From NCBI GenBank assembly GCA_020073305.1, contig JAIQFK010000005.1:1-64000 (forward strand): a DNA stretch of 64,000 bases. Reading direction: 5' to 3'. Positions within the stretch are counted from its first letter, which is position 1, and each line of letters opens with the position of its first letter. Shown piece by piece: positions 1 through 64,000 of the stretch. The position numbers and the translations under genes are program-made. Below the pieces are notes generated by a model. It was not told the DNA's origin and ran no database searches. It worked only from the letters and a program-made list of their open reading frames with translations. Origin of the DNA: Terriglobia bacterium. GTDB taxonomy: Bacteria; Acidobacteriota; Terriglobia; Bryobacterales; Bryobacteraceae.

Positions 1-236
1 ACATCCGCATGGCGCCGCACCACGAACCGGCCCTGCACGCTCACTTGCTGGCCTCCGTGCCGAACGGCTACATTCTCGAATCCTTCGCCAATCCCGACCG
101 CGATCCCTTCTGGTTTGAGATCTACGACAAAAAGCCCCGCATTGAGAAGAGCGTCCTGTACCTTGACGACACGCCAGGCATGGGCGTCGAGTTCAACCAG
201 AAGGCCCTCGCGCGTTACGGGACGAAGATTATCTAA
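1..236 (+). CDS. Enolase-superfamily (mandelate racemase/muconate lactonizing type) enzyme, C-terminal end only
   Basis: The reading frame is open from the window edge, so only the last ~78 residues are present. The segment beginning APHHEPALHAH, then the SVPNGYILESF stretch, a DPFWFEIYD motif and the ending in which a conserved GxGVEFN turn is followed by a helix, matches the C-terminal cap of MR/MLE enzymes such as sugar-acid dehydratases. The catalytic lysine/histidine and metal ligands lie upstream of the window, so the substrate cannot be assigned. It converges on the universal stress gene on the other strand with a 26-base gap. The family call is fairly secure; the reaction is unknown. 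Confidence 0.72.
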   Translation, partial: IRMAPHHEPALHAHLLASVPNGYILESFANPDRDPFWFEIYDKKPRIEKSVLYLDDTPGMGVEFNQKALARYGTKII

Positions 237-262
237 AACGCAGAAGTTCGGACGACAGCGGA

Positions 263-1126
263 TCAGACCCTCACGACCGGGCACGGCGACTGTCGGATGA
301 TGGCGTAGGCATTGGACCGCAACCCGCCCAGGGTCTCGTGCAGGTGGCCCTGGCCGATGACGACCAAATCGGCTTCGTGCTGGAGGGCGGCGCTGCGAAC
401 GGTCTCGGCGATCTTACCGCCCCCGACGCAAATGCGCGCCGACGTGCCCGCCTTCTTCTGCAGATCGCCAATATACTCGCGCGCGTGGTCCGCGATGTAG
501 TTGCGATAGCGGGTTTCGCCGGGCGCGACCGGTCCGGCGAGAGCGGGAATGGCATGGACCAAGGTCAATTCGGCGTCGAAGCCGCGTGCGAACGCAGCGG
601 CCCAACGGATCGCCGGCAGGCTCTCTTCGGTCAGGTCCACGGCGCACAAAACAGACTCACGCGACTCTCGCGGGAAAGAAGTCTCCTCGTGCACGTCGGT
701 CCAGACCGGGCATTCCGCGTCATGTAGAACCTTGGCGGCGACCGAGCCCATCAGCAGGCGCCGGAAGGGTCCATAGCCGTGCGTGGACATCATGATCAGG
801 TCGACGCCGTTCCGGTACGCGTATTCTGCAATGACCGTAGCCGGATCTCCCTCTTCAGCGACTCTGTGTACGCCGGTGTCCTCGGGCAGCTCACGGGAGA
901 GGAATTGATCGAGCGCCTTTTGCCGGGATTGGATCAGTTGCTGAGCATCCAGCGTTTCCAGCTCGACCGGAGCGAATTCACCGTACCAAAGGGGAGGCAT
1001 CTGCAGAACGTGCAGCATGATGACCTCGGCGTTGAAATCCCTCCCCATGGTCATGACGTGAGGCGCCGCAGCGGTCGAGCGCTGGGAGAAATCCACCGGA
1101 AACAGAATGCGGTCCAGTTGGAGCAT
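263..1126 (-). CDS. Universal stress protein with two tandem UspA domains
   Basis: 287 residues made of two UspA domains. Domain 1 begins ILFPVDFSQ and ends with the nucleotide-binding signature STHGYGPFRRLLMGS followed by AECPVW. Domain 2 begins VLCAVDLTEES and ends IGQGHLHETLGG...SPCPVVRV, a looser version of the same loop. Such tandem proteins are cytoplasmic, usually ATP-binding stress factors. I chose the ATG at 1126 because it places the first beta strand at the N-terminus and has AAGGGTGG upstream; a longer frame reaches 1234 but would overlap the divergent CBS gene. Pairing with a divergent CBS-domain gene suggests shared energy or redox stress regulation (inference). Confidence 0.88.
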   Translation of the reverse strand: MLQLDRILFPVDFSQRSTAAAPHVMTMGRDFNAEVIMLHVLQMPPLWYGEFAPVELETLDAQQLIQSRQKALDQFLSRELPEDTGVHRVAEEGDPATVIAEYAYRNGVDLIMMSTHGYGPFRRLLMGSVAAKVLHDAECPVWTDVHEETSFPRESRESVLCAVDLTEESLPAIRWAAAFARGFDAELTLVHAIPALAGPVAPGETRYRNYIADHAREYIGDLQKKAGTSARICVGGGKIAETVRSAALQHEADLVVIGQGHLHETLGGLRSNAYAIIRQSPCPVVRV

Positions 1127-1239
1127 AGCAGCCACCCTTTTTTTGATCTTTCCGGCAGCAAGCCTCTTTCCACTCTTCAGTAGGCTGGTTGGCATGCGAA
1201 TTGCCCGCTGAATAATACCTCTTGAAAGGAACACTCGCC

Positions 1240-1689
1240 ATGCCTATTGGGGATATCTGCATTCGGGAAGTCGTGACGGCTACGCGCGATACGACCATCC
1301 AGGAGGCCGCCCAACTAATGCGCGAGAACCATGTGGGCGACCTGGTGGTGATGCAAGGATCAAACGGGAACCGCACGCCCGTCGGAATCGTCACCGACCG
1401 CGACATCGTGGTTGCCGTCGTGGCGCCAGATCTCGATCCGGCCGTTCTCACCCTGGAAGACATCATGAGCCCGGAGCTTGAAACTGCCATGGAGGATCAA
1501 GGCGTCTTCGAAACCATCAACCAGATGAGGGCCGCCGGCGTACGCCGCCTTCCTGTGGTCACCAGAGGCGGCACTCTGGTCGGCATCCTGTCCATCGACG
1601 ACCTGATTCAGTTGCTCGCGGAGGAGATGACCGAGCTGGCCAAGCTGATTTCGCGAGAGCAACGCAGAGAAGCGCACGTCCGGAGATAG
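1240..1689 (+). CDS. Two-CBS-domain protein
   Basis: 149 residues consisting only of a CBS pair: the first CBS motif covers about residues 8-65 (VVTATRDTTIQEAAQLM ... GIVTDRDI) and the second about 75-130 (VFETINQMRAAGVRRLPVV ... GILSIDDL). Such stand-alone modules bind adenine nucleotides and act as small energy sensors; no catalytic domain is attached. The ATG at 1240 is chosen over a TTG at 1222 because GAAAGGA lies nine bases upstream of it. It is divergent from the UspA gene, with about 110 bases between starts that must hold both promoters. Confidence 0.88.
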   Translation: MPIGDICIREVVTATRDTTIQEAAQLMRENHVGDLVVMQGSNGNRTPVGIVTDRDIVVAVVAPDLDPAVLTLEDIMSPELETAMEDQGVFETINQMRAAGVRRLPVVTRGGTLVGILSIDDLIQLLAEEMTELAKLISREQRREAHVRR

Positions 1690-1819
1690 CGGCACACTGC
1701 GCTCTACTGGGAACTCTCACCCACGTATTTGCGGGATAGTGCGCACAGGGCGAAAGCCCTATTGACATCGGCCACCACTCTGTGCAGTTTGCGTTTCGGC
1801 AAGGTTCTTGCAGATCTTT

Positions 1820-1848
1820 TTGCAATTACAGACAACGCAACGTATCAA
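1820..1848 (+). promoter_or_regulatory. Candidate sigma-70 promoter for the downstream RNA
   Basis: TTGCAA at 1820-1825 and TATCAA at 1843-1848 are separated by exactly 17 bases; a start about 7 bases later would fall at the beginning of the hairpin-rich stretch that ends in the terminator at 2066-2104. The match is only four or five of six positions per box, so this is suggestive. Confidence 0.35.
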
Positions 1849-1854
1849 ACGGGG

Positions 1855-2104
1855 CGCCGCCCCGACGATCATCGGCGCGCTCCCAGCGTGCCCTCTGAGA
1901 GAGCGGTGGCCGGCCGGTCACCGCTCCCAGACTCCGGGAGATGAGTAAGTTTCCGAGCGGCGTGACCTGAGGTCTTGAGTACCCGTGACGGACCAGGTCT
2001 GCGCCGCGTGAGATGTCCGCCTATTGAAGAGTGGCGAGGCTAGACCCGCCTGCGGGCAACTCACGCCACGGGGGCTAATGGTTGCCATAGCCCCCGTGGT
2101 TTTT
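1855..2104 (+). ncRNA. Candidate structured non-coding RNA, about 250 nt, class unknown
   Basis: No protein frame with coding character fits this stretch, yet it sits between a promoter-like sequence and a strong intrinsic terminator on the same strand. Visible helices: GGGGC/GCCCC at the 5' end, an 8-bp perfect stem GAGCGGTG/CACCGCTC, and a compound stem with arms at about 1957-1978 and 1990-2007 (GCGGCG/CGCCGC, GACCT/AGGTC, GGTC/GACC). I do not see the signatures of tmRNA, RNase P RNA or SRP RNA. A 6S-like RNA or a clade-specific RNA are possibilities. High GC makes chance hairpins common, so the terminator is the stronger evidence. Confidence 0.42.
2066..2104 (+). terminator. Perfect rho-independent terminator
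   Basis: A perfect 12-bp stem (CCACGGGGGCTA at 2066-2077 with TAGCCCCCGTGG at 2088-2099), a 10-base loop and a run of five T. The T run lies only on the + side, so it ends a + strand transcript and not the converging - strand gene that stops at 2132. Confidence 0.85.
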
Positions 2105-2131
2105 GGAACGCCACCTAGCGGTTTTTCCTTC

Positions 2132-2719
2132 CTACTGTTTCCAGGGCCGGTCTGTCACCAGGTCAGGATGGTCTGCCCGGAACGTCTCAACGACCTTGCA
2201 CTGCGAGCACACGGGCTTGTGGGTGGCGAGCGCTTCAGGAATGGCCTCGGGAAGAACGGCATCCCACTCGATGATGGCTCCTGTAGGGCTGAGCAGCGCG
2301 GGCTTGTGTTCCAGCCACTGGATATGGTGGAACGTGCGGCGGCAAAACGCGCACTCCTTGCCCTGATACCAGCCGGCCAGCATTCTGCGCAGGCTGCAAC
2401 CGATGGGCGACAGGTCGATCTGCCAGATACAATCCTGCGGGCAGTTTTCCCGCTCCGGCCAACGAGAACAGTCGTCCAGGCGAAGTTCAGGGGCGCCGAA
2501 CAAGCGCGAAACCGCCGCATGGGCCGCATCCACCTCCACGGCGGCATATTTTTCGGTTTCCGGGCAGGTTATGATGCGCGTGCCGTGATAGTTGAAGTAG
2601 GTGCGCAGGAAACTTCGAACTGCAAACACGATCCCCAGAAGAACCGCAATTCCGGCCAGGGCGTAAAGTGTGTACAGCGCCGTTATGGACGTGCGAAAGA
2701 ACTCATCAAGGGCCGCCAT
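2132..2719 (-). CDS. Single-pass membrane protein with a cysteine-rich domain, function unknown
   Basis: 195 residues. After a short N-terminal tail there is one membrane segment (ITALYTLYALAGIAVLLGIV, about residues 9-30) followed by a soluble domain with many cysteines: a CPETEKY motif, DDCSRWPERENCPQDC, a CAFCRR pair and a late CSQCK pair. The CxxC pairs suggest metal binding or disulfides. The CPET-VxVDA opening resembles uncharacterised acidobacterial proteins as I recall them; no function is known to me. Start at 2719 is chosen for the strong AAAGGGGGA site; in-frame starts at 2737 and 2776 have weaker sites. Confidence 0.7.
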   Translation of the reverse strand: MAALDEFFRTSITALYTLYALAGIAVLLGIVFAVRSFLRTYFNYHGTRIITCPETEKYAAVEVDAAHAAVSRLFGAPELRLDDCSRWPERENCPQDCIWQIDLSPIGCSLRRMLAGWYQGKECAFCRRTFHHIQWLEHKPALLSPTGAIIEWDAVLPEAIPEALATHKPVCSQCKVVETFRADHPDLVTDRPWKQ

Positions 2720-2851
2720 CTCGTCCCCCTTTGCCATGTCCCTTGCACCGGCACGGCCACTATCTAGTTGCTTCAATCTATGGCGTTGTCACGATGAAAC
2801 CAGAGGGAAATTTCGCTCAATCTTGCGGCAATTCACCCAGCTCGGGGGCCC

Positions 2852-3613
2852 CTACTGGCGGGCTCCGCGCTGCATTCTAGACGGCCCCGAGGTCACCGTG
2901 TATCCGGACGGGACTTGAAACAAAGAAGCCTCCGGCTCCGTGCGGACGATATTCGTCAATTGCATGATGGTGGTGCCGAAGCGCGGGTCGGAGGTCTTGA
3001 TCAGCACGGGCACTTTCAGGTCGGTGGACACCCAGGCTTCGCGAACGATCAGTATAGGATGCTGGTTACCGAACTCGCCGGCAGGAATGGTCCTGGTGGT
3101 TCGGGTTCCCGTGGCGGAAAGGCCGCTGATGGTCTGAATTCCCAGGTCTTGGGTTTGCGTCTGTGACGTATCGGACCACCGTCCATGCCGAGGCGTGGCA
3201 CCGGCAGTCTCTGCGGAGTCGCGCAGATGCACGGGATTTGTGATCGCAGTCATGCTCGCCGGATGGAGTATGTGGGAGAGGCCGGCAACAGGATCAAAAA
3301 TTGCCGTGACGGCTGAAGCCCCGGCACCGCTTCCGGCGCGCTCGATCCGCACGCGGCCCTGACCGTCGCGATACACTTTGGCCTGGTCCTGTTTGGAAAT
3401 CTGGTTTCCGTCGGCGAGCGTCTGCAGGCTCTGGGTGGTTTGAACCGCGGAGTAGGGCGCCCCGGTGACCGGCGTTCTGGAACCGGGACCCATCGACATC
3501 ATCCCGAATCTCGGCCCGAAACCGTGACGTCCATCGCTTTGCGGCGGTGGGGCCTGTGCGGCGAGCAAGAACGAAAATAATCCGAATATGCTAAGTTTCA
3601 CTGATCGTTTCAT
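2852..3613 (-). CDS. Secreted protein of unknown function, third gene of the ECF sigma operon
   Basis: 253 residues with a clear signal peptide (MKRSVKLSIFGLFSFLLAAQA). The mature part has a Gly/Met/Pro-rich start, then a block around QTLADGNQI ... VYRDGQGRVRIE, which I associate with secreted acidobacterial proteins of unknown role, and a C-terminal beta-rich stretch. AGAGGAC precedes the ATG by six bases. It starts 14 bases after the anti-sigma gene and is probably co-transcribed with it, so it may be a target or sensor partner of that system (inference). No enzyme motif is visible. Confidence 0.72.
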   Translation of the reverse strand: MKRSVKLSIFGLFSFLLAAQAPPPQSDGRHGFGPRFGMMSMGPGSRTPVTGAPYSAVQTTQSLQTLADGNQISKQDQAKVYRDGQGRVRIERAGSGAGASAVTAIFDPVAGLSHILHPASMTAITNPVHLRDSAETAGATPRHGRWSDTSQTQTQDLGIQTISGLSATGTRTTRTIPAGEFGNQHPILIVREAWVSTDLKVPVLIKTSDPRFGTTIMQLTNIVRTEPEASLFQVPSGYTVTSGPSRMQRGARQ

Positions 3614-3626
3614 GACAGTCCTCTCT

Positions 3627-4256
3627 TCACTCCAATCTCAGGAGTTCCGCGTCCGGGAGCACTCGCACTCCGCGCGGAAACCCGTCTTCTCCCAGCAGCA
3701 CGTCAGCCTGGATTTCGGCACCGTCGGCAGCATCAACATCAATGCCCATGCGAGCCAGGGCGGCGGGTTCGAGCTCGGTGCGCATGACTTGCACAAATTC
3801 GCCGCTGGCTAATGGCAGGGCGTAGGGCACGTCAATGAAGCCGGCCTCATCGACGGCGCCGCCGGAGGCCAGCTCCGGTTGGGTAGCCAGACTGGCGGAG
3901 TTCGCCGGTTTTGGCGTGAGGCTTGCGGCCTGGTGGCGGATGCGCCAATCGTATGCCAAGGCGACCACCACCAGCAGGATGGCCGCGGCGTTGAGCGCCC
4001 ACTTCAGCCAGACATGCACGCCGCCCTGATGAGCGCGATCGAACTCGAGCATGAGTTGCTGCCGGCTGATGGTGGACGGCTGCCGGGCGGCGGCGGCAGC
4101 GCGAATGGCCTGGAACCGCTCGCTCAGGCGAAGCTCGTCTTCCCAACGGTCGTTGCACCCGGCGCACTCGCGCATGTGATTCTGAAGTTCCGCTCCCGGG
4201 AGTTGCCCCGAGCGCGCATATTCCACAAGTTCCACGGCCCATTCACGACAAGTCAC
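3627..4256 (-). CDS. Anti-sigma factor with zinc-finger (ZAS) domain
   Basis: 209 residues. The N-terminal domain carries the H-x3-C-x2-C signature of zinc-binding anti-sigma factors (His27, Cys31, Cys34), followed by one membrane helix at about residues 81-103 and an extracytoplasmic C-terminal domain of about 100 residues. It would sequester the ECF sigma factor encoded immediately upstream. The start is a GTG five bases after GAGGTGA; the gap to the sigma stop is four bases, which implies translational coupling. The sensory signal for the outer domain is not predictable. Confidence 0.88.
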   Translation of the reverse strand: MTCREWAVELVEYARSGQLPGAELQNHMRECAGCNDRWEDELRLSERFQAIRAAAAARQPSTISRQQLMLEFDRAHQGGVHVWLKWALNAAAILLVVVALAYDWRIRHQAASLTPKPANSASLATQPELASGGAVDEAGFIDVPYALPLASGEFVQVMRTELEPAALARMGIDVDAADGAEIQADVLLGEDGFPRGVRVLPDAELLRLE

Positions 4257-4260
4257 GGTA

Positions 4261-4842
4261 TCACCTCGCTGTCACCCCGGAGGATATGGAGAGCGGCTGC
4301 AATCGTGCGGCCAGCAGCGTGCGGGCGCGATGCAACCGCGAACGAACCGTCCCAACAGGGCATCCCATCAGCCGCGCCACGTCGTCGTAACTTCGCTCCT
4401 CCAGATCGCAAAGGATGACGGCATCGCGATATTGGTGGGGCAGCTCGCGCAGCGCCGCATAGAGCGCCGCCGTTCTTTCATTCCTGATAAGGTCTCCCAA
4501 GATGTTGTGCTCCGCGGCCGGATCGCCGGCTCCTTCGACACTCTGGTGGCGCCGCATGACGCGGATGAGATTCCGCGCCATACCGTAGAGGTAGGCTTCC
4601 AGCGGGCCGCGGCCGGGATCGAAGCCCGCATCCGGCCGAATCAGCCGCAAAAAGACGTCATGTGCGACTTCTTCGGCGGCCGTGTGACTGCCCGACAAAT
4701 GCAGCGCATAGCGATAGAGCGACGGCCCTCGCCGTTCATAGAGCTCCGCGAAGGCCCCGCGGTCGCCTTTCCTCATTCGCCGATAGAGTTCCTCGTCGGT
4801 TGGTTCCATCCAGGCGTCAGTTGTATTGCGTTCCGGGGGCAA
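4261..4842 (-). CDS. ECF-type RNA polymerase sigma factor
   Basis: 193 residues with sigma region 2 (AFAELYERRGPSLYRYAL ... AEEVAHDVFLRL) and region 4 (LPHQYRDAVILCDLEERSYD then the helix-turn-helix VGTVRSRLHRAR). Length and layout are typical for ECF sigma factors. A TTG at 4842 has GAGGG seven bases upstream; an ATG at 4809 is the alternative but lacks a binding site. It is the first gene of a three-gene operon with its membrane anti-sigma factor and a secreted protein, an arrangement expected to be autoregulated. Confidence 0.9.
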   Translation of the reverse strand: MPPERNTTDAWMEPTDEELYRRMRKGDRGAFAELYERRGPSLYRYALHLSGSHTAAEEVAHDVFLRLIRPDAGFDPGRGPLEAYLYGMARNLIRVMRRHQSVEGAGDPAAEHNILGDLIRNERTAALYAALRELPHQYRDAVILCDLEERSYDDVARLMGCPVGTVRSRLHRARTLLAARLQPLSISSGVTAR

Positions 4843-4872
4843 AAAGTTCCCTCAGAAGGTGTGAAAAAGTGA

Positions 4873-4891
4873 GGTCGGGCCGTGCCCGACC
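4873..4891. repeat. Short palindromic repeat (CGGGC family)
   Basis: GGTCGGGC and GCCCGACC form a perfect 8-bp stem around a CGT loop, followed by CCCTAC. Related palindromes followed by the same C-C/A-CTAC context occur at 8108, 8632 and 23026-23094, all at or close to gene ends. It sits just upstream of the sigma factor gene, where it could also act as a terminator for the neighbouring transcript. Confidence 0.6.
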
Positions 4892-4919
4892 CCTACTTTA
4901 ATGGGCGTTGCGGAAGGCA

Positions 4920-5177
4920 TCAAGGTTTCCTCTGGTAGCGGTACGCGTCGTCATCATGACGGTCACGTCGCCAGTCGCGATCGTGATCGCGGTCATCGCG
5001 ATCACGCCGTAACCGCTCGATCCGCTCGTGAGATTCGCGTTCCTCGTGTTCACGGCGCGCATCGGCGTATCTGGAATTGCGATAATCATCGCGGCCGCCA
5101 GCGAACAGGGATGCGGGCTGGATGCAGGTCAGCACCGCAAAAAGCGCCGCACTGGAAAGTCCGATTTTCTTCAACAT
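4920..5177 (-). CDS. Small secreted protein with Arg/Asp/His-rich low-complexity tail
   Basis: 85 residues: a signal peptide (MLKKIGLSSAALFAVLTCIQ, cleavage probably after SLFA) followed by about 55 residues of almost only Arg, Asp, Glu, His and Tyr, with RDRDD, DHDRDW and HDDDAYR blocks. The DNA shows matching CGATCGTGATCG-type repetition, so slippage may alter its length. A purine-rich AAGGGGTAAGG precedes the ATG. The alternating charges and His/Asp pairs could bind metals or polyanions (inference). No family recognised. Confidence 0.65.
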   Translation of the reverse strand: MLKKIGLSSAALFAVLTCIQPASLFAGGRDDYRNSRYADARREHEERESHERIERLRRDRDDRDHDRDWRRDRHDDDAYRYQRKP

Positions 5178-5303
5178 GGCCTTACCCCTTCCATTCCGAG
5201 ACTGGCTGTTTGCCCATCTCTACAGGGTTGGACTGAAGAAGCCGGGCTGGCGACCGTAAGGAATTGTATGGCGGGGATTAACGTCTATTCAAGCTCGACG
5301 TCT

Positions 5304-5897
5304 TCACTGCATCGAGACCTTATCCACCCAGACGAGCTCGCAAGCGCCGGCGCCGGTGTCCGTCCGGCTGAGGGAGCTTCGCCAGGCGGATCCGTCGGGT
5401 CCCCGAGCTTCCACCAAATAACCGTTCAACTGGACCAGCTTTCCGGTCCGAACGGAGCGCAGAACATCCTTCACTTTGGGGGTCGCCGGGATCATGTGCA
5501 TGTTCGCGCTATGCGAGGTCATTTCGTCGGCCGGAAGCGGGAACTTTGATTTTCGCGCCCAATAGCGATACCACCTTTGGCCCTGCCAGAACTCGAGTTC
5601 ATCCACCACGCTTTGATCCGACATGCGGCCCCATCCAAGCGCCAGATCGACGGGCGAAAGGTCTGCGCCACGGTCGAACCAGTAAGGCTCGGTGTGGAGC
5701 ACTCGCGCGCGAAGGCGGAATTCGGCGAGAGGCGTGATCTGATATTTCCCGGCTTGCCAGGAGTGAGCAGACGAAACCAGCTCCTGGTCCGGGTCTTCAG
5801 GGACGAGAACTCCGGGCGGATATCTGGGTTCAATGGTATCGATGAGATAAACCATGATGGAGATCAGCAGAAAGCCAATGATGATCGCCTTGACCAT
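5304..5897 (-). CDS. Conserved protein of unknown function with N-terminal membrane anchor
   Basis: 197 residues beginning with one hydrophobic segment (AIIIGFLLISIMVYLI). The body contains LSPVDLALGWGRMSD, a WRYWARK-like tract, HSANMHMIPA and the end TDTGAGACELVWVDKV; I recall this combination from a widespread uncharacterised bacterial family. Start at 5897 is chosen because the longer frame to 6152 runs antisense-free into the upstream VCBS gene and has no coding character there. It follows the VCBS gene by 23 bases and may share its transcript. Function unknown. Confidence 0.75.
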   Translation of the reverse strand: MVKAIIIGFLLISIMVYLIDTIEPRYPPGVLVPEDPDQELVSSAHSWQAGKYQITPLAEFRLRARVLHTEPYWFDRGADLSPVDLALGWGRMSDQSVVDELEFWQGQRWYRYWARKSKFPLPADEMTSHSANMHMIPATPKVKDVLRSVRTGKLVQLNGYLVEARGPDGSAWRSSLSRTDTGAGACELVWVDKVSMQ

Positions 5898-5920
5898 TGG
5901 AGTAATTGTAGCGGGGAAAG

Positions 5921-7117
5921 TTAGTTCGGACCATTTCCGCGGTGGTTTAGCCAGACGTCCACGCGCGGTGTGTCCCAGTTGTAAGGCTTGATGAGAAGGT
6001 CGAGCGTGCCGTCGCCATTCAGGTCGGCGAGCTTCGATTCGTGGTTGCCGATGCCCGGGTATTCGATCCTTTGGAAATTGCCGTTGCCGTCGCCGAGGAA
6101 GATCCACATGCGCGCACCCGGATTGTCGGGTTGGGCAGCTTTTTCGGTCCATTTCGCCATCTCGGCGCAGAAGATATCCAGGTTGCCGTCACCGTCGACG
6201 TCGGCGATTTGCAGGCTGTGCCCGTGAATGACGTCGTGGTCCAGCAGATCATGCCCTACCCATGCTTGGCCTACGTGCTCGTACCACTTGAGCCTTCCCA
6301 CGAGATCTCCCGGCACGAAGACCACTTCCGGCCAGCCGCCCTTCTTCAGCTGGCCGGCCGCGGCGCGAGTGAAGCGCTGGGCATCGTCGATGATGTTGGG
6401 GGTGAAGCTGCCGTCGCGATTGCGCTTGAACCATCGTCCTCCGCCGACGATGTCTTCGATGCCGTCGCCGTCCATGTCGATCTTGGCCAGCCCTTCGGAG
6501 ATGGAGGCGGCCGTGAAGATCTCGCGGTACGGCCACGGCTGGGTGTTGCCGGGATCGGCGGGAAACTTGGCCAGATACAGCTTTAGGGCGCCCTGGTTCC
6601 AGAAAACCAGCTCCGGTTTGCCGTCGCCGCCGAAGTCACCGGCCATGAGGTCGTGATGCTGGCCTTTGCCGACGTCTTTGATGATGTGGCGCTTCCACGA
6701 GACCTTGGGATCGAAGTTCGGATATGGGTTCTCCCACCACCATACGTGAGGGTCGGAGTAATCCGCACCGGCGAGGATGTCCAGGTCGCCGTCGCCGTCC
6801 ACATCCGCGAGGGTGCCGCCGGCTTCGATGGGAACGAGCTGATCTTCGACGACGTACTTCGTCCAACCGGCGTTCCCGCGCCGGTACCAAAGGATTGCCG
6901 GCGCGGACGCCCGTGCGGTGATCAGAAAATCGTTGACACCGTCCCTATCGAGGTCGCCGACGATAGCGCCGGTTTGCTGGACCGAGGGGCCGGGCGCAGG
7001 CAGATCACCTTTCTTGCTGGAGAGTTTGGTCCAACGCAGGGTGCTGTGATCCTGCGCGGGTATGAAACACACTGCGCAGGCTAAGGCGAGAGCGATACTA
7101 AGAAGCTTTCGCTGCAT
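5921..7117 (-). CDS. Secreted FG-GAP/VCBS-repeat protein
   Basis: 398 residues with a signal peptide (MQRKLLSIALALACAVCF). The mature protein is a seven-bladed-type propeller built from VCBS/FG-GAP repeats: calcium-binding loops of the form DxDxDG occur repeatedly (DLDRDGVNDF, DVDGDGDLDI, DMDGDGIEDI, DVDGDGNLDI, DLNGDGTLDL). Such proteins are extracellular and often accompany carbohydrate catabolism. The ATG at 7117 gives the signal peptide; the longer frame to 7192 overlaps the start of the divergent isomerase gene. It is divergent from a TIM-barrel sugar isomerase, suggesting a shared substrate context (inference). Confidence 0.85.
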   Translation of the reverse strand: MQRKLLSIALALACAVCFIPAQDHSTLRWTKLSSKKGDLPAPGPSVQQTGAIVGDLDRDGVNDFLITARASAPAILWYRRGNAGWTKYVVEDQLVPIEAGGTLADVDGDGDLDILAGADYSDPHVWWWENPYPNFDPKVSWKRHIIKDVGKGQHHDLMAGDFGGDGKPELVFWNQGALKLYLAKFPADPGNTQPWPYREIFTAASISEGLAKIDMDGDGIEDIVGGGRWFKRNRDGSFTPNIIDDAQRFTRAAAGQLKKGGWPEVVFVPGDLVGRLKWYEHVGQAWVGHDLLDHDVIHGHSLQIADVDGDGNLDIFCAEMAKWTEKAAQPDNPGARMWIFLGDGNGNFQRIEYPGIGNHESKLADLNGDGTLDLLIKPYNWDTPRVDVWLNHRGNGPN

Positions 7118-7165
7118 GGGCTCATGGTAGCCGAACCTGGGGTGTGACGGTGAGATAATCTCCTC

Positions 7166-8077
7166 ATGAATCGTCGAGAATTTCTGCAGCAATCCGCCGC
7201 GGTGCTAGGGAGCTCAGCGGCCGCATCGCGCGGCGGCGCACAGCCATCCAATCCGCAAGCCGCGCGCATCGGCATCTCAACGTGGAGCTTCCACAATTTC
7301 TTCAGCACCACGCGTGACGACAATGCGCCACCTCTCTCGGGAAAGCCGTGGGACGCACGCGACTTCGCTGACATGATGGCGGATCAGTACCACGTCCACC
7401 AGCTGGAGATCGTGGCACCTCACATTTCACCTGAGCCTTCCTACGTCCGCGACCTGAAAGCGCGCCTCGAGCGCGCGCACGCGCACCTGGTGAACATCCC
7501 GGTCGACATCGCGGAATTGGACCAGGGCGGAGGCCTCTCCGATCCTGACGCCAAGCTTCGCGAGAACATGATCGCCGCCTGCACGAAATGGATCGACATC
7601 GCGCACGAGCTGGGCGGGCGCTCGGTGCGGTGCGATCCCGGCAAAATCAACACCGCGGATCTCGCGCCCACGGTGGCTTCCTACAAGGCGCTGGCGTCTT
7701 ACGGAGCTTCCAAAGACATTTTCGTGATCATCGAAAATCATGGAGGCGTGGGCTCGGAGCATCCGGAAGAACTCGTGGCGCTGTTCAAAGCGGTGGGCAA
7801 GAATTGCGGTGCGCTACCCGATTTCGGCAATTTTCCCGACGAAGCCACGCGCCAGAAGGGGCTGAAGCTCCTGTTTCCCTTCAGCCGCGCGGTGTGCCAC
7901 GCCAAAGGCCTGAAATTCGACGATAAGGGGAACGAAACGGCGTTCGATTTCGCCCAATGCGTGAAAACGTCGAAGGCCGCGGGATTCAAAGGAGTGTACT
8001 CGATCGAGTACGAGGGCGAGGGCGATCCGCACAAGGGAGTACAACACGTGGTGGACGAGCTGCTGCGATACCTGTAA
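7166..8077 (+). CDS. Sugar phosphate isomerase/epimerase-like TIM-barrel protein, probably Tat-exported
   Basis: 303 residues of the xylose-isomerase-like TIM-barrel family. The N-terminus NRREFLQQSAAVLGSSAAA has a twin-arginine export signature. Metal-ligand motifs of the fold are in order: IENHGG, LPDFGNF, CHAKG and YSIEYEGEGD. Substrate is unknown; acidobacteria and planctomycetes have many paralogues. Its last codons (VVDELLRYL-stop) are repeated almost exactly at 11002-11031, which I interpret as the tail of a lost paralogue. Divergent from the VCBS gene. Confidence 0.87.
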   Translation: MNRREFLQQSAAVLGSSAAASRGGAQPSNPQAARIGISTWSFHNFFSTTRDDNAPPLSGKPWDARDFADMMADQYHVHQLEIVAPHISPEPSYVRDLKARLERAHAHLVNIPVDIAELDQGGGLSDPDAKLRENMIAACTKWIDIAHELGGRSVRCDPGKINTADLAPTVASYKALASYGASKDIFVIIENHGGVGSEHPEELVALFKAVGKNCGALPDFGNFPDEATRQKGLKLLFPFSRAVCHAKGLKFDDKGNETAFDFAQCVKTSKAAGFKGVYSIEYEGEGDPHKGVQHVVDELLRYL

Positions 8078-8107
8078 AACCGGGCCGGAGAAACAGGGCG
8101 CACGGAC

Positions 8108-8129
8108 GTGGCCGGGCATGCCCGGCCAC
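8108..8129. repeat. Short palindromic repeat (CGGGC family), perfect 22-bp palindrome
   Basis: From 8108 to 8129 the sequence equals its own reverse complement (core CCGGGCATGCCCGG) and is followed by TACAGCGAGT...GAAAGCGC, closely resembling the TACAGCGATT...GAAAGCGC that follows the copy at 23026. It lies between the isomerase stop and the next gene. Confidence 0.7.
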
Positions 8130-8175
8130 TACAGCGAGTGGGGAAAGCGCGTCGTCCCGAAAGCAAATCGACTCT

Positions 8176-8598
8176 ATGAAACTACACACCTATCTCAATT
8201 ATGGCGGTAACTGCGAGCAGGCGTTTCGCTTCTACGAACAGCATCTTGGGGGACAAATCACGATGATGATGACCCACGGCCAACAGCCGAATCCGAGTAA
8301 TGTTTCACCCGAGCAGAAGAACGCGATCCTCCATGCCCGCATGATTCTCGGAGAGGCGGAAATCATGGGATCGGATGTTCCGCCGGAGCGCTTTCAGCCC
8401 ATGCGCAGCGTGTATCTCTCCCTCAACGTCGGCAGCATAGACGAGGCGGAGCGCATTTATGCCCTGCTCTCGGATGGCGGCCAGATCTTCATGCCGATGG
8501 AGGAGACCTTTTTCGCCTTCCGCTTTGCGATGCTCAGGGACAAGTTCGGCACGTCCTGGATGATCCTCAACGAACGTCCGCGGCCGCAGAACGTCTAA
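8176..8598 (+). CDS. PhnB-like VOC (glyoxalase/DinB-type) family protein
   Basis: 140 residues of the vicinal-oxygen-chelate fold, PhnB-like subgroup: LNYGGNCEQAFRFYEQHLGG at the start, then a loop of MMMTHGQQ type, ILHARMILGEAEIMGSD in the middle and FRFAMLRDKFGTSWMI at the end. These small dimeric proteins have uncertain functions despite an old link to phosphonate genes. The ATG at 8176 matches the usual family start. It follows the palindromic repeat and is followed by another degenerate copy. Confidence 0.9.
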   Translation: MKLHTYLNYGGNCEQAFRFYEQHLGGQITMMMTHGQQPNPSNVSPEQKNAILHARMILGEAEIMGSDVPPERFQPMRSVYLSLNVGSIDEAERIYALLSDGGQIFMPMEETFFAFRFAMLRDKFGTSWMILNERPRPQNV

Positions 8599-8631
8599 GA
8601 AAATCATTGCAGGTCAGCGTGTGAATCAATC

Positions 8632-8655
8632 AGGCCGGGCGTGCCAGGCGCCTAC
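8632..8655. repeat. Degenerate palindromic repeat (CGGGC family)
   Basis: GGCCGGGCGTGCCAGGCGCCTACAG has the family core and the trailing CCTACAG, but one arm is degraded. It lies between two converging genes, six bases past the stop of the small - strand gene. Confidence 0.45.
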
Positions 8656-8660
8656 AGGGG

Positions 8661-8888
8661 TTAGCGCTGCGCGATGAAGCGTTGCGGCGCTCCGGTTAGC
8701 CGTGCGGTGGCCCTCATGCACAGCGTTTGCGCTTTGGACCTGGCATCCATAGCGTGCTTCAAATTTCCCCGCAAGTATGCTGCTGACGAATAATCCGCAA
8801 ACACCAGCGCCATGGTTAGTTCGCCCTGCGCGAGTTCCAAATCTTGCGGGTTGAATCCGTAATCGGTTTCGTGTGCAGTTTGGGTCAT
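8661..8888 (-). CDS. Small helical protein of unknown function
   Basis: 75 residues, predicted almost entirely helical: LELAQGELTMALVFADYSSAAYLRGN then KHAMDARSKAQTLCMRATARL. The spacing of Ala, Tyr and Arg resembles short acidobacterial proteins with a two-helix TPR-like unit; I know no function. GGAAGTG precedes the ATG by five bases, which supports translation. The C-terminus ends next to the palindromic repeat at 8632. Confidence 0.55.
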   Translation of the reverse strand: MTQTAHETDYGFNPQDLELAQGELTMALVFADYSSAAYLRGNLKHAMDARSKAQTLCMRATARLTGAPQRFIAQR

Positions 8889-9123
8889 TCAGCACTTCCA
8901 ATCGATGCCTGTTGGTTTGATGCAGGTGAAGTAACAACTTAACTCATATAAGTGCTCATAGCAATCAGGTCTTCACGTTATGCCAGATAACTCACATGGA
9001 ATCATGCGTTCATCGGCCTACCGCTGCTTTATGCGCACGACCTTAGAATGTAGATTCGAAGTAGCGCGCTGATACTTTCGAGTTACTGGTCGTGTTATGC
9101 GAAAGCCGCACGCACAGCGCGTC

Positions 9124-10950
9124 TCAGTCTTCCCTGCCCGGAGAATCCGATACAGCGCGTGTTGGGGAAGCTGAAGAAGTCGTGCTCGTTCGGTGTTCGG
9201 GACGCCAGGCGGGTGTCGCTTCCTCGAATTGGTTGTCTGTTAACTGCCGAACATCGGTGCCGTCCGCGCGCATGGCATACAGGTCACCGTAGGGCTGCGG
9301 TCCCCATTCGTCGAGCATCGCCTCATCCTTGAAGCCCTGGCGCGAGCTGCTGAACACAATCCAGCGCCCATCCGGCGACCAGGTCGGATGAGCGTCATTC
9401 CCGTGACTGTTGGTCAGCTTCCGTACCCCGGAGCCGTCCGTCCGCATGGTGTAGATGTCAAAATCGCCATCGCGGAAACTGCAGAACGCGATCTGATCGC
9501 CGCGCGGCGACCACATGGGAAACGTGTCGTACTCGGTCGTGAGCGTTGTGACTTTACCGTCCTCGACCGTGAGGATGCGCAGCCCTTGCTGCCCGTTTCC
9601 CATCACGCGGTAGACCAGCCGCTTGCCGTCAGGCGACCAGCTCGCGAATCCGCTGCTGGCTTTTCCCTCGGTCAGCATCCGCAGACCCGACCCGTCCGGC
9701 CGGATCAGCCCGATTTGTCCCGGCACCACCGGCCGTTGAAAAAAACCGCCTATGCCGAACACGATGGATTTGCCGTCGGGCGACCACGTTGGAAACGTAA
9801 TCACCTTGCCGTCGTTGTCGAGCACTTTGTGTGGATTCGAGCCATCGCTACCCATGATCATCAGACCCTTATTGGTGCCAGGAGTCATGGCCAACTGCTC
9901 GCCCGTCGGAGAATACGCAAGCATGATACCCGCGGTCGAGTAGAGGTCGAATGCAGCATCCAGACCAAACGCCGACGTCACTCCCACCTCGCCATTAATG
10001 CTCCTGTGGTAGATCATGGTTTTGCCGTCCGGCGACCAGGAAGGATACCGCAGCGAGCCCGCGGCTCCACTCCGCCCGCTGGTGAACCGCAGCCCCTGTT
10101 TCTCCCCAAAGATCGCGATATAGCCGATGTCGTCGCCTTCGGTGTACCGCGGCGATACCTTGACGCCCGGACCGGTTGTGTGCGTCTGCACGGCGCCCGT
10201 TTTGATGTCGATCGAGATGATCTGGGAGGTCGCCGTTCCCGCGAATCTCTTGGGGTAGACCTCCCGGGGCGCTGATTGGTAACAGACGATGCGCCGCCCG
10301 TCGCGAGACCATTGCGGGCTGCCAGCGTATCCTCCAAGTTCGGTCAGGCGGCGGAGTCCGGTACCGTCGGGGTGCACGATGTAGATGGCCGTCGACTGCA
10401 ACAGTTCCCACGAAGGCGTCGCGCGGCCGGGCTTTGCATCGCGGCCGGAGCTGAAGGCGATCCACTTGCCATCCGGCGACCAACTGGGGCGGAAATTGCC
10501 CTCCGTGTTCTTCGTCAGATTCGTGTACTCATGCCGTGCGAGATCCAGCAGCCAGACGTTCGCAGTGCCGCCGTCGCGCGTCGAGACGAACGCCAGTGTG
10601 CGCCCGTCCGGCGAGAGTGCAGCCTGATCGTCGTAGCTGGGGCTGTCGGTGAGACGCTCGATCCCCGAACCGTCCGTATGCATCCGGTAGATGTCGGCCG
10701 AGCCGCCGCGTTCAGACGTAAAGATGACCCACTTGCCGTCGGCAGAAAACGACGCGTTGTAATCGAGGCCCATGGCCGGCAGCAGAGGACGTTCGTGCTC
10801 ACCGTTGGCGTCGGCGGCAAACAAGCCCATATGCTCTGGAGCGAGCCGGCTGAAAACGATATGCGGTCGTTCAGCCGCCTGGGCGAGTGGCCAAGCGGCA
10901 ACTAGCAAACCGGCAACCATCAGTGCACTAGGGAGACTTCTACATTTCAT
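9124..10950 (-). CDS. Secreted TolB/PD40 beta-propeller protein
   Basis: 608 residues with a signal peptide (MVAGLLVAAWPLAQAA region). The rest is a run of at least ten PD40/WD40-like blades, recognisable by the repeated FSADGKWVIFTS, LSPDGRTLAFVS, WSPDGKWIAFSS, WSRDGRRIVCY pattern, as in TolB and DPP-IV-type propellers. No peptidase domain follows. A binding or scaffold role in the envelope is likely. The ATG at 10950 is chosen because it gives the signal peptide; the frame continues open to 11304 but without coding character. It is divergent from the multihaem cytochrome gene. Confidence 0.85.
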   Translation of the reverse strand: MKCRSLPSALMVAGLLVAAWPLAQAAERPHIVFSRLAPEHMGLFAADANGEHERPLLPAMGLDYNASFSADGKWVIFTSERGGSADIYRMHTDGSGIERLTDSPSYDDQAALSPDGRTLAFVSTRDGGTANVWLLDLARHEYTNLTKNTEGNFRPSWSPDGKWIAFSSGRDAKPGRATPSWELLQSTAIYIVHPDGTGLRRLTELGGYAGSPQWSRDGRRIVCYQSAPREVYPKRFAGTATSQIISIDIKTGAVQTHTTGPGVKVSPRYTEGDDIGYIAIFGEKQGLRFTSGRSGAAGSLRYPSWSPDGKTMIYHRSINGEVGVTSAFGLDAAFDLYSTAGIMLAYSPTGEQLAMTPGTNKGLMIMGSDGSNPHKVLDNDGKVITFPTWSPDGKSIVFGIGGFFQRPVVPGQIGLIRPDGSGLRMLTEGKASSGFASWSPDGKRLVYRVMGNGQQGLRILTVEDGKVTTLTTEYDTFPMWSPRGDQIAFCSFRDGDFDIYTMRTDGSGVRKLTNSHGNDAHPTWSPDGRWIVFSSSRQGFKDEAMLDEWGPQPYGDLYAMRADGTDVRQLTDNQFEEATPAWRPEHRTSTTSSASPTRAVSDSPGRED

Positions 10951-10979
10951 ATGCGTATTCAGGTCACGAAGAATACCAC

Positions 10980-11031
10980 AATCCGACGCAAGGCGAACAG
11001 AGTGGTGGACGATCTGCTGCGATACATGTAA
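10980..11031 (+). pseudogene. 3' remnant of a sugar phosphate isomerase gene
   Basis: Bases 11002-11031 read VVDDLLRYM-stop and differ at only two of thirty positions from the end of the intact isomerase gene (8048-8077). About 20 bases further upstream still align loosely. The open frame containing it is only 26 codons (from an ATG at 10951), so it cannot be a working enzyme. It looks like the last piece of a deleted or converted paralogue, in the same orientation. Confidence 0.6.
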
Positions 11032-11040
11032 GCTTCGCCT

Positions 11041-12600
11041 GTGGGGCTCGGAGCCTGTCCTATTGACGTCCACCTGCTGAGGGGGATCGTCGCACTGACG
11101 GCGTTGGCGTTCGCAGGCCAGGCGCAGGAGCCATGCCGCGTCTGTCACCCGCGAGAAGTGGCCGCGTTCGAGTCTTCGCCGATGGGAAGATCCATTGGCG
11201 CACCCGCGGTGGAGGCGACCGGCCGTTTCTATCACAAGGCGTCGGACAGCACGATCGTGGTTCGGCGCCACGGTTCGGATATAGAGCACCGCGTGGCGCG
11301 CCACGGCGTGTCAGCCAGCTATCCCATCGCGTATTCGCTGGGTGCGGGCATGGTCGGATACGCTTACCTCGTTCGCATCCGGGACTATCTGTTCCAGTCT
11401 CCGATTTCGTTTTACACGCGCACCAACACCTGGGACGTCGCTCCCGGTAACGAGCCGAAAAAACTCCTCGACTTCACACGCCAGATCAGCAGCGGGTGCC
11501 TGTTCTGTCACACCGGTTCGGTCCGGCTGGTTGCGGGGCGAACCAATCAGTTCGAAAATCCGCCCTTCACGGCAATTTCCTGCGAGCGCTGTCACGGTCC
11601 TTCGCGGCGGCATCTGGCGAAGCCCGTGCCGGGCTCGATCGTGAATCCGGCAAAACTGCCGCAACACGAGCGCGATAACGTGTGCGAGCAATGCCATCTC
11701 GCAGGCGCTGTCCGGATTCTGAACCCGGGCCGCGACTGGTGGGACTACACGCCGGGCGACCGGCTCGAGAAAGTCTTCGCCACCTATGTGGAGGACGCGG
11801 GCAGCGCCCGGCTTCGCGCGGTGAGCCACTACGAGCAACTCGCGCAAAGCCGCTGCGCGCGGGAAAGTGGCGGCCGGATGTGGTGCGGCACATGTCACGA
11901 CCCCCACGGCGACAAGCCAAACCGCCCGGCGCAGGTGCGGCAGGCGTGCCTGTCGTGCCACGAGCCCCTGTTCGCCGCCGGAAAACATGCGCCGGCGACG
12001 GCGTGTGTCACCTGCCACATGCCCAGCCTGGCTCCCGCGGACGTGGCGCACTCCGCGATCACGGATCATCGCATTGTCCGCAAGCCTGAACCCGACCGCT
12101 CGCCCGCGCGGGTGCGCACAGCGCTCCGGGCCTGGCGCGAGCCGGATTCCACGATGGCTCTTCGAAACCTTGGGATCGCGTACTTCGATTGGGCTGCACG
12201 CGAACCCGATCCTGATAAGCTCAGGCGCGCGTATCAACTTCTCTCACAACTGCCGCCCGGCGCCCGCGATCCGGGCGTTCTCGTGGATTTGGCCTCTGTC
12301 CTTTTGGAACAGGGCGACCACCGCCTGGCAGTGCAACTGTTCACGCAAGCTGCGCAGGCCGAGCCAGAGAATGCCCGCTATGCCTATTGCCTGGGAGTGG
12401 CACACGAACGCACCGGAGATTTTTCGGCCGCCATTGAAGAGCTGAAGAGGAGCATCCGTCTCGACCCCTCGCAGATGGATGCGTACGTGGAACTCTCGCG
12501 CACCTATCAGGCCGTGGGACGGCCGGCACAGAGCCAGGAAGCGATTCGCCAGTACCTGCTCTTCATGCCGCAGAATCTGACGTTGCGTTCCGTCGATTAG
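11041..12600 (+). CDS. Secreted seven-haem c-type cytochrome with C-terminal TPR repeats
   Basis: 519 residues. A signal-like segment (LLRGIVALTALAFAGQAQ) precedes seven CxxCH haem-binding motifs: CRVCH, CLFCH, CERCH, CEQCH, CGTCH, CLSCH and CVTCH, spread over about residues 32-330. The C-terminal 150 residues are TPR repeats (LGIAYFDWAAREPD, LGVAHERTGDFSAAIEEL, ELSRTYQAVGRPAQS). This layout is shared by periplasmic multihaem proteins of soil bacteria, likely electron carriers or oxidoreductases. The GTG at 11041 is the only usable in-frame start before the signal; no ribosome site is obvious. Confidence 0.85.
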   Translation: MGLGACPIDVHLLRGIVALTALAFAGQAQEPCRVCHPREVAAFESSPMGRSIGAPAVEATGRFYHKASDSTIVVRRHGSDIEHRVARHGVSASYPIAYSLGAGMVGYAYLVRIRDYLFQSPISFYTRTNTWDVAPGNEPKKLLDFTRQISSGCLFCHTGSVRLVAGRTNQFENPPFTAISCERCHGPSRRHLAKPVPGSIVNPAKLPQHERDNVCEQCHLAGAVRILNPGRDWWDYTPGDRLEKVFATYVEDAGSARLRAVSHYEQLAQSRCARESGGRMWCGTCHDPHGDKPNRPAQVRQACLSCHEPLFAAGKHAPATACVTCHMPSLAPADVAHSAITDHRIVRKPEPDRSPARVRTALRAWREPDSTMALRNLGIAYFDWAAREPDPDKLRRAYQLLSQLPPGARDPGVLVDLASVLLEQGDHRLAVQLFTQAAQAEPENARYAYCLGVAHERTGDFSAAIEELKRSIRLDPSQMDAYVELSRTYQAVGRPAQSQEAIRQYLLFMPQNLTLRSVD

Positions 12601-12609
12601 ACGCTGGGG

Positions 12610-12972
12610 TCAGGCAACATGCACCGGCCGCGCCGGAGTGTGCCGGTGCGTGGACAGGAGAAGCAGGACGCCGGCCACCAGCGGCGGCAGCGGCATGATC
12701 GCAAAGAGCACCAGAATCTGCCAAAAATCGAAGCGGCGGATCCACATGGGAGCCCACATACCGATGGACGTGATGCTGGCCAGCACGAGTAACACGCCGC
12801 CCACGGCCGGCCACTTCCACGCCACCGCTAACGTGCCGATCGTCACTACCGCAAGCGTGATGGCGCCAGCGAATTCATGGGACATCAACGCATCGGCTGA
12901 CGCAAAAAACACCCACCAGCCCGCCCACACGAGCGCCAAGACCAAGGCGACACGACGCATCACCGACGGCAT
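12610..12972 (-). CDS. Small four-helix membrane protein, unknown function
   Basis: 120 residues with four hydrophobic segments: ALVLALVWAGWWVFFA, GAITLAVVTIGTLAVAW, VGGVLLVLASITSIGMW and ILVLFAIMPLPPLVAGVLLLL. Ends in a short His/Arg/Pro tail. A near-perfect AAAGGAGGT lies seven bases before the ATG, so it is surely translated well. Small membrane proteins of this layout are often annotated only as hypothetical. It converges on the cytochrome gene with a nine-base gap. Confidence 0.78.
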   Translation of the reverse strand: MPSVMRRVALVLALVWAGWWVFFASADALMSHEFAGAITLAVVTIGTLAVAWKWPAVGGVLLVLASITSIGMWAPMWIRRFDFWQILVLFAIMPLPPLVAGVLLLLSTHRHTPARPVHVA

Positions 12973-13105
12973 GATGGCACCTCCTTTGTGTTTGTCAATA
13001 GTATGAGAGCAACGGAAGGCGAATTACATAGTTGGATTGAGTTAGCCGGAACGCTCCGAACTCAAGGCGTAGGAACGCGCGACATAACGATGGTTGCCCG
13101 CGTTT

Positions 13106-13972
13106 TTAGCTGGCCGCGACCACGCGCAACGGCTTATCGAGCTTGAAGGTCAAGACGGTCTCCGCCGGAACCTTGATGGAGCCGCCTTTGGTGACGATCT
13201 GGGTGATGGCGCCGGCTCCGGCGCCAGATGCCGCGCCGAGCGCCGCCCCTTTACCGTGCCCCGCAATGGCGCCGATGATAGCGCCGATGGCCGCGCCGCC
13301 ACCTGTGTACTCGGCCGTCCTCTTGTTGGCGCCCATTCCGGTCTTGCCCTGCTGCACCATGTCCGTGGTGCTGAGCTGATACATTTGCCCGCCCACCGCG
13401 ACGGACGCAAGATCCAGAACGAGATCGGAGGAACCGCGGATGCGTCCTCCCTTGGCCGCCGAGCGGATCACGATCTGGGCGTTGGCGCCGCTGGGGATGA
13501 CGACATCGCCATTGGCATCGCGAACGTCGGCCGTGACCTCCGCGGCGTAGGTCTGGCCTTCGGACGCGCGCGCGGAGTCGATGGTTTCTTCCGATCGCAC
13601 GGGAACCTCCGTGCCCACCGGAAGCTGATAGGTCTTGGTGGTAACGGCGGCGGCTTCCGGATGGTAATGATCATCGTGACTTCGTTCACGCCTGGCGCGT
13701 TTTGCGCCTGCCTTTGGCTGTTCCGCGGGCGGTGGCGCGGATGCGTCGTCATATTCGATCGACTTCACATCCTTCATCGCGATGGCCCGCGTCGTGTTGT
13801 CGTCCCCTTTGACTGTGACCTCCGTAGGAGTCGTGCCTGTCACCGTACCCGCGTATTCGCTGCCATCCCGCATCAAGACGGTGGCGTGCGGTCCGGTAGC
13901 CGTTTCCTGCTTGGCGCAGGAGACGAGCAGGCCGCACAGAACGATTAGAAGAAGTGAAATGTATCCTCGCAT
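13106..13972 (-). CDS. Lipoprotein with glycine-zipper domain
   Basis: 288 residues. The N-terminus ends in a lipobox (LVSC at about residue 16-19), so it should be lipid-anchored. It has a small beta domain ([15 protein letters not shown] ... [11 protein letters not shown]), a Lys/Arg/His-rich linker, a second domain ([20 protein letters not shown] ... [10 protein letters not shown]) and a glycine-zipper stretch ([27 protein letters not shown]) that can pack in membranes. The type is common among secreted acidobacterial proteins; the role is unknown. Confidence 0.78.
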
Positions 13973-14007
13973 GGATGTTTCTGCCTTTCGAGTGAACTTC
14001 AGTGAAT

Positions 14008-15219
14008 CTACTTCCCCGCCAACACCGGCTTGCGCGCCAGGAACTGCTTGATGGATCGTGTCGCCTGGCGGATGCGGTGGTCGTTTTCTACGAGCGCGAA
14101 GCGGACGAAGCCCTCACCCAAGGGGCCAAATCCGATACCCGGCGACACCGCGACCAGCGCCTCTTTCATGAGCAGCTTGGCGAATTCGAGCGAGCCGTCT
14201 TCGCGATAGGCCTCCGGCACCGGCGCCCACACGAACATGGAACCACGCGGTGATTCGACGGGCCAGCCCGCACGGCGCAAGCCCTCCACCAATAAGTCTC
14301 GACGCCGCTGATAGAGCGCGCGGATCTTCTCCGTGTCCTCCTCGCACTCGCGCAGCGCGATGATCGACGCAATCTGGATGGGCTGAAACACGCCGTAATC
14401 CAAATAACTCTTAATGCGCGCCAGCGCGCCGATCATCTTCGCATTGCCCAGGCAAAAACCGACGCGCCATCCCGCCATGTTGTAGCTCTTGGACATGGAA
14501 AAGATCTCAACGGCGATCTCTTTGGCGCCCTCGACTTGCAGGATGCTCGGCGGCTTGTAGCCATCGAAGCCTAAATCGGCGTAGGCGAAATCGTGCACCA
14601 CGTAAGAGCCGTGATGGCGCGCCAGGCGGATCACCTCGCGAAAGAAATTGAGGTCCACGCAGGTGGTGGTCGGGTTGTGCGGGAACGAAATGAGAATTAC
14701 TTTGGGCCGCGTCCCGCCGCGATACACGTCCTCCAGGCCGCTCAAGAAAGTGGCGGCGTCGGGCATGGGCAGCATGCAGGCCTGTCCTTCAGCCATGATG
14801 ACGCCGTACTGATGAATGGGATACGCCGGGTTGGGCGAGACCACCACATCCCCCGGGCCGATGACCGCAAACAGCAGGTGCGCCAGGGAATCCTTGGCGC
14901 CGATGGTGACGATGGCTTCGCTCTCGGAATCGAGATTCACGCCATAGTTCTTCTCGTAGCGCTTCACGATTTCCCGACGGAGCTGCGGAATGCCGCGCGA
15001 CATGGAGTAGCGGTGGTTGCGCGGATTGCGCGCCGCCTCGATCAGCTTGTGGACCACGGCGCGGGGCGTCGCTCCATCCGGATTCCCCATCCCGAGGTCG
15101 ATGACGTCCTGCTGATCGGCCCGCAACCGCGCCTTCATCTCGTTGATCACGGCGAAGACGTAGGGCGGGAGCTTTTGAATGCGATAAAAACTGTCTGTGG
15201 TTCCGGGCATTAAGCCCAT
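14008..15219 (-). CDS. alaC: PLP-dependent class I/II aminotransferase, AlaC-like
   Basis: 403 residues of fold-type I aminotransferase. IQKLPPYVFAVINEMK and DLGMGNPDG at the start, NPAYPIHQYG in the middle, FPHNPTT, VVHDFAYADLGFDGY and the PLP-lysine motif SMSKSYNMAGWRVGF, then RGSMFVWAPVP near the end, are those of the AlaC group that makes alanine from pyruvate with glutamate. The last step of alanine or of diaminopimelate synthesis (DapL/DapC-like) cannot be fully separated by eye. Starts at 15210 and 15240 are also possible. Confidence 0.85.
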   Translation of the reverse strand: MGLMPGTTDSFYRIQKLPPYVFAVINEMKARLRADQQDVIDLGMGNPDGATPRAVVHKLIEAARNPRNHRYSMSRGIPQLRREIVKRYEKNYGVNLDSESEAIVTIGAKDSLAHLLFAVIGPGDVVVSPNPAYPIHQYGVIMAEGQACMLPMPDAATFLSGLEDVYRGGTRPKVILISFPHNPTTTCVDLNFFREVIRLARHHGSYVVHDFAYADLGFDGYKPPSILQVEGAKEIAVEIFSMSKSYNMAGWRVGFCLGNAKMIGALARIKSYLDYGVFQPIQIASIIALRECEEDTEKIRALYQRRRDLLVEGLRRAGWPVESPRGSMFVWAPVPEAYREDGSLEFAKLLMKEALVAVSPGIGFGPLGEGFVRFALVENDHRIRQATRSIKQFLARKPVLAGK

Positions 15220-15327
15220 TTTACGCGGTCGAGCGGGCAATGGGGCGACGGCTTACGGTGTGGGCGAAATCGCACAAACCGCCGGCGCACGGTTCGATGC
15301 GTTAGGAGGCCTCTTCCCGGTGACGGC

Positions 15328-15708
15328 TCATTTGTGGGCGCCGCCGGCCTGCCCGGTCACGGTAACGGAACCGAGAGCGCTGCCGCGGTTGCCCGAAGAA
15401 TAATCGTAGAGTGTAAAGACGTAGTTGTTTCCCTTTTCGATCCAGGATGCACGGCACTTCTCGCCCACGCAGGACAGATGGGTGCCGAATTCCTGCTCCT
15501 CCTTGCCCTTCTTATGTGAATCGACCACATAGACTCTGGCGTGGGTGACGCCTTGCGTGGACCACGTGATGTAGCTCGTGCAGGTGGACGCCCCGGCCGG
15601 GACCACGCATGGGTTCGGACTTGCAGCGATGGTGCCGGAGGCTCCGAGCGCGTGAGCTTCGAAAACGCCCAGCGCGCCAAGCAGAAACAGGAGATGCCAT
15701 CTTTGCAT
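15328..15708 (-). CDS. Small secreted protein, Ig-like fold likely
   Basis: 126 residues with a signal peptide (MQRWHLLFLLGALGVFEAHA). The mature part is beta-rich with two cysteine pairs (PNPCVVPAGASTC and SCVGEKC) and a regular WSTQGVTHARVYV strand pattern that resembles a single Ig-like or fibronectin-like domain. AGGAAGG lies eight bases before the ATG. It is downstream of the Flp pilin gene on the same strand, so it may be carried in its transcript; no function assigned. Confidence 0.72.
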   Translation of the reverse strand: MQRWHLLFLLGALGVFEAHALGASGTIAASPNPCVVPAGASTCTSYITWSTQGVTHARVYVVDSHKKGKEEQEFGTHLSCVGEKCRASWIEKGNNYVFTLYDYSSGNRGSALGSVTVTGQAGGAHK

Positions 15709-15831
15709 ATGCGGTGCCTTCCTCAATGGAAATTGCGGACCGAGGAGCGGCCCGCAACTGAGACAATAATCCCAAAGGGAAGCCGAAGGCAAGCCCTGTC
15801 TACGCCTGGAATCCCAGCGAAGAACCGAATG

Positions 15832-16014
15832 TTAACTGGCGGATGTGTTGGCGACGGCCAACTGGCTGTTGGTCGCACTCCAGATTCCACTAACGCTGCC
15901 GCCGGCACTGATAAACAAAGCCGCAGAAGCCAGGCATACGAATGCCAGCAACAGCGTGTATTCGATGAGGTCCTGGCCTTGTTCATCATGCAAGAAGCGG
16001 ATAAAAGTCGTCAT
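15832..16014 (-). CDS. flp: Flp/Fap-type pilin
   Basis: 60 residues typical of Flp pilins: a short basic leader, then DEQGQDLIEYTLLLAFVCLA, where processing by a TadV-type peptidase is expected before the hydrophobic helix and the conserved Glu-Tyr pair follows the cleavage site, and a short Ser/Ala-rich tail. GGAGG lies nine bases before the ATG (an adjacent GTG at 16017 is equally placed). It is the structural subunit of tight-adherence pili. No pilus assembly ATPase is nearby, so assembly must rely on genes elsewhere. Confidence 0.9.
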   Translation of the reverse strand: MTTFIRFLHDEQGQDLIEYTLLLAFVCLASAALFISAGGSVSGIWSATNSQLAVANTSAS

Positions 16015-16017
16015 CAC

Positions 16018-16415
16018 TGTTTTCCTCCGTGTCTACTTAAATAGCTTACTATCAGCTTGAGCGCCCCCACGGGCACTTCGCAACCCATCCTACTCGTTCC
16101 AGAGGTAGCTCCACCACAGTATCTTTTGGATTCGCGCAGAATCGTTCGATGGTAGTTAGCCGAAAGGCTGAAGCACGTTTAACCAAAGAAAGCATTGGGT
16201 CTCGCCGGCTGTTGCCGGAAACTCCGCTGAGGCAAGCGCCGATGCGGCATCTTGGCACGTAGGGGTGACAAAGTTACCCCGTCTGCGCAGCCCCGCCAGC
16301 ATCAACTCTAGTAAACAGTCCGATCGGATCTGTTCCGCAAACCAACGACTTAGTAGTCTTGACGGTTGTGGCCATCAAATTGTTCATACCCTCACTGCGA
16401 CCGAGGAGTTTTCGC
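16018..16415. other. Intergenic region between divergent flp and PilZ genes
   Basis: About 400 bases without a credible gene. It contains the promoter-like element at 16036-16068 shared with the tadE region, an imperfect inverted repeat GGGGTGAC-AAA-GTTACCCC at 16262-16280, a GNRA-type hairpin AGCCGAAAGGCT near 16160 and a CCGGC/GCCGG hairpin near 16207. I compared it with the GEMM c-di-GMP riboswitch because a PilZ gene follows, and did not find the required core. Confidence 0.5.
16036..16068 (-). promoter_or_regulatory. Promoter-like element upstream of flp, shared with tadE
   Basis: Read on the - strand: GGGGGCGCTCAA, 15 bases, then TATTTAAG, ending about 22 bases before the pilin start. 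The same two boxes with 16 bases between them lie upstream of the TadE-like gene (19523-19556). This suggests common control of pilin and minor pilin genes; the sigma factor is unknown. Confidence 0.45.
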
Positions 16416-16787
16416 ATGAGCTTCGACAGCCCCAGCCCCATGGTTCCAACCGACCCGGCGAGTCCGGAGAATTCCGGTCCGCAGGGTGAGGCAGAACGCG
16501 GTGCGAGCCGGCGCGCTCACGAACGTTTTCCGATGGATGGCCATCTCCAGATCTGCTGGGAGGAAGGGAAAGGCGTTCGCCGTCAGATTCGTGTGCGTAC
16601 GATAGACACAAGCAAATGCGGCGTCCAGGTGGAAGCGCAAAGATCGATCCCAACGGGGACTCTCGTCAACGTGTTCAGCGCCAACTTCACTCCCATTGGC
16701 CGAGCGTCGGTCCGGCACTGCACGCCGAAAGGCATGGACTACCGGATCGGCCTGTACATGCCGGATCGATTTGTAGACGATCTTTGA
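16416..16787 (+). CDS. PilZ-domain protein
   Basis: 123 residues. After a disordered Pro/Ser-rich leader comes a single PilZ domain with the c-di-GMP-binding signature RRAHERF (RxxxR) near residue 31 and DTSKCGV (D/NxSxxG) about 30 residues later, ending in a short beta barrel. GAGGAG lies seven bases before the ATG at 16416. Placed between the pilin and the TadE/TadG genes, it may link c-di-GMP level to pilus or surface behaviour (inference). Confidence 0.87.
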   Translation: MSFDSPSPMVPTDPASPENSGPQGEAERGASRRAHERFPMDGHLQICWEEGKGVRRQIRVRTIDTSKCGVQVEAQRSIPTGTLVNVFSANFTPIGRASVRHCTPKGMDYRIGLYMPDRFVDDL

Positions 16788-16796
16788 TTCTTCTCC

Positions 16797-18251
16797 TCAC
16801 CGCGAGAGGCGGACCACGATCTGAGCGGCGACGGAGTTAAACGCAGCGGCAAGTTGCGAGGGATCGGGCGCATCGGCGAAGTATCCCGTGGTTTGTCCTT
16901 TTTGTTGCTGGAAGAACATTTGCGCGATGGGATCCGCATCGCTCTCCATCGACGGGTCGTTCGCCATCTTCCGCAACATCAGGGTGTCGGGAGGATCGGC
17001 CGGGTCGTTGCCCTCGAGCGCGATCGTATAGATCGCCGGTTTTAGTTTGGCATCGGTACGGATGGTCGTAGCCTCGTTATCCACCGCGTTCACCGAAGAG
17101 ATCTCGACCTGCGCGGGTATCGTCAGGTCCAGAGTGGCCGTCTGGCCGTAGTACGGCGAGTTGGTGTTGTATTGGCTGTAGGGTCCGGTGGTGGAATTGC
17201 CGAAAACATCCACGGCCGGCATCTTGATCAGGTCGTTCCGCATCTTCGTCATGTCACCGGCCATTTGACAGCCCGCGGCAGCCGCGATCGCGGCTCCATC
17301 GGCGCCGTTGGGCGTGGTAGCAACATACGGCATCAGACCCGCGGTGGTTCCCGAGGGCTTTGGCCCGCCCGCCCACTGGGCCGCCACGCCGATCAATGGA
17401 TTCCCGGCCGTGTCACATGATCCAGGGTTTTTGCGGAGCTTGGTATAGTCGCCGATGAACCCGTTCGGTCTGCCGTCGGTCAATAACACGATCACATTCA
17501 CGCGGGAAGTAGAGTTGACGGCTTGGATCTGGGAATAGCCCGCCTGCAGCCCTCCAACGGTATCCGTGTTTCCCTGGCATTTGATCTGGTTGATGAGCGA
17601 AAGAACCGTTCTGCCATTCGCATCCGGCGTGGCGAAAGTGGTAGAGGGAGGATAGCTGTACACCGACGAGCCGAAGATGACCAGGCCGACCATATCGCGG
17701 CCCTCGGCAAAATTGCTCAGGAACTGAGCGGAGTCTTGAATCATGACCGCACAGGCCGTTGTGCCCTGGAACGGATTCGTCATCGAAGACGAGCGGTCAA
17801 GAACGAGCATCACCAGTGCGTCGCGGCGGCCGGCTTGGGAAGACACGCTCACCAGGCTCGTATCCGCGCCGAACACCCGCAGAAAGTAGAGCGGCGCCGT
17901 GGCGCTGGCGGTAGCCGACACGGTCCGGTAATTGGCGACGCTGTCGTCGATCGTCGGCGCAGGGAAATTGACGTTGGTAGTTCCCCAGTAGCCACTTGGA
18001 AAATTCGCATTGAAGAACCGCGTGGCGGCATCCTGTGCATTGGCGTTCTGGGTAGCGGTATCGGACCCGCGAGCCAGACCCTGAGCGCCTGCCAGGACGG
18101 CTGCGTCGACCGCCGCGGACAACTTGGCCCGAATCATATAGAGGATACTGACGTCTATCGCCAAACCCACCATGGGCACCAGGAGTAACAGGCTCAAGGT
18201 AGTCAAAATGACGGCGAACCCTTTTCGGCGATGTGGATTATTTTTAATCAT
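16797..18251 (-). CDS. TadG-like protein with von Willebrand A domain
   Basis: 484 residues. The N-terminus (RRKGFAVILTTLSLLLLVPMVGLAID) is the TadG/TadE-type membrane anchor and is followed by a helix (AKLSAAVDAAVLAGAQGLA) seen in these proteins. From about residue 140 a VWA domain follows with a MIDAS site: LDRSSSM (DxSxS), a Thr in NTDTVGGL and LLTDGRPN. An outer-surface adhesive or pilus-associated role is likely. GGAG seven bases before the ATG. Last gene of a three-gene run with the two TadE-like genes. Confidence 0.87.
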   Translation of the reverse strand: MIKNNPHRRKGFAVILTTLSLLLLVPMVGLAIDVSILYMIRAKLSAAVDAAVLAGAQGLARGSDTATQNANAQDAATRFFNANFPSGYWGTTNVNFPAPTIDDSVANYRTVSATASATAPLYFLRVFGADTSLVSVSSQAGRRDALVMLVLDRSSSMTNPFQGTTACAVMIQDSAQFLSNFAEGRDMVGLVIFGSSVYSYPPSTTFATPDANGRTVLSLINQIKCQGNTDTVGGLQAGYSQIQAVNSTSRVNVIVLLTDGRPNGFIGDYTKLRKNPGSCDTAGNPLIGVAAQWAGGPKPSGTTAGLMPYVATTPNGADGAAIAAAAGCQMAGDMTKMRNDLIKMPAVDVFGNSTTGPYSQYNTNSPYYGQTATLDLTIPAQVEISSVNAVDNEATTIRTDAKLKPAIYTIALEGNDPADPPDTLMLRKMANDPSMESDADPIAQMFFQQQKGQTTGYFADAPDPSQLAAAFNSVAAQIVVRLSR

Positions 18252-18277
18252 GCGGTTCTCCAGTTCCTCTGAATCCC

Positions 18278-18928
18278 CTAGAATGTTGCGTTGGAGTACG
18301 AAGCGAGTCCCGTGAACACACCCGGAATGACCAGGTCCGGCGCTGTGAAGTAACTCTCAGCCATATACGCAATCTCGCCATCCTTCATTGTCAGGAAATT
18401 GGCGACACCGTCGGCACGCGCGGTCAAATCGCTCGTATAGTTCTTGACGAAGCCTTTCGTGACATCGATGAGGGCAGGGTTTGGCGTCCCGTAACTGGTT
18501 TGGAATACCTTATTGTTACCGATGACGATGCGGCTCATCACCACCACGTGTCCGGTATTATTGCAGCCGGGACACTGGGCGGCCCCGAGTTTCTGAAATG
18601 TGGAAAGTACGACAACACCGTTTCCAGAAGTTCCTCCTGTCACGTTGCCCGCATTGCTTTCGAGACTCAGTTGCTGAGCCAGGTGCTGAGTAAGCAAATC
18701 CTGCATGCCCTGCTTGGAAAAGTCGGTTCCCTGTGCGTACATGTGGGCCACATCCCGTGTGAGCTGTACGGCCTGCATGGCCCGAATGAGAGCGAAACCG
18801 TAGCTGAACAGTCCCAAGATGATGGGAACGATTACGAAAGAGGATATGAGAACGAACTCGATGGCCGCCGCTCCTCCGGAGTTTCGACGCCTGGGACGAG
18901 AGTTCTTAAGAATGAGTTGCTGATTCAT
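18278..18928 (-). CDS. TadE-like minor pilin protein
   Basis: 216 residues: a short basic leader with RPRRRNSGGAAAIEF, where the Glu of the TadE motif precedes a single membrane helix (VLISSFVIVPIILGLFSYGFALI), then an extracellular domain with a CPGC pair. The ATG at 18928 has GGAGAAG six bases upstream; a TTG at 18940 opens the longer frame but is less likely. It lies between two related genes on one transcript. Confidence 0.82.
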   Translation of the reverse strand: MNQQLILKNSRPRRRNSGGAAAIEFVLISSFVIVPIILGLFSYGFALIRAMQAVQLTRDVAHMYAQGTDFSKQGMQDLLTQHLAQQLSLESNAGNVTGGTSGNGVVVLSTFQKLGAAQCPGCNNTGHVVVMSRIVIGNNKVFQTSYGTPNPALIDVTKGFVKNYTSDLTARADGVANFLTMKDGEIAYMAESYFTAPDLVIPGVFTGLASYSNATF

Positions 18929-18950
18929 AGTCTTCTCCAAGGGGAATCGT

Positions 18951-19451
18951 CTAAGGGCACGTGGGCGGTTTCGGATTTACGGCGCCGGGACATCCGCCGA
19001 CGGGACAGGCTTCCAGGATGTCCGATGCCTGCGTGGTGATCGGTATTGGATCGCCGCTCTTGAACAAAGCGCCAAGCGGCGTGTACGGATAGCCCTGCAC
19101 GCTTACCTGCACGACGCTGCCGGCGGTGGGGTTGGTGGTTACTTGGCCGGAAGCGTCATAGTAAGTCACGGAAACCAGGCAGGCATTCGCATTTGACAAA
19201 AAACCTATCGAACTGTTCTGAACTACTTTCGCGATGGAGTCATTCAGATATGTATCGCCAGGCAGCAGTTGGCCGGTGACAGCGAACCGCACTCCATCGC
19301 GCGCGGCCGTGGTCAGAGTGGACTTGATGAAGATAGATAGAGACAAGTCCAGCACCAGCAGAATGAGGCCGAACAGGATCAGGCATACGAGGCCCCCCTC
19401 GATGGTCTGGCTTCCCCTTTGCCGCTTCTTCCGTTTTGATTGAGTGATCAT
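18951..19451 (-). CDS. TadE-like pseudopilin
   Basis: 166 residues. RGSQTIEGGLVCLILFGLILLVLDLSL is a TadE-type segment with the conserved Glu after a short basic leader, then a soluble domain ending in CPVGGCPGAVNPKPPTCP, rich in cysteine and proline. The ATG at 19451 gives a normal leader. First gene of the tadE-tadE-tadG run; the promoter-like element at 19523-19556 lies 72 bases upstream. Confidence 0.82.
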   Translation of the reverse strand: MITQSKRKKRQRGSQTIEGGLVCLILFGLILLVLDLSLSIFIKSTLTTAARDGVRFAVTGQLLPGDTYLNDSIAKVVQNSSIGFLSNANACLVSVTYYDASGQVTTNPTAGSVVQVSVQGYPYTPLGALFKSGDPIPITTQASDILEACPVGGCPGAVNPKPPTCP

Positions 19452-19522
19452 CGCCTTTTCACCATTGGCCGCGTGGACCATTAACGAAAGTTTGCACAGC
19501 AAATGGCATACCATCGACTATT

Positions 19523-19556
19523 TCTTAAGTAAACAATTGACTAAGTTGAGCGCGCC
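19523..19556 (-). promoter_or_regulatory. Promoter-like element upstream of tadE, shared with flp
   Basis: On the - strand: GGGCGCGCTCAA, 16 bases, TTACTTAAG. It matches the element at 16036-16068 in both boxes and nearly in spacing. Confidence 0.45.
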
Positions 19557-20114
19557 CAATCCAGGGGGGCGTGGCGGGGTGACATGCTGTCACAAAGTGC
19601 AACAATTTGTCCTCGCAAGCCGTTGGTTTAGATGTAGTTATCCTTGTATGCCGCTGTAGATACAGAGTGCGGGAGCGCAGATAAATTCGAGGTGAGATGT
19701 AAAGAAATAGCGCTGGTGAATCGTCGCGCTTTGGTTGATTTCGGGAACTGCCGCACGCCCTGATCGAGCTGGTGTAACTGCAGCGCATCCGCCTGCACGG
19801 GGCCTCTCTACGCGGGATATACTTGTCGACATCCGATCAGAGCCCTGCTCATGGACAACGTAGGAATTCTTGCCCAACTCGCGCTAAAGGGCAAACAATT
19901 TAAAGTGCAGCCCTGGGCGTGGCCAGCCGCCACGTTGGTTGCGCGAACGTCAACAAACTAGAAATCGCCGAGGCGGCAGCACTTCGAACGATGATGGCAG
20001 TTCCGGCGGCGGGTCTGGAACTCCGCTTCCGTCCTACGCTGGCCCGCGTCTTGAAGACTGCCCGACACGGCGGAGAAGCACGGTGACAAACCCGGATGTT
20101 AAGGGCTGAGCGCC
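19557..20114. other. Intergenic region without a credible gene
   Basis: Some 560 bases. The only clear structure is a perfect 5-bp inverted repeat TGACA-TGC-TGTCA at 19580-19592, in a GGGGTGACA context that recurs at 16262 upstream of flp. A 36-codon frame from 19852 has no recognisable features. Confidence 0.5.
19580..19592. promoter_or_regulatory. Inverted repeat, possible operator upstream of the tad-like genes
   Basis: TGACA, a three-base spacer and TGTCA form a perfect dyad about 130 bases upstream of the tadE-like start. The preceding GGGG and following CAAAGT are also found around 16262 in the flp upstream region. A regulator site is possible but unproven. Confidence 0.3.
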
Positions 20115-20462
20115 ATGGACGTTACCAAAATCCTCACCGAACTCAGAAAACAGCGCGAACAGATTGACGAGGCCATCCTATCGTTGGAAGCCTTGGCGAA
20201 AGGCAAACGCCGCCTCTTTCGCAAGCCGCCGGATGATCCCGATAGAGGTTCTGGCGGCACACCCGGTGAAGGCTGCGCTGGCGTACCGAATCCACTCTTG
20301 CCGCGACGGCCGCGGCGCGGGCTGATGGTCAGCCTGGTGCCGCTGCCGGAACAAAGTCTCGGCACCCACTCGCTTGAAGCTGACTGCTCGGCACGGTTCT
20401 CCCCTCGATTTTTCCGTGAATTGGCGTCCCCAGGGGGATTCGAACCCCCGTTACCGCCGTGA
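20115..20462 (+). CDS. Small protein with intact coiled N-terminus, C-terminus probably degraded
   Basis: The first ~35 residues (MDVTKILTELRKQREQIDEA then ILSLEALAKGKRR) match the start of a short acidobacterial helical family that normally continues with a basic RGRPP-type tail. Here the rest (about 80 residues, Pro/Arg/Gly-rich) has no such tail, and the frame runs on until it stops inside the antisense tRNA-Glu gene. A frameshift shortly after codon 33 followed by read-through of non-coding DNA is the simplest explanation. The true product is unclear. Confidence 0.42.
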   Translation: MDVTKILTELRKQREQIDEAILSLEALAKGKRRLFRKPPDDPDRGSGGTPGEGCAGVPNPLLPRRPRRGLMVSLVPLPEQSLGTHSLEADCSARFSPRFFRELASPGGFEPPLPP

Positions 20463-20499
20463 AAGGGCGATGTCCTAGGCCGGGCTAGACGATGGGGAC
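20422..20499 (-). tRNA. tRNA-Glu, anticodon TTC
   Basis: On the - strand the gene runs from GTCCCCATCGTCTAG (acceptor and D-arm start) through the anticodon loop CTTTCAC to the T-arm CGGGGGTTCGAATCCCCC and acceptor TGGGGAC. The 7-bp acceptor stem pairs perfectly, the discriminator is G and the 3' CCA is encoded (20422-20424). The anticodon UUC is at 20461-20463. Confidence 0.96.
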
Positions 20500-20582
20500 C
20501 TGTGACCGGAGAAAAACAGGAAGACATCTCTACTGTATCTTTGGCCGCCGCAAATCGTCAACCGCGCCGCGCCTCCTTCGGC

Positions 20583-21830
20583 ATGCCATTTCGCAGCGCG
20601 CTCCGTTATCTTGCCGGCCTTGCGGGCCTCACCGCGCTCGCGGCCGGATGCTACTCGACCGCACGGCTGGCGTGGGCCGACCACCTGTTCCGCGCCGATA
20701 CCCTGGAATCGGTCACGCGGGCGGCGCAACTGCTCCCGGCGAACGCTGAATATCACGCGCGGCTCGCAACGCTTCTTGACGTGAGTAGGGGCGACGGAGC
20801 GGCCGTCGAATCCGAACTGCACAAAGCGGTGGACGCAAATCCGCGGCTGGCCGCCGCGTGGATCGAACTGGGGCTGCGCGCGGAGGCAGACGGACAGGCG
20901 CACCACGCCGAGGCCTGCCTGCTGCGCGCCGCGCGCGCGGACCGCATGTACGCAACTCTCTGGACGCTCGCCAATTTCTACTTCCGCCAAAACGAGAGCG
21001 AGAAGTTCTGGCCGGTGGCGCGGCGCGCCCTGCGGATCGGCGATGTCGGCGCCTACGATCCTGCGCCGCTGTTTCGCCTCTGCTGGAAGCTTTCGCCAGA
21101 TTCGGCGACGGTGCTCGAGCGCGCCATCCCCGATGTGGGGCCGGTCGAGGCGCGCTACCTGGAATATCTAGTGCGGGAAAGCCTCGCGCCGGCCGCGGAG
21201 CCGGTGATTCAGCGGCTGGTCGCGTTCGGCAGCGAGCGGGATCTGGGTCCGGTCCCGGCCTACTGTGACAACCTGATTGCCGCCGGCGACGCCGATCGCG
21301 CCATGCACGCGTGGAATGCGCTGTGCTGGCGCGGGCTTCACGGCTACCGGCCGCTCGATCCCGAAGCCACGGCGGCGCTCACCAACGGCGATTTCTCGGC
21401 TCCGCCCGTTCAGCACGGGTTTGATTGGCGAATGCCGGCCGTTGCTGGAGTAATAGCGGAACGCGCGGGGCTGCCCCCTCGGCTGTGGATCGCGCTCGAC
21501 GGCCATGAGCCGGAAACCTGCGATGTGCTGGACCAGTTCATCGCTCTGGCGCCTTCGCACAAATACCGGCTGCGCTTTCGGTACCAGACGGACGATATTG
21601 CGGCGGGGTCCGGGTTGCGATGGCACATTTTGACCCCGGCCGGATATGAGATTCCATCGGACGCCGCCGATCTCGCGAGCGAGCAGGAGACCGAGAGCAT
21701 TGTGCGGTTCACCACGCCCGCCGTTGTACGCCTGGCGCGGCTGGCGCTGAGCTATCGCCGCACGCCCGGCACGACACGTATCGAGGGCCGCATCGCGCTC
21801 GCGTCCGCTGCGCTGGAGTTCGATCGATGA
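20583..21830 (+). CDS. TPR-containing membrane-anchored protein at the start of the polysaccharide locus
   Basis: About 415 residues. A membrane segment (YLAGLAGLTALAAGCYSTARLAW) is followed by TPR-like helices (NAEYHARLATLLDVSRGDGA, AAWIELGLRAEADGQAHHAEACLL) and a C-terminal beta domain of about 150 residues (NGDFSAPPVQHGFDWRM ...) resembling a carbohydrate-binding jellyroll. It overlaps the Wzy-like gene by four bases (ATGA), so it belongs to the locus; a role in scaffolding the export machinery is inference. A GTG at 20502 would extend it but starts beside the tRNA gene. Confidence 0.72.
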   Translation: MPFRSALRYLAGLAGLTALAAGCYSTARLAWADHLFRADTLESVTRAAQLLPANAEYHARLATLLDVSRGDGAAVESELHKAVDANPRLAAAWIELGLRAEADGQAHHAEACLLRAARADRMYATLWTLANFYFRQNESEKFWPVARRALRIGDVGAYDPAPLFRLCWKLSPDSATVLERAIPDVGPVEARYLEYLVRESLAPAAEPVIQRLVAFGSERDLGPVPAYCDNLIAAGDADRAMHAWNALCWRGLHGYRPLDPEATAALTNGDFSAPPVQHGFDWRMPAVAGVIAERAGLPPRLWIALDGHEPETCDVLDQFIALAPSHKYRLRFRYQTDDIAAGSGLRWHILTPAGYEIPSDAADLASEQETESIVRFTTPAVVRLARLALSYRRTPGTTRIEGRIALASAALEFDR

Positions 21831-23116
21831 GGGCCCGGCTGGCGGACCTCATCGCGGCGGTGCTCGCTGCCGGCGTTCTCACCTGCTGGGCGCAAGGCTA
21901 CTGGCCGGTGGCGCTCGTCGAAACCGGCGGATTCGTGGTTGCCGGAATCTGGCTGGCGTGGGCAGCGATCACACGCCAAACCGTTCCTACCGGGTTCGAG
22001 CTGCTTCCGGTTGCCGGAGTGGTGGCGTGGGGCATTCTGCAGATGGCCACCGGCAGGAGTGTCGACCGGTTCGAAACCGCGAAGGCGGTACTGGCGTGGG
22101 CGGCTTACGCGGCTGTGTTCCTGGTGGCACGCGAGGTGTCGATGCGCACGCCGGAGCGCAACCGGCTGCTTCGTTCGGTCCTGTGGCTTGGGGCACTGGT
22201 CAGCTTGCTCACGGTGGTGCAGTATTTCAGCTCCGGAGGAAAGGTCTTCTGGCTGTTCGGTACGGATCAGGAACGCGTGCTTGGCCCCTTCCTTTATAAG
22301 AACCAGTGCGCGGCATTTCTAGAGCTGGTTTTCCCGCTGGCCGTGTATCAATCGCTGGCGGATCGCCGCCAGCCGCTCGTCTACGTCGCCATGGCTGCCG
22401 CCATGTTCGCCGCCATGATGGCCGCGGTCTCGCGCGCGGGCGTGCTGATCATGGTTGTCGAGCTGATTACGATTCTGCTGCTGGCGTGGTGCCGGGGGCT
22501 GATGACGGCCGGGAACCTGCGAAGGACATCTCTTTGGATTGCGGCGCTGGGACTGGTGCTGGCGGCCGTGGTGGGCAGCGAAGTCACGATCGCGAAATTC
22601 CGCGAACCCGAACCTTACCGCGTACGGCGCGAGCTGCTGCTCTCGTCGCTCGCGATGATTGCGGACCGCCCGTGGACCGGTTTTGGGCTGGGCGCCTGGC
22701 CGGCCGTGTACCCGGCGTACGCGCGCTTCGACAACGGGCTCGCGGCCAACCATGCCCATAACGATTGGGCGGAATGGGCGGCGGAAGGCGGTTTGCCGTT
22801 CCTTGCGCTGCTGGCGATGTTCGCCGTCTGGAGCATCCGGCCGGCGGCGGATTCGCTTTGGGGCATCGGCGTGCCCGCCGTGTTCGTGCATAGCCTGGTG
22901 GATTATCCGTTGCGTGAGCCGGCACTCGCCGTGTTGCTGTTCCTTTTGTCAGGCGCACTGGCGGGGCGGCAGCGAAACGCGTCCTGGAACATGAGAAAGA
23001 AATCGATTCGCGAATGGGACAGATCGGGCCGAGCATGCTCGGTCCCTACAGCGATTTTCGAAAGCGCTTGTCGGGGTCGGGCACGCCCGACCCCATTTCG
23101 CGCACATTTTGCCTGA
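21827..23116 (+). CDS. O-antigen ligase/polymerase-like membrane protein (Wzy/WaaL family)
   Basis: 429 residues with about ten to eleven hydrophobic segments and the large loop typical of Wzy_C proteins; RPWTGFGLGAWPAVYPAY followed by NHAHNDWAEWAAEGGLP carries the conserved histidines of the family. It would polymerise or transfer lipid-linked repeat units in the inner membrane. The last ~35 residues (from about WDRSGRACSV) are encoded by two palindromic repeat units at 23026-23094, so the natural C-terminus has been replaced by repeat-derived sequence. Confidence 0.85.
   Translation: MRARLADLIAAVLAAGVLTCWAQGYWPVALVETGGFVVAGIWLAWAAITRQTVPTGFELLPVAGVVAWGILQMATGRSVDRFETAKAVLAWAAYAAVFLVAREVSMRTPERNRLLRSVLWLGALVSLLTVVQYFSSGGKVFWLFGTDQERVLGPFLYKNQCAAFLELVFPLAVYQSLADRRQPLVYVAMAAAMFAAMMAAVSRAGVLIMVVELITILLLAWCRGLMTAGNLRRTSLWIAALGLVLAAVVGSEVTIAKFREPEPYRVRRELLLSSLAMIADRPWTGFGLGAWPAVYPAYARFDNGLAANHAHNDWAEWAAEGGLPFLALLAMFAVWSIRPAADSLWGIGVPAVFVHSLVDYPLREPALAVLLFLLSGALAGRQRNASWNMRKKSIREWDRSGRACSVPTAIFESACRGRARPTPFRAHFA
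23026..23094. repeat. Tandem pair of CGGGC-family palindromes inside a gene end
   Basis: Unit A at 23026-23046 (near-perfect palindrome centred on GAGCATGCTC) and unit B at 23073-23094 (GGGGTCGGGC, AC spacer region, GCCCGACCCC) are separated by 26 bases beginning TACAGCGATTTTCGAAAGCGC. The arrangement is like a two-unit REP/BIME element. It lies in the last 30 codons of the Wzy-like gene. Confidence 0.7.
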
Positions 23117-23154
23117 GAGCCCGCTTCCATCCGCCGCACTAGTCCAGTAGTCAC

Positions 23155-24075
23155 GTGAAATTCCCCTGTGCACTACCGGTGGTGGCCGTCGTGTGTCTAA
23201 TGGCTCAGACTTCAGAGACCGCGCCTGCGAATCTTCCCGCGCAAAAGATCGGAGCCGACGATCTGGTGGCCATCTCGGTCTACGACTCGCCGGAGCTGAC
23301 TCGAACAGTACGTGTGAGTGGTGAAGGGCAAATCCGGTTGCCGATGATGAAGCGCCCGATAGAAGCCGCGGGCCTGTTTCCTCGCGACCTCGAAACTGCG
23401 ATCGCGGCCGCCCTTCGCTCCGAGCAGATCCTGGTGGACCCGGTGGTGACCGTCACGGTGGCCGAGTACCGAAGCCGCCCCATCAGTGTTTCGGGCGCGG
23501 TCAAGCGGCCGGTGACGTTTCAGGCGTCGGGCAGCATCACGCTGCTCGATGCGATTACGCGCGCCGAGGGACTGGCTCCTGAGGCGGGCACGGAAATCCT
23601 GCTGACGCGGCACGGAGTCGACGGGAAGAGCGCCACAGATCGCATTCCAGTCAAAGCGCTGTTCCAGGGCGATCAGCCGGGGCTGAACCCGCGGCTTTCC
23701 GGCGGCGAAGAGATTCGCGTGCCTGAAGCCGGCCGGATTTTCGTCGCCGGCAGCGTCAAAAATCCTGGCGCATTCACCATGAAGGACGGCCCGGACACCA
23801 GCGTGCTAAAAGTGCTGGCGCTCGCCGGAGGATTGATTCCCTTTTCTTCCAAGCAGGCGTACATCTACCGGCGGAAGGCCGGCGCGGAGGCCAAGGACGA
23901 GATTCCGATCCCCCTTGCACAGATTATGGGCCGGAAATCGCCGGACATACCGCTCGCCGCCGACGACATTCTTTACGTTCCGGATGCCAAAGGGCGGCGG
24001 CTGAGCGCGGCTGCGCTCGAACGGATCGCCGGATTTGGTGCGGCTACCGCCTCCGGCCTGCTGATCTGGCACTGA
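23155..24075 (+). CDS. Polysaccharide export protein (Wza-like, SLBB domains)
   Basis: 306 residues. A signal-like N-terminus (ALPVVAVVCLMAQTSETA) is followed by the Poly_export domain (IGADDLVAISVYDSPELT ... VSGEGQIRLPMM) and two SLBB-type blocks (ISVSGAVKRPVTF ... LLDAITRAEGL and IFVAGSVKNPGAFTM ... VLKVLALAGGL). It should form the periplasmic/outer-membrane export channel. The start is GTG; a lipobox is not convincing. It is immediately upstream of the Wzc-like kinase, the usual partner. Confidence 0.9.
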   Translation: MKFPCALPVVAVVCLMAQTSETAPANLPAQKIGADDLVAISVYDSPELTRTVRVSGEGQIRLPMMKRPIEAAGLFPRDLETAIAAALRSEQILVDPVVTVTVAEYRSRPISVSGAVKRPVTFQASGSITLLDAITRAEGLAPEAGTEILLTRHGVDGKSATDRIPVKALFQGDQPGLNPRLSGGEEIRVPEAGRIFVAGSVKNPGAFTMKDGPDTSVLKVLALAGGLIPFSSKQAYIYRRKAGAEAKDEIPIPLAQIMGRKSPDIPLAADDILYVPDAKGRRLSAAALERIAGFGAATASGLLIWH

Positions 24076-24078
24076 GTC

Positions 24079-26277
24079 ATGGGCCGCAACCTACCCGCGC
24101 CGATTGAGACTCCGCCGGCTTGTACTTACTGGTCCTCGACTCCCCAGCCGCCCTCCGAAGACTCAGCACCTCCGTTTACCCATCACCTGTGGGTGCTGCG
24201 CCGCAGCCGTTGGAAAATTCTGGCGTTCGTTGCGGCGTGCGAACTGGCCACTCTCATCGTTTCTTCCCGCTTGACGCCCATCTATGAATCGACGGCGGTG
24301 ATCGATATCGACCGCCAGGCGCCGGCCGGCGTGATCGGGGACGAAGCTGCGCGCGCGACGGGCAACGATTCCGATCAATTCCTCGCCACGCAGATCAGGC
24401 TCATTCAGGCCGATGCGGTGCTTCGTCCGGTGGCGCAGAAGTACAAGCTGCTGGAACGCGAGCAGCAGTTCCAGGATCTGCCGCAATGGAACCCCGCGCA
24501 AGTGGAAAACGCTCCCATCCTGCTGCGGCGTCTGAAGGTTGTCCGGCCGCCGAACACCTACCTGCTGTTGGTCAGTTACCGGTCTCCCGACCCGCACCTG
24601 GCGGCCGACGTTGCCAATGCGATTGCCAACTCCTACCTCCAGCACACCTACGACTTGCGCGTGCGCTCCTCGACCAACCTGGCATCCTACATGGAAAAAG
24701 AGCTGGAAGAGCTGAAGGTCAAGATGGAAGCCTCTACCCAGCGGCTGCTCCAGTTCGAACGCGAGCTGAACGTAATCAACCCGGAGGAGAAGACCAACAT
24801 TGTTTCCGCGCGCCTGCTGCAACTGAATACCGAGTACACCAACGCCCAGGCGGACCGCGTGCGGAAGGAGGCAGACTACAACTCGGTCCGTGGCGGAAGC
24901 TTCGCCGCGGCGCAGGTGTCGGTGCAAGGCGAGGCGTTGAAACGGCTGCTGGAGCGGCAAAATGAACTGCAGGAAAAGTTCGCCGCGGCCGAGGCGCACT
25001 ACGGGGCCAATCATCCGGAATACAAGAAGGCCGCCGGCCAGGTTGCCGAAGTCGACCGCCAGATCGAACACACCCGCCAGAACATCGGGCAGCGCGTGGA
25101 AACGGAATTCCGGGAAGCCGAAAACCGCGAGCGCATGCTGGCCCGGGCGGTTGCGGATACCAAAGCGCAGTTCGATCAATTGAACGCGCGCTCCTTCGAG
25201 TATCAGTCCGTCAAACGTGAAGCCGAAGGCGACCGGAAGGTATATGACGAGCTGCTGCGCAAGATCAAGGAAGCCGGCATCAACGCCAGCTTTCAGAACA
25301 GCACCATCCGCGTGGCTGACGCGGCGCGGCCCGGCCTGCAGCCTGTATTCCCGCGGCTGCGTTTGAATCTGCTGCTGGCACTTCTGCTCTCCTCGGTAGT
25401 GGCGGCCGCGGCGGCCATCGTGAGCGACTCGCTCGATAAGACGGTGCGCGATCCCGAGCTGGTGGCGCGGCTGCTGCACTCCGAGGTGCTCGGCTCGCTG
25501 CCCCACGTGAGGAGGTGGCGGCGTTTCGATCCGGTGGCGACGCCTCCAGGCACAAACGGGAATGGCGCGGCGCTGGTGCGCGCGGAACGGGACCCGGCCT
25601 TGACGGCTTATCGCGAGGCGGTCCGCGCCTTACGCAATTCGATCGTGCTGGCCGATTTCGATCGCAGCGTGCACTCCCTGCTCATTACCAGCGCCTCGCC
25701 GGGGGAAGGAAAGTCAACCATTGCGGCGCACCTGGCGCTCACGCATTCCGCGCAACAGCTCAAGACCCTGCTGATCGACGGCGACTTGCGCCGTCCGAGC
25801 GTTCACAAGCGCTTCAATGTGCCCGGAATGGTGGGATTGTCCAGTGTGCTGATTGCGGGCATGCCCTGGCGTGACGCGATTCTCACGCCACCAGGGATGA
25901 CGCACCTTCATGTCCTCCCGGCGGGGCCGCCTTCGCAGCGCGCGACCGACCTGATCGGCAACGGGCTGGGACGATTTCTCGAAGAAGCCGCCGCCGAATA
26001 CGACCTGATCGTTCTGGATGCGCCGCCCCTGCTGGGATTCGCTGAGCCGCTCGAAATGGCGAGCATCGTGGACGGCGTGGTGGTGGTGACGCGCGCAGGC
26101 CAGACTACGCGCAAAGCCGTGGCCACCGCGCTAGCCATGCTGGCGCGGCTGCGTGCCAACACCTTGGGCATCGTCCTCAATGAAGTGCGCGAGGACTCGA
26201 GTGAGGACCACTACTACTACGTGAACGGCGCCCGGTACTATCCGAGCGGCGACAAAACTGTACGGAGCGGCGCATGA
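24079..26277 (+). CDS. Wzc-like polysaccharide co-polymerase with cytoplasmic tyrosine kinase
   Basis: 732 residues. N-terminal Wzz domain with the first membrane helix near residues 40-58, a long periplasmic coiled coil, and a second helix near 425-445. The kinase domain has Walker A (ASPGEGKSTIA, about 539-549), the BY-kinase A' motif LLIDGDLRRPS (about 564-574) and Walker B LIVLDAPP (about 643-650). The C-terminus ends in a tyrosine cluster (DHYYYVNGARYY) that is the usual autophosphorylation site. It controls chain length and export together with the Wza-like protein upstream. Confidence 0.93.
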   Translation: MGRNLPAPIETPPACTYWSSTPQPPSEDSAPPFTHHLWVLRRSRWKILAFVAACELATLIVSSRLTPIYESTAVIDIDRQAPAGVIGDEAARATGNDSDQFLATQIRLIQADAVLRPVAQKYKLLEREQQFQDLPQWNPAQVENAPILLRRLKVVRPPNTYLLLVSYRSPDPHLAADVANAIANSYLQHTYDLRVRSSTNLASYMEKELEELKVKMEASTQRLLQFERELNVINPEEKTNIVSARLLQLNTEYTNAQADRVRKEADYNSVRGGSFAAAQVSVQGEALKRLLERQNELQEKFAAAEAHYGANHPEYKKAAGQVAEVDRQIEHTRQNIGQRVETEFREAENRERMLARAVADTKAQFDQLNARSFEYQSVKREAEGDRKVYDELLRKIKEAGINASFQNSTIRVADAARPGLQPVFPRLRLNLLLALLLSSVVAAAAAIVSDSLDKTVRDPELVARLLHSEVLGSLPHVRRWRRFDPVATPPGTNGNGAALVRAERDPALTAYREAVRALRNSIVLADFDRSVHSLLITSASPGEGKSTIAAHLALTHSAQQLKTLLIDGDLRRPSVHKRFNVPGMVGLSSVLIAGMPWRDAILTPPGMTHLHVLPAGPPSQRATDLIGNGLGRFLEEAAAEYDLIVLDAPPLLGFAEPLEMASIVDGVVVVTRAGQTTRKAVATALAMLARLRANTLGIVLNEVREDSSEDHYYYVNGARYYPSGDKTVRSGA

Positions 26278-27047
26278 AGACCGTGATCCTGGCGGGTGGC
26301 ATGGGCACGCGCCTGGCCGAAGAAACGCAGATGAGGCCCAAGCCGATGGTCGAGATTGGCGGAAAACCCATGCTGTGGCACCTCATGAACATCTATTCCG
26401 CGCATGGCTTCTGCGAATTCGTGGTCGCGTTGGGATACAAGGGCGAGTGCATCAAAGAATATTTCCTGAATTTCTACGCATTCAACAACGACCTGACCAT
26501 CGACTTGAGCCAAGGCGACACTACCGTACATCGCCGCCACCAACCCGGGTGGAAGGTGCATCTGGTGGATACCGGACTTCATACCGAGACGGGCGGCCGC
26601 ATCAAACGGCTCAGCGAGTGGATCGGCAACGAGACCTTCATGCTGACTTACGGCGACGGCGTGGCTAACGTCGACATTCGCGCGCTCATCGCCTTTCATA
26701 AATCGCACGGCAAGCTGGCCACGGTTTCAGCTGTGCGTCCGCCGGCGAGATTTGGCGGCCTGCATCTGAATGGCGGGGGCCAGATCGTCGAGTTCACCGA
26801 GAAGCCGCAAGCGGGCGATGGCTGGATCAACGGCGGCTTCTTCGTGCTGGAGCCGGGAGTGCGCGAATTCATCGCCGGCGACGACACCATCTGGGAGCGT
26901 GAGCCGCTGGAGGCTCTGGCGCGCGAGGGAGAACTCATGGCGTTTTACCACCAGGGCTTCTGGCAGCCCATGGATACGCTGCGGGAAAAAACACTGTTGG
27001 AAAGGATGTGGAGCTCGGGCCGGGCTCCGTGGAAGGTGTGGAATTGA
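26274..27047 (+). CDS. rfbF: Glucose-1-phosphate cytidylyltransferase
   Basis: 257 residues, the usual family length. The nucleotidyltransferase start [18 protein letters not shown] and [18 protein letters not shown], then [14 protein letters not shown] and the CTP-specific features [11 protein letters not shown] and [12 protein letters not shown] identify RfbF, which makes CDP-glucose from glucose-1-phosphate and CTP. This is the entry step for CDP-6-deoxy and 3,6-dideoxy sugars. It overlaps the kinase gene by four bases (ATGA) and the dehydratase gene by about ten. Confidence 0.95.
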
Positions 27048-28027
27048 GCGAATTCTGGCGAGACAAACGGGTCTTTGTGACCGGCGCCACGGGCCTGGTG
27101 GGTTCCTGGCTGATCCGCGAGCTTATCGGCGCAGGTGCTCGTGTTGTGGCTCTGGTCCGTGACTGGGATCCGCAGAGCGAGCTGATCCGCACGGGCCTGA
27201 TCCAGGAAACCAGTGTGGTGAACGGCGCCATCGAACACTACGCAACGCTGGAGCGCGTTCTGGTCGAGTACGAGATCGACACCGTGTTCCATCTGGCGGC
27301 CCGCACCATCGTGGGCGCGGCGTTGCGCAGCCCGCTGGAGACCTTCGAAGCCAATATCCGGGGAACCTACAACCTGCTGGAGGCCTGCCGCCGCCAGGGC
27401 GACCTGGTGGCGCGCGTAGTGGTGGCGTCGAGCGACAAAGCCTACGGCGCGAGCGACCGGCTGCCCTACACCGAGTCCATGCCGCCGCTGGGCCGGTTTC
27501 CTTACGATGTCTCGAAATCCTGCGCGGACTTGATTGCGCAGTCCTACTATCACAGCTACGGGCTGCCGGTGGCCATCGCACGCTGCGGCAATATCTATGG
27601 CGGCGGTGACCTGAACTGGAGCCGCGTGGTGCCAGGCACCATCCGCAGCGTGCATTTCGGCGAGCGGCCGGTACTGCGCAGCGACGGCACCTACACGCGC
27701 GATTACGTTTACGTCGAGGACGCGGTGGAGGCGTACCTGCGGCTGGCGGAGACGCTCGACCGCACCGAAGTCCGCGGCGAAGCGTTCAACTTCGGGCCCA
27801 CCGAGCCGCACACGGTGCGCGATGTGGTGACCGCTCTGGAACGCCTCATGCAGCGCCAGGACCTCGGTTTCGAGGTGCGCAACGGCGCGCAAGCCGAGAT
27901 TCGGAATCAGTATCTGTCGTCGGAGAAAGCCGGCCGCGCTCTGAACTGGCGGCCGCGCTACACGCTGGAGCAGGGTCTCACGCGCAGCATCGTCTGGTAC
28001 AAGGACTTCTTCGGGAGGGCGGCATGA
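27038..28027 (+). CDS. rfbG: CDP-glucose 4,6-dehydratase-like SDR enzyme
   Basis: About 329 residues. [20 protein letters not shown] is the RfbG-like NAD-binding start (GxxGxxG); [11 protein letters not shown] and [16 protein letters not shown] follow, then the active-site region [10 protein letters not shown] and the YxxxK motif as YDVSKS. It should convert CDP-glucose to CDP-4-keto-6-deoxyglucose. Position directly after rfbF supports this. GTG at 27038 and TTG at 27044 (which overlaps the rfbF stop) are both plausible starts; the frame is open to 27008. Confidence 0.85.
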
Positions 28028-28953
28028 GCCCGGTTCTGGTGACGGGAGCGTCGGGATTCGTTGGCACTCATCTGGTGCGCAGTCTGGTCCGGCAAGGCTT
28101 CGACGTGGTGAGCGTGTCCCGCCAGTCGGGCTTCCAGGAGGACAAGCGGCATTTCCGGCTGGATTTGTGCGACACGGCCGCGATCCAGAAGCTATTCCGC
28201 CAGTTCAACTTTCCTTCCGTGGTGCACCTTGCGGCCGCCGGCGTTTCGGCGGAGGCGGAGAACTTCGAAGATATGGCAGCCGTCAACACGCTGGCTACCG
28301 CCGCGCTTGCCCGCATGGCGCTGGCCCACTCCGTCGAGCGGTTTATCCACGTGGGATCGGCCTTCGAGTATAGGCCGCAAGCGCACGCCATGGACGAATC
28401 CACGCCGCTCGGAGCCCCCAATCTCTACGGCGCTTCGAAGGCCGCCGGCTGGATGCTGCTCGATACGATGCATCGCCTGGAAGGGCTGCCGCTCGTGACC
28501 TTGCGTCCGTTCAGCATTTACGGGCCGGGTGAGAACCCCACCAAGCTCGTGCCATATGTCATTTCCCAGGCGTTGCGTGGGGAGCCGATCCGGCTCACGC
28601 TGGGCAGCCAGGTCCGCGACCACGTCTTCGTCGAGGATGTAGTGGACGCCCTGCGGCTGGGCCTCACGGGACCCGCTGTCCCCGGGCAGGTGTACAACAT
28701 CGGCGCTGGGCCGCAGGAGGCCAGGAGCATCCGCCAAATGGTCGAGGAGATCCTCACGGCCATGAATGTGCCGATGCGCCTGTGCTGGTTCGATCGCGCC
28801 GCCCGCAGCCGCAGGGATCCGCCGTACCTGGTTTCCGATCCCACCAAGGCGCACGTCGAACTGGGATGGCGCCCGCGCGTGCGGTTCGAAGATGGCCTCG
28901 CCGGCACCATCGAGTTCTACAAGGCGTCGGTGGTCAGGGAGATGTCCGCATGA
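28024..28953 (+). CDS. NAD(P)-dependent epimerase/reductase, candidate CDP-paratose synthase
   Basis: 309 residues of the extended SDR family: [24 protein letters not shown], the catalytic YGASKAAG (YxxxK) and [13 protein letters not shown]. In the E1-dependent pathway, the step after RfbH is a 4-keto reduction done by an SDR such as RfbS (paratose) or Abe (abequose). This gene lies between rfbG and a 2-epimerase-like gene and is the best candidate for that step, but the assignment is by context. Overlaps both neighbours by four bases. Confidence 0.72.
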
Positions 28954-29966
28954 AGTGGCTCATCACGGGCGGAGCCGGATTCATTGGGACCAACACGGCC
29001 GCGGCGCTGGCCGAAGCCGGGGAAAAGTGTGTCCTGGCTGACAATTTTTACCGTCTGGGCGCCAAGTACAACCGGGCCCATCTGCGCGAACGCTTCCGCC
29101 TGGAGGTGGATTATCTGGACGTGCGTTTTCGCGACCAGGTCAACGCCTACTTTGCAGCGCACGACGCGGATGTGATTCTGCATCTGGCCGGACAAGTATC
29201 GCTGGTGGCTTCGATCCGGGATCCAGTTTACGACTTTGACGCCAACGCGCTCGGCACCTTGAACGTGCTCGAAGCCACGCGCCGTTTCCGGCCGGACGCC
29301 AGGCTGATTTACGCCAGCAGCAATAAAGTCTACGGCGATCTGCGCGGCCTGCGCATCGGCGAGTCCGACACCCGTTACGTGCTCCCCGATTACCCCGAGG
29401 GTCTTGCCGAAGACATGCCCCTGGAACTGCACGGCGCGTACTCATGCTCCAAAGGCGCCGCCGATCAGTACGTGCTCGATTACCACCGCATCTACGATCT
29501 GTCTACCATCGCGCTGCGACAGTCCAGTATCTACGGCGGGCGCCAGTATGCCTCCGAAGACCAGGGCTGGGTGGCTTACTTCGTACAGATGGGCGTGGAG
29601 CGGCGACCCTTCCGCATCAGCGGCACGGGCAAGCAGGTTCGCGACCTGCTGCACATTTCCGACTTGATCCAGTGCTATCGCGCGATTGCACGAGCGCCGC
29701 GCGAAAGCCTGGCGTTCGGACAGGCGTTCAATATAGGCGGCGGGCCCGGCACAAGCCTGTCCGTCATCGAGCTGTTTGCGAAGCTCGAATCCGAGTACGG
29801 ATTCCCAATGCAGTACACCGCGGGACCGCCGCGCATGGGAGATCAGAAAGTCTTTATCGCGGACACCCGAAAAGCGCAGCAGCACCTGGGGTGGCAGCCT
29901 TCGGTTCCGATCGCGGAGGGACTCGATGAACTGGTCGAATGGTCGCGGGCGAGGTGGGCAGCATGA
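28950..29966 (+). CDS. CDP-paratose 2-epimerase-like SDR enzyme
   Basis: 338 residues. [37 protein letters not shown] and YDFDANALGTLNVLEA open the NAD domain; the active site reads ASSNKVYGD and YSCSKGAADQYV; RQSSIYGGRQY and GWVAYFVQMGV follow. The QVSLVASIRDP and RQSSIYG elements are those of RfbE/Tyv, which converts CDP-paratose to CDP-tyvelose. The ATG overlaps the preceding stop (ATGA). If this call is right the polymer may contain tyvelose. Confidence 0.8.
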   Translation: MKWLITGGAGFIGTNTAAALAEAGEKCVLADNFYRLGAKYNRAHLRERFRLEVDYLDVRFRDQVNAYFAAHDADVILHLAGQVSLVASIRDPVYDFDANALGTLNVLEATRRFRPDARLIYASSNKVYGDLRGLRIGESDTRYVLPDYPEGLAEDMPLELHGAYSCSKGAADQYVLDYHRIYDLSTIALRQSSIYGGRQYASEDQGWVAYFVQMGVERRPFRISGTGKQVRDLLHISDLIQCYRAIARAPRESLAFGQAFNIGGGPGTSLSVIELFAKLESEYGFPMQYTAGPPRMGDQKVFIADTRKAQQHLGWQPSVPIAEGLDELVEWSRARWAA

Positions 29967-31258
29967 GCATCACGCGCAACGTCGTCCACGGAGTGATCGG
30001 GTTCTTGGTCCCCACGATGGTGGTGGCAGCCAGCTACCCGGTCCTCGTGCATCGCCTGGGCGCGGCCGCCTTTGGCGTTTACCTGCTGGCCCTGTCGCTG
30101 AGCGGCACGGTAATGCTGCTCGATCTGGGGTTTTGCGCCGCCACGCTGAAGTTTGTCGCCGAAGACCTGGCGGCCGGCCGGACCAAGGCGGCCGCCGATG
30201 TCATCGTGACATCGCTCGCCGCCTACGCGGTCCTGGGCGTAGTTGGCGGCGCATCCGTAGCGCTGGCGGCTCCTTCGCTCGCCGGACTCTTTCAAATGGA
30301 TGTGCGGATGGCGGCCGTCGCGGTTCCCACCTTTCGCCTGGCTGCCCTGCAATTCACAGCTTTTTTGCCGGCCATGGTGTTTGTCTCGGTCGCCAAGGCC
30401 TTCGGGCAGTTCGACCGCTCGGCCTTGTACGCTTCCCTGCTCTCGATCGCGACCTATGGTGGCGCGGTGGTGGCAGTGCTGGCAGGCGCGGGCCTGGTGG
30501 GAGCCATGGCGGCCACCGCGCTGGCAAATTTCGCCGCCGTGTTCGCGATTGGCACCGGCGGTGTGCATCTCTGCCAGGCTCGTGGCATCCGGTTGAGCCG
30601 CGGACGCCCGGCCGCATTCCGCCGCATGCTCGGCTTCGGATGGGTTCTTACCGTGAATTCCGTCGCGGGCTTCCTGCTTTACCAGATCCAGCGATACGTG
30701 GCAGGCGTGGCTCTGGGGCCGGTTGCCGTCACGGTCATTCAAACCGCCGCCGTCGTGCCGTCGAAAATGCACGCCGCCGTGAACGCCGCGACCGAAGTGA
30801 TGTTCCCGTTCTCGAGTGCTTCCCGCGATCGCACGCGCCTGCGGCAGGTCTACCTCCGGATGCTGGGAGGCAGCGCGATTGTGGCACTGGCCGGATTTGC
30901 CGCACTGGCGGCGCTGGCACGCCCGCTGCTCGTCCTCTGGCTGGGCGCGCCCCTGGCGGCCTCTGTTTCGCCCCTTCTTCCCATCTTCGCGCTGGGGTAC
31001 TTCTTCCTCGCGCTTTCACCAGCGCCATTTCACCTGGTGAATGGCATCGGGCGGCCCGGGCTCAATACGGTCTTTTATATGATGAACGCCCTTCTCAACA
31101 TCGCCTTCCTCATGGGCGCAGCAGCAAGCGGCATGACGCTCCACAAACTGGCATGGTCCTTCGCGGCGGCGAACATTCTGACCGGCGCGTGCTATCAGAT
31201 CGCCGTGGAGCTGCTCATCTGGCGCCGCGAGCCCCGTGCGGCCGAGGTAGCCGCATGA
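29963..31258 (+). CDS. Wzx-type flippase (polysaccharide translocase)
   Basis: 431 residues with about twelve hydrophobic segments and a MATE/Wzx-type beginning (VVHGVIGFLVPTMVVAASYPVLVHRLG, then FGVYLLALSLSGTVMLLDLGF). It should flip the lipid-linked repeat unit across the inner membrane before polymerisation. The ATG at 29963 overlaps the previous stop (ATGA). Confidence 0.88.
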   Translation: MSITRNVVHGVIGFLVPTMVVAASYPVLVHRLGAAAFGVYLLALSLSGTVMLLDLGFCAATLKFVAEDLAAGRTKAAADVIVTSLAAYAVLGVVGGASVALAAPSLAGLFQMDVRMAAVAVPTFRLAALQFTAFLPAMVFVSVAKAFGQFDRSALYASLLSIATYGGAVVAVLAGAGLVGAMAATALANFAAVFAIGTGGVHLCQARGIRLSRGRPAAFRRMLGFGWVLTVNSVAGFLLYQIQRYVAGVALGPVAVTVIQTAAVVPSKMHAAVNAATEVMFPFSSASRDRTRLRQVYLRMLGGSAIVALAGFAALAALARPLLVLWLGAPLAASVSPLLPIFALGYFFLALSPAPFHLVNGIGRPGLNTVFYMMNALLNIAFLMGAAASGMTLHKLAWSFAAANILTGACYQIAVELLIWRREPRAAEVAA

Positions 31259-32139
31259 GCGCGCCGCTGGTGAGCATCATGGTGCCGGTACACAACCGGC
31301 GGGACTTGCTCCCCCACTGCCTGAAATCCGCGCTGGCGCAGACCTGCCGCGACCTGGAAGTGGTGGTCGTCGACAATGCCTCGACCGACGGCACCTGGGA
31401 CGTCTGCCAGGAGTTTGCCCGCCTCGATACGCGTGTGCGTATCTTTCGCAACGACGAGAACATTGGCCCGGTACGCAACTGGCAGCGCTGCTTCAAAGAG
31501 GCGCAGGGGCACTACGGCAAGGTACTGTTCTCCGATGACGTATTGTCTTCGTACTATCTGGAAAAAACGCTACCCTTAATGCGCGATCCCCACGTGGCGT
31601 TTGTCTTCACCATGGCGCTCATCGGCCCGGACCCGCGCCAGAGCAAGCCGGCCTATCGATTCGACGCCCATACCGGCAGGTTCACGCGCAACCGCTATCT
31701 GCGCCAAGCGCTGGTAGACTCACGCGTCCCGGTTTCTCCCGGCGCCGCCCTGTTCCGCGTGAGCGATCTGCGCGGCAGCCTGCGGCTCAATATTCCGTCG
31801 CCGACCATCCGTGATTTCGAAAAGCATGGAGCCGGCATCGACCTGCTTCTTTACTTGATGACCGCTGCACGGTACGAAGAAGTCGGCTTCGTGGCCGAAC
31901 CTTTGGTGTTCTTTCGCGCCCACGAAGGATCCATCACGCATTCCGGCGACTCCAGGCTGGCGGACGCGTACCACCAGGCGCGCATCTGGTTCGCCGCCCA
32001 CACCGAGGCGCGATGGAAGCTCGCCTCCGCGCTCGCCGCGGCGTGGCTAAGCTCGATGAAGCGGCGGCGCCGCCTGATCAGCCCCGGCTCCATCGCCAGC
32101 CGTTATTTGCCCGAAACGCTGAAGAGCTGGATGGCATGA
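31255..32139 (+). CDS. Family 2 glycosyltransferase
   Basis: 294 residues. GT-A fold start VSIMVPVHNRRDLLPHCLKSAL, VVVDNASTDGTWDVC, and the nucleotide-metal motif as FSDDVLSSYY; later YEEVGFVAEPLVFFRAHEGSIT is the usual C-terminal part. The sugar donor cannot be predicted. Coupled to both neighbours by ATGA overlaps. Confidence 0.87.
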   Translation: MSAPLVSIMVPVHNRRDLLPHCLKSALAQTCRDLEVVVVDNASTDGTWDVCQEFARLDTRVRIFRNDENIGPVRNWQRCFKEAQGHYGKVLFSDDVLSSYYLEKTLPLMRDPHVAFVFTMALIGPDPRQSKPAYRFDAHTGRFTRNRYLRQALVDSRVPVSPGAALFRVSDLRGSLRLNIPSPTIRDFEKHGAGIDLLLYLMTAARYEEVGFVAEPLVFFRAHEGSITHSGDSRLADAYHQARIWFAAHTEARWKLASALAAAWLSSMKRRRRLISPGSIASRYLPETLKSWMA

Positions 32140-32939
32140 GAATCGGCATCGTCACCATTTCTTACAACCAGGCACGGTACCTGGCGGAAGCCATCGAGTC
32201 GGTCCTGCTCGCCGATCCCGAGCGGCTGGAATATGTCATCGTGGATCCCGGCTCCTCCGACGGTTCCCGCGAGATTATCGAGCGCTATCGCCGCCGCTTC
32301 AGCCGGATCCTCTTCGAGCCCGACCAGGGCCCGCCCGACGGCTTGAACAAAGGCTTCGCCGCCACCAGCGCCGATATTCTCGGCTACCTCAACTCCGACG
32401 ACCGCTTCGCCCCCGGAGCGCTGGATTATGTTCTCAGCTATTTCGAGCGTCATCCGCGCATCGACGTCCTCTGCGGCGCTATCCGCATCATCGACGAAAA
32501 AGGTGAAGCCCGCATCAGGCGCCGTACGCCGGATCGCATCGACCTGCGCCGCTATGCCTATGAAACCTGCTTCTTCTGGCAGCAGGCGACCTTCTTCCGG
32601 CGCGACGCGCTCTTGAAGACCGGCGGATTCAACACCCAAAGCCAGACCGCGTGGGATGGCGAGCTGGTGGTCGATATGGCTCTGGCCGGGTGCCGTTTCG
32701 CCTACACCAACAAGTTGCTGGGCGATTTCCGTATCTATGGCGACTCCATCACCGGGTCGGGCCGTTTCACCGAGGCGCTGCACCGCGACCGCGTGCACAT
32801 GCGCGAAAAGATCCTGCGCGCGGGGGTCCCGGCCGCTTCCAGGCTGGAGGTGCGGGTCATGAGAGCTCTCTACAAATTCAACCTGCGCCGCCATTGGTCC
32901 TATCTGTTCGAGGGAGAGGAACTGGAGGCCAATCCATGA
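32136..32939 (+). CDS. Family 2 glycosyltransferase
   Basis: 267 residues: [61 protein letters not shown] with the DD metal pair, then [14 protein letters not shown]. The [10 protein letters not shown] variant is characteristic of GT2 enzymes in exopolysaccharide loci. Overlaps the RfbH gene by four bases. Confidence 0.87.
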
Positions 32940-34270
32940 GGGCCTCCGAGTTGCGCGCCGAGATCCTCCGGAGCGTCGAGCGATATTACGATGCCGCGTT
33001 TCCCGAGCGTGGATTCCAGCCGGGCGAGACGCCAGTGCCCTGCGCGGGCCGCACCTTCGATAGCGACGAGCTGGTGTGCCTGGTGGATTCGGCTCTCGAT
33101 TTCTGGTTGACGTCCGGCCGCTACGCCGCCCGTTTCGAGCACGCGTTCGCCCGCTTCACCGGTGTGCGGCACGCCATGCTATGCAACTCCGGCTCGTCCG
33201 CCAATTTGCTGGCCGTGGCCGCGCTGACCTCGCCTAAACTGGGCGAGCGCCGGTTGCAGCCCGGCGACGAAGTGATCACGGCGGCCGCTGCATTTCCCAC
33301 CACGGTGTTTCCGCTGGTGCAGTACGGGCTCGTGCCGGTCTTCGTAGATGCCGAGCTGGGAACCTACAACGCGAATCCGGATCGAATCGCGGAGGCCATC
33401 ACGCCCCGGACACGGGCCATCATGCTGGCGCACACCTTGGGAAATCCTTTCGATCTCGATCGCGTGCTGGAGTTGGCGCACCAGCACGATCTTTGGCTGA
33501 TCGAGGACAACTGCGACGCACTGGGATCGGCATGGCGCGGCCGGCGCACCGGTTCCTTCGGACACCTCGCCACCGCCAGCTTCTATCCGGCACACCACAT
33601 CACCATGGGCGAAGGCGGCTGCGTCCTCGCCGGCTCGCCGCTGTTGAAAAGCATCGTCGAGTCCTTTCGCGACTGGGGCCGCGACTGCTGGTGCAAACCG
33701 GGATGCGACAATACCTGCGGCCAACGGTTCGCCGGCCAGATGGGCGAACTCCCAGTGGGATATGACCACAAGTACACTTACGCCCATGCCGGCTACAACC
33801 TGAAGCTAACCGATATGCAGGCCGCTATCGGCGTCGCGCAACTGAGCAAGCTGCCAGGTTTCATAGAGACGCGCAAATACAACTGGAGGCGGCTCCGCGA
33901 TGCCCTGGCCGGCCTGGACGAGTTCCTGATCCTTCCGCACGCCTCCGCGCACGCCGACCCTAGCTGGTTTGGCTTCGCGGTTACTCTGCGCGAGGATGCA
34001 CCCTTCGAGAGGAGAGATCTCATCGACTTCCTGGAGAGCCGCCGCATTGCTACGCGCCTCCTGTTCGCCGGTAATCTCACCAGGCAACCCGCGCTTCAAG
34101 GAGTGAACTACCGGATTGCGGGCGAGTTGTCCGCCACCGATGTCATCATGCGCCGCACTTTCTGGGTAGGTGTTTATCCAGGGCTCACAGAACCCATGAT
34201 CGACTACGTGGCCGATTCAATCCGGGCCTTCGTGCATCAGGCCGATCGCGTTCCGGCGATGGTGCATTAA
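32936..34270 (+). CDS. rfbH: CDP-6-deoxy-hexulose 3-dehydrase (E1)
   Basis: 444 residues of the DegT/DnrJ fold. The PLP lysine is replaced by histidine in [13 protein letters not shown]. Numbering from the ATG at 32936 places Asp194 in EDNCD, Tyr217 and His220 in that motif, and cysteines at 193, 251, 253 and 261. These are the residues reported for the Yersinia E1 enzyme, including the C-x57-C-x1-C-x7-C [2Fe-2S] motif. The reaction is C-3 deoxygenation of CDP-4-keto-6-deoxyglucose with PMP and an iron-sulfur cluster. It needs an electron-donating reductase (E3), which is not in the window. Confidence 0.96.
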
Positions 34271-35523
34271 TGAACGGCGATGTGTCAGGCCAGAGTGTCA
34301 TGGCAGTTCCTTCTCAAACCAGGTGGCCGCGCCGGGTGGCGCAGACTTCAGTCTGCGGACGCTCTTTTTTCGCCGCGCTCCTCATCGGCCTTGGCACGCC
34401 ATTGCAGTTCGAGTGGATCGGCATCCTCTATGCCAGCGAGGTTCTGCTGGCACTGGTGGCAGTCTGGGCGCTCCTCGCTCATCTCGCCGATGGCCACTTC
34501 TGGCAGCCGCCGTTTACGACCCTTCTGACTTTCCTCGGTGTGACCATGCTCGCGTACTTCGCGGCGGACCTGGTGTTGGGCACCGAGCCGCAAAACCTGG
34601 AACGCGGGTGGGCGCGCAATATTGTCCTGGGCAGTAACTTCATCGGCCTGTACTTTCTGTCCCGGCGCAATCCGTTCAACCTCATCCTCTACGCGATTTC
34701 TGCGGCAGCAAGCGTTCTCGTCTATCTCGCGGCGGCCGGCCGGCTGCTCGACGACTGGAAATTCGGAGCCTCCGCGCCGGTGACGCTGTTAGTTGCCTGC
34801 CTGCTACCGCTGGTCGCGCCGGCCGGCGCCCTCATCGGTTCTCTTGCGCTTGCGACTCTCGGGCTGTTACACATTGCGCTGAATTCCCGGGAGATCGGAG
34901 GCAACTGCCTCCTGGCCGGCGTACTACTGTTCGCTCGCTGCTCCGTGGCGCTGCGGTTGAGATCTCTCGCGTGGGTGGTGCTCGGCGTTCTGGTGTCATC
35001 CGGCCTTGGCATGCTGTTCTACGCTTACATACTCACGGATGAAGCGTATGGCCAGCGCCGCCAGTTTTCGAATGCCTGGCGAACCGCTGCGCTCATCACC
35101 GCCGCCGACGCCATTGCCGAATCGCCATGGATGGGCAACGGGTCGCAAGCCAACAACTCCGACCTCCAGTCCCGCTACGACTCGATCTTCGCCGAGCGAA
35201 CCGGCATCCGTTACCGCGGCCAGCCGACCGACAGCTCCACGTTCTCTCCACACTCCCAGATTCTGCAGGCTTGTTTTGAGGCCGGTATCCTCGGCGCCGC
35301 GTTCTTCTTCTATCTCGGCTGGAAACTCGTGCGTGGGTTCGGCTGGTGTGTTTTCCGCCGGAACCTCGACGTGTTCTCCGTGCTGTTCGCCTTCTGCCTG
35401 CTGCGCGCCATCTGGCATCTTCTGTTCAGCCCGTTCGCGGGACTCGCGCGTTTGGATGTTGCCCTGGCCGCGGCGATCGTGTGCGTGCTCGACACGGAAC
35501 GGCGGCACGTTCTGGCTCGATGA
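34270..35523 (+). CDS. Second O-antigen polymerase/ligase-like membrane protein
   Basis: 417 residues with ten or more hydrophobic segments and a late loop (ESPWMGNGSQANNS ... FSPHSQILQACFEAGILG) that resembles the Wzy_C domain, including a histidine-serine pair. Probably the repeat-unit polymerase of the locus, while the first Wzy-like gene could be a ligase or the reverse. Residues 22-30 (RVAQTSVCGR) are encoded by a palindrome at 34340-34357, so the extreme N-terminus is partly repeat-derived. The ATG overlaps the rfbH stop by one base. Confidence 0.8.
   Translation: MNGDVSGQSVMAVPSQTRWPRRVAQTSVCGRSFFAALLIGLGTPLQFEWIGILYASEVLLALVAVWALLAHLADGHFWQPPFTTLLTFLGVTMLAYFAADLVLGTEPQNLERGWARNIVLGSNFIGLYFLSRRNPFNLILYAISAAASVLVYLAAAGRLLDDWKFGASAPVTLLVACLLPLVAPAGALIGSLALATLGLLHIALNSREIGGNCLLAGVLLFARCSVALRLRSLAWVVLGVLVSSGLGMLFYAYILTDEAYGQRRQFSNAWRTAALITAADAIAESPWMGNGSQANNSDLQSRYDSIFAERTGIRYRGQPTDSSTFSPHSQILQACFEAGILGAAFFFYLGWKLVRGFGWCVFRRNLDVFSVLFAFCLLRAIWHLLFSPFAGLARLDVALAAAIVCVLDTERRHVLAR
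34340..34357. repeat. CGCAGACT palindrome embedded in coding sequence
   Basis: CGCAGACT, a TC spacer and AGTCTGCG form a perfect 8-bp dyad that is read in frame as AQTSVCG. I recall the peptide AQTSVCG and this palindrome as a recurrent dispersed element in acidobacterial and some verrucomicrobial genomes (memory, not checked). Confidence 0.55.
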
Positions 35524-36416
35524 GGACCCGGGCCAAAAGACTCTTGCGCAGCCTCGGCCTGGCGCTCCTCGCTTTCCGCATGCGGGAATGGTGGCGCGCG
35601 CGCTCACGCAGCCGGCGCCGTACCCCATCACCCGATGGATTCCCGATCCCTCCACCGGAGCTCATCGTTCTTGTAACCGGATCGGCTGACACCGCCTGGT
35701 ACACCGAAGGCGGCGGTCTAGCCGCTGAAAGCATCTGCGGCCTGCTCGGCCAAGCCGGCATCTCGCCCCATGATTTCCGGTCCATCCTCGATTTCGGCTG
35801 CGGCTGCGGGCGCGTCATCCGTCATTGGCCGCAGATCACTTCCGCTTCCCTCCATGGCACCGACTGCAATCCGAAACTCGTTCAGTGGTGCGGCCGTAAC
35901 CTACCCTACGCAAAATTTCAGTCAAACACCCTAGAGCCGCGGCTGGATTACGCCGATGAAATGTTTGAGTTTGCGTATGCATTATCGGTTTTCACGCATA
36001 CACCGGAGGATCTGCAGCAGCCATGGATGACCGAGCTACGGAGAATCCTAAGGCCGGGCGGATATCTCCTCATTACGACTCAGGGCGACGAGTTCTCCCC
36101 CAGACTGGACGATGCCGAGCGCGATCGCTATCGCCGGGGAAACATGGTGGTGCGATACGGCGAAGCGGCCGGCACCAATTTGTGCAGCGTGTATCACCCC
36201 GAACCGTACGTGCGCGATCGGCTGGCCGAAACCTTCACCTGGATCATGTCCAATCCGCGAGGCGCCGCCGGCAACGGCAGGCAGGACATGTATTTGCTGC
36301 GCAAACCCAATGAAGATCCTGCAATGCGTCGGCAATATCGATCCAGCCCTGGGCGGCAGCGTGGAAGCAGCGCGGCAACTGGCCATCGCGCTCGATCGCC
36401 TGGGTCACGGCGCTGA
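35520..36416 (+). CDS. SAM-dependent methyltransferase
   Basis: 298 residues. Motif I ILDFGCGCGRVIRHW, then HGTDCNPKLVQWC, ALSVFTHTPEDLQQPWM and LRPGGYLLITTQGD place it in the class I methyltransferases (Methyltransf_11/25 type). It probably methylates a sugar of the repeat unit. The last ~35 residues overlap the next gene by 107 bases and are Arg/Ser-rich without family similarity; the natural end is expected near LLRKPNE. Confidence 0.85.
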   Translation: MRTRAKRLLRSLGLALLAFRMREWWRARSRSRRRTPSPDGFPIPPPELIVLVTGSADTAWYTEGGGLAAESICGLLGQAGISPHDFRSILDFGCGCGRVIRHWPQITSASLHGTDCNPKLVQWCGRNLPYAKFQSNTLEPRLDYADEMFEFAYALSVFTHTPEDLQQPWMTELRRILRPGGYLLITTQGDEFSPRLDDAERDRYRRGNMVVRYGEAAGTNLCSVYHPEPYVRDRLAETFTWIMSNPRGAAGNGRQDMYLLRKPNEDPAMRRQYRSSPGRQRGSSAATGHRARSPGSRR

Positions 36417-37458
36417 GCTGGTCACCCTGTGCCGGCCGCAAACCGATTGGACCACTTCGTGGCCCGGCGCGGTGCATTACGCCGGTCCGGCCCATACCCG
36501 GTATCTTTACAGTCCGAGTCTCCATAGGTGGATCGAGCAACACGCCACCGAATATGATGCGGTCGTGATTCACGGCCTCTGGCGGTACACCAGCCTCGGC
36601 GTGTGGCGCGGGCTCCGCGGGCACAAGGTCCCCTACTTCGTGTTCCCGCACGGGATGCTCGATCCGTACTTCCGGCGGGCATTCCCGGCAAAGCACGTCC
36701 AAAAAACCGCATGCTGGCTGGCGGCCGAACGCCGGATAGTCCGCGATGCAAAGGCTATCTTGTTCACGTGCGAAGAAGAGCGCTTGCGGGCGCGCCGGAC
36801 ATTTTGGCCGTATCAATGTCGCGAGCACGTGGTGGGTTTGGGTGTCGCTCGGCCCGAAGGCGATCTGGCGGCCCAGAAGGAAGAATTCTACGCATCATTT
36901 CCACAATTGGCGGGCAAGCGCCTGGCGTTGTTCCTGGCCCGTATCCACCCCAAGAAAGGCTGCGATCTGCTGATTCGGGCCTTCGCGCGTGTGGCCTCCG
37001 CCGATCCGCTTCTTCACCTGGTGATGGCGGGTCCGGATGAATGCGGCTGGCGAGCCGAGTTGGAGCGTCTCGCTGCACAGCTAGCTGTTCGCAGCCGGAT
37101 CCACTGGACCGGTCCGCTGTACGGGGCCGTCAAGCAGGGCGCCTTGTGCGCCGCCGATGTTCTGGCGCTGCCCTCGCACACGGAGAATTTCGGCATCAGC
37201 GTGGTGGAAGCCATGGCCTGTGGCGTTCCCGTGCTGATTTCCAACCAGGTGAACATCTGGCGCGAAATCGAATCGGATGGCGCAGGCCTCGCCGCGCCGC
37301 CCGATGTCGACGGCATGACGGCGCTGTTCGAGCACTGGCTCGGGATCCCGGCTCCGGCGCGTCTCCGGATGAGAATCAACGCCGTGCGGTCGTTTTCCCG
37401 CCGGTTTGAATTGGAGCATTTTGCCCGTGAGTTCGTCGCATGCATGAGAATGGCGTGA
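36310..37458 (+). CDS. Family 4 glycosyltransferase
   Basis: 382 residues of GT-B fold: GGSVEAARQLAIALDRLGH near the start, ALFLARIHPKKGCDLLIRAF in the middle and the donor-binding HTENFGISVVEAMACGVPVL motif at the end. Retaining transferase of unknown donor. The ATG at 36310 lies inside the methyltransferase frame. Confidence 0.9.
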   Translation: MKILQCVGNIDPALGGSVEAARQLAIALDRLGHGAELVTLCRPQTDWTTSWPGAVHYAGPAHTRYLYSPSLHRWIEQHATEYDAVVIHGLWRYTSLGVWRGLRGHKVPYFVFPHGMLDPYFRRAFPAKHVQKTACWLAAERRIVRDAKAILFTCEEERLRARRTFWPYQCREHVVGLGVARPEGDLAAQKEEFYASFPQLAGKRLALFLARIHPKKGCDLLIRAFARVASADPLLHLVMAGPDECGWRAELERLAAQLAVRSRIHWTGPLYGAVKQGALCAADVLALPSHTENFGISVVEAMACGVPVLISNQVNIWREIESDGAGLAAPPDVDGMTALFEHWLGIPAPARLRMRINAVRSFSRRFELEHFAREFVACMRMA

Positions 37459-38249
37459 CGCCGGTAGATCTTTCCGTCGTCATCGTGAACCACAATCACC
37501 GCCCGGTGATCGAAAAGTGTTTCGAATCGCTGTTTTCCCTGCCGGATCACGCGACGTTCGAGGTGACGCTGATCGACAACACGTGCGCCGACGGTACGGC
37601 GGAGTGGGTCGCCGCCCGCTATCCGCAGGTCGCCGTCCGCCGCAACCAGGAGCGCCGGGGTTTCGCCGCTAACGCCAACGCCGGAATGCGCGCGCTCAAC
37701 CGTGGACGCTACGCGTTGCTGCTCAATCCCGATGTGATTGCGATTCCGGGCCTATTAGACCGTCTGGTGGCCTTCATGGACGCCCACCCGCAAGCCGGTA
37801 TCGCCGCTCCGCAACTCTATAATGACGACGGAACCGTCCAGCCGAACTGCCGCCGCTTCCCGACACCGGGCACGCTGGCGCTTCGGGCACTGCGCGCGGA
37901 TGAGGTCTGGCAAAGCACTCGGGTGCGCCGCTATCTGATGGACCGCGAGTCATCAGGCGCAATCGAAGTGGACTGGGTCACCGGAGCCTTGCTGGTGGTT
38001 CGCCGGGTGGCCATCGACGACGTGGGCTGGCTCGACGAAGCCTATTTTCTCTATTGGGAAGACATGGACTGGTGCTACCGCATGCGCCAGGCAGGCTGGA
38101 GCGTCTATCGCGTTCCAGACGCCAAGGCCATCCATTCACAACGGCGCGAGGGAGTTCGGCGGCCATTCAGCCGCGCCGGCCGCGAGCAGGTGCTGGGCGC
38201 GCTCCGGTTCTTTCGCAAGTTTGGCTGGAATCCGGAGAGGGCGGCCTGA
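37440..38249 (+). CDS. Family 2 glycosyltransferase, rhamnosyltransferase-like
   Basis: 269 residues. LSVVIVNHNHRPVIEKCFESL, GFAANANAGMRAL, ALLLNPDVI, then VTGALLVVRRVAIDDVGWLDEAYFLYWEDMDWCYRM are those of WbbL-like enzymes. The GxFDExFFxYxEDxDxC motif is visible as GWLDEAYFLYWEDMDWC. Overlaps the GT4 gene by 19 bases and the sugar transferase by one. Confidence 0.9.
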   Translation: MHENGVTPVDLSVVIVNHNHRPVIEKCFESLFSLPDHATFEVTLIDNTCADGTAEWVAARYPQVAVRRNQERRGFAANANAGMRALNRGRYALLLNPDVIAIPGLLDRLVAFMDAHPQAGIAAPQLYNDDGTVQPNCRRFPTPGTLALRALRADEVWQSTRVRRYLMDRESSGAIEVDWVTGALLVVRRVAIDDVGWLDEAYFLYWEDMDWCYRMRQAGWSVYRVPDAKAIHSQRREGVRRPFSRAGREQVLGALRFFRKFGWNPERAA

Positions 38250-39721
38250 TGGGCGCGCAGGTCGCATTCACGGGACTCGCGATCCGGCCGGCGCGGATAA
38301 CGCAGCCCGCCATTGTGGCGCGCGCACGGCCGCGAACCACGGCGTGCGTGCTTCTCGCCGCCGACATTCTCGCCATCTTCATAGCCCATGCGCTGGCGCT
38401 TTCGTCGTGGCGTTGGTTTCATCCCTCCATCGGCCGCTTGAATTTTCTCGGTTTTTGGGAGTCGCTGGGACTGTTTGCGCTGACCTACGCTGCCCTGGGT
38501 CTCTACTCAGGCGGCGGGCTGGGTGCGGTCGAGGAGCTGCGGCGCTCCGTCATGGGCACGGGATTCGTGTGCCTGCTCCTCACAGCGTCCTTGTTCTTCC
38601 TGCAACATGCCGGACCTTATTCGCGAGGCTTGCTGGTTCTGTCGGGTTGCCTGACCGCCGGTGCTGTGCCACTGGTCCGCTCGGCAACTCGAAACGCGTT
38701 TGTCTCGCGGCCGTGGTGGGGCGTCCCGGTCATCGTGCTGGGCGCGGGAAAAGCTGCGCGAATCCTGATCGAGCGCCTGCGCAAGCAGCCGCAGCTTGGT
38801 TTCAAACCGGTGGCCTGCTTCGATGACGATGAGCGAAACCAAGGGGATTGCGCCGGGATTCCGGTTTATGGCTGGCTGCCAGGCGCTGGCTTGCTCGCAA
38901 AAACACTTGGCATCCGCCACGCGCTGGTCGCCTTGCCGGAAATCCCCCGCGAAGACTTGGCCTGGACTCTCGATGAGTGGGGAGCCACTTTCCGCCATGT
39001 GATCCTGATTCCCGATCTGTTCGGTGTGGCCAGCCTGTGGGCGTCCGCACGCGACATGGGTGGTGTGCTGGGTCTGGGGATGCGGCAGAACCTTCTCGTT
39101 CCTCTCAACCGGTGGACCAAGCGCGCCATCGACATCACCGGAGCTGTCGTTCTCGGGATCCTCGCCCTACCCGTCCTCGCCGCCGCAGCCGTCTGGATCA
39201 AGTGTGCCAGCCAGGGTTCAGTGTTGTACTGCCAGGAGCGGGAAGGCGAGAAGGGCCGCCCCATCCGGGTCCCCAAACTCCGCACCATGCATCCGGACGC
39301 GGAAGCGCTGCTCACTCGTGTGCTCTCCGAATCCTCCGAAACTCGCGCGGAGTGGTCCTGCCGCTTCAAGCTTCGCAAGGATCCGCGCATTCTCCCCGGT
39401 GTCGGAAGATGGCTGCGCAGGACCAGCCTCGATGAACTGCCCCAGTTGTGGAGCGTGATCAAGGGCGAAATGAGCCTCGTGGGTCCGCGACCGTTCCCCA
39501 GCTACCACTTGAACACCTTCGGCGAACGTTTCCAAACGCTTCGCGGCCGCGTTAAGCCCGGCCTGACCGGCCTCTGGCAGGTCTCCGACCGCGCCGACGG
39601 CGACCTCCAGGTTCAGGAGACTCTCGACACCTTCTACATCAGGAACTGGTCGCTGTGGCTGGACTTATATATCCTGGCCCGTACCGTCCGCGCGGTCCTC
39701 TTCCCAAAAGGCGCCTATTGA
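38249..39721 (+). CDS. Polyprenyl-phosphate sugar-1-phosphate transferase (WbaP/WcaJ family)
   Basis: 490 residues. Five hydrophobic segments and a CoA-binding-like middle domain (VIVLGAGKAARILIERLRK) are followed by the catalytic domain: KRAIDITGAVVLGILALPVL, VLYCQEREGEKGRPIRVPKLRTM, TSLDELPQLWSVIKGEMSLV then GPRPF, and KPGLTGLWQVSDR. It should start the repeat unit by placing hexose-1-phosphate on undecaprenyl phosphate. Last gene of the + strand locus. Confidence 0.93.
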   Translation: MGAQVAFTGLAIRPARITQPAIVARARPRTTACVLLAADILAIFIAHALALSSWRWFHPSIGRLNFLGFWESLGLFALTYAALGLYSGGGLGAVEELRRSVMGTGFVCLLLTASLFFLQHAGPYSRGLLVLSGCLTAGAVPLVRSATRNAFVSRPWWGVPVIVLGAGKAARILIERLRKQPQLGFKPVACFDDDERNQGDCAGIPVYGWLPGAGLLAKTLGIRHALVALPEIPREDLAWTLDEWGATFRHVILIPDLFGVASLWASARDMGGVLGLGMRQNLLVPLNRWTKRAIDITGAVVLGILALPVLAAAAVWIKCASQGSVLYCQEREGEKGRPIRVPKLRTMHPDAEALLTRVLSESSETRAEWSCRFKLRKDPRILPGVGRWLRRTSLDELPQLWSVIKGEMSLVGPRPFPSYHLNTFGERFQTLRGRVKPGLTGLWQVSDRADGDLQVQETLDTFYIRNWSLWLDLYILARTVRAVLFPKGAY

Positions 39722-39723
39722 GT

Positions 39724-40155
39724 TCAGTACGCCGGGTTCGGTTCCATCTTCCAGCGCCAGGAAGCCGGCATCGAATCCATTTCCACAACGGACGACGCGG
39801 CCGAAGCCTGGACCTTGGCCTGGTTGCGGCATGGCTGAAACCGGTAACCCACGCCGAAAATGGTCTCAATGTACACAGTCCCGAATTTGCCGAAGCTCTT
39901 ACGCAACCGGCGAATGTGAACATCTAGCGTGCGAGTGCGGATTTCTTCGCCGTAGCCCCACACCAGCATCAGGAGCGTTTCGCGCGGGACCAGTTGGCCC
40001 GGGTGGCGTACCAGGAAGCCCAGAAGCGAGAAGGCCTTAGCCGTGAGCTTCATGGGAGTGCCATCGAGATAAGCGGTTTCGCGTTCGAAGTCCACCACCA
40101 GGTGTGAATCCTGGTAGCGCTCGGCATAAATTGCGGCAGTCTGTACTAAATCCAT
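39724..40155 (-). CDS. Stand-alone OmpR-type winged-helix regulator
   Basis: 143 residues holding only the effector domain of OmpR/PhoB regulators: YLDGTPMKLTAKAFSLLGFL, LVPRETLLMLVWGYGEE, RTLDVHIRRLRKSFG and IFGVGYRF. The N-terminal receiver domain is absent and the C-terminal ~35 residues are disordered. It converges on the polysaccharide locus with a two-base gap and is divergent from a second winged-helix gene; a palindrome lies between. Confidence 0.87.
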   Translation of the reverse strand: MDLVQTAAIYAERYQDSHLVVDFERETAYLDGTPMKLTAKAFSLLGFLVRHPGQLVPRETLLMLVWGYGEEIRTRTLDVHIRRLRKSFGKFGTVYIETIFGVGYRFQPCRNQAKVQASAASSVVEMDSMPASWRWKMEPNPAY

Positions 40156-40252
40156 TACTTCTCCTTCAATCGAAAATCTCTACGCTAATGTGTTTTCAGT
40201 AGAAGCATTAGTCTGCCCAATCAGACGTTCCAGATCAATATAAGGGAGATGA

Positions 40253-40273
40253 CACGTCGAATAAATCGACGTG
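40253..40273. promoter_or_regulatory. Palindromic operator candidate between two divergent regulators
   Basis: CACGTCGA, an ATAAA spacer and TCGACGTG form a perfect 8-bp dyad about 100 bases upstream of both regulator starts (40155 on -, 40367 on +). Another dyad CTAATG...CATTAG spans 40185-40211. Winged-helix dimers are known to bind such sites. Confidence 0.5.
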
Positions 40274-40366
40274 ACACGGAAATCTACTGATTCAATGAGA
40301 CTTACAGATTCGAGTGACATTCACAGTCGCCCGGCGCTACACTCGTTGAAGTCGCGTTGCGCCGCC

Positions 40367-42145
40367 ATGACACCACCAACGCCCCGGACAGTCCGCTTCG
40401 GACTCTTTGAGTTCGACCCGCGATCCGGTGAACTGCGCAAGCAGGGGCGTAAGGTGCGTTTGGAAGGCCAGCCGGTGCAGATACTGATCAAGCTGCTCGA
40501 CCGGCCGGGAGAGCTGATCACACGCGAGGAACTGCAAAGGGAACTTTGGCCGGCGGACACATTTGTAAACTTCGAGCAGAGTCTGAACGCCGCCATGAAA
40601 CGCCTGCGCCACGCGCTCGGCGACTCGCCGAATAATCCGCGATTCGTGGAGACCCTGGCGCGGCGCGGCTACCGCTTCATCGCGCCCGTTAGCACGCCAG
40701 CGGGCAGCGCGGTATCGCATCCGGCGCCGGCGCCCGCGGTCGGTTCGTTAGCCGTGCTGCCATTTGGAAATGCCGAGACGGACCCGGGCACCGAGTATCT
40801 CGCGGACGGCATCACCGAAACTCTCATCAACCATCTGTCGCGACTCCCCGGCTTGCGCGTGATGTCGCGAAGCACCGTGTTCCGCTACAAAGACAAAACG
40901 CTCGACCCGCGAGCCGTGGGCCGCAGGCTCGGTGTGGATGCGGTGCTGCTCGGCCGGGTCCTGCAGCGCGGCGAAGCTTTGCTGGTGGGAACGGAACTGG
41001 TCGAAGTGCAGAACGGCTGGCAGCTTTGGGGCGAGCAGTACAACCGCCCGTTGGCCGATATCTTCGCGGTGGAGGAAGAGATTTCGCGGGAGATTTCCGA
41101 GAAACTGCGCGTCCGCCTCACAGGCGAAGACCGCAGCCGTTTGGCCAAGCGCTACACCCAGATTACCGAGGCCTACCAGGATTACTTGAAAGGCCGGTAT
41201 CACCTGAACCGGCTGGTCGAGGGTGGTTTGAAGAAGGCCATCGAGTGTTTTGAGAATGCCATCCGGAGAGACCCGAATTACGCCCTGGCTTACACGGGAC
41301 TTGCGGACGCTCTCGGCATGCTGGGGTTCATCGGACTGGCGCTCTCCGCGGAGGTGATGCCCAAGGCCGAGGAGGCCGCCAGGCGCGCCATCGAGATCGA
41401 TGATAGCCTGCCCGAGGCCCACGCGTCGCTGGGCGGCATTTTCAAGAACTACGAGTGGGACTGGGCCGCCGCGGAACGTGAATTCAAGAGAGCGCTGGAG
41501 CTAAACCCGAACTACGCCAACGGGCACCGCATGTTCGCATCGTACCTGGCGGCAGTAGGCAGGCCGGAGGAATCGCTGCGTGAAATCCGCCTCGCGCTCG
41601 AACTGGACCCGCTTTGCCTGCCGATCCACGTGGAGGCCGCGTATAACGCCTATATGGCCGGTGATTACCCGCGAGCGCTCGAAGAAGCGCTGCGGACGCT
41701 CGAACTGGAGCCACAGTTCGCTCCCGCTCAGTCCATCCTGGGCCAGATCTACGAGCAGCAGGGCCGGTACGAAGAGGCGGTAACGGCGCTTGAGAAAGCT
41801 CGCGTGCTCGCCAATGAACACCCCGCCACGCTGGCAGCGCTGGCCCACGTGCTGGCCGGCGCCGGGCGGACACAGGAAGCCCGCGAGATGATTGACCAGC
41901 TAGCGGAGCGGTCGCAGCAGCAGCACGTCTCCCCTTTCTGGCCGGCCATGGCCTACGCGGGTGTTGGCGAAAAGGCCGCGGCGCTCGACGCCCTGGACAA
42001 AGCTTACGAGCAGCACGACGTCATGCTGGTCTGGCTCGGCACCGAACCGCGGCTCGATTCGCTACGAACGGAACCGCGATTTATCGAGATTCAGCGCCGC
42101 ATCGGATTGACGCCGCTTGCAGACGCCGCCCGCTCGGGGGCGTGA
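40367..42145 (+). CDS. Winged-helix regulator with TolB-like and TPR domains
   Basis: 592 residues. An OmpR-type winged helix (VRFGLFEFDPRSGELRKQG ... SLNAAMKRLRHALGDSP ... RRGYRFIAPV) is followed by a TolB_N-like domain (VLPFGNAETDPGTEYLADGI, ETLINHLSRLPGLRVMSRST) and about six TPR units. This CadC-like layout is very abundant in acidobacteria and is usually cytoplasmic. The ATG at 40367 is preferred because the family begins just before RTVRFG and because the frame's GTG at 40271 lies inside the operator candidate. Confidence 0.86.
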   Translation: MTPPTPRTVRFGLFEFDPRSGELRKQGRKVRLEGQPVQILIKLLDRPGELITREELQRELWPADTFVNFEQSLNAAMKRLRHALGDSPNNPRFVETLARRGYRFIAPVSTPAGSAVSHPAPAPAVGSLAVLPFGNAETDPGTEYLADGITETLINHLSRLPGLRVMSRSTVFRYKDKTLDPRAVGRRLGVDAVLLGRVLQRGEALLVGTELVEVQNGWQLWGEQYNRPLADIFAVEEEISREISEKLRVRLTGEDRSRLAKRYTQITEAYQDYLKGRYHLNRLVEGGLKKAIECFENAIRRDPNYALAYTGLADALGMLGFIGLALSAEVMPKAEEAARRAIEIDDSLPEAHASLGGIFKNYEWDWAAAEREFKRALELNPNYANGHRMFASYLAAVGRPEESLREIRLALELDPLCLPIHVEAAYNAYMAGDYPRALEEALRTLELEPQFAPAQSILGQIYEQQGRYEEAVTALEKARVLANEHPATLAALAHVLAGAGRTQEAREMIDQLAERSQQQHVSPFWPAMAYAGVGEKAAALDALDKAYEQHDVMLVWLGTEPRLDSLRTEPRFIEIQRRIGLTPLADAARSGA

Positions 42146-42205
42146 CCTCGCTGGCGCGCGAGCGCGGCGTCTCACAAGAACCCTCTGCTATATTGAAATT
42201 TCCCC

Positions 42206-44869
42206 ATGCAACTTGAGAAAGTCTACGAGCCGCAGCGGTTCGAGCCGCATTGGGCCCAGTGGTGGATCGACGCCGGCATATTCTACGCCGACGTGAAGAA
42301 CCCGGCGCCGGTGTTTTCGCTCATGATTCCGCCGCCCAACGTCACGGGCTCGCTGCACATCGGCCACATGCTGGAACACACCGAGATCGATTGCACCGTC
42401 CGGTGGCACCGCATGCGCGGCGACAACACGCTGTGGCTGCCGGGAACCGATCACGCCAGCATCTCGACCGAGATGATGGTGAAGCGCCAGCTTGAAAAGG
42501 AGGGGACCAGCCGCCGCGAAGTGGGGCGTGAAAAGTTTCTCGAGCGCGCCTGGCAATGGAAAGAGCAATACGGGGACACCATCAAGCGCCAGATGGTTCG
42601 CCTGGGAGCGAGCTGCGACTGGAGCCGCGAGCGGTTCACCATGGATCCGGGGCTGTCGCGCGCGGTGCGCGAAGTCTTCGTGAGGCTGTGGGAACGTGGC
42701 CTCATCTATCGCGGCGAGTACATGGTGAACTGGTGCCCCACCTGCAACACCGCGCTCTCGGACCTCGAAGTCAAGCACGAAGAAAGCGCCGGTCATCTGT
42801 GGCACATCCGCTATCCGGTGGTGGGTACGGACCGCCACCTGGTGGTGGCAACCACGCGCCCGGAAACCATGCTGGGCGATACCGCGGTGGCGATCAATCC
42901 GAAGGACGCGCGCTACTTCGATCTCCACGGGAAAACCGTACTGCTGCCGCTGATGGACCGCGAAATCCCCATCATTCTCGACGAATTGGCGGATCCCAAA
43001 TTCGGCACCGGCGTGGTCAAGGTGACGCCGGCGCACGATCCCAACGATTTCGAAGCCGGCAAACGGCACGACCTTCCCCGAATCAAAGTCATCGACGAGA
43101 GCGGCCACATGACGAAAGAAGCCGGCCGTTTCGCGGGCTTCGACCGTTTCGAAGCGCGCCGCCAGGTGGTTGCGCATCTCGAGCAACTCGGTCTGCTCGA
43201 CAAGATTGAAGACTACACGTTGAATGTGGGCCGCTGCGAGCGCACCAAGGACATCGTCGAACCACTCATCTCCACGCAGTGGTTCGTCAAGACCAAACCG
43301 CTCGCCGAGAAAGCCATTCGCGTGGTCGATTCGGGCGAGATTGTTTTCATCCCCGACAACTGGACCAAGGTCTACCACGAGTGGATGGACAACATCCGCG
43401 ACTGGTGCATCTCGCGGCAGTTGTGGTGGGGTCACCGCATTCCGGCATGGTATTGCCGGGATTGCGGCAAGATTATCGTCTCGCGCGAGGATCCGACGCG
43501 CTGTGATTGCGGCAGTTCGCGCCTCGAACAGGATCCGGATGTGCTCGACACCTGGTTCAGCTCGGGGCTCTGGCCGTTCTCGACGCTCGGCTGGCCGGAC
43601 GAAACCGAAGATCTGAAGACGTTCTATCCGACGTCGCTGCTGATCACGGGATTCGACATCCTGTTCTTCTGGGTGGCGCGCATGATCATGTTTGGCATGG
43701 AGTTCATGGGCAAGGTTCCCTTCCGCCAGGTCTACATTCACGCCCTGGTGCGCGATGCCGAGCGGCAGAAGATGTCGAAGACCAAAGGGAACACCATCGA
43801 CCCGCTGGTGGTCACGGAGAAGTATGGGACCGACGCTGTCCGCATGGCACTGCTGCTGGCAGCCGCGCCGGGCACGGATATCGCGCTCTCCGAAGACCGG
43901 ATGGAATCGGCCCGCGCGTTCGCGAACAAAATCTGGAACGCGGCACGGCTGATTTTCATGAATATGGAGCGGTCGGGAGTGGAGCCGTGGGTACCCGAAG
44001 ACTCGCGGACTTATCGCCCGCAGGCGGAAAACGGCGGCGTGGCGGTCGAAGACCGCTGGATCTTCAGCCGGTTGAGTGAGGTCGCCGCGCGCGTAAACCG
44101 CGCCATCGATCAATACCGCTATCACGAAGTCTCGCAGGAAGTCTGGCATTTCTTCTGGCACGAATTCTGCGACTGGTATCTGGAGTTCAAAAAGCTGCGC
44201 CTTGAGCCGGAGTCGGGACTTACGGCGGGCTGGCGCAATCTGCTGGCAGCGTTCGAGGCGGCGCTGCGGCTGTTGCACCCGGTGATGCCGTTTCTGACCG
44301 AAGAGCTGTGGCAGCGGCTGGCTGAGGGCTCCGCAAATCGGCCGAAGTCTATCGCTCTGGCCCGCTATCCCGAGTGCAATCCGGCATGGATCGATGGGCC
44401 TGCGGATCGCGAGATCGGTATTCTGCAGGACATCATCACGGCAGCGCGGACGCTGCGGGCGGAATTGAAGCTGGATCCGAAAGAGCAACTGGACGGCGTG
44501 CTGTATTCGCAAAATCAGGCGCCGCTGGATGTCGCGCGGGCGAATGATGGCGCGATCCAAAAGCTCGCCAACATCAAGCTGGAATTGCGCAACGAACCGG
44601 CTCCGCAGGCAGCAGCCATCCGTTCAACAGCGGAATTTGACCTGGTGTTGAATGTTCCCCGCGCGCAATTGGCCGAGCAGCGCAAGCGTCTTGAAAAAGA
44701 GCGCGAGCAATTCGAAAAGAACATCGCCAACAACAACCGGCAACTGGCGGATGAAAAATTCCTGAGCCGTGCGCCGGCGCACGTGGTGGAAGGTCTGCGG
44801 GCCAAGCTGGCGGACTATGAGACCCAGCTTCAAAAAATCCGCAACGCGCTGGACGGGCTTCCCTCATGA
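42206..44869 (+). CDS. valS: Valyl-tRNA synthetase
   Basis: 887 residues. Class I signature [14 protein letters not shown] (HIGH) near residues 42-55 and KMSKTKGN near 523-530, editing domain with [13 protein letters not shown] and [16 protein letters not shown], and Cys pairs WCPTCNT and YCRDCGK. A C-terminal coiled coil ([13 protein letters not shown] ...) as usual for ValRS. It charges tRNA-Val. First gene of an operon continuing with nadC (four-base overlap). Confidence 0.98.
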
Positions 44870-45702
44870 TCGACTTCTCGCATCCGGAAATTCTGGAATG
44901 CGTGAAGCTCGCGCTCGCGGAGGACATCGGCGCGGGCGACGTGACCTCGCAGGCCTGTGTGCCCCCTGAGCAGAAGGCGCACGGGACATTCCTCGCGCGG
45001 GAACAACAGATCGTGGCGGGGACCGAGCTGCTGTCCATCATCTATGAGATGCGCGGCGGAGTGGACGATCTGCGCATTTCCAAATTCAGCGGAGCGTGTG
45101 CGGTGGAGGGTGAGGCGCTGGCTACCGTGCGCGGGCATGCCCGCACACTACTCGAATGCGAGCGCGTGGCATTGAATTTTTTGCAGCGGCTGGGCGGAAT
45201 CGCGAAGCTGGCGCGGCGCTACGTGGATGCGGTCGCCGGCACGGGCTGCCAAGTGCTCGACACGCGCAAGACTACGCCCGGTCTGCGGCGCCTCGAGAAA
45301 ATGGCGGCGGCCGCGGGCGGCGTCACCAATCATCGCATGGGCCTGTTTGACGCGATCCTGATCAAGAACAATCACATCTTCGCGGCGGGCGGCGTGCGCC
45401 AGGCGTTGGGGAATGCACGCAAATCGGGATTGCCCATCGAAATCGAAGTACGCACGCGCGCGGAACTGGAGGAAGCGATCGCCGCCGGCGCCACTCACCT
45501 GCTGCTCGACAATCTGACTCCCGAGAAAGCCGCCGAACAAATCCGCTGGATCGCGGGACGCGCGAAGATCGAACTGTCCGGCAGCATCACGCTCGATAGT
45601 GTCCGGGCGTACGCCGAAACCGGCGCCGACTTCGTTTCCTCGGGCGCCATCACGCACTCCGCGCCGGCGGTAGACATCAGCTTTCGACTGGATCTCGACT
45701 AA
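44866..45702 (+). CDS. nadC: Nicotinate-nucleotide pyrophosphorylase (quinolinate phosphoribosyltransferase)
   Basis: 278 residues. [58 protein letters not shown] and [20 protein letters not shown] are the NadC core, ending [18 protein letters not shown]. It makes nicotinate mononucleotide for NAD synthesis. Overlaps valS by four bases and birA by one. Confidence 0.97.
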
Positions 45703-46475
45703 TGCCCTTCGACCTCGAGTTTGTGCGCCAGAGCTGGCCGCACCCGGTGTCTTACTTTGCGACCATCGATTCCACGATGCACGAAGCTTCGCGGCTGGCG
45801 GCGGCCGGCTGCGAACACGGCACGGTGGTCATCGCGGACGAGCAGACCGAGGGACAAGGCAGGCACGGGCGCCACTGGCACTCGGAGCCAAACGCCGGCC
45901 TGTATGTTTCCATCGTGCTGCTCCCGTCGTTGCGAGGAGATGCCCTGCCCGTCCTGACGCTCGCTCTGGGGCTCGCCACCGCGGACGCGATTGCTGAGGT
46001 AACGGGCCTCACCTGTGACTTGCGCTGGCCCAATGATGTGATGCTCGAAGGCAAGAAGGTGGCGGGCATCCTGGTGCAGCTCGTCGATTTCACGGCTATC
46101 GCCGGCATCGGCGTGAATGTCAGCCACACGGCATTTCCGCCAGAGCTAGCCGCGGAGGCCACTTCGCTTAGAATTGTTTCGAGCCGGCCGCATTCCCGCG
46201 AGCAGCTCCTGGTGGCTCTTCTGGGCGCTGTCAGCCGCTACTGTGGTGTGCTCGAGGGTTCGTCCGGACGGGACGCTATTCTGCATATGTTTTCCCGGCG
46301 ATCGAGCTACGCGCGCAACAAGCGAGTAACGGTGGAGCAGGGGACATCGACGCTGGAAGGAACCACCGCGGGCCTCGATCCATCCGGGTTTCTCATTGTA
46401 CGCAAGGATGACGGGACGGAGAGTCTCGTGCTGGCAGGTGGAGTGAGGCCGGCGGAGAAAGGTGCTAGGTTTTAG
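45702..46475 (+). CDS. birA: Biotin-[acetyl-CoA carboxylase] ligase
   Basis: 257 residues without the N-terminal repressor domain, so it is a group I ligase only. IDSTMHEASRLAAAG, TEGQGRHGRHWHSEPNAGLY (biotinyl-AMP loop) and LRWPNDVMLEGKKVAGILV are diagnostic, followed by the small C-terminal SH3-like domain. It attaches biotin to carboxylase subunits. The stop codon lies within the tandem/hairpin element at 46461-46525. Confidence 0.95.
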   Translation: MPFDLEFVRQSWPHPVSYFATIDSTMHEASRLAAAGCEHGTVVIADEQTEGQGRHGRHWHSEPNAGLYVSIVLLPSLRGDALPVLTLALGLATADAIAEVTGLTCDLRWPNDVMLEGKKVAGILVQLVDFTAIAGIGVNVSHTAFPPELAAEATSLRIVSSRPHSREQLLVALLGAVSRYCGVLEGSSGRDAILHMFSRRSSYARNKRVTVEQGTSTLEGTTAGLDPSGFLIVRKDDGTESLVLAGGVRPAEKGARF

Positions 46476-46525
46476 GTGCCAGGTTTTAGGTTTTTACTAA
46501 CACCTAGAACCTAACACCTGGCACC
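46461..46525. repeat. Tandem and inverted repeat element between birA and coaX
   Basis: GGTGCTAGGTTTTA (46461-46474) is repeated as GGTGCCAGGTTTTA (46475-46488), and the second copy extended to 46492 pairs with 46508-46525 in an 18-bp stem with one mismatch. The birA stop is inside the first unit and coaX starts 11 bases later. The motif resembles CCTGGCACC-type repeats that I recall from acidobacterial intergenic regions. It could attenuate or stabilise the operon mRNA. Confidence 0.7.
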
Positions 46526-46535
46526 TTGAGTTCTT

Positions 46536-47303
46536 ATGTTACTCGCACTCGATGTCGGCAATACCAACCTGACGATTGGCGCGTTCGACGGAGCGAAACT
46601 GGTCGCGCACTGGCGGCTGCGGACGGTCCAGGATCAAACAGCGGACGAGTGGGGCATCCTGCTGCGCAACCTGTTTTCGCTTTCCGGGCACGACATCGCG
46701 AAGGTAGATGGCGTCGTTATTTCGAGCGTGGTGCCGCCGCTCGATCTTTCGTTGGCTTCCATGGCCCCGCGCTATTTCCGAAGTGAGGCCCTGTTTGTCA
46801 ATCCCGCGGATGCAGGCCTGGTCATGCGTGTGGATCAGCCCGCCGAAGTAGGAGCGGACCGCGTGATCAACAGTTTGGCCGCGTTTGAGAAGTACGGCGG
46901 CCCTTGTGTCATTGTCGACCTCGGGACCGCGGTCAACTTCGACGTGGTCTCGGCCAAGGGCGAGTATCTGGGCGGCGTGCTCACCGCGGGAATCGGAATC
47001 TCGATCGCCGCGCTGTTCAGCAAGACGGCGCGGCTCCCCATGGTTGCGTTCCGCGAGCCCGAGAAACTCATTGGGACGAATACGGTAGCATGCTTGCAGT
47101 CGGGCTTCTACTATGGCTCGCTGGGCATGATCGACGGCATTCTCAAACGTCTCTTGGAAGAGCTTGGGCCGGAGACGAAGGTGATTGCGACCGGCGGGCA
47201 GGCAACCCTCATCGCGCGCGGGTCAACGTATATCCAGCATGTGGATGCGCACCTGACGCTCGAAGGATTGCGGCTCCTCTGGGAGCGGAAGCACCGCGCG
47301 TGA
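46536..47303 (+). CDS. coaX: Type III pantothenate kinase
   Basis: 255 residues. LALDVGNTNLTIGAFDG near the start, VGADRVINSLAA near residue 107 and VDLGTAVNFDVVSAKGEYLGG near 128 are the three ASKHA signatures of CoaX, with GGVLTAGIGISIAALF and a late IATGGQATLIA motif. It phosphorylates pantothenate in CoA synthesis and needs a monovalent cation. Overlaps the next gene by four bases (GTGA). Confidence 0.97.
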   Translation: MLLALDVGNTNLTIGAFDGAKLVAHWRLRTVQDQTADEWGILLRNLFSLSGHDIAKVDGVVISSVVPPLDLSLASMAPRYFRSEALFVNPADAGLVMRVDQPAEVGADRVINSLAAFEKYGGPCVIVDLGTAVNFDVVSAKGEYLGGVLTAGIGISIAALFSKTARLPMVAFREPEKLIGTNTVACLQSGFYYGSLGMIDGILKRLLEELGPETKVIATGGQATLIARGSTYIQHVDAHLTLEGLRLLWERKHRA

Positions 47304-47989
47304 GCGACGAAAACTGGACGCTCAACTACTTCAATTACTTCACGGAAATCGAAGAGCACTTTCAACGCGCGCGGGGGACCAGCCTGTTTCTATTGTCTCC
47401 ACTCGACTGGGCGTTGATCGAAAGCTGGAAGAACGCCGGCGTACCGCTCGAAGCCGTGCTGCGAGGGATCGATGATGCGTTTGAAAAATGGCGTGGACGG
47501 AAGACGAAAACGCAAAAAGTGAACTCCCTGGCCTTCTGCGCGCAGGCGGTGCTGACGGAAGCACAGCAGATGGCCGGCGCGGCCCCGGCGCCGGCGGATA
47601 GAAACACCACAGGCCCTTACACTCCCGCCGAGTTGCGTGCCTACCTGGGCAGCCATGCCGAAGCCCTCCGAAAAACGGGCGTTACCGCGCACGCCGAGAT
47701 CGCCGACGCGCTCGACCGCCTGTCGGAGAACATGGACACGTATGCTGGCGATCTCGAGCGGTTGGAGCAACGGCTGACCGTGCTCGAAGAAAAGATGCTC
47801 GCCATCGCGCGTGCCGCGCAGACCGAAGAGGAGCTGTTGAAGGCCCGGCAGGCGCTCGAAGCCGAACTGCGCCCCTACCGCAGCAAAATGAGCGCCGGAC
47901 AACTGGCCCTGCTCGAAAAACAATACCTGGAACGGCGTTTGCTGGAGGGCCAAAAGCTGCCCAGGCTCAGCCTGTTCTACCTTCGTTGA
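47300..47989 (+). CDS. Conserved protein of unknown function in the coaX operon
   Basis: 229 residues, GTG start coupled to the coaX stop. The N-terminal ~90 residues (NWTLNYFNYFTEIEEHFQ, SLFLLSPLDWALIESWKNAG, VLRGIDDAFEKWRGRK) form a helical domain with a strongly conserved look; the C-terminal part is a coiled coil (LDRLSENMDTYAGDLERLEQ ... ALEAELRPYRSKM). I recall similar genes next to coaX in acidobacteria but know no function. The LSPLDW helix resembles DnaD/replication-type helical domains only weakly. Confidence 0.72.
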   Translation: MSDENWTLNYFNYFTEIEEHFQRARGTSLFLLSPLDWALIESWKNAGVPLEAVLRGIDDAFEKWRGRKTKTQKVNSLAFCAQAVLTEAQQMAGAAPAPADRNTTGPYTPAELRAYLGSHAEALRKTGVTAHAEIADALDRLSENMDTYAGDLERLEQRLTVLEEKMLAIARAAQTEEELLKARQALEAELRPYRSKMSAGQLALLEKQYLERRLLEGQKLPRLSLFYLR

Positions 47990-48037
47990 ACCTTAGGCCC
48001 CGGTTTTGCGTAATATATTGCGAACGGGGAGTTTGAT

Positions 48038-48358
48038 ATGTATTGCACAGCTTGTGGTCTCCAGATGACCGAGGATGCCGCATTTTGTTCGCGTTGCGGC
48101 AAAGCGACGGGTGCGCCGGCCGCTCCGCGCGTGGCTTCCCCGTCACACCGGTTGAGCCGCCCCATGCTGGATAAGAAGGTCGCCGGCGTCTGCGCCGGGT
48201 TTGCGCGTTACTTTGAGGTGGACGTCACGCTGATGCGCATTCTCTGGATCATTCTGGCGCTCTTTACCGGCGTCGGCTTTATCGCGTATATCGTGGCGTG
48301 GATTTGCATGCCGAAAGACTATACGCCCATGGGCGCGCCCATTCCCCAGCAGACCTGA
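48038..48358 (+). CDS. PspC-domain protein with N-terminal zinc ribbon
   Basis: 106 residues: a zinc-ribbon (MYCTACGLQMTEDAAFCSRC, two CxxC pairs), a Pro/Ala linker and a PspC domain (LDKKVAGVCAGFARYFEVDVTLMRILWIILALFTG ... IVAWICMP) with one or two membrane helices. PspC proteins take part in envelope stress responses. GGGGAG precedes the ATG by six bases. Confidence 0.9.
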   Translation: MYCTACGLQMTEDAAFCSRCGKATGAPAAPRVASPSHRLSRPMLDKKVAGVCAGFARYFEVDVTLMRILWIILALFTGVGFIAYIVAWICMPKDYTPMGAPIPQQT

Positions 48359-48467
48359 CGTCTGTTGGATTACAGCCGCGAAGCCCCACGCACTCCCAAC
48401 GTTTCAACACCTGCCGTAGATCGGCAAATGCCCCGCCCTGCTCCGAAATATGGAACACTGAGGGACT

Positions 48468-49796
48468 ATGCCAACGCACTCCTCCGCGCGGGAGATCCAT
48501 GCGAGTTCGGGTTCCTGGTACAAAGCGCTGAACGGCTATCACTGGTGGGTGTTGATTGTGGCCTCACTGGGGTGGCTGTTCGACACCATGGACCAGCGCA
48601 TTTTCGTGCTCGCCCGCGGGCCTGGCATGAACGAGCTGCTGCCGATCGGGACCGCGCCGGCGGATATCACCTGGTACAGCGGCCTGGCGACCGCGATCTT
48701 CATGCTGGGTTGGGCCGCGGGCGGTTTGTTCTTCGGCGTGATGGGAGACCGTTGGGGACGCGCCAAAACCATGATGCTTACCATCCTGGTTTACTCCGGC
48801 TTTACCGGCCTGTCGGCGCTCTCGCGCAATCAGTGGGATTTCATGGGATACCGTTTTCTCACCGGCTTGGGCGTAGGCGGCGAGTTCGCGGCCGGCGTCA
48901 CGCTGGTTGCGGAGGTCATGCCCGAACGGGCGCGCGCCCACGCATTGGGCATGCTGCAGGCGTTCTCGGCGCTTGGCAACGTCATCGGCTCCGCCATCAG
49001 CTTCATCGTGCTGCCCCTGGGCTGGCGTTGGATGTTCACGGTGGGTATTCTTCCGGCGCTGCTGGTAGCCGTGGTATTCCGCAAAATGAAAGAGCCGGAA
49101 GCCTGGCAGAAGGTGCGCGATTCAGTCACACAGGGCGGCGACAAGAAGCAACTCGGCTCCATGGCCGACCTGTGGAGCCACCCCAGGTGGCGGAAGAACA
49201 CGATCATCGGATTGCTGTTGGCCATCTCCGGCGTGGTGGGCCTCTGGGGCATCGGCTTCTGGTCGCCGGAACTGATTCGAGAAGCGCTGAAGAACTTGCC
49301 GCTCGATCAACGCAACTGGTATGTCAGCATGGGCACGCTGCTGCAGGATTGCGGTGCGTTTCTGGGGATTTCGGTCTTCACCGTGGTGACGGCGAAAATC
49401 GGACGGCGGCCGGCGTTCGTGCTTTCCTTCCTCCTCGGCCTCGCTGCCACCGCCATGACGTTCGGGCTGCTGCACAAACCTTCCGATGTGCTGTGGATGA
49501 TACCGTTGATGGGCTTCTGCACGCTGCTGGTGTTCGGTGGCTACTCGATTTATTTTCCGGAACTCTACCCGACGCGCCTGCGGAGTTCCGGCGTGGGCTT
49601 CTGCTACAACGTGGGCCGCATCGTGGCCGCGCTGGGGCCGTTCACGCTGGGCGGACTGACCCTATTTTTCCGCGATGCCGGTTATGCCACGCCGTTTCGC
49701 GCCGCGGCGATTTCCCTGTCCAGCATTTACCTGGTGGGCGCCGTCGCCGTGCTGTTCGCGCCCGAGACCAAAGGAAAGGCGCTGCCGGAAGAGTAA
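48468..49796 (+). CDS. Major facilitator superfamily transporter
   Basis: 442 residues with twelve hydrophobic segments. WWVLIVASLGWLFDTMDQRIF, the motif-A loop GVMGDRWGRAKTM, GYRFLTGLGVGGEFAAGVTLVAE and PERARA are typical of the sugar/aromatic-acid symporter groups (SP/AAHS); PTRLRSSGVGFCYNVGRI comes later. The substrate cannot be read from the sequence. No operon partners. Confidence 0.88.
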   Translation: MPTHSSAREIHASSGSWYKALNGYHWWVLIVASLGWLFDTMDQRIFVLARGPGMNELLPIGTAPADITWYSGLATAIFMLGWAAGGLFFGVMGDRWGRAKTMMLTILVYSGFTGLSALSRNQWDFMGYRFLTGLGVGGEFAAGVTLVAEVMPERARAHALGMLQAFSALGNVIGSAISFIVLPLGWRWMFTVGILPALLVAVVFRKMKEPEAWQKVRDSVTQGGDKKQLGSMADLWSHPRWRKNTIIGLLLAISGVVGLWGIGFWSPELIREALKNLPLDQRNWYVSMGTLLQDCGAFLGISVFTVVTAKIGRRPAFVLSFLLGLAATAMTFGLLHKPSDVLWMIPLMGFCTLLVFGGYSIYFPELYPTRLRSSGVGFCYNVGRIVAALGPFTLGGLTLFFRDAGYATPFRAAAISLSSIYLVGAVAVLFAPETKGKALPEE

Positions 49797-49981
49797 ACCA
49801 TGCTCAGCCACGACACGTGTTACAATTCGACCTTTCATGTCCGTTCCCGCCCTTGTGGGGCTGTTTCGAAGGCAGTCAGCGCCACGACCGGTACCGGGCT
49901 CGAAGGGACGCCGCAGGTGGCCGGTCTGACTTCCCCTGCCTCGGGTAAAATAGCTTACACATTGAACACGCGCCCTTAGCT

Positions 49982-50749
49982 ATGCTGGAAGCCTTTGCAC
50001 TGTCTGACGTCGGACGGGTACGGACCAACAACGAAGATTGTGCGCTCATTGTCCCGGAGATTGGCCTTTACCTGCTGGCGGACGGAATGGGCGGAGCGCG
50101 CGCGGGCGAAATGGCCTCCCGGATGGCCGTGGACACCGTGGCTGAGGTGGTGCGTCAAGCCTGGCAGCGCGATCCGCAGGTATTGCTGAGTGCGGTGGAA
50201 GAAGCCAACCGTCGCGTCCTGGAGGCATCCAATAGTGATCCGCAACTGGAGGGCATGGGCACGACCCTGGTGGCCGTGCTCGAGACCGGCGACGACCTGG
50301 CGATCGCCAGCGTAGGCGACAGCCGCGCCTACCTGCTGGACGACGCCGGTTTCCGCGCCATCACCGAAGACCAGACCTGGGTACACGAAGTCGGCCGGCC
50401 CCTCGGACTGGATGAGGAGAGCCTCCGGAACCACCCCATGCGCCACGTTCTGACGATGGCTATTGGCGTCGGCGGTGCGCTCGCAGTGCACTACTACATG
50501 ATCAAACTCAGGCCTTCAGCGCTGCTGCTTCTGTGCAGCGATGGACTGCACGGGGTGATCGAGCCTCCGGCGATTGAAAACATCCTCCGCGATAATAGTG
50601 CGGGGCACGACCAGCTCGATTACAAGTGCCGCAGCCTCATCGAAGCCGCCAAAGAAGCCGGTGGTCCGGACAATGTAACCTGCGTGCTCCTGCGCGGCAC
50701 GCCAGCATGGCCCTCCTCGTCCGACCACAACTACCAACCCACTCCCTGA
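49982..50749 (+). CDS. PP2C-family serine/threonine phosphatase
   Basis: 255 residues with all PP2C metal-binding motifs: DVGRVRTNNEDC, LLADGMGGARAGE, SVGDSRAYLL, LLLCSDGLHGV and GGPDNVTCVLL. A Stp1/PrpC-type phosphatase that would oppose Hanks-type kinases. No kinase gene is adjacent. A -10-like TAAAAT at 49946-49951 lies upstream, without a clear -35. Confidence 0.94.
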   Translation: MLEAFALSDVGRVRTNNEDCALIVPEIGLYLLADGMGGARAGEMASRMAVDTVAEVVRQAWQRDPQVLLSAVEEANRRVLEASNSDPQLEGMGTTLVAVLETGDDLAIASVGDSRAYLLDDAGFRAITEDQTWVHEVGRPLGLDEESLRNHPMRHVLTMAIGVGGALAVHYYMIKLRPSALLLLCSDGLHGVIEPPAIENILRDNSAGHDQLDYKCRSLIEAAKEAGGPDNVTCVLLRGTPAWPSSSDHNYQPTP

Positions 50750-50818
50750 CGTCCGGCCCTTCTGTGGAGAATTTTCCTCCGGCCGCTTCACTGTTCTTGT
50801 AAAGAATAGGATCATCAG

Positions 50819-51715
50819 GTGCCCCCAATCATCAAAACATCGCGCATGACGTGTGTCTGGACCGTGTTCCTCCTCATGCCGTTCGCTTCGACGGCGCAGA
50901 ATGGCGCGCTGCATATCACGGTCGTTTCCGGAGAAGATGCCGTCCACTCCCCGGGCGCACACATCACAAAACCGATCACGATTGAAGTAACCGACGCCGC
51001 CGGCCGGCCCGTGGAAGGCGCCAGGGCGAGCTTCCAGCTTCCGGAAGAGGGACCGGGAGGTATGCTTTCCAACGGGCTGCGGACTGACCTCGCCACAACC
51101 GATACCCATGGGCGCGCCACGCTCCGCGGTTTTCAGCTCAATCGAATTCCGGGGCCGTTCAATGTCCGCATCACGGCGGCGACAGATCAGGCGCGCGCGG
51201 GCATCGTCGTCCGCCAGCGCATCGGCGAGGCGAATGCCACCAGCGGAAGCGCAGACAGGAATGCTCAGCCGCCGGCGCCCACCGCCACAAACGTGGCACC
51301 GGTCAAGGCCACGCCGCCGGCCACGGCGCCTCCAAAAGTGACTCCTGACGCCGCGCGGCCAACTCGCGCCGCAACTCCCAGAGCCATAGAGGCGCGTGTG
51401 CGGCCGTCTCCGGCAAACCCTGGACCCGTCGCGCAAACGGCGTCAGACGCAGCGCCGTCCAGACCTGCGCGGACTCAGACCATCATCATCACGCAAAAGT
51501 CGCCGAAGTCCACAGCCGGGCAGATGGCGACCAGCAGCCACAAATCGCACAAGAAATGGGTGTGGCTGGGAATGATGGCGGCGGGGGGAGCGGCTGGAGC
51601 ATTCGCCAGATCGAGCATGAGCGGCGCGGCAGGGGCTCACGGTTCCGGCAGTGCCGCCGGCATAACGTCATCCATCAGCATTGGGACGCCCACACTCACC
51701 ATTGGAAAGCCGTAA
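50819..51715 (+). CDS. Secreted/anchored protein with a carboxypeptidase-regulatory-like domain and glycine-rich tail
   Basis: 298 residues. Signal peptide (CVWTVFLLMPFASTAQ), then a beta-sandwich with ITIEVTDAAGRPVEGARASFQL and DTHGRATLRGFQLNRIPGPF, resembling CarboxypepD_reg/Big-like domains, a long Ala/Pro/Thr linker (residues about 140-230), and a C-terminal hydrophobic Gly/Ala segment (WLGMMAAGGAAGAFA). The frame opens with GTG at 50819; ATG at 50846 is an equally good start. First of three coupled genes. Confidence 0.72.
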   Translation: MPPIIKTSRMTCVWTVFLLMPFASTAQNGALHITVVSGEDAVHSPGAHITKPITIEVTDAAGRPVEGARASFQLPEEGPGGMLSNGLRTDLATTDTHGRATLRGFQLNRIPGPFNVRITAATDQARAGIVVRQRIGEANATSGSADRNAQPPAPTATNVAPVKATPPATAPPKVTPDAARPTRAATPRAIEARVRPSPANPGPVAQTASDAAPSRPARTQTIIITQKSPKSTAGQMATSSHKSHKKWVWLGMMAAGGAAGAFARSSMSGAAGAHGSGSAAGITSSISIGTPTLTIGKP

Positions 51716-52503
51716 TGAATCGAGCAGCCGTCTTCTTATTATGTGTGGCGCCCGCCGTGGCTGCCTCGAACTTCAGTTCGCCGCTCGTGGGCTTGACTGG
51801 CGATGCCCAGGGCAAGCTTCACCTGGTGCACGGTGTGGCGGGGAGTTTTGTCGTGCGAGGCGCCATTGCCGGCCAGGCTCTGGACTGGGCGTTTGCTGCT
51901 TCGGGCGGGCTGTTGAAGACCGCCGATGAGTTGCGCGTGCTGGACGCGCAGGGAAACGTCATCGGGCGGCGCACCGCGTCCGAGAGCCAAGTCCTTCTCA
52001 ACCCGCGTTACGCGTTTTTCCCTGAGACCGGCGAGCTGTGGCCGGCAAGCGCGCACAGAGATCGAGCACTCCTGATTCAAAGCGCGGCAGTCGGGGGTCG
52101 GGTAATCGCGCTCGGACCCGCGGATCAGCGCGAGATCGTGCTGGCGGCGTGCCGCGGTGATCATCTCTGGCTTCTGACGTTCGACATCACAAGTGGCGCC
52201 TTGAAACATGAGTCTGCACCCGGTGGCACGATCGGCGAGCAGGCGTGCCAGGCGGCCCACAGAGCCGCCTTGCTGGTGCTCGAGGATCGAGTGCTGCTGG
52301 CCAACGCGCACGAGATCGTGATCCAAACCTCCACCGGCCAGGAACGGCGTCTGCCGATTCCGCGAAACCACGGGACGCGGATTCATCGCGCCGGAGAAGA
52401 CACGGTGGAGATCGAGATGTCCGGCGCGCCATCTTTCGTGCTCCGTTTCAATTCTGAAGGCGAGCGGCTCTACGAGCTACCCGCCGCGGAGGCGCGCCCG
52501 TGA
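51715..52503 (+). CDS. Secreted beta-propeller-like protein of unknown function
   Basis: 262 residues, signal peptide (MNRAAVFLLCVAPAVAASNF). The rest is beta-rich with repeated blades (PLVGLTGDAQGKLHLVHGV, WAFAASGGLLKTADELRVLD, HLWLLTFDITSGALKHES), without catalytic motifs. The ATG shares the last base of the preceding stop (TAATG), so the three genes are translationally coupled. Confidence 0.7.
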   Translation: MNRAAVFLLCVAPAVAASNFSSPLVGLTGDAQGKLHLVHGVAGSFVVRGAIAGQALDWAFAASGGLLKTADELRVLDAQGNVIGRRTASESQVLLNPRYAFFPETGELWPASAHRDRALLIQSAAVGGRVIALGPADQREIVLAACRGDHLWLLTFDITSGALKHESAPGGTIGEQACQAAHRAALLVLEDRVLLANAHEIVIQTSTGQERRLPIPRNHGTRIHRAGEDTVEIEMSGAPSFVLRFNSEGERLYELPAAEARP

Positions 52504-53864
52504 TCCGCCGTCTGCTGCTGTTTTCCCTTCTCGGCGCCTGTTCCCTGCCGGCACAGTTTGGTTTGTTCCTGGTCCAGAACGGACAGGATGTCGCCAGCTC
52601 AGATCAGACCTACGGCTTTGGCACCAAGCCGGTGGGCGCCGTGGTGAATCTGGAATTCCACCTGCGCAATTCCGGCGCGGACGCAATCTTGACCGATCTT
52701 CACCTCTCGAGCACGGACTTCCAGTTCATCCCCTCTGCGCCCTCGCTGCCACAGGCGGTAGCGGCAGGAACCGCGCTCGATCTGATGGTGCAGTTCCGGC
52801 CTGGCAAGGCGGGCGCGGCGACCGCGGACTTGATCGCGAACGGCGTCAAACTGGGGACCTTCAACGGAATCGGGCTGGCGTCGGTCACGGTGTCCATGGG
52901 AGACGGCAGCCCCGTGCCGTCGCCGCTTGAATTTGGCAGCGTGAAGCGGGGCGAGAGCTCAGCCAGGACCATCCGGATTTCAAATGGCGAAAACAGCGCG
53001 GTCTTAGTCAACGTAGGCACCAGAGACAAGACATTCCAGGTGAAACCCGGCACTTCGCCGATTCCGATCGCCGCGGGAGAGACGGCAACCATCGAAATCG
53101 ACTTCGTTCCCGCAGCCGACGGGCCGCAACAGAGCGCGCTATTGATCGATCAACTCGTTTTCCCTCTGGTGGGCACGGGGCTCGAGCCGCCGTTTCCGCC
53201 GCCCACCATTGATCTCGACCGCGCCGACCTCGCCAGCGCGCAGCAGGGCAAGTTGACCGTGCGTTTGGCTTCACCTTCCCAGGCAACCGGAACCGGTGAA
53301 GTGGACATGGATATCCAGCCCAGTGACGCCAGCGCGAACCTAGACAGCGGAATCCAGTTTCTATCAACCGGCACGCGAACCGCCACGTTCAACGTGAATC
53401 AAGGGGACACGGTGGCGCACTTCGGGTCCGACATCAGCGCCACGTTCCAGACCGGAACTACAGCCGGCAATATCGTCTTCACCGTGAAACTCGGCTACTT
53501 CACGACTACGAAGACGCTGCGCATCGCACCCGCGGTGGTTGGCTTGGATTCGAGCAAGGCGCAGCGTACCTCAGCCGGACTGGACCTGCTATTGAGCGCT
53601 TTCGATAACACGCGATCCGCCACCAGCATGACCTTCACATTCTTCGATCAGAGCGGCACAAAGTTGCCGCCCGGCGCGATCACGGTGGATGCCTCCGCGG
53701 CGCTCGGGCAGTTCTTTACTTCCTCAGATCTGGGCGGCGCATTTAGCTTGCACGCGTTCTTCCCGGTAAATGGGAATCCCGGACAAGTCGATTCTGTCGA
53801 AGTGCAAATTGTGAATTCGGCAGGGACGGCGCAAACCGCCAGGCTGCCGTTTACTACACCATAA
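52500..53864 (+). CDS. Secreted multi-domain protein with choice-of-anchor-D-like Ig domains
   Basis: 454 residues, GTG start, signal peptide (RRLLLFSLLGACSLPAQFG). Two domains of the HYDIN/choice-of-anchor D type follow (FGFGTKPVGAVVNLEFHLRN-like, then PLEFGSVKRGESSARTIRIS ... IEIDFVPAADGPQQSALLID) and two further Ig-like beta domains. An extracellular structural role is likely. Coupled to the preceding gene by a four-base overlap; its 3' end overlaps the converging SDR gene by 11 bases. Confidence 0.75.
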   Translation: MIRRLLLFSLLGACSLPAQFGLFLVQNGQDVASSDQTYGFGTKPVGAVVNLEFHLRNSGADAILTDLHLSSTDFQFIPSAPSLPQAVAAGTALDLMVQFRPGKAGAATADLIANGVKLGTFNGIGLASVTVSMGDGSPVPSPLEFGSVKRGESSARTIRISNGENSAVLVNVGTRDKTFQVKPGTSPIPIAAGETATIEIDFVPAADGPQQSALLIDQLVFPLVGTGLEPPFPPPTIDLDRADLASAQQGKLTVRLASPSQATGTGEVDMDIQPSDASANLDSGIQFLSTGTRTATFNVNQGDTVAHFGSDISATFQTGTTAGNIVFTVKLGYFTTTKTLRIAPAVVGLDSSKAQRTSAGLDLLLSAFDNTRSATSMTFTFFDQSGTKLPPGAITVDASAALGQFFTSSDLGGAFSLHAFFPVNGNPGQVDSVEVQIVNSAGTAQTARLPFTTP

Positions 53865-54618
53865 ACATTCCGCCATTGATCTCGATGGTTTGGCCGTGGA
53901 TGTAGCGCGCGGCATGCGAGCAAAGGAACACAATCGTGTCGGCCACTTCTTCGTTGGTGCCCAGTGTCCCCGCCGGAGTGGCCGCCGCCACACCATCCAG
54001 GATCCGGCGAGTGGAAAACTGCACGTGGAAATTATTGTCCACAGTGCCGGGGGAGACGGCGTTCACGCGAATCCCGTGCGGAGCGAGTTCTTTCGCCAGC
54101 CCCTTGGTGAGGGCGGACACGGCAGCTTTCGCCGCCGCGTAAACGGTGGCGCCAATCCCTCCTCCAGTGCGCGCCGAGATGGAACTCACATTGACAATCG
54201 TCCCGCTCTTCCGTTCAATCATGTGCGGCGCAACGGCCTGAGCGGCGAACCACGCGCTCTTCACATTCAGCGTCATCACGCGATCGAACAGCTCCGAAGT
54301 GAACTCCGACAGTTTGGCGCGCTTGACCAGTGAGCCGGCATTGTTGATGAGAATGTCGACGTCCTGGCCCGCGGCCTTCAGCGCTTTCAGAAACGTCTGC
54401 ATTCCGGAGTCGCACCCGAGGTCCGCCTGGATGATGTCGGCTCGTGCCCCCGCCTTTTGCACGGAGGCAACGACGCGCTCCAGCCCTTCCTGGTAAGAGT
54501 TGTAATGCAGGATGAGGCGGCTTGCCCCTTGCCCGGCAAGCGCGATCGCGGTGGCTGCGCCGATGCCGCGTGAAGCGCCCGTGACGAGCGCGGTTTTTCC
54601 ACTGAGTTCCCGGTCCAC
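53854..54618 (-). CDS. Short-chain dehydrogenase/reductase, FabG-like
   Basis: 254 residues of classical SDR: TALVTGASRGIGAATAIAL (cofactor), DILINNAG, the catalytic IVNVSSISARTG with YAAAKAAVSALTKGLA (YxxxK), and SPGTVDN. Probably NADPH-dependent with an unknown substrate; a 3-oxoacyl-ACP reductase-like role is possible. GTG start. Located downstream of the Crp/Fnr gene on the same strand. Confidence 0.92.
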   Translation of the reverse strand: MDRELSGKTALVTGASRGIGAATAIALAGQGASRLILHYNSYQEGLERVVASVQKAGARADIIQADLGCDSGMQTFLKALKAAGQDVDILINNAGSLVKRAKLSEFTSELFDRVMTLNVKSAWFAAQAVAPHMIERKSGTIVNVSSISARTGGGIGATVYAAAKAAVSALTKGLAKELAPHGIRVNAVSPGTVDNNFHVQFSTRRILDGVAAATPAGTLGTNEEVADTIVFLCSHAARYIHGQTIEINGGMFMV

Positions 54619-54661
54619 GACTTAGAGTATCGTGGATCGCAGTCTGCGCCGCAATTGCGTC

Positions 54662-55354
54662 TCAGGCGGAGGCAGACTGCTGATGCCGGAGCCAGTCCTT
54701 CATCGCGTCGCGATAGAGCACAATCCCCTTGCGCGAATAGCGAAGATAGCCTTGGCGCCGGAACTGGTTCATGTAGTGTGTGACGATCTCGCGCGAAGTG
54801 CCTACGCATTGCGAAAGCAGTTCGTGCGTGAACGGCATCATCTCCACCGAACCATCTTCGTGGCTCTGTCCCAGTCTCTCCGAGAAGCGAATCAGCGTTC
54901 GCGCCAGCCGCCGCGCGATATTGTCCACGGAGAAACTCTGAATCCGCTGCCCGAATTCGGTGGCGCGCTGCACCAGGATCTGGAGCAACGCCACTGCCAG
55001 GCGTGGGCGCTTGATCGCAAGGTCCATAATTTCCGCCGCGGTCCACGTCATGACCTTGGTGTTTTCAATCGCCACCGCCTGCTCATCCCGAGTGGCCGAG
55101 TTGAGGAAGGCAGATTCGCCGAAGAACTCGTCCGCCTGATAGATATCGACGACAATCTGGCGGCCGTCCTCGGCCATCCGGCAGACCTTCACTTTGCCGT
55201 CGATCACGAGATAAATGTTGGTAGAAGGCTGATCCTGGTTATAAATGACCTGGCCACTCCGATACTCCAGGATGCTGGAGCAGGGGAGGTGCGCCAACGG
55301 ATCCTCTAGCGATGGTCTTGGAATTACAGCGAATGTCGTAGGGGTGGTTGCCAT
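54662..55354 (-). CDS. Crp/Fnr-family transcription regulator
   Basis: 230 residues. A cyclic-nucleotide-binding-type beta barrel (residues about 20-125; YRSGQVIYNQDQPSTNIYLVIDG, FGESAFLNS) is followed by the dimer helix and an HTH_Crp domain (TRSERLGQ ... LLSQCVGTSREIVTHYMNQ, GYLRYSRKGI). No N-terminal FNR cysteine cluster is present. GGAGAGAG lies just before the ATG at 55354; a start at 55366 is also possible. A small frame with its own ribosome site precedes it by 13 bases. Confidence 0.92.
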   Translation of the reverse strand: MATTPTTFAVIPRPSLEDPLAHLPCSSILEYRSGQVIYNQDQPSTNIYLVIDGKVKVCRMAEDGRQIVVDIYQADEFFGESAFLNSATRDEQAVAIENTKVMTWTAAEIMDLAIKRPRLAVALLQILVQRATEFGQRIQSFSVDNIARRLARTLIRFSERLGQSHEDGSVEMMPFTHELLSQCVGTSREIVTHYMNQFRRQGYLRYSRKGIVLYRDAMKDWLRHQQSASA

Positions 55355-55367
55355 TGCTCTCTCCATA

Positions 55368-55547
55368 TTAACGCTGCCGCTCTCGAAAGGCGGCAGTCTG
55401 TGCACATGTCCATGAACCTGTGACGTTACATTCTTGGATACGTTCAATCCGCTTCTGGTGTCTTATTTTTTGAGTCAGGGCGCCATGCGGAAGACCCGGA
55501 GGCTCCGGCGGAGCCACTTCCCGAAGGCGGTGCATGTTCGTCAGCAT
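55368..55547 (-). CDS. Possible small leader ORF upstream of the Crp/Fnr gene
   Basis: 59 codons from an ATG preceded by AGGAGC (six-base spacing), ending 13 bases before the regulator start. The peptide starts MLTNMHRLREVAPPEPPGLP, is basic and Pro-rich, and has no recognisable family. The DNA inside contains a GGCTCC-GGC-GGAGCC hairpin. It may be a real small protein, a leader peptide or chance. Confidence 0.3.
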   Translation of the reverse strand: MLTNMHRLREVAPPEPPGLPHGALTQKIRHQKRIERIQECNVTGSWTCAQTAAFRERQR

Positions 55548-55933
55548 GCTTGCTCCTGACTCTTGATCCTCGCAGCCCATCGCGACCAAGCGCGCAGGTT
55601 GTCCGGTGATCCTCCGATTGCTAGCCCGATGGCAGGCGCCACGGTTGGTTCCGCGGCTGAAAAGGTGGCAACGGCCTCAGAGGGCCGCTAGGTCTTCACC
55701 ACGCGACTACTGTATTGCATGTCCTGTGCCAAATGTTATGCCGCCTCGAGTCCGGGCGCAATAGCCCATTGGGAGCATCACAAACGCCAGATTGAACTGC
55801 AGCCTCCCCGGTCTTAAGTGCGGAGCAGGACATTTTTACACGGAAAATCTTGTCTCGATGCAATCGTCGTATCAGCGACGAACAGTATTTGATGCTGCTA
55901 AGCTGGCTACTGATTCACTCAATTTAAGACTGG
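55548..55933. other. Intergenic region between divergent regulator/leader and propeller-phosphoesterase genes
   Basis: About 390 bases without a convincing gene. It contains several G/C-rich imperfect dyads but no recognised riboswitch core in either orientation (I compared glycine, TPP, SAM, cobalamin and c-di-GMP cores by eye). It must hold promoters for both flanking genes. Confidence 0.45.
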
Positions 55934-58600
55934 ATGATCCCCCTCCTGGTTTCTCTGTGCTTCGTTTCTGCGCTTGCGGACTACAGTGCCCCCGCCGGAA
56001 CCAGGCCGGCCGTTCACCGGCCCGGCGCTCCGAGCATCCTGCCGGGAGGGCGCATCATTGCGCCGCTTGGCCGGCAGTACATCATCGGACCTGGCCCCTT
56101 CGGACTGGCCATCAGTCCCGATGGCAAGACCATCATTTCGGTGAACAGCGGTCCGGAGCGGTTTTCTGTGAGCGTCCTGGAGAAGGACAAAAAGGGAAGC
56201 CTGAGCACCCACCACCTGGTAACGGCCCCTCCGCCCAAGAGTCTTGCTGAGCGCCGGGAGGCGAGCGACGAGTGGAACAGTGTTTTCATGGGCGCCGCCT
56301 TTTCCGGAGATCACAGGGCATACGTGTCGGAAGGAAATTCCGGCCGGGTTCGAATGGTGGACCTCTCGACCGGAAACCGCCACCGGCTTTATGATCTGAA
56401 CCAGACCGGTTTTACCGACAGCTACACGGGCGACCTGGCATTCGATCCGGAACGCGCTGTGCTTTACGTGCTTGACCAGGCGAACTTTCGCCTGGTTGTG
56501 ATGGACACCCGGAAAGGCCAAATCGTTTCTTCACTGCGCGTCGGCCGCCTGCCATTCGCCATCGCGCTGTCGCCCGACAAGCGAACCGCGTATGTGACCA
56601 ACATTGGTACGTTTCAGTACAGTTCCATCCCGGGCGCAGACCTGAAGAGCCCAGTCGAAACAGCTTTGCCCTTCCCCGCTTTCGGCTTTCCGTCTCCGGA
56701 AGCCAGGGACGGAGTTCAGCGCAACACGGCACACGGCCCGGTGGACGTCCCGGGCTTGGGCGATCCCAACGTGCGTGAATCCAACTCTCTATATGTGGTG
56801 AACGTGGAGGACCCGAGCGCGCCGCGCGTGGATGCGGTGATTCGGACGGGAAAGCCGTTTGGGCAGGGCACTGATGGCGGTAGCAGCCCGTCCGCCGTGA
56901 TGGCGACGGGCGATCGGGTGTTCGTTTCGAATACCCACAACGATACCGTGACGGCGATCGATTCTCACACGCGAGCCATCGTCGGAGAGGCGGCAATTCG
57001 CATTCCAGGGCTCGAAACCCTGCGTGGCGTAATGCCCGTGGGCATGGCCTTTGACCAAGCGCGCGGTTGGCTCCTGGTTGCCGAGGCCGGAATCAATGCG
57101 GTCGGAGTGATTGATACTCACGACATGCGCGTCCTGGGGCACCTTCCGGTCGCATGGTTCCCGACTCGCATTCTGATCGACCACGATACCGTCTATGTGT
57201 CGAATGCCAAGGGCCACGGCACCGGACCCAACATCTACCTGTCCAGTCCGGAGTCCGACGCCTTTGTAAATGTCCTTCGGCGCGGCTCTCTTTCGGTTTT
57301 CCCGTTACCGGATGCCTCCTCTCTTGCGGCGCACACAGCAATAGTCCTCGAGGCAAACGGCTTTCGGCCGAGGCCCGCGCCAGCGCTGCCGGTGCCGCCG
57401 GAGATCCGGCATGTCGTTCTGATCGTGAAAGAGAACCGGACGTTCGACGAAGTCTTTGGCGACCTGACCGTGGCGGGCATCGGACCGGTCGCCGGCGTTC
57501 CCGCTCTCGCTCGTTTCGGAATGCACGGATTCTGCGATGGCGCGCGGTCTCGCCTCAGCTTGCAGGATGTGGCTGTAACGCCGAATCACCATGCGCTCGC
57601 GAAACGGTGGACGTTCAGCGACAATTTCTACGCGGACTCCGAGGTCAGCGTGGACGGGCACCACTGGCTGGTTGACGCTGTCCCGGATATCTGGACCGAG
57701 AGTTCGCTCATGGCTTCTTATGCGGGCGAAAAAGATTTTCGATTTCCCACGTCCGCGCCAGGCCGGTTGCTGGTTGCGGAAAGCAACTCGTCGGTTCACC
57801 CCGAAGAGCAGCCGGAAGGCGGATCCATCTGGCATCACCTGGAGCGTCATGGCGTCTCTTTCTTCAATTTCGGCGAGGGTTTCGAGCTCGCCGGAAACCA
57901 GGAGGAGCCAGGCGAAAAGCCGACCGGCGCGCGCTTCCTCACCAACGTGCCCATGCCCGATCCCTTATACCGCAACACGTCCCGCGAGTATCCGGGATTC
58001 AATATGAATATTCCCGACCAGTTCCGCGCCGATCAGTTTATCCGCGAGATGCGGGAAAAATATGAACGCGGCGGCCACGCGCTTCCCCGCTTCCTGTTCA
58101 TTCACTTGCCGAACGACCACATGGCCGAGACCCGGCCGCGCGACGGCTACCCGTTCCAGGCTTCGTTCGTTGCGGATAACGATTACGCACTGGGCAGAAT
58201 CGTCGAGTATCTGTCGAATTCACCCTGGTGGAAAGAGATGGCCGTCTTCATCACGGAGGATGACGCGCAGGGCGGCCGCGACCACATCGATTCTCACCGC
58301 ACGTTACTCCTGGCGGCCGGACCGTACATCAAGAGGCAATATGTCTCGCACGTCCACTCCAGTTTCCCCGGGTTGTTGAAGACGGTATTCCGCATCCTCG
58401 GCATTCCGCCCCTCAACCTCTACGACGCAACCGCATCCGATCTGGCAGACTGCTTCACCACGTCCCCTGACTTTACTCCGTTCCATGTCTGGCCCATCGA
58501 CCCGCGATTGTTCGATCCAGCGACCGCGCGGGAGCCGCTCCACCCGCAACCCTCACCGCGGATGGATGATCCGCGCGTGATTCGTGAACTGGAAAAATGA
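55934..58600 (+). CDS. Secreted YVTN-type beta-propeller fused to a phosphoesterase domain
   Basis: 888 residues with a short signal peptide (MIPLLVSLCFVSALA). Residues about 45-480 are a YVTN/WD-like propeller (GLAISPDGKTIISVNS, DLAFDPERAVLYVLDQ, AIALSPDKRTAYVTNI, GMAFDQARGWLLVAEA). From about 495 a phosphoesterase domain of the phospholipase C/acid phosphatase family begins: HVVLIVKENRTFDEVFGDL, SDNFYADSEVSVDGHHW, FIHLPNDHM and FITEDDAQGGRDHIDSHR carry the metal ligands. Secreted; substrate probably a phospholipid or phosphomonoester. Confidence 0.9.
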   Translation: MIPLLVSLCFVSALADYSAPAGTRPAVHRPGAPSILPGGRIIAPLGRQYIIGPGPFGLAISPDGKTIISVNSGPERFSVSVLEKDKKGSLSTHHLVTAPPPKSLAERREASDEWNSVFMGAAFSGDHRAYVSEGNSGRVRMVDLSTGNRHRLYDLNQTGFTDSYTGDLAFDPERAVLYVLDQANFRLVVMDTRKGQIVSSLRVGRLPFAIALSPDKRTAYVTNIGTFQYSSIPGADLKSPVETALPFPAFGFPSPEARDGVQRNTAHGPVDVPGLGDPNVRESNSLYVVNVEDPSAPRVDAVIRTGKPFGQGTDGGSSPSAVMATGDRVFVSNTHNDTVTAIDSHTRAIVGEAAIRIPGLETLRGVMPVGMAFDQARGWLLVAEAGINAVGVIDTHDMRVLGHLPVAWFPTRILIDHDTVYVSNAKGHGTGPNIYLSSPESDAFVNVLRRGSLSVFPLPDASSLAAHTAIVLEANGFRPRPAPALPVPPEIRHVVLIVKENRTFDEVFGDLTVAGIGPVAGVPALARFGMHGFCDGARSRLSLQDVAVTPNHHALAKRWTFSDNFYADSEVSVDGHHWLVDAVPDIWTESSLMASYAGEKDFRFPTSAPGRLLVAESNSSVHPEEQPEGGSIWHHLERHGVSFFNFGEGFELAGNQEEPGEKPTGARFLTNVPMPDPLYRNTSREYPGFNMNIPDQFRADQFIREMREKYERGGHALPRFLFIHLPNDHMAETRPRDGYPFQASFVADNDYALGRIVEYLSNSPWWKEMAVFITEDDAQGGRDHIDSHRTLLLAAGPYIKRQYVSHVHSSFPGLLKTVFRILGIPPLNLYDATASDLADCFTTSPDFTPFHVWPIDPRLFDPATAREPLHPQPSPRMDDPRVIRELEK

Positions 58601-58630
58601 TGGATTGTCTGATTCGCGTGAATTCGCGGC

Positions 58631-60838
58631 TCAATTCCGACGGCCGGTTCTGTGAATCCAGTCGCGGAACATTCGCACGAAGTCGGTGGCCTGCCTGGCC
58701 GAGTACAGTTCATCCAACCTGAAGTGCATCTTCCGGCTCCAGTTCGGATACTGCCACGTCGTACCCGGAAGGTTTTGCTGGGCGATTTCTTTGGTAAGGT
58801 CTTCCTGGTTGACGAGCAGCAGCATGGAGGACGTGGACGCCAGGAACCCAATGACGGCGTTGTGCAACTCTCCCGTCAGCTCCGGGATATCGAGCGCTGA
58901 CCGGGGAAACCAGTCCGGCAGCATCCCCGCGCCAACGAGTGCATCCAGCATCTTCTGTTTCTCCGCCGCCCGCATCTTCAATTGCTCGTGATAACTCGCC
59001 TCGTCCGTTAGAACTCCGGCGCGGCGGCGCGCTTCGATATCTTCACCGATCCAGAATCCCGCCAATGTGGGCAGATCATGCGTGGTCGAAGAAACCAGCG
59101 CCTGCTGGGGATAATCCCGTTGTCGCCGGAACCGGCCATCCGTGCTCTTTTCGAAATACAGCAGCCGGTAGCTGAGAATTCCGAACCGCGCGAGCGTCTC
59201 CCGGACCTCGGGCTCGACCGTGCCCAGATCCTCGCCGACCACGACCACGCGATGGCGCACGCTTTCCAGTGCAACGATGCGGATCAAGTCCTCCCAATGG
59301 TCGCGTACATAAGTTCCGGAGGCGGCATCCACGCCATCCGGGATCCAGTAAAGCCGGAAGAATCGCATCACGTGATCGATGCGCAGCGCGCCGCCGTGCC
59401 GGCAGTTCTGGCGGATCGATTCGACGAAGAGCTGGTATCCGGATTCGCGGTGCCGCGCGGAATTAGGAGGCGGAAACGCCCAGTCTTGTCCCTTGGGATT
59501 GAAATCGTCGGGCGGCGAGCCCACGCGGCAGCCCGTCACGAAATAAGACGGGTGCGCCCATAGATCGGATCCAAAGCGATCGTTGGCCAGAGCCAGATCG
59601 TGATACAGACCGATGGTGAGTCCTTTATCACGGGCATGTTGCTGGGCGTTCGCCAGTTGAATATCGATCTGCCACTGCACGTACTGGTAAAACAGAACCA
59701 GCCGCCAATGCTTTCGCCGGAAAGCCTGGGTTTCCGGGGATTGCGGATCGCGATACGGTTCCGGCCATTCCGGCCACATCCAGATCTGTGGGTTGCGGCG
59801 GTGAATCCACTCATCGAGGGCAGAGTAAGTCGCAAACCGCTCCAGCAACTCCCCTTCGCGCCTGAGATAGTCCTCGAACTGCTGCGCGCGCGGCGAGCCG
59901 GAACGCCGTTCCCGCAGGAAGGCGGCGAACAGCAGCTTCAGAAACTTCATTTTCAGAGCGTGCACGCGCTCGTATTCCACAAACTCCGAGGCGCGCAGCG
60001 CCGCAATTTCCCGCTGCGCCTCGGGGTTGGCCCGCAACCTTTGTGCACGGGCGCATTGCGCAAAGTCCGGAATGCTTTCCACATCCAGATACAGGAAATT
60101 CTGGTAAAACACCGAGTTCGGAAGATAAGGGCTGGTGTTGTACGGCCGGCGGTTGTGGATGGCGTGCAGAGGATTCAAAGCCACGAAACTTCCGCCGACT
60201 TCATCCGCTACCCAGTCGATCAACCCCTGCAGGTCTCGAAAATCACCACAGCCCCAGTCGCGCTCCGAGCGAATCCCATACAACGCAACCGCGATGCCGG
60301 CGGCTCTGAGGCCATCAGGCAGATACGCGCGATCAGGCGCCACGATGAGCCGCATCGAGGCGCAGGCGCCGCCCACCAGGATCTCGAGATCGTGATACCC
60401 GAGCGGAAGCGGACCCTTCAGAGGAATGGACTTGCGGAGATAACGCTGGCCGTCGAACGTGGCCGAGTCCTTCGGCGGAAACTCGCGCAGAGCGACCGGA
60501 TAGGTCTCAGTGGCGCCGTCTTCCAATTTCAGAGCCACGCGCGCATCCATCTCGGCGAGTTCAGCGGGCAGATTTACGGGGAATTCTCGCGGCCGGTGAT
60601 TTTCGCCCACCACCAGGCACGGTGGAAGCAAACGCGACCACTCGCCGCGAGACCGCTCTTCCAACGCCCGCTCCAGTGCTTCTTTGGTGTCCGACCGTAT
60701 GCCCAAAGATTCCAGGATGGCCCGCTTGGTCTCCGCCGAGGTGACGTGATGCTTGCCAAAGATGTCCCAGTAGTCCGGCTGGATACCCCAGGTCTCCGCA
60801 GCCAGGTCGAGGACTTCATCATAGGTCGAGAACGCCAT
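58631..60838 (-). CDS. malQ: 4-alpha-glucanotransferase (amylomaltase)
   Basis: 735 residues, GH77 family, with an N-terminal extension of about 150 residues before the barrel. Motifs: AVALYGIRSERDWGCGDFRDL, SPYLPNSVFYQNFLYLDV, LRIDHVMRFFRLYWIPDG (nucleophile Asp), VVVGEDLGTVEPEV (acid/base Glu) and SSTTHDLPTLAGFW. It disproportionates maltodextrins. Divergent from the nuoB gene; no maltose or glycogen genes are nearby. Confidence 0.96.
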   Translation of the reverse strand: MAFSTYDEVLDLAAETWGIQPDYWDIFGKHHVTSAETKRAILESLGIRSDTKEALERALEERSRGEWSRLLPPCLVVGENHRPREFPVNLPAELAEMDARVALKLEDGATETYPVALREFPPKDSATFDGQRYLRKSIPLKGPLPLGYHDLEILVGGACASMRLIVAPDRAYLPDGLRAAGIAVALYGIRSERDWGCGDFRDLQGLIDWVADEVGGSFVALNPLHAIHNRRPYNTSPYLPNSVFYQNFLYLDVESIPDFAQCARAQRLRANPEAQREIAALRASEFVEYERVHALKMKFLKLLFAAFLRERRSGSPRAQQFEDYLRREGELLERFATYSALDEWIHRRNPQIWMWPEWPEPYRDPQSPETQAFRRKHWRLVLFYQYVQWQIDIQLANAQQHARDKGLTIGLYHDLALANDRFGSDLWAHPSYFVTGCRVGSPPDDFNPKGQDWAFPPPNSARHRESGYQLFVESIRQNCRHGGALRIDHVMRFFRLYWIPDGVDAASGTYVRDHWEDLIRIVALESVRHRVVVVGEDLGTVEPEVRETLARFGILSYRLLYFEKSTDGRFRRQRDYPQQALVSSTTHDLPTLAGFWIGEDIEARRRAGVLTDEASYHEQLKMRAAEKQKMLDALVGAGMLPDWFPRSALDIPELTGELHNAVIGFLASTSSMLLLVNQEDLTKEIAQQNLPGTTWQYPNWSRKMHFRLDELYSARQATDFVRMFRDWIHRTGRRN

Positions 60839-60964
60839 GGGAGGAGCGATCTTTCGATTCTAACAGCCGACGCCCGCATACCCCTGCGTATTCGGCGATG
60901 AAATGAGTGAAGAAGTGCACCTACTCCGCGACGGCACGCGACCTATCCGTGCGAAAATAAAATC

Positions 60965-61516
<552 letters not shown>

Positions 61517-61519
61517 AGA

Positions 61520-62437
61520 TTAGCTGGCGAGCTGCTCAGTAGGCAGCGGCTCTAAACCGCGAGCGGAACTTCTCGCCGGCCCCAGCCACTTCTTGATTTG
61601 CGGCAAAGCCGCTTCGGCAGCCAATTCCCCGGCCCGGATCATTTCAATGCCGCTCTTGAACCCATCCCACTCCACGCCGGCTACATCGGGAGAGATGATC
61701 AGGTCGGAGTGGCGGCGCCAGGTATCCTCTGCCCGGTGTTGCAGGATCTGGAAGCAGCGGTTCACTACCTGCATCATATTGCTGGGCACCACCTCCGGCC
61801 TCTGCATGGGCAGCGCCACCGAGATGACGTGCGTCGCTCCCATCGTGCGGGCGAGTAGCGCCGGCACTTCAACGCTCATCGCTCCGTCCACCAGCAACCG
61901 GTCCTGGTAACGGATCGGCTGAAACAAACCAGGGTAGGAGCAGCTCGCGCGGATCGGAAGAATCACATCGCCGTGTTCGTAAAACACCGCGGGCTCGCCC
62001 GTCGCAACGTCGGTGGCCAGCACACCAAGTGGAATCTTCATGTCCTCGAAGCGTACTTCCTTGAGCAGGCGCTTGAGAAATGCCGCCATGCGCTCGCTTC
62101 CCATCAGCCCGAGGCGGCAGATACTCCAGCGCGCCACATCGGCGAAGCGCATGGCACAACCCACCTTGGCGATTTCGTCAACGTCCGCGCCGCTCGCGTA
62201 CGCTGCTGCGACGATCGCTCCCGCGCTCACGCCGGCGATGCAATGAATCGGAATGTTTTCCCGCTCGAAAACTTTCAGCACTCCCACGTGAGCTACGCCG
62301 CGAGCGAACCCTCCGCCCAGTGCAAGACCGATCTTGGGAATGACGGGCGCAGGGGTTAAATCAGGAATCGGGGGAGGCAGGGCAGACCATCGCCTGAATG
62401 CCGATCGAAGCTTTTCCATCAGCCCGGTCGAAGCCAT
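61520..62437 (-). CDS. Patatin-like phospholipase (NTE/RssA-type)
   Basis: 305 residues. The oxyanion loop IGLALGGGFARGVAHVGVL, nucleophile motif AGVSAGAIVAAAY and catalytic DGA motif (LVDGAMSVEVPALLARTMGA) mark a patatin of the RssA-like group, a cytoplasmic serine hydrolase acting on phospholipids or lipid esters. The stop is three bases from the nuoB stop, with the two genes converging. Confidence 0.93.
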   Translation of the reverse strand: MASTGLMEKLRSAFRRWSALPPPIPDLTPAPVIPKIGLALGGGFARGVAHVGVLKVFERENIPIHCIAGVSAGAIVAAAYASGADVDEIAKVGCAMRFADVARWSICRLGLMGSERMAAFLKRLLKEVRFEDMKIPLGVLATDVATGEPAVFYEHGDVILPIRASCSYPGLFQPIRYQDRLLVDGAMSVEVPALLARTMGATHVISVALPMQRPEVVPSNMMQVVNRCFQILQHRAEDTWRRHSDLIISPDVAGVEWDGFKSGIEMIRAGELAAEAALPQIKKWLGPARSSARGLEPLPTEQLAS

Positions 62438-62485
62438 GGCGCCCCCTTCCGGTATCCCGGCCTAACCTGGTCTACCATTATTTCG

Positions 62486-64000
62486 ATGAGCATTTTTCGT
62501 ACCAGGTTTCCTGGCCTCTATGTCCTTCTGTTAATTTTGGTTCCAGTTCCTGGGGGTTTCGTGGTCCCTGCCTGTGGTCAGCGCAACCTGTCTGGTACTG
62601 CCGAGATCCAGTTGGCGCTGCGTAAGCTGAACGTTCTAGGTAGTGTCCTGATGATCGCCGCTCACCCGGACGACGAAAATACGGCCCTCCTGGCCTATTA
62701 TGCGCGCGGGCGGTCGGTACGGACAGGTTACCTTTCGTTAACTCGCGGCGAAGGCGGCCAGAACCTCATCGGCCCGGAGCAAGGTGACCTTCTCGGTGTC
62801 ATAAGGACACAGGAATTGCTGGCGGCTCGACGTATCGATGGCGCCGAGCAGTTCTTCACGCGCGCCATCGACTTCGGTTACTCCAAGACGCCCGATGAAG
62901 CCCTGGCCAAATGGGGCCGGGAGAGGATCCTCTCGGACATCGTGTGGGAGATCCGAAAATTTCGGCCAGATGTCGTGATTTTGAGATTCTCGGGCACACC
63001 GCGCGACGGGCACGGGCAGCACCAGGTCTCAGCCCTTCTCGGCAAAGAGGCATTCCTGGCGGCGGCCGACAAGACCCGGTTTCCCGATCAATTGCGTTAC
63101 GCCCAGCCCTGGCAAGCCAAACGGGTGATGTGGAACGTGTTCAGCTTCACCCCGGAGATGGAGAAGGAAGCGCGTGAGATGCCGCATCGCGTCGAGGTGG
63201 ACACCGGCGAATTCAATCCTATGCTGGGCAAGTCCTACAACGAGATCGCCGGGATCAGCCGCAGCCAGCATCGCAGCCAGGGGATGGGGGCGCCGGAGCG
63301 CCGCGGGCCGTCGAAGAATTTCCTGGTGACGGTCGCGGGTGAGCCGGCGGATCACGATGCATTCGACGGCGTGGATATCACCTGGAAGCGCGTGTCCGGC
63401 GGAATGGCAGTAGGCAAAATTTTGGCGGAGGCGGAGCGCACTTTCGCGCCGGAGGAGCCCGAAAAAACGATCCCGCTTTTGCTCGAAGCGCGCAAGCTCA
63501 TGTCCGCCATCGGCGACCCTTGGGCCAGGCGGAAGCTGGAGGAATTGGATGAGACGCTGGCGCTGTGCTCGGGCCTCTGGCTCGACGCAACCGCCGACCG
63601 CTACGCACTGGTTCCCGGCCGGCGAGTGGAGATGCAGCTCACGGCGCTCAATCGGTCTCATGCACCCATCGACCTTCGTGGATATTCGGTCCAAACGCCT
63701 GAAGGCACGCTCGAGGGGGGCGCCAATTACCAGCCGCACTCGCTGGCTTACAACGAACCCGTCACCGGGAATCTTTCCTGGAACACTCCCGCGGACTGCC
63801 CGTACTCCCAGCCCTACTGGCTTCGCAAGCCGCACAGCGGCGACACCTATGAAGTCGACGACCAGCGGCAAATCGGGCTCGCCGATACCCCGCCGTTGCT
63901 CACGGCGCAGTTCCTGGTCAATTTCGACGGGGCCAGCATCGCGCTCAAGCGGCCGGTGCAGTATCGTTACGTGGATCCCACCGAAGGCGAGCTCACGCGC
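62486..64000 (+). CDS. PIG-L-type deacetylase, N-terminal part (runs off the window)
   Basis: 505 codons from the ATG at 62486, open to the window end. A hydrophobic N-terminus (YVLLLILVPVPGGFVVPAC) looks like a signal peptide. The zinc motif MIAAHPDDENTALL, then LTRGEGGQNLIG, DVVILRFSGTPRDGHGQHQ and later beta-rich domains match LmbE/PIG-L deacetylases with extra C-terminal domains, common in acidobacteria. It probably deacetylates an N-acetyl sugar outside the cytoplasm. The start gives the signal peptide; stop not seen. Confidence 0.88.
   Translation, partial: MSIFRTRFPGLYVLLLILVPVPGGFVVPACGQRNLSGTAEIQLALRKLNVLGSVLMIAAHPDDENTALLAYYARGRSVRTGYLSLTRGEGGQNLIGPEQGDLLGVIRTQELLAARRIDGAEQFFTRAIDFGYSKTPDEALAKWGRERILSDIVWEIRKFRPDVVILRFSGTPRDGHGQHQVSALLGKEAFLAAADKTRFPDQLRYAQPWQAKRVMWNVFSFTPEMEKEAREMPHRVEVDTGEFNPMLGKSYNEIAGISRSQHRSQGMGAPERRGPSKNFLVTVAGEPADHDAFDGVDITWKRVSGGMAVGKILAEAERTFAPEEPEKTIPLLLEARKLMSAIGDPWARRKLEELDETLALCSGLWLDATADRYALVPGRRVEMQLTALNRSHAPIDLRGYSVQTPEGTLEGGANYQPHSLAYNEPVTGNLSWNTPADCPYSQPYWLRKPHSGDTYEVDDQRQIGLADTPPLLTAQFLVNFDGASIALKRPVQYRYVDPTEGELTR

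Follow-up and report, generated by a model that had tools for sequence, protein, structure and literature searches.

A folded, lineage-specific 3' UTR with its terminator as a candidate reading of a structured gap behind a CBS-domain gene in a Terriglobia bacterium

Near the start of the window, by which we mean the whole 64,000-nt stretch of Terriglobia DNA that was analysed, a gap between two converging genes contains stable predicted helices and a perfect terminator. Does the gap encode a new structured RNA with a promoter of its own, as proposed in an earlier note on this DNA, or does it form the tail of the gene in front of it? The gap extends from 1690 to 2131, between the end of a CBS-domain gene on the plus strand (1689) and the end of a converging ORF on the minus strand (2132), and its 442 nt agree with the length of about 440 bases given in the note. 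We argue, with a probability of about one half, that the region, specific to this lineage, is the folded 3' UTR of the CBS-domain gene together with its terminator. The features of the locus are collected in Table 1.

Table 1. Features of the gap and its flanking genes, with positions in the window
Feature	Positions	Strand	Basis
CBS-domain gene with two CBS stretches, proposed to own the 3' UTR	1240..1689	+	PF00571, E 1.7e-27; orthologue in congener G001, 74% identity
Promoter-like pair TTGCAA-17-TATCAA	1820..1848 (TTGCAA 1820-1825, TATCAA 1843-1848)	+	score 8/12, chance level
Short GC hairpin, 6 pairs	1850..1864	+	predicted fold
GC hairpin, 8 pairs	1874..1892	+	predicted fold
Hairpin of 11 pairs that lacks a T tract and corresponds to the terminator hairpin of the congener	1901..1926	+	fold, alignment to G001
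Helix A, 5 inner and 13 outer pairs, the latter with one bulge	1957..2007	+	MFE fold
Helix B, internal loop and inner hairpin	2008..2064	+	MFE fold
Intrinsic terminator, stem of 12 perfect pairs around a 10-nt loop, T5	2066..2104 (stem 2066-2099, T5 2100-2104)	+	sequence
Converging gene, Cys-rich protein with hydrophobic N-terminal stretch	2132..2776	-	homologue in G001, 52% identity

The 12-bp perfect terminator with five T described in the earlier note is indeed found on the strand given there. Nine of its 12 pairs are G-C, the T tract stands directly after the stem and is followed by GG, and by these features of sequence it would qualify as an intrinsic terminator. It is the sole site on either strand of the window that combines 9 or more perfect pairs with a loop of 3 to 12 nt and a T tract, so that the same scan gave no terminator for the minus strand; a simpler scan misses the site because its loop limit is 8. 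Five dinucleotide shuffles of the window yielded zero sites of this kind, and it is improbable that chance produced a perfect stem of 12 bp followed by T5. This genome has few strong intrinsic terminators: in 460 kb (the window's contig and seven further 20-kb stretches, with ORFs called by a simple greedy rule), a search for 8 or more perfect pairs and a T tract yielded only seven sites, the present one included.

Which transcript would be stopped here? The earlier note argued that the converging gene, which ends 28 nt past the terminator as claimed, does not need it. We agree, but the note did not mention the CBS-domain gene, which lies upstream on the same strand as the terminator, ends 377 nt before the stem and may well use it. 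The rightward neighbour of the gap is the converging gene on the opposite strand. Having a plus-strand gene directly upstream and none directly downstream, the region is placed as a 3' UTR of the CBS-domain gene would be. A riboswitch or attenuator was rejected, as no gene on the same strand has the gap in its leader. Five of the six other strong terminators stand 26, 27, 28, 42 and 116 nt behind a same-strand ORF, which suggests that such sites in this genome usually end protein genes; the sixth was scored as lying inside an ORF. Our script labelled the terminator of the gap in the same way, owing to a long plus-strand frame (2024-2767) that we hold to be spurious, as it is mostly antisense to the converging gene. 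Two observations on position argue against the 3' UTR reading. The distance from the CBS-domain gene exceeds the range of 26-116 nt seen for the five other sites, and, among four more distant CBS homologues, two (L028 and L030) have a same-strand ORF within about 15 nt downstream, while L029 and L031 add no reading, so that the position of the terminator is not general.

Comparison with the congener G001 (contig C574), in which the CBS orthologue and the converging gene have the same arrangement, suggests how the tail of the gene may have changed. The gap of the congener is 236 nt long, and the sole similarity between the two gaps beyond that of shuffles is the hairpin at 1901-1926, with a local score of 37 compared with 30 for the best of 500 shuffles. 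After the CACCGC of this shared hairpin, the sequence reads TTCTTTATTTT in G001 and TCCCAGACTCC in the window. In G001 a T-rich tail stands after the hairpin, which lies about 185 nt downstream of the CBS gene and shortly before the end of the converging gene, whereas the hairpin of the window has no T tract. That the congener, too, carries a T-tailed hairpin between the CBS gene and the end of the converging gene supports the 3' UTR reading. For the roughly 175 nt of the window behind the shared hairpin, comprising helices A and B and the second terminator, no counterpart was detected in G001. The gap of the congener folds with a z of -2.1 (8 of 200 shuffles as good), and its locus gave no Rfam match. 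A search of a third congeneric genome for the converging protein gave no match.

An alternative, which we regard as possible but doubtful, is that the gap encodes an orphan small RNA of this species, about 150-250 nt long and ending at 2104, which would either have its own promoter or be cut from the CBS message, and would act on other transcripts or, by 3' overlap, on the message of the converging gene. The promoter bears on this directly. The pair of hexamers that the earlier note took for a promoter is present in the sequence, but it does not stand out as one. Scored against a sigma-70-type consensus, to which our scoring was confined, each hexamer matches four of six positions; the second lacks the T at position 6, and with 8 of 12 the pair falls below the threshold of 9/12 and is therefore absent from the standard promoter scan. 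Pairs with 8/12 occur 72 times on the plus and 69 times on the minus strand of the 64 kb (141 in total, overlapping ones counted separately), and at least one is found in 31% of 1000 shuffles of 1690-1860. No such pair is present in the gap of the congener. The gap therefore has no sigma-70-type promoter better than chance, as would be expected of a small-RNA gene, which argues against an orphan RNA with its own promoter and for the 3' UTR reading.

The fold of the region is more favourable to a small RNA. The compound stem at 1957-2007 claimed in the earlier note appears in the MFE fold, and the region as a whole folds better than its shuffles, in line with the stable helices described there. 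For 1850-2106, z is -6.6 on the plus and -3.9 on the minus strand, with none of 200 shuffles per strand as good; for 1930-2106, the values are -5.6 and -5.0, with none of 400 shuffles per strand as good (20 shuffles had given -8.5 for the plus strand, and we use the value from 400). When the terminator is left out (1930-2065), z falls to -3.3 on the plus strand (2 of 400 shuffles as good) and to -2.05 on the minus strand (13 of 400). The fold without the terminator is thus only moderately unusual, much of the folding excess comes from the terminator palindrome, and the difference between strands is modest. Taken alone, helix A (1955-2010) has a z of -2.9 and helix B (2005-2068) of -4.3, with none of 200 shuffles as good in either case, for boundaries picked after the fold had been seen.

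How these values compare with the rest of the DNA can be judged from tiles. On the plus strand, 1930-2106 ranks first in a comparison with 172 other non-coding tiles from the contig, nine of which have a z of -3 or lower and none of which reaches its value, a rough comparison at 20 shuffles each. Among 128 samples of 200 nt from the window (25 shuffles each), none reaches -4 and two reach -3, one of them overlapping the locus. The genome's own 6S RNA has a z of only -2.4, so that z by itself neither makes nor breaks an RNA. The first rank among the tiles, the stacked helices, the unusual distance of so strong a terminator from the upstream gene and the presence of hfq in the genome all speak for an orphan small RNA; the z that is left without the terminator is not unique among the tiles, which speaks against it. 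That the fold before the terminator beats 398 of 400 shuffles, more than a plain UTR needs, argues against the 3' UTR reading.

Conservation weighs against an RNA class with relatives. A model of helices A and B (R1), built from one sequence, matched none of 236 other genomes of the family and none of 398 other genomes in a class-wide draw that included family members. At 20 neighbour loci, that of the congener (L004) included, R1 run with filters off gave one match (E 0.49), and at the 80 listed loci of the converging gene it gave one (E 0.57); neither was accepted. A match of R1 to the minus strand at 2006-2102 (28.2 bits, E 0.00061) was attributed to the palindromes within this locus rather than to a second copy. 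At the DNA level, the whole gap gave a single match of 30 nt in 60 relatives (G057, window 1864-1893). With the region 1850-2106, nine of the 236 other family genomes gave matches, nine in all and 20-32 nt long, which fall within 1853-1930 or 1949-1973 and in no case span two core helices; we judge them to be chance. Further weak matches (E 0.017 to 10) fell in seven genomes. The earlier note had named a lack of conservation in relatives as part of what would refute a new RNA, and it is this outcome that we see: no homologue of the core in the 236 family genomes, nor at the locus of the congener. This supports the 3' UTR reading and counts against an orphan small RNA.

How far these negatives reach is indicated by the genome's 6S RNA as a control. 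It was recovered in 28 of 36 family relatives by DNA search and in 31 of 36 by a 112-nt model built from one sequence, but in none of 24 genomes beyond the family by either route, so that the class-wide negative of R1 says little there. The R1 searches, which scored up to 16 and 9 candidates per genome, were less deep than the 6S model control with 62, and the DNA search with 1850-2106 was less deep than its control (3 candidates compared with 13). The whole-gap and 6S DNA searches are a matched comparison, with 61 genomes each and up to 10 and 13 candidates scored.

It is very improbable that the region belongs, as a divergent member, to an RNA class already known, whichever strand is considered. 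At curated thresholds Rfam gave one tRNA for the whole window and no family in the gap, and in a scan of the gap at E values up to 10 no family reached its threshold, which bears out the statement of the earlier note that no standard RNA signature fits. An HDV-like ribozyme (RF02682, HDV-F-prausnitzii) aligns to the minus strand at 1882-1961 with 20.6 bits (E 0.14), but the gathering score of that family is 44, and the alignment contains non-pairs as well as a deletion towards its 3' end. The 6S RNA family (RF00013) was not listed for the gap, and the genome's copy lies elsewhere (C26) with 49.1 bits, above the cut-off. The proposal of a new structured RNA with a promoter therefore holds in part: the terminator is exceptional, the fold is good and no Rfam family fits, while neither a promoter of its own nor an RNA class with relatives is borne out.

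The same lack of a counterpart in the congener for about 175 nt would also fit a functionless relic or a recent GC-rich insert, that is, decayed mobile or coding sequence whose palindromes happen to fold well and in which the terminator is incidental. The GC content, 0.78 in 1850-1929 and 0.62 in 1930-2106 compared with 0.52 in 1690-1849, points the same way, as do short matches to relatives within 1853-1895. We consider this origin improbable. The locus is single-copy, searches of its own genome having returned the locus itself and short matches only; plasmid and phage collections gave no match, and viral contigs gave none to one exact 22-nt pattern. A hidden gene was not found either, as none of six ORFs of the area has a Pfam match at the curated cut-off (Bin2_C, at E 0.3, falls short of it, as does VirD5, at E 0.0027 for the frame 2024-2764, which is mostly antisense to the converging gene), and a perfect stem with T5 is not what chance would readily leave behind. 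Within the GC-rich stretch 1853-1893, 20-32-nt matches were seen in six relatives and could be either chance or a coding relic; one plus-strand frame of this stretch reads GAAPTIIGALP, which is reminiscent of a common permease phrase.

The neighbouring genes deserve comment in their own right. A two-domain universal stress protein gene (PF00582, 263-1234, minus strand) stands head to head with the CBS-domain gene, and a stress locus would be a plausible setting for a regulatory RNA. The converging protein of the window received no name from Pfam or NCBIfam. Nine Cys are invariant among 15 aligned members of its family, none of which matches NCBIfam, and 12 of the 15 carry a C-terminal CxxCH, presumably heme-binding-like, that is absent from the proteins of the window and of G001. 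Scanning genome contigs with the single protein gave no match, whereas a scan with the family alignment confirmed 138 encoding stretches; among the 80 of these that were listed, the hosts are mostly Acidobacteriota, with KSB1, Anaerolineales and others.

How could a folded 3' UTR of the CBS-domain gene have come about, and what might it do? We propose that transcription from the CBS-domain gene runs through 1690-2065 and that the message stops at the predicted terminator. In the congener, the hairpin matching 1901-1926 would act as terminator together with its T-rich tail. Its T tract would have changed in one of the two species, in either direction, and in the window species the segment behind the T-less hairpin, with its two helices and strong terminator, would have taken over the role of stopping transcription. 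The helices may guard the 3' end of the message and prevent read-through into the converging gene, giving a stable 3' UTR, and a stable fragment of about 150-180 nt might conceivably build up.

A bolder variant, which we think unlikely, is that the segment is a recently born small RNA: the folded stretch of about 175 nt and its new terminator would have arisen behind the T-less terminator hairpin and come to act as a stable regulatory RNA, produced along with the CBS/Usp locus, while the sister species keeps the one-terminator layout. If a discrete RNA accumulates, the locus would be a case of a small RNA arising in the tail of a gene, with a sister species of other layout at hand; as a plain 3' UTR with its terminator, it is ordinary. 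The negative results show that a terminator and a good fold in one genome are insufficient for calling a new RNA class.

Several known systems invite comparison. Solibacter usitatus, a source of one noncoding candidate, is a species that we take to belong to the same family as that of the window. In the parts of the source we draw on, the Solibacter-1 motif is a table row without an Rfam number, an uncertain noncoding candidate from that species (PMC2864571); the present region resembles it as a noncoding candidate and differs in that R1 matched no other genome of the family. Acido-1 and Acido-Lenti-1, which carry Rfam numbers according to the same portion (PMC2864571), had no match in the gap at curated thresholds or at E up to 10. 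Hfq-binding small RNAs share with the region an end at an intrinsic terminator, and hfq is encoded in the genome of the window; as far as the consulted part of PMC5558911 describes them, they have seven or more T after a moderate hairpin, whereas the region has T5, followed by GG, after a very stable stem, which argues against an orphan small RNA of this kind. The RrA/RrB/RrF small RNAs, according to an excerpt of PMC8144298, occupy the space between dual terminators in the rRNA operons of E. coli; their expression has been shown, and they are conserved throughout Enterobacteriales. Their host is an rRNA operon, whereas here the host is a CBS-domain gene; our first hairpin lacks a T tract, and the stretch is not conserved and is a candidate from sequence alone. 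Common to both is a folded stretch that is preceded by a terminator-like hairpin and closed by a second terminator, where the host transcript ends. The intrinsic terminator that closes the 3' UTR of a protein gene differs from the present site in distance, since several helices separate ours from its gene and the five others of this genome stand much closer, but has the same build: a GC-rich perfect hairpin with T5, downstream of a same-strand gene.
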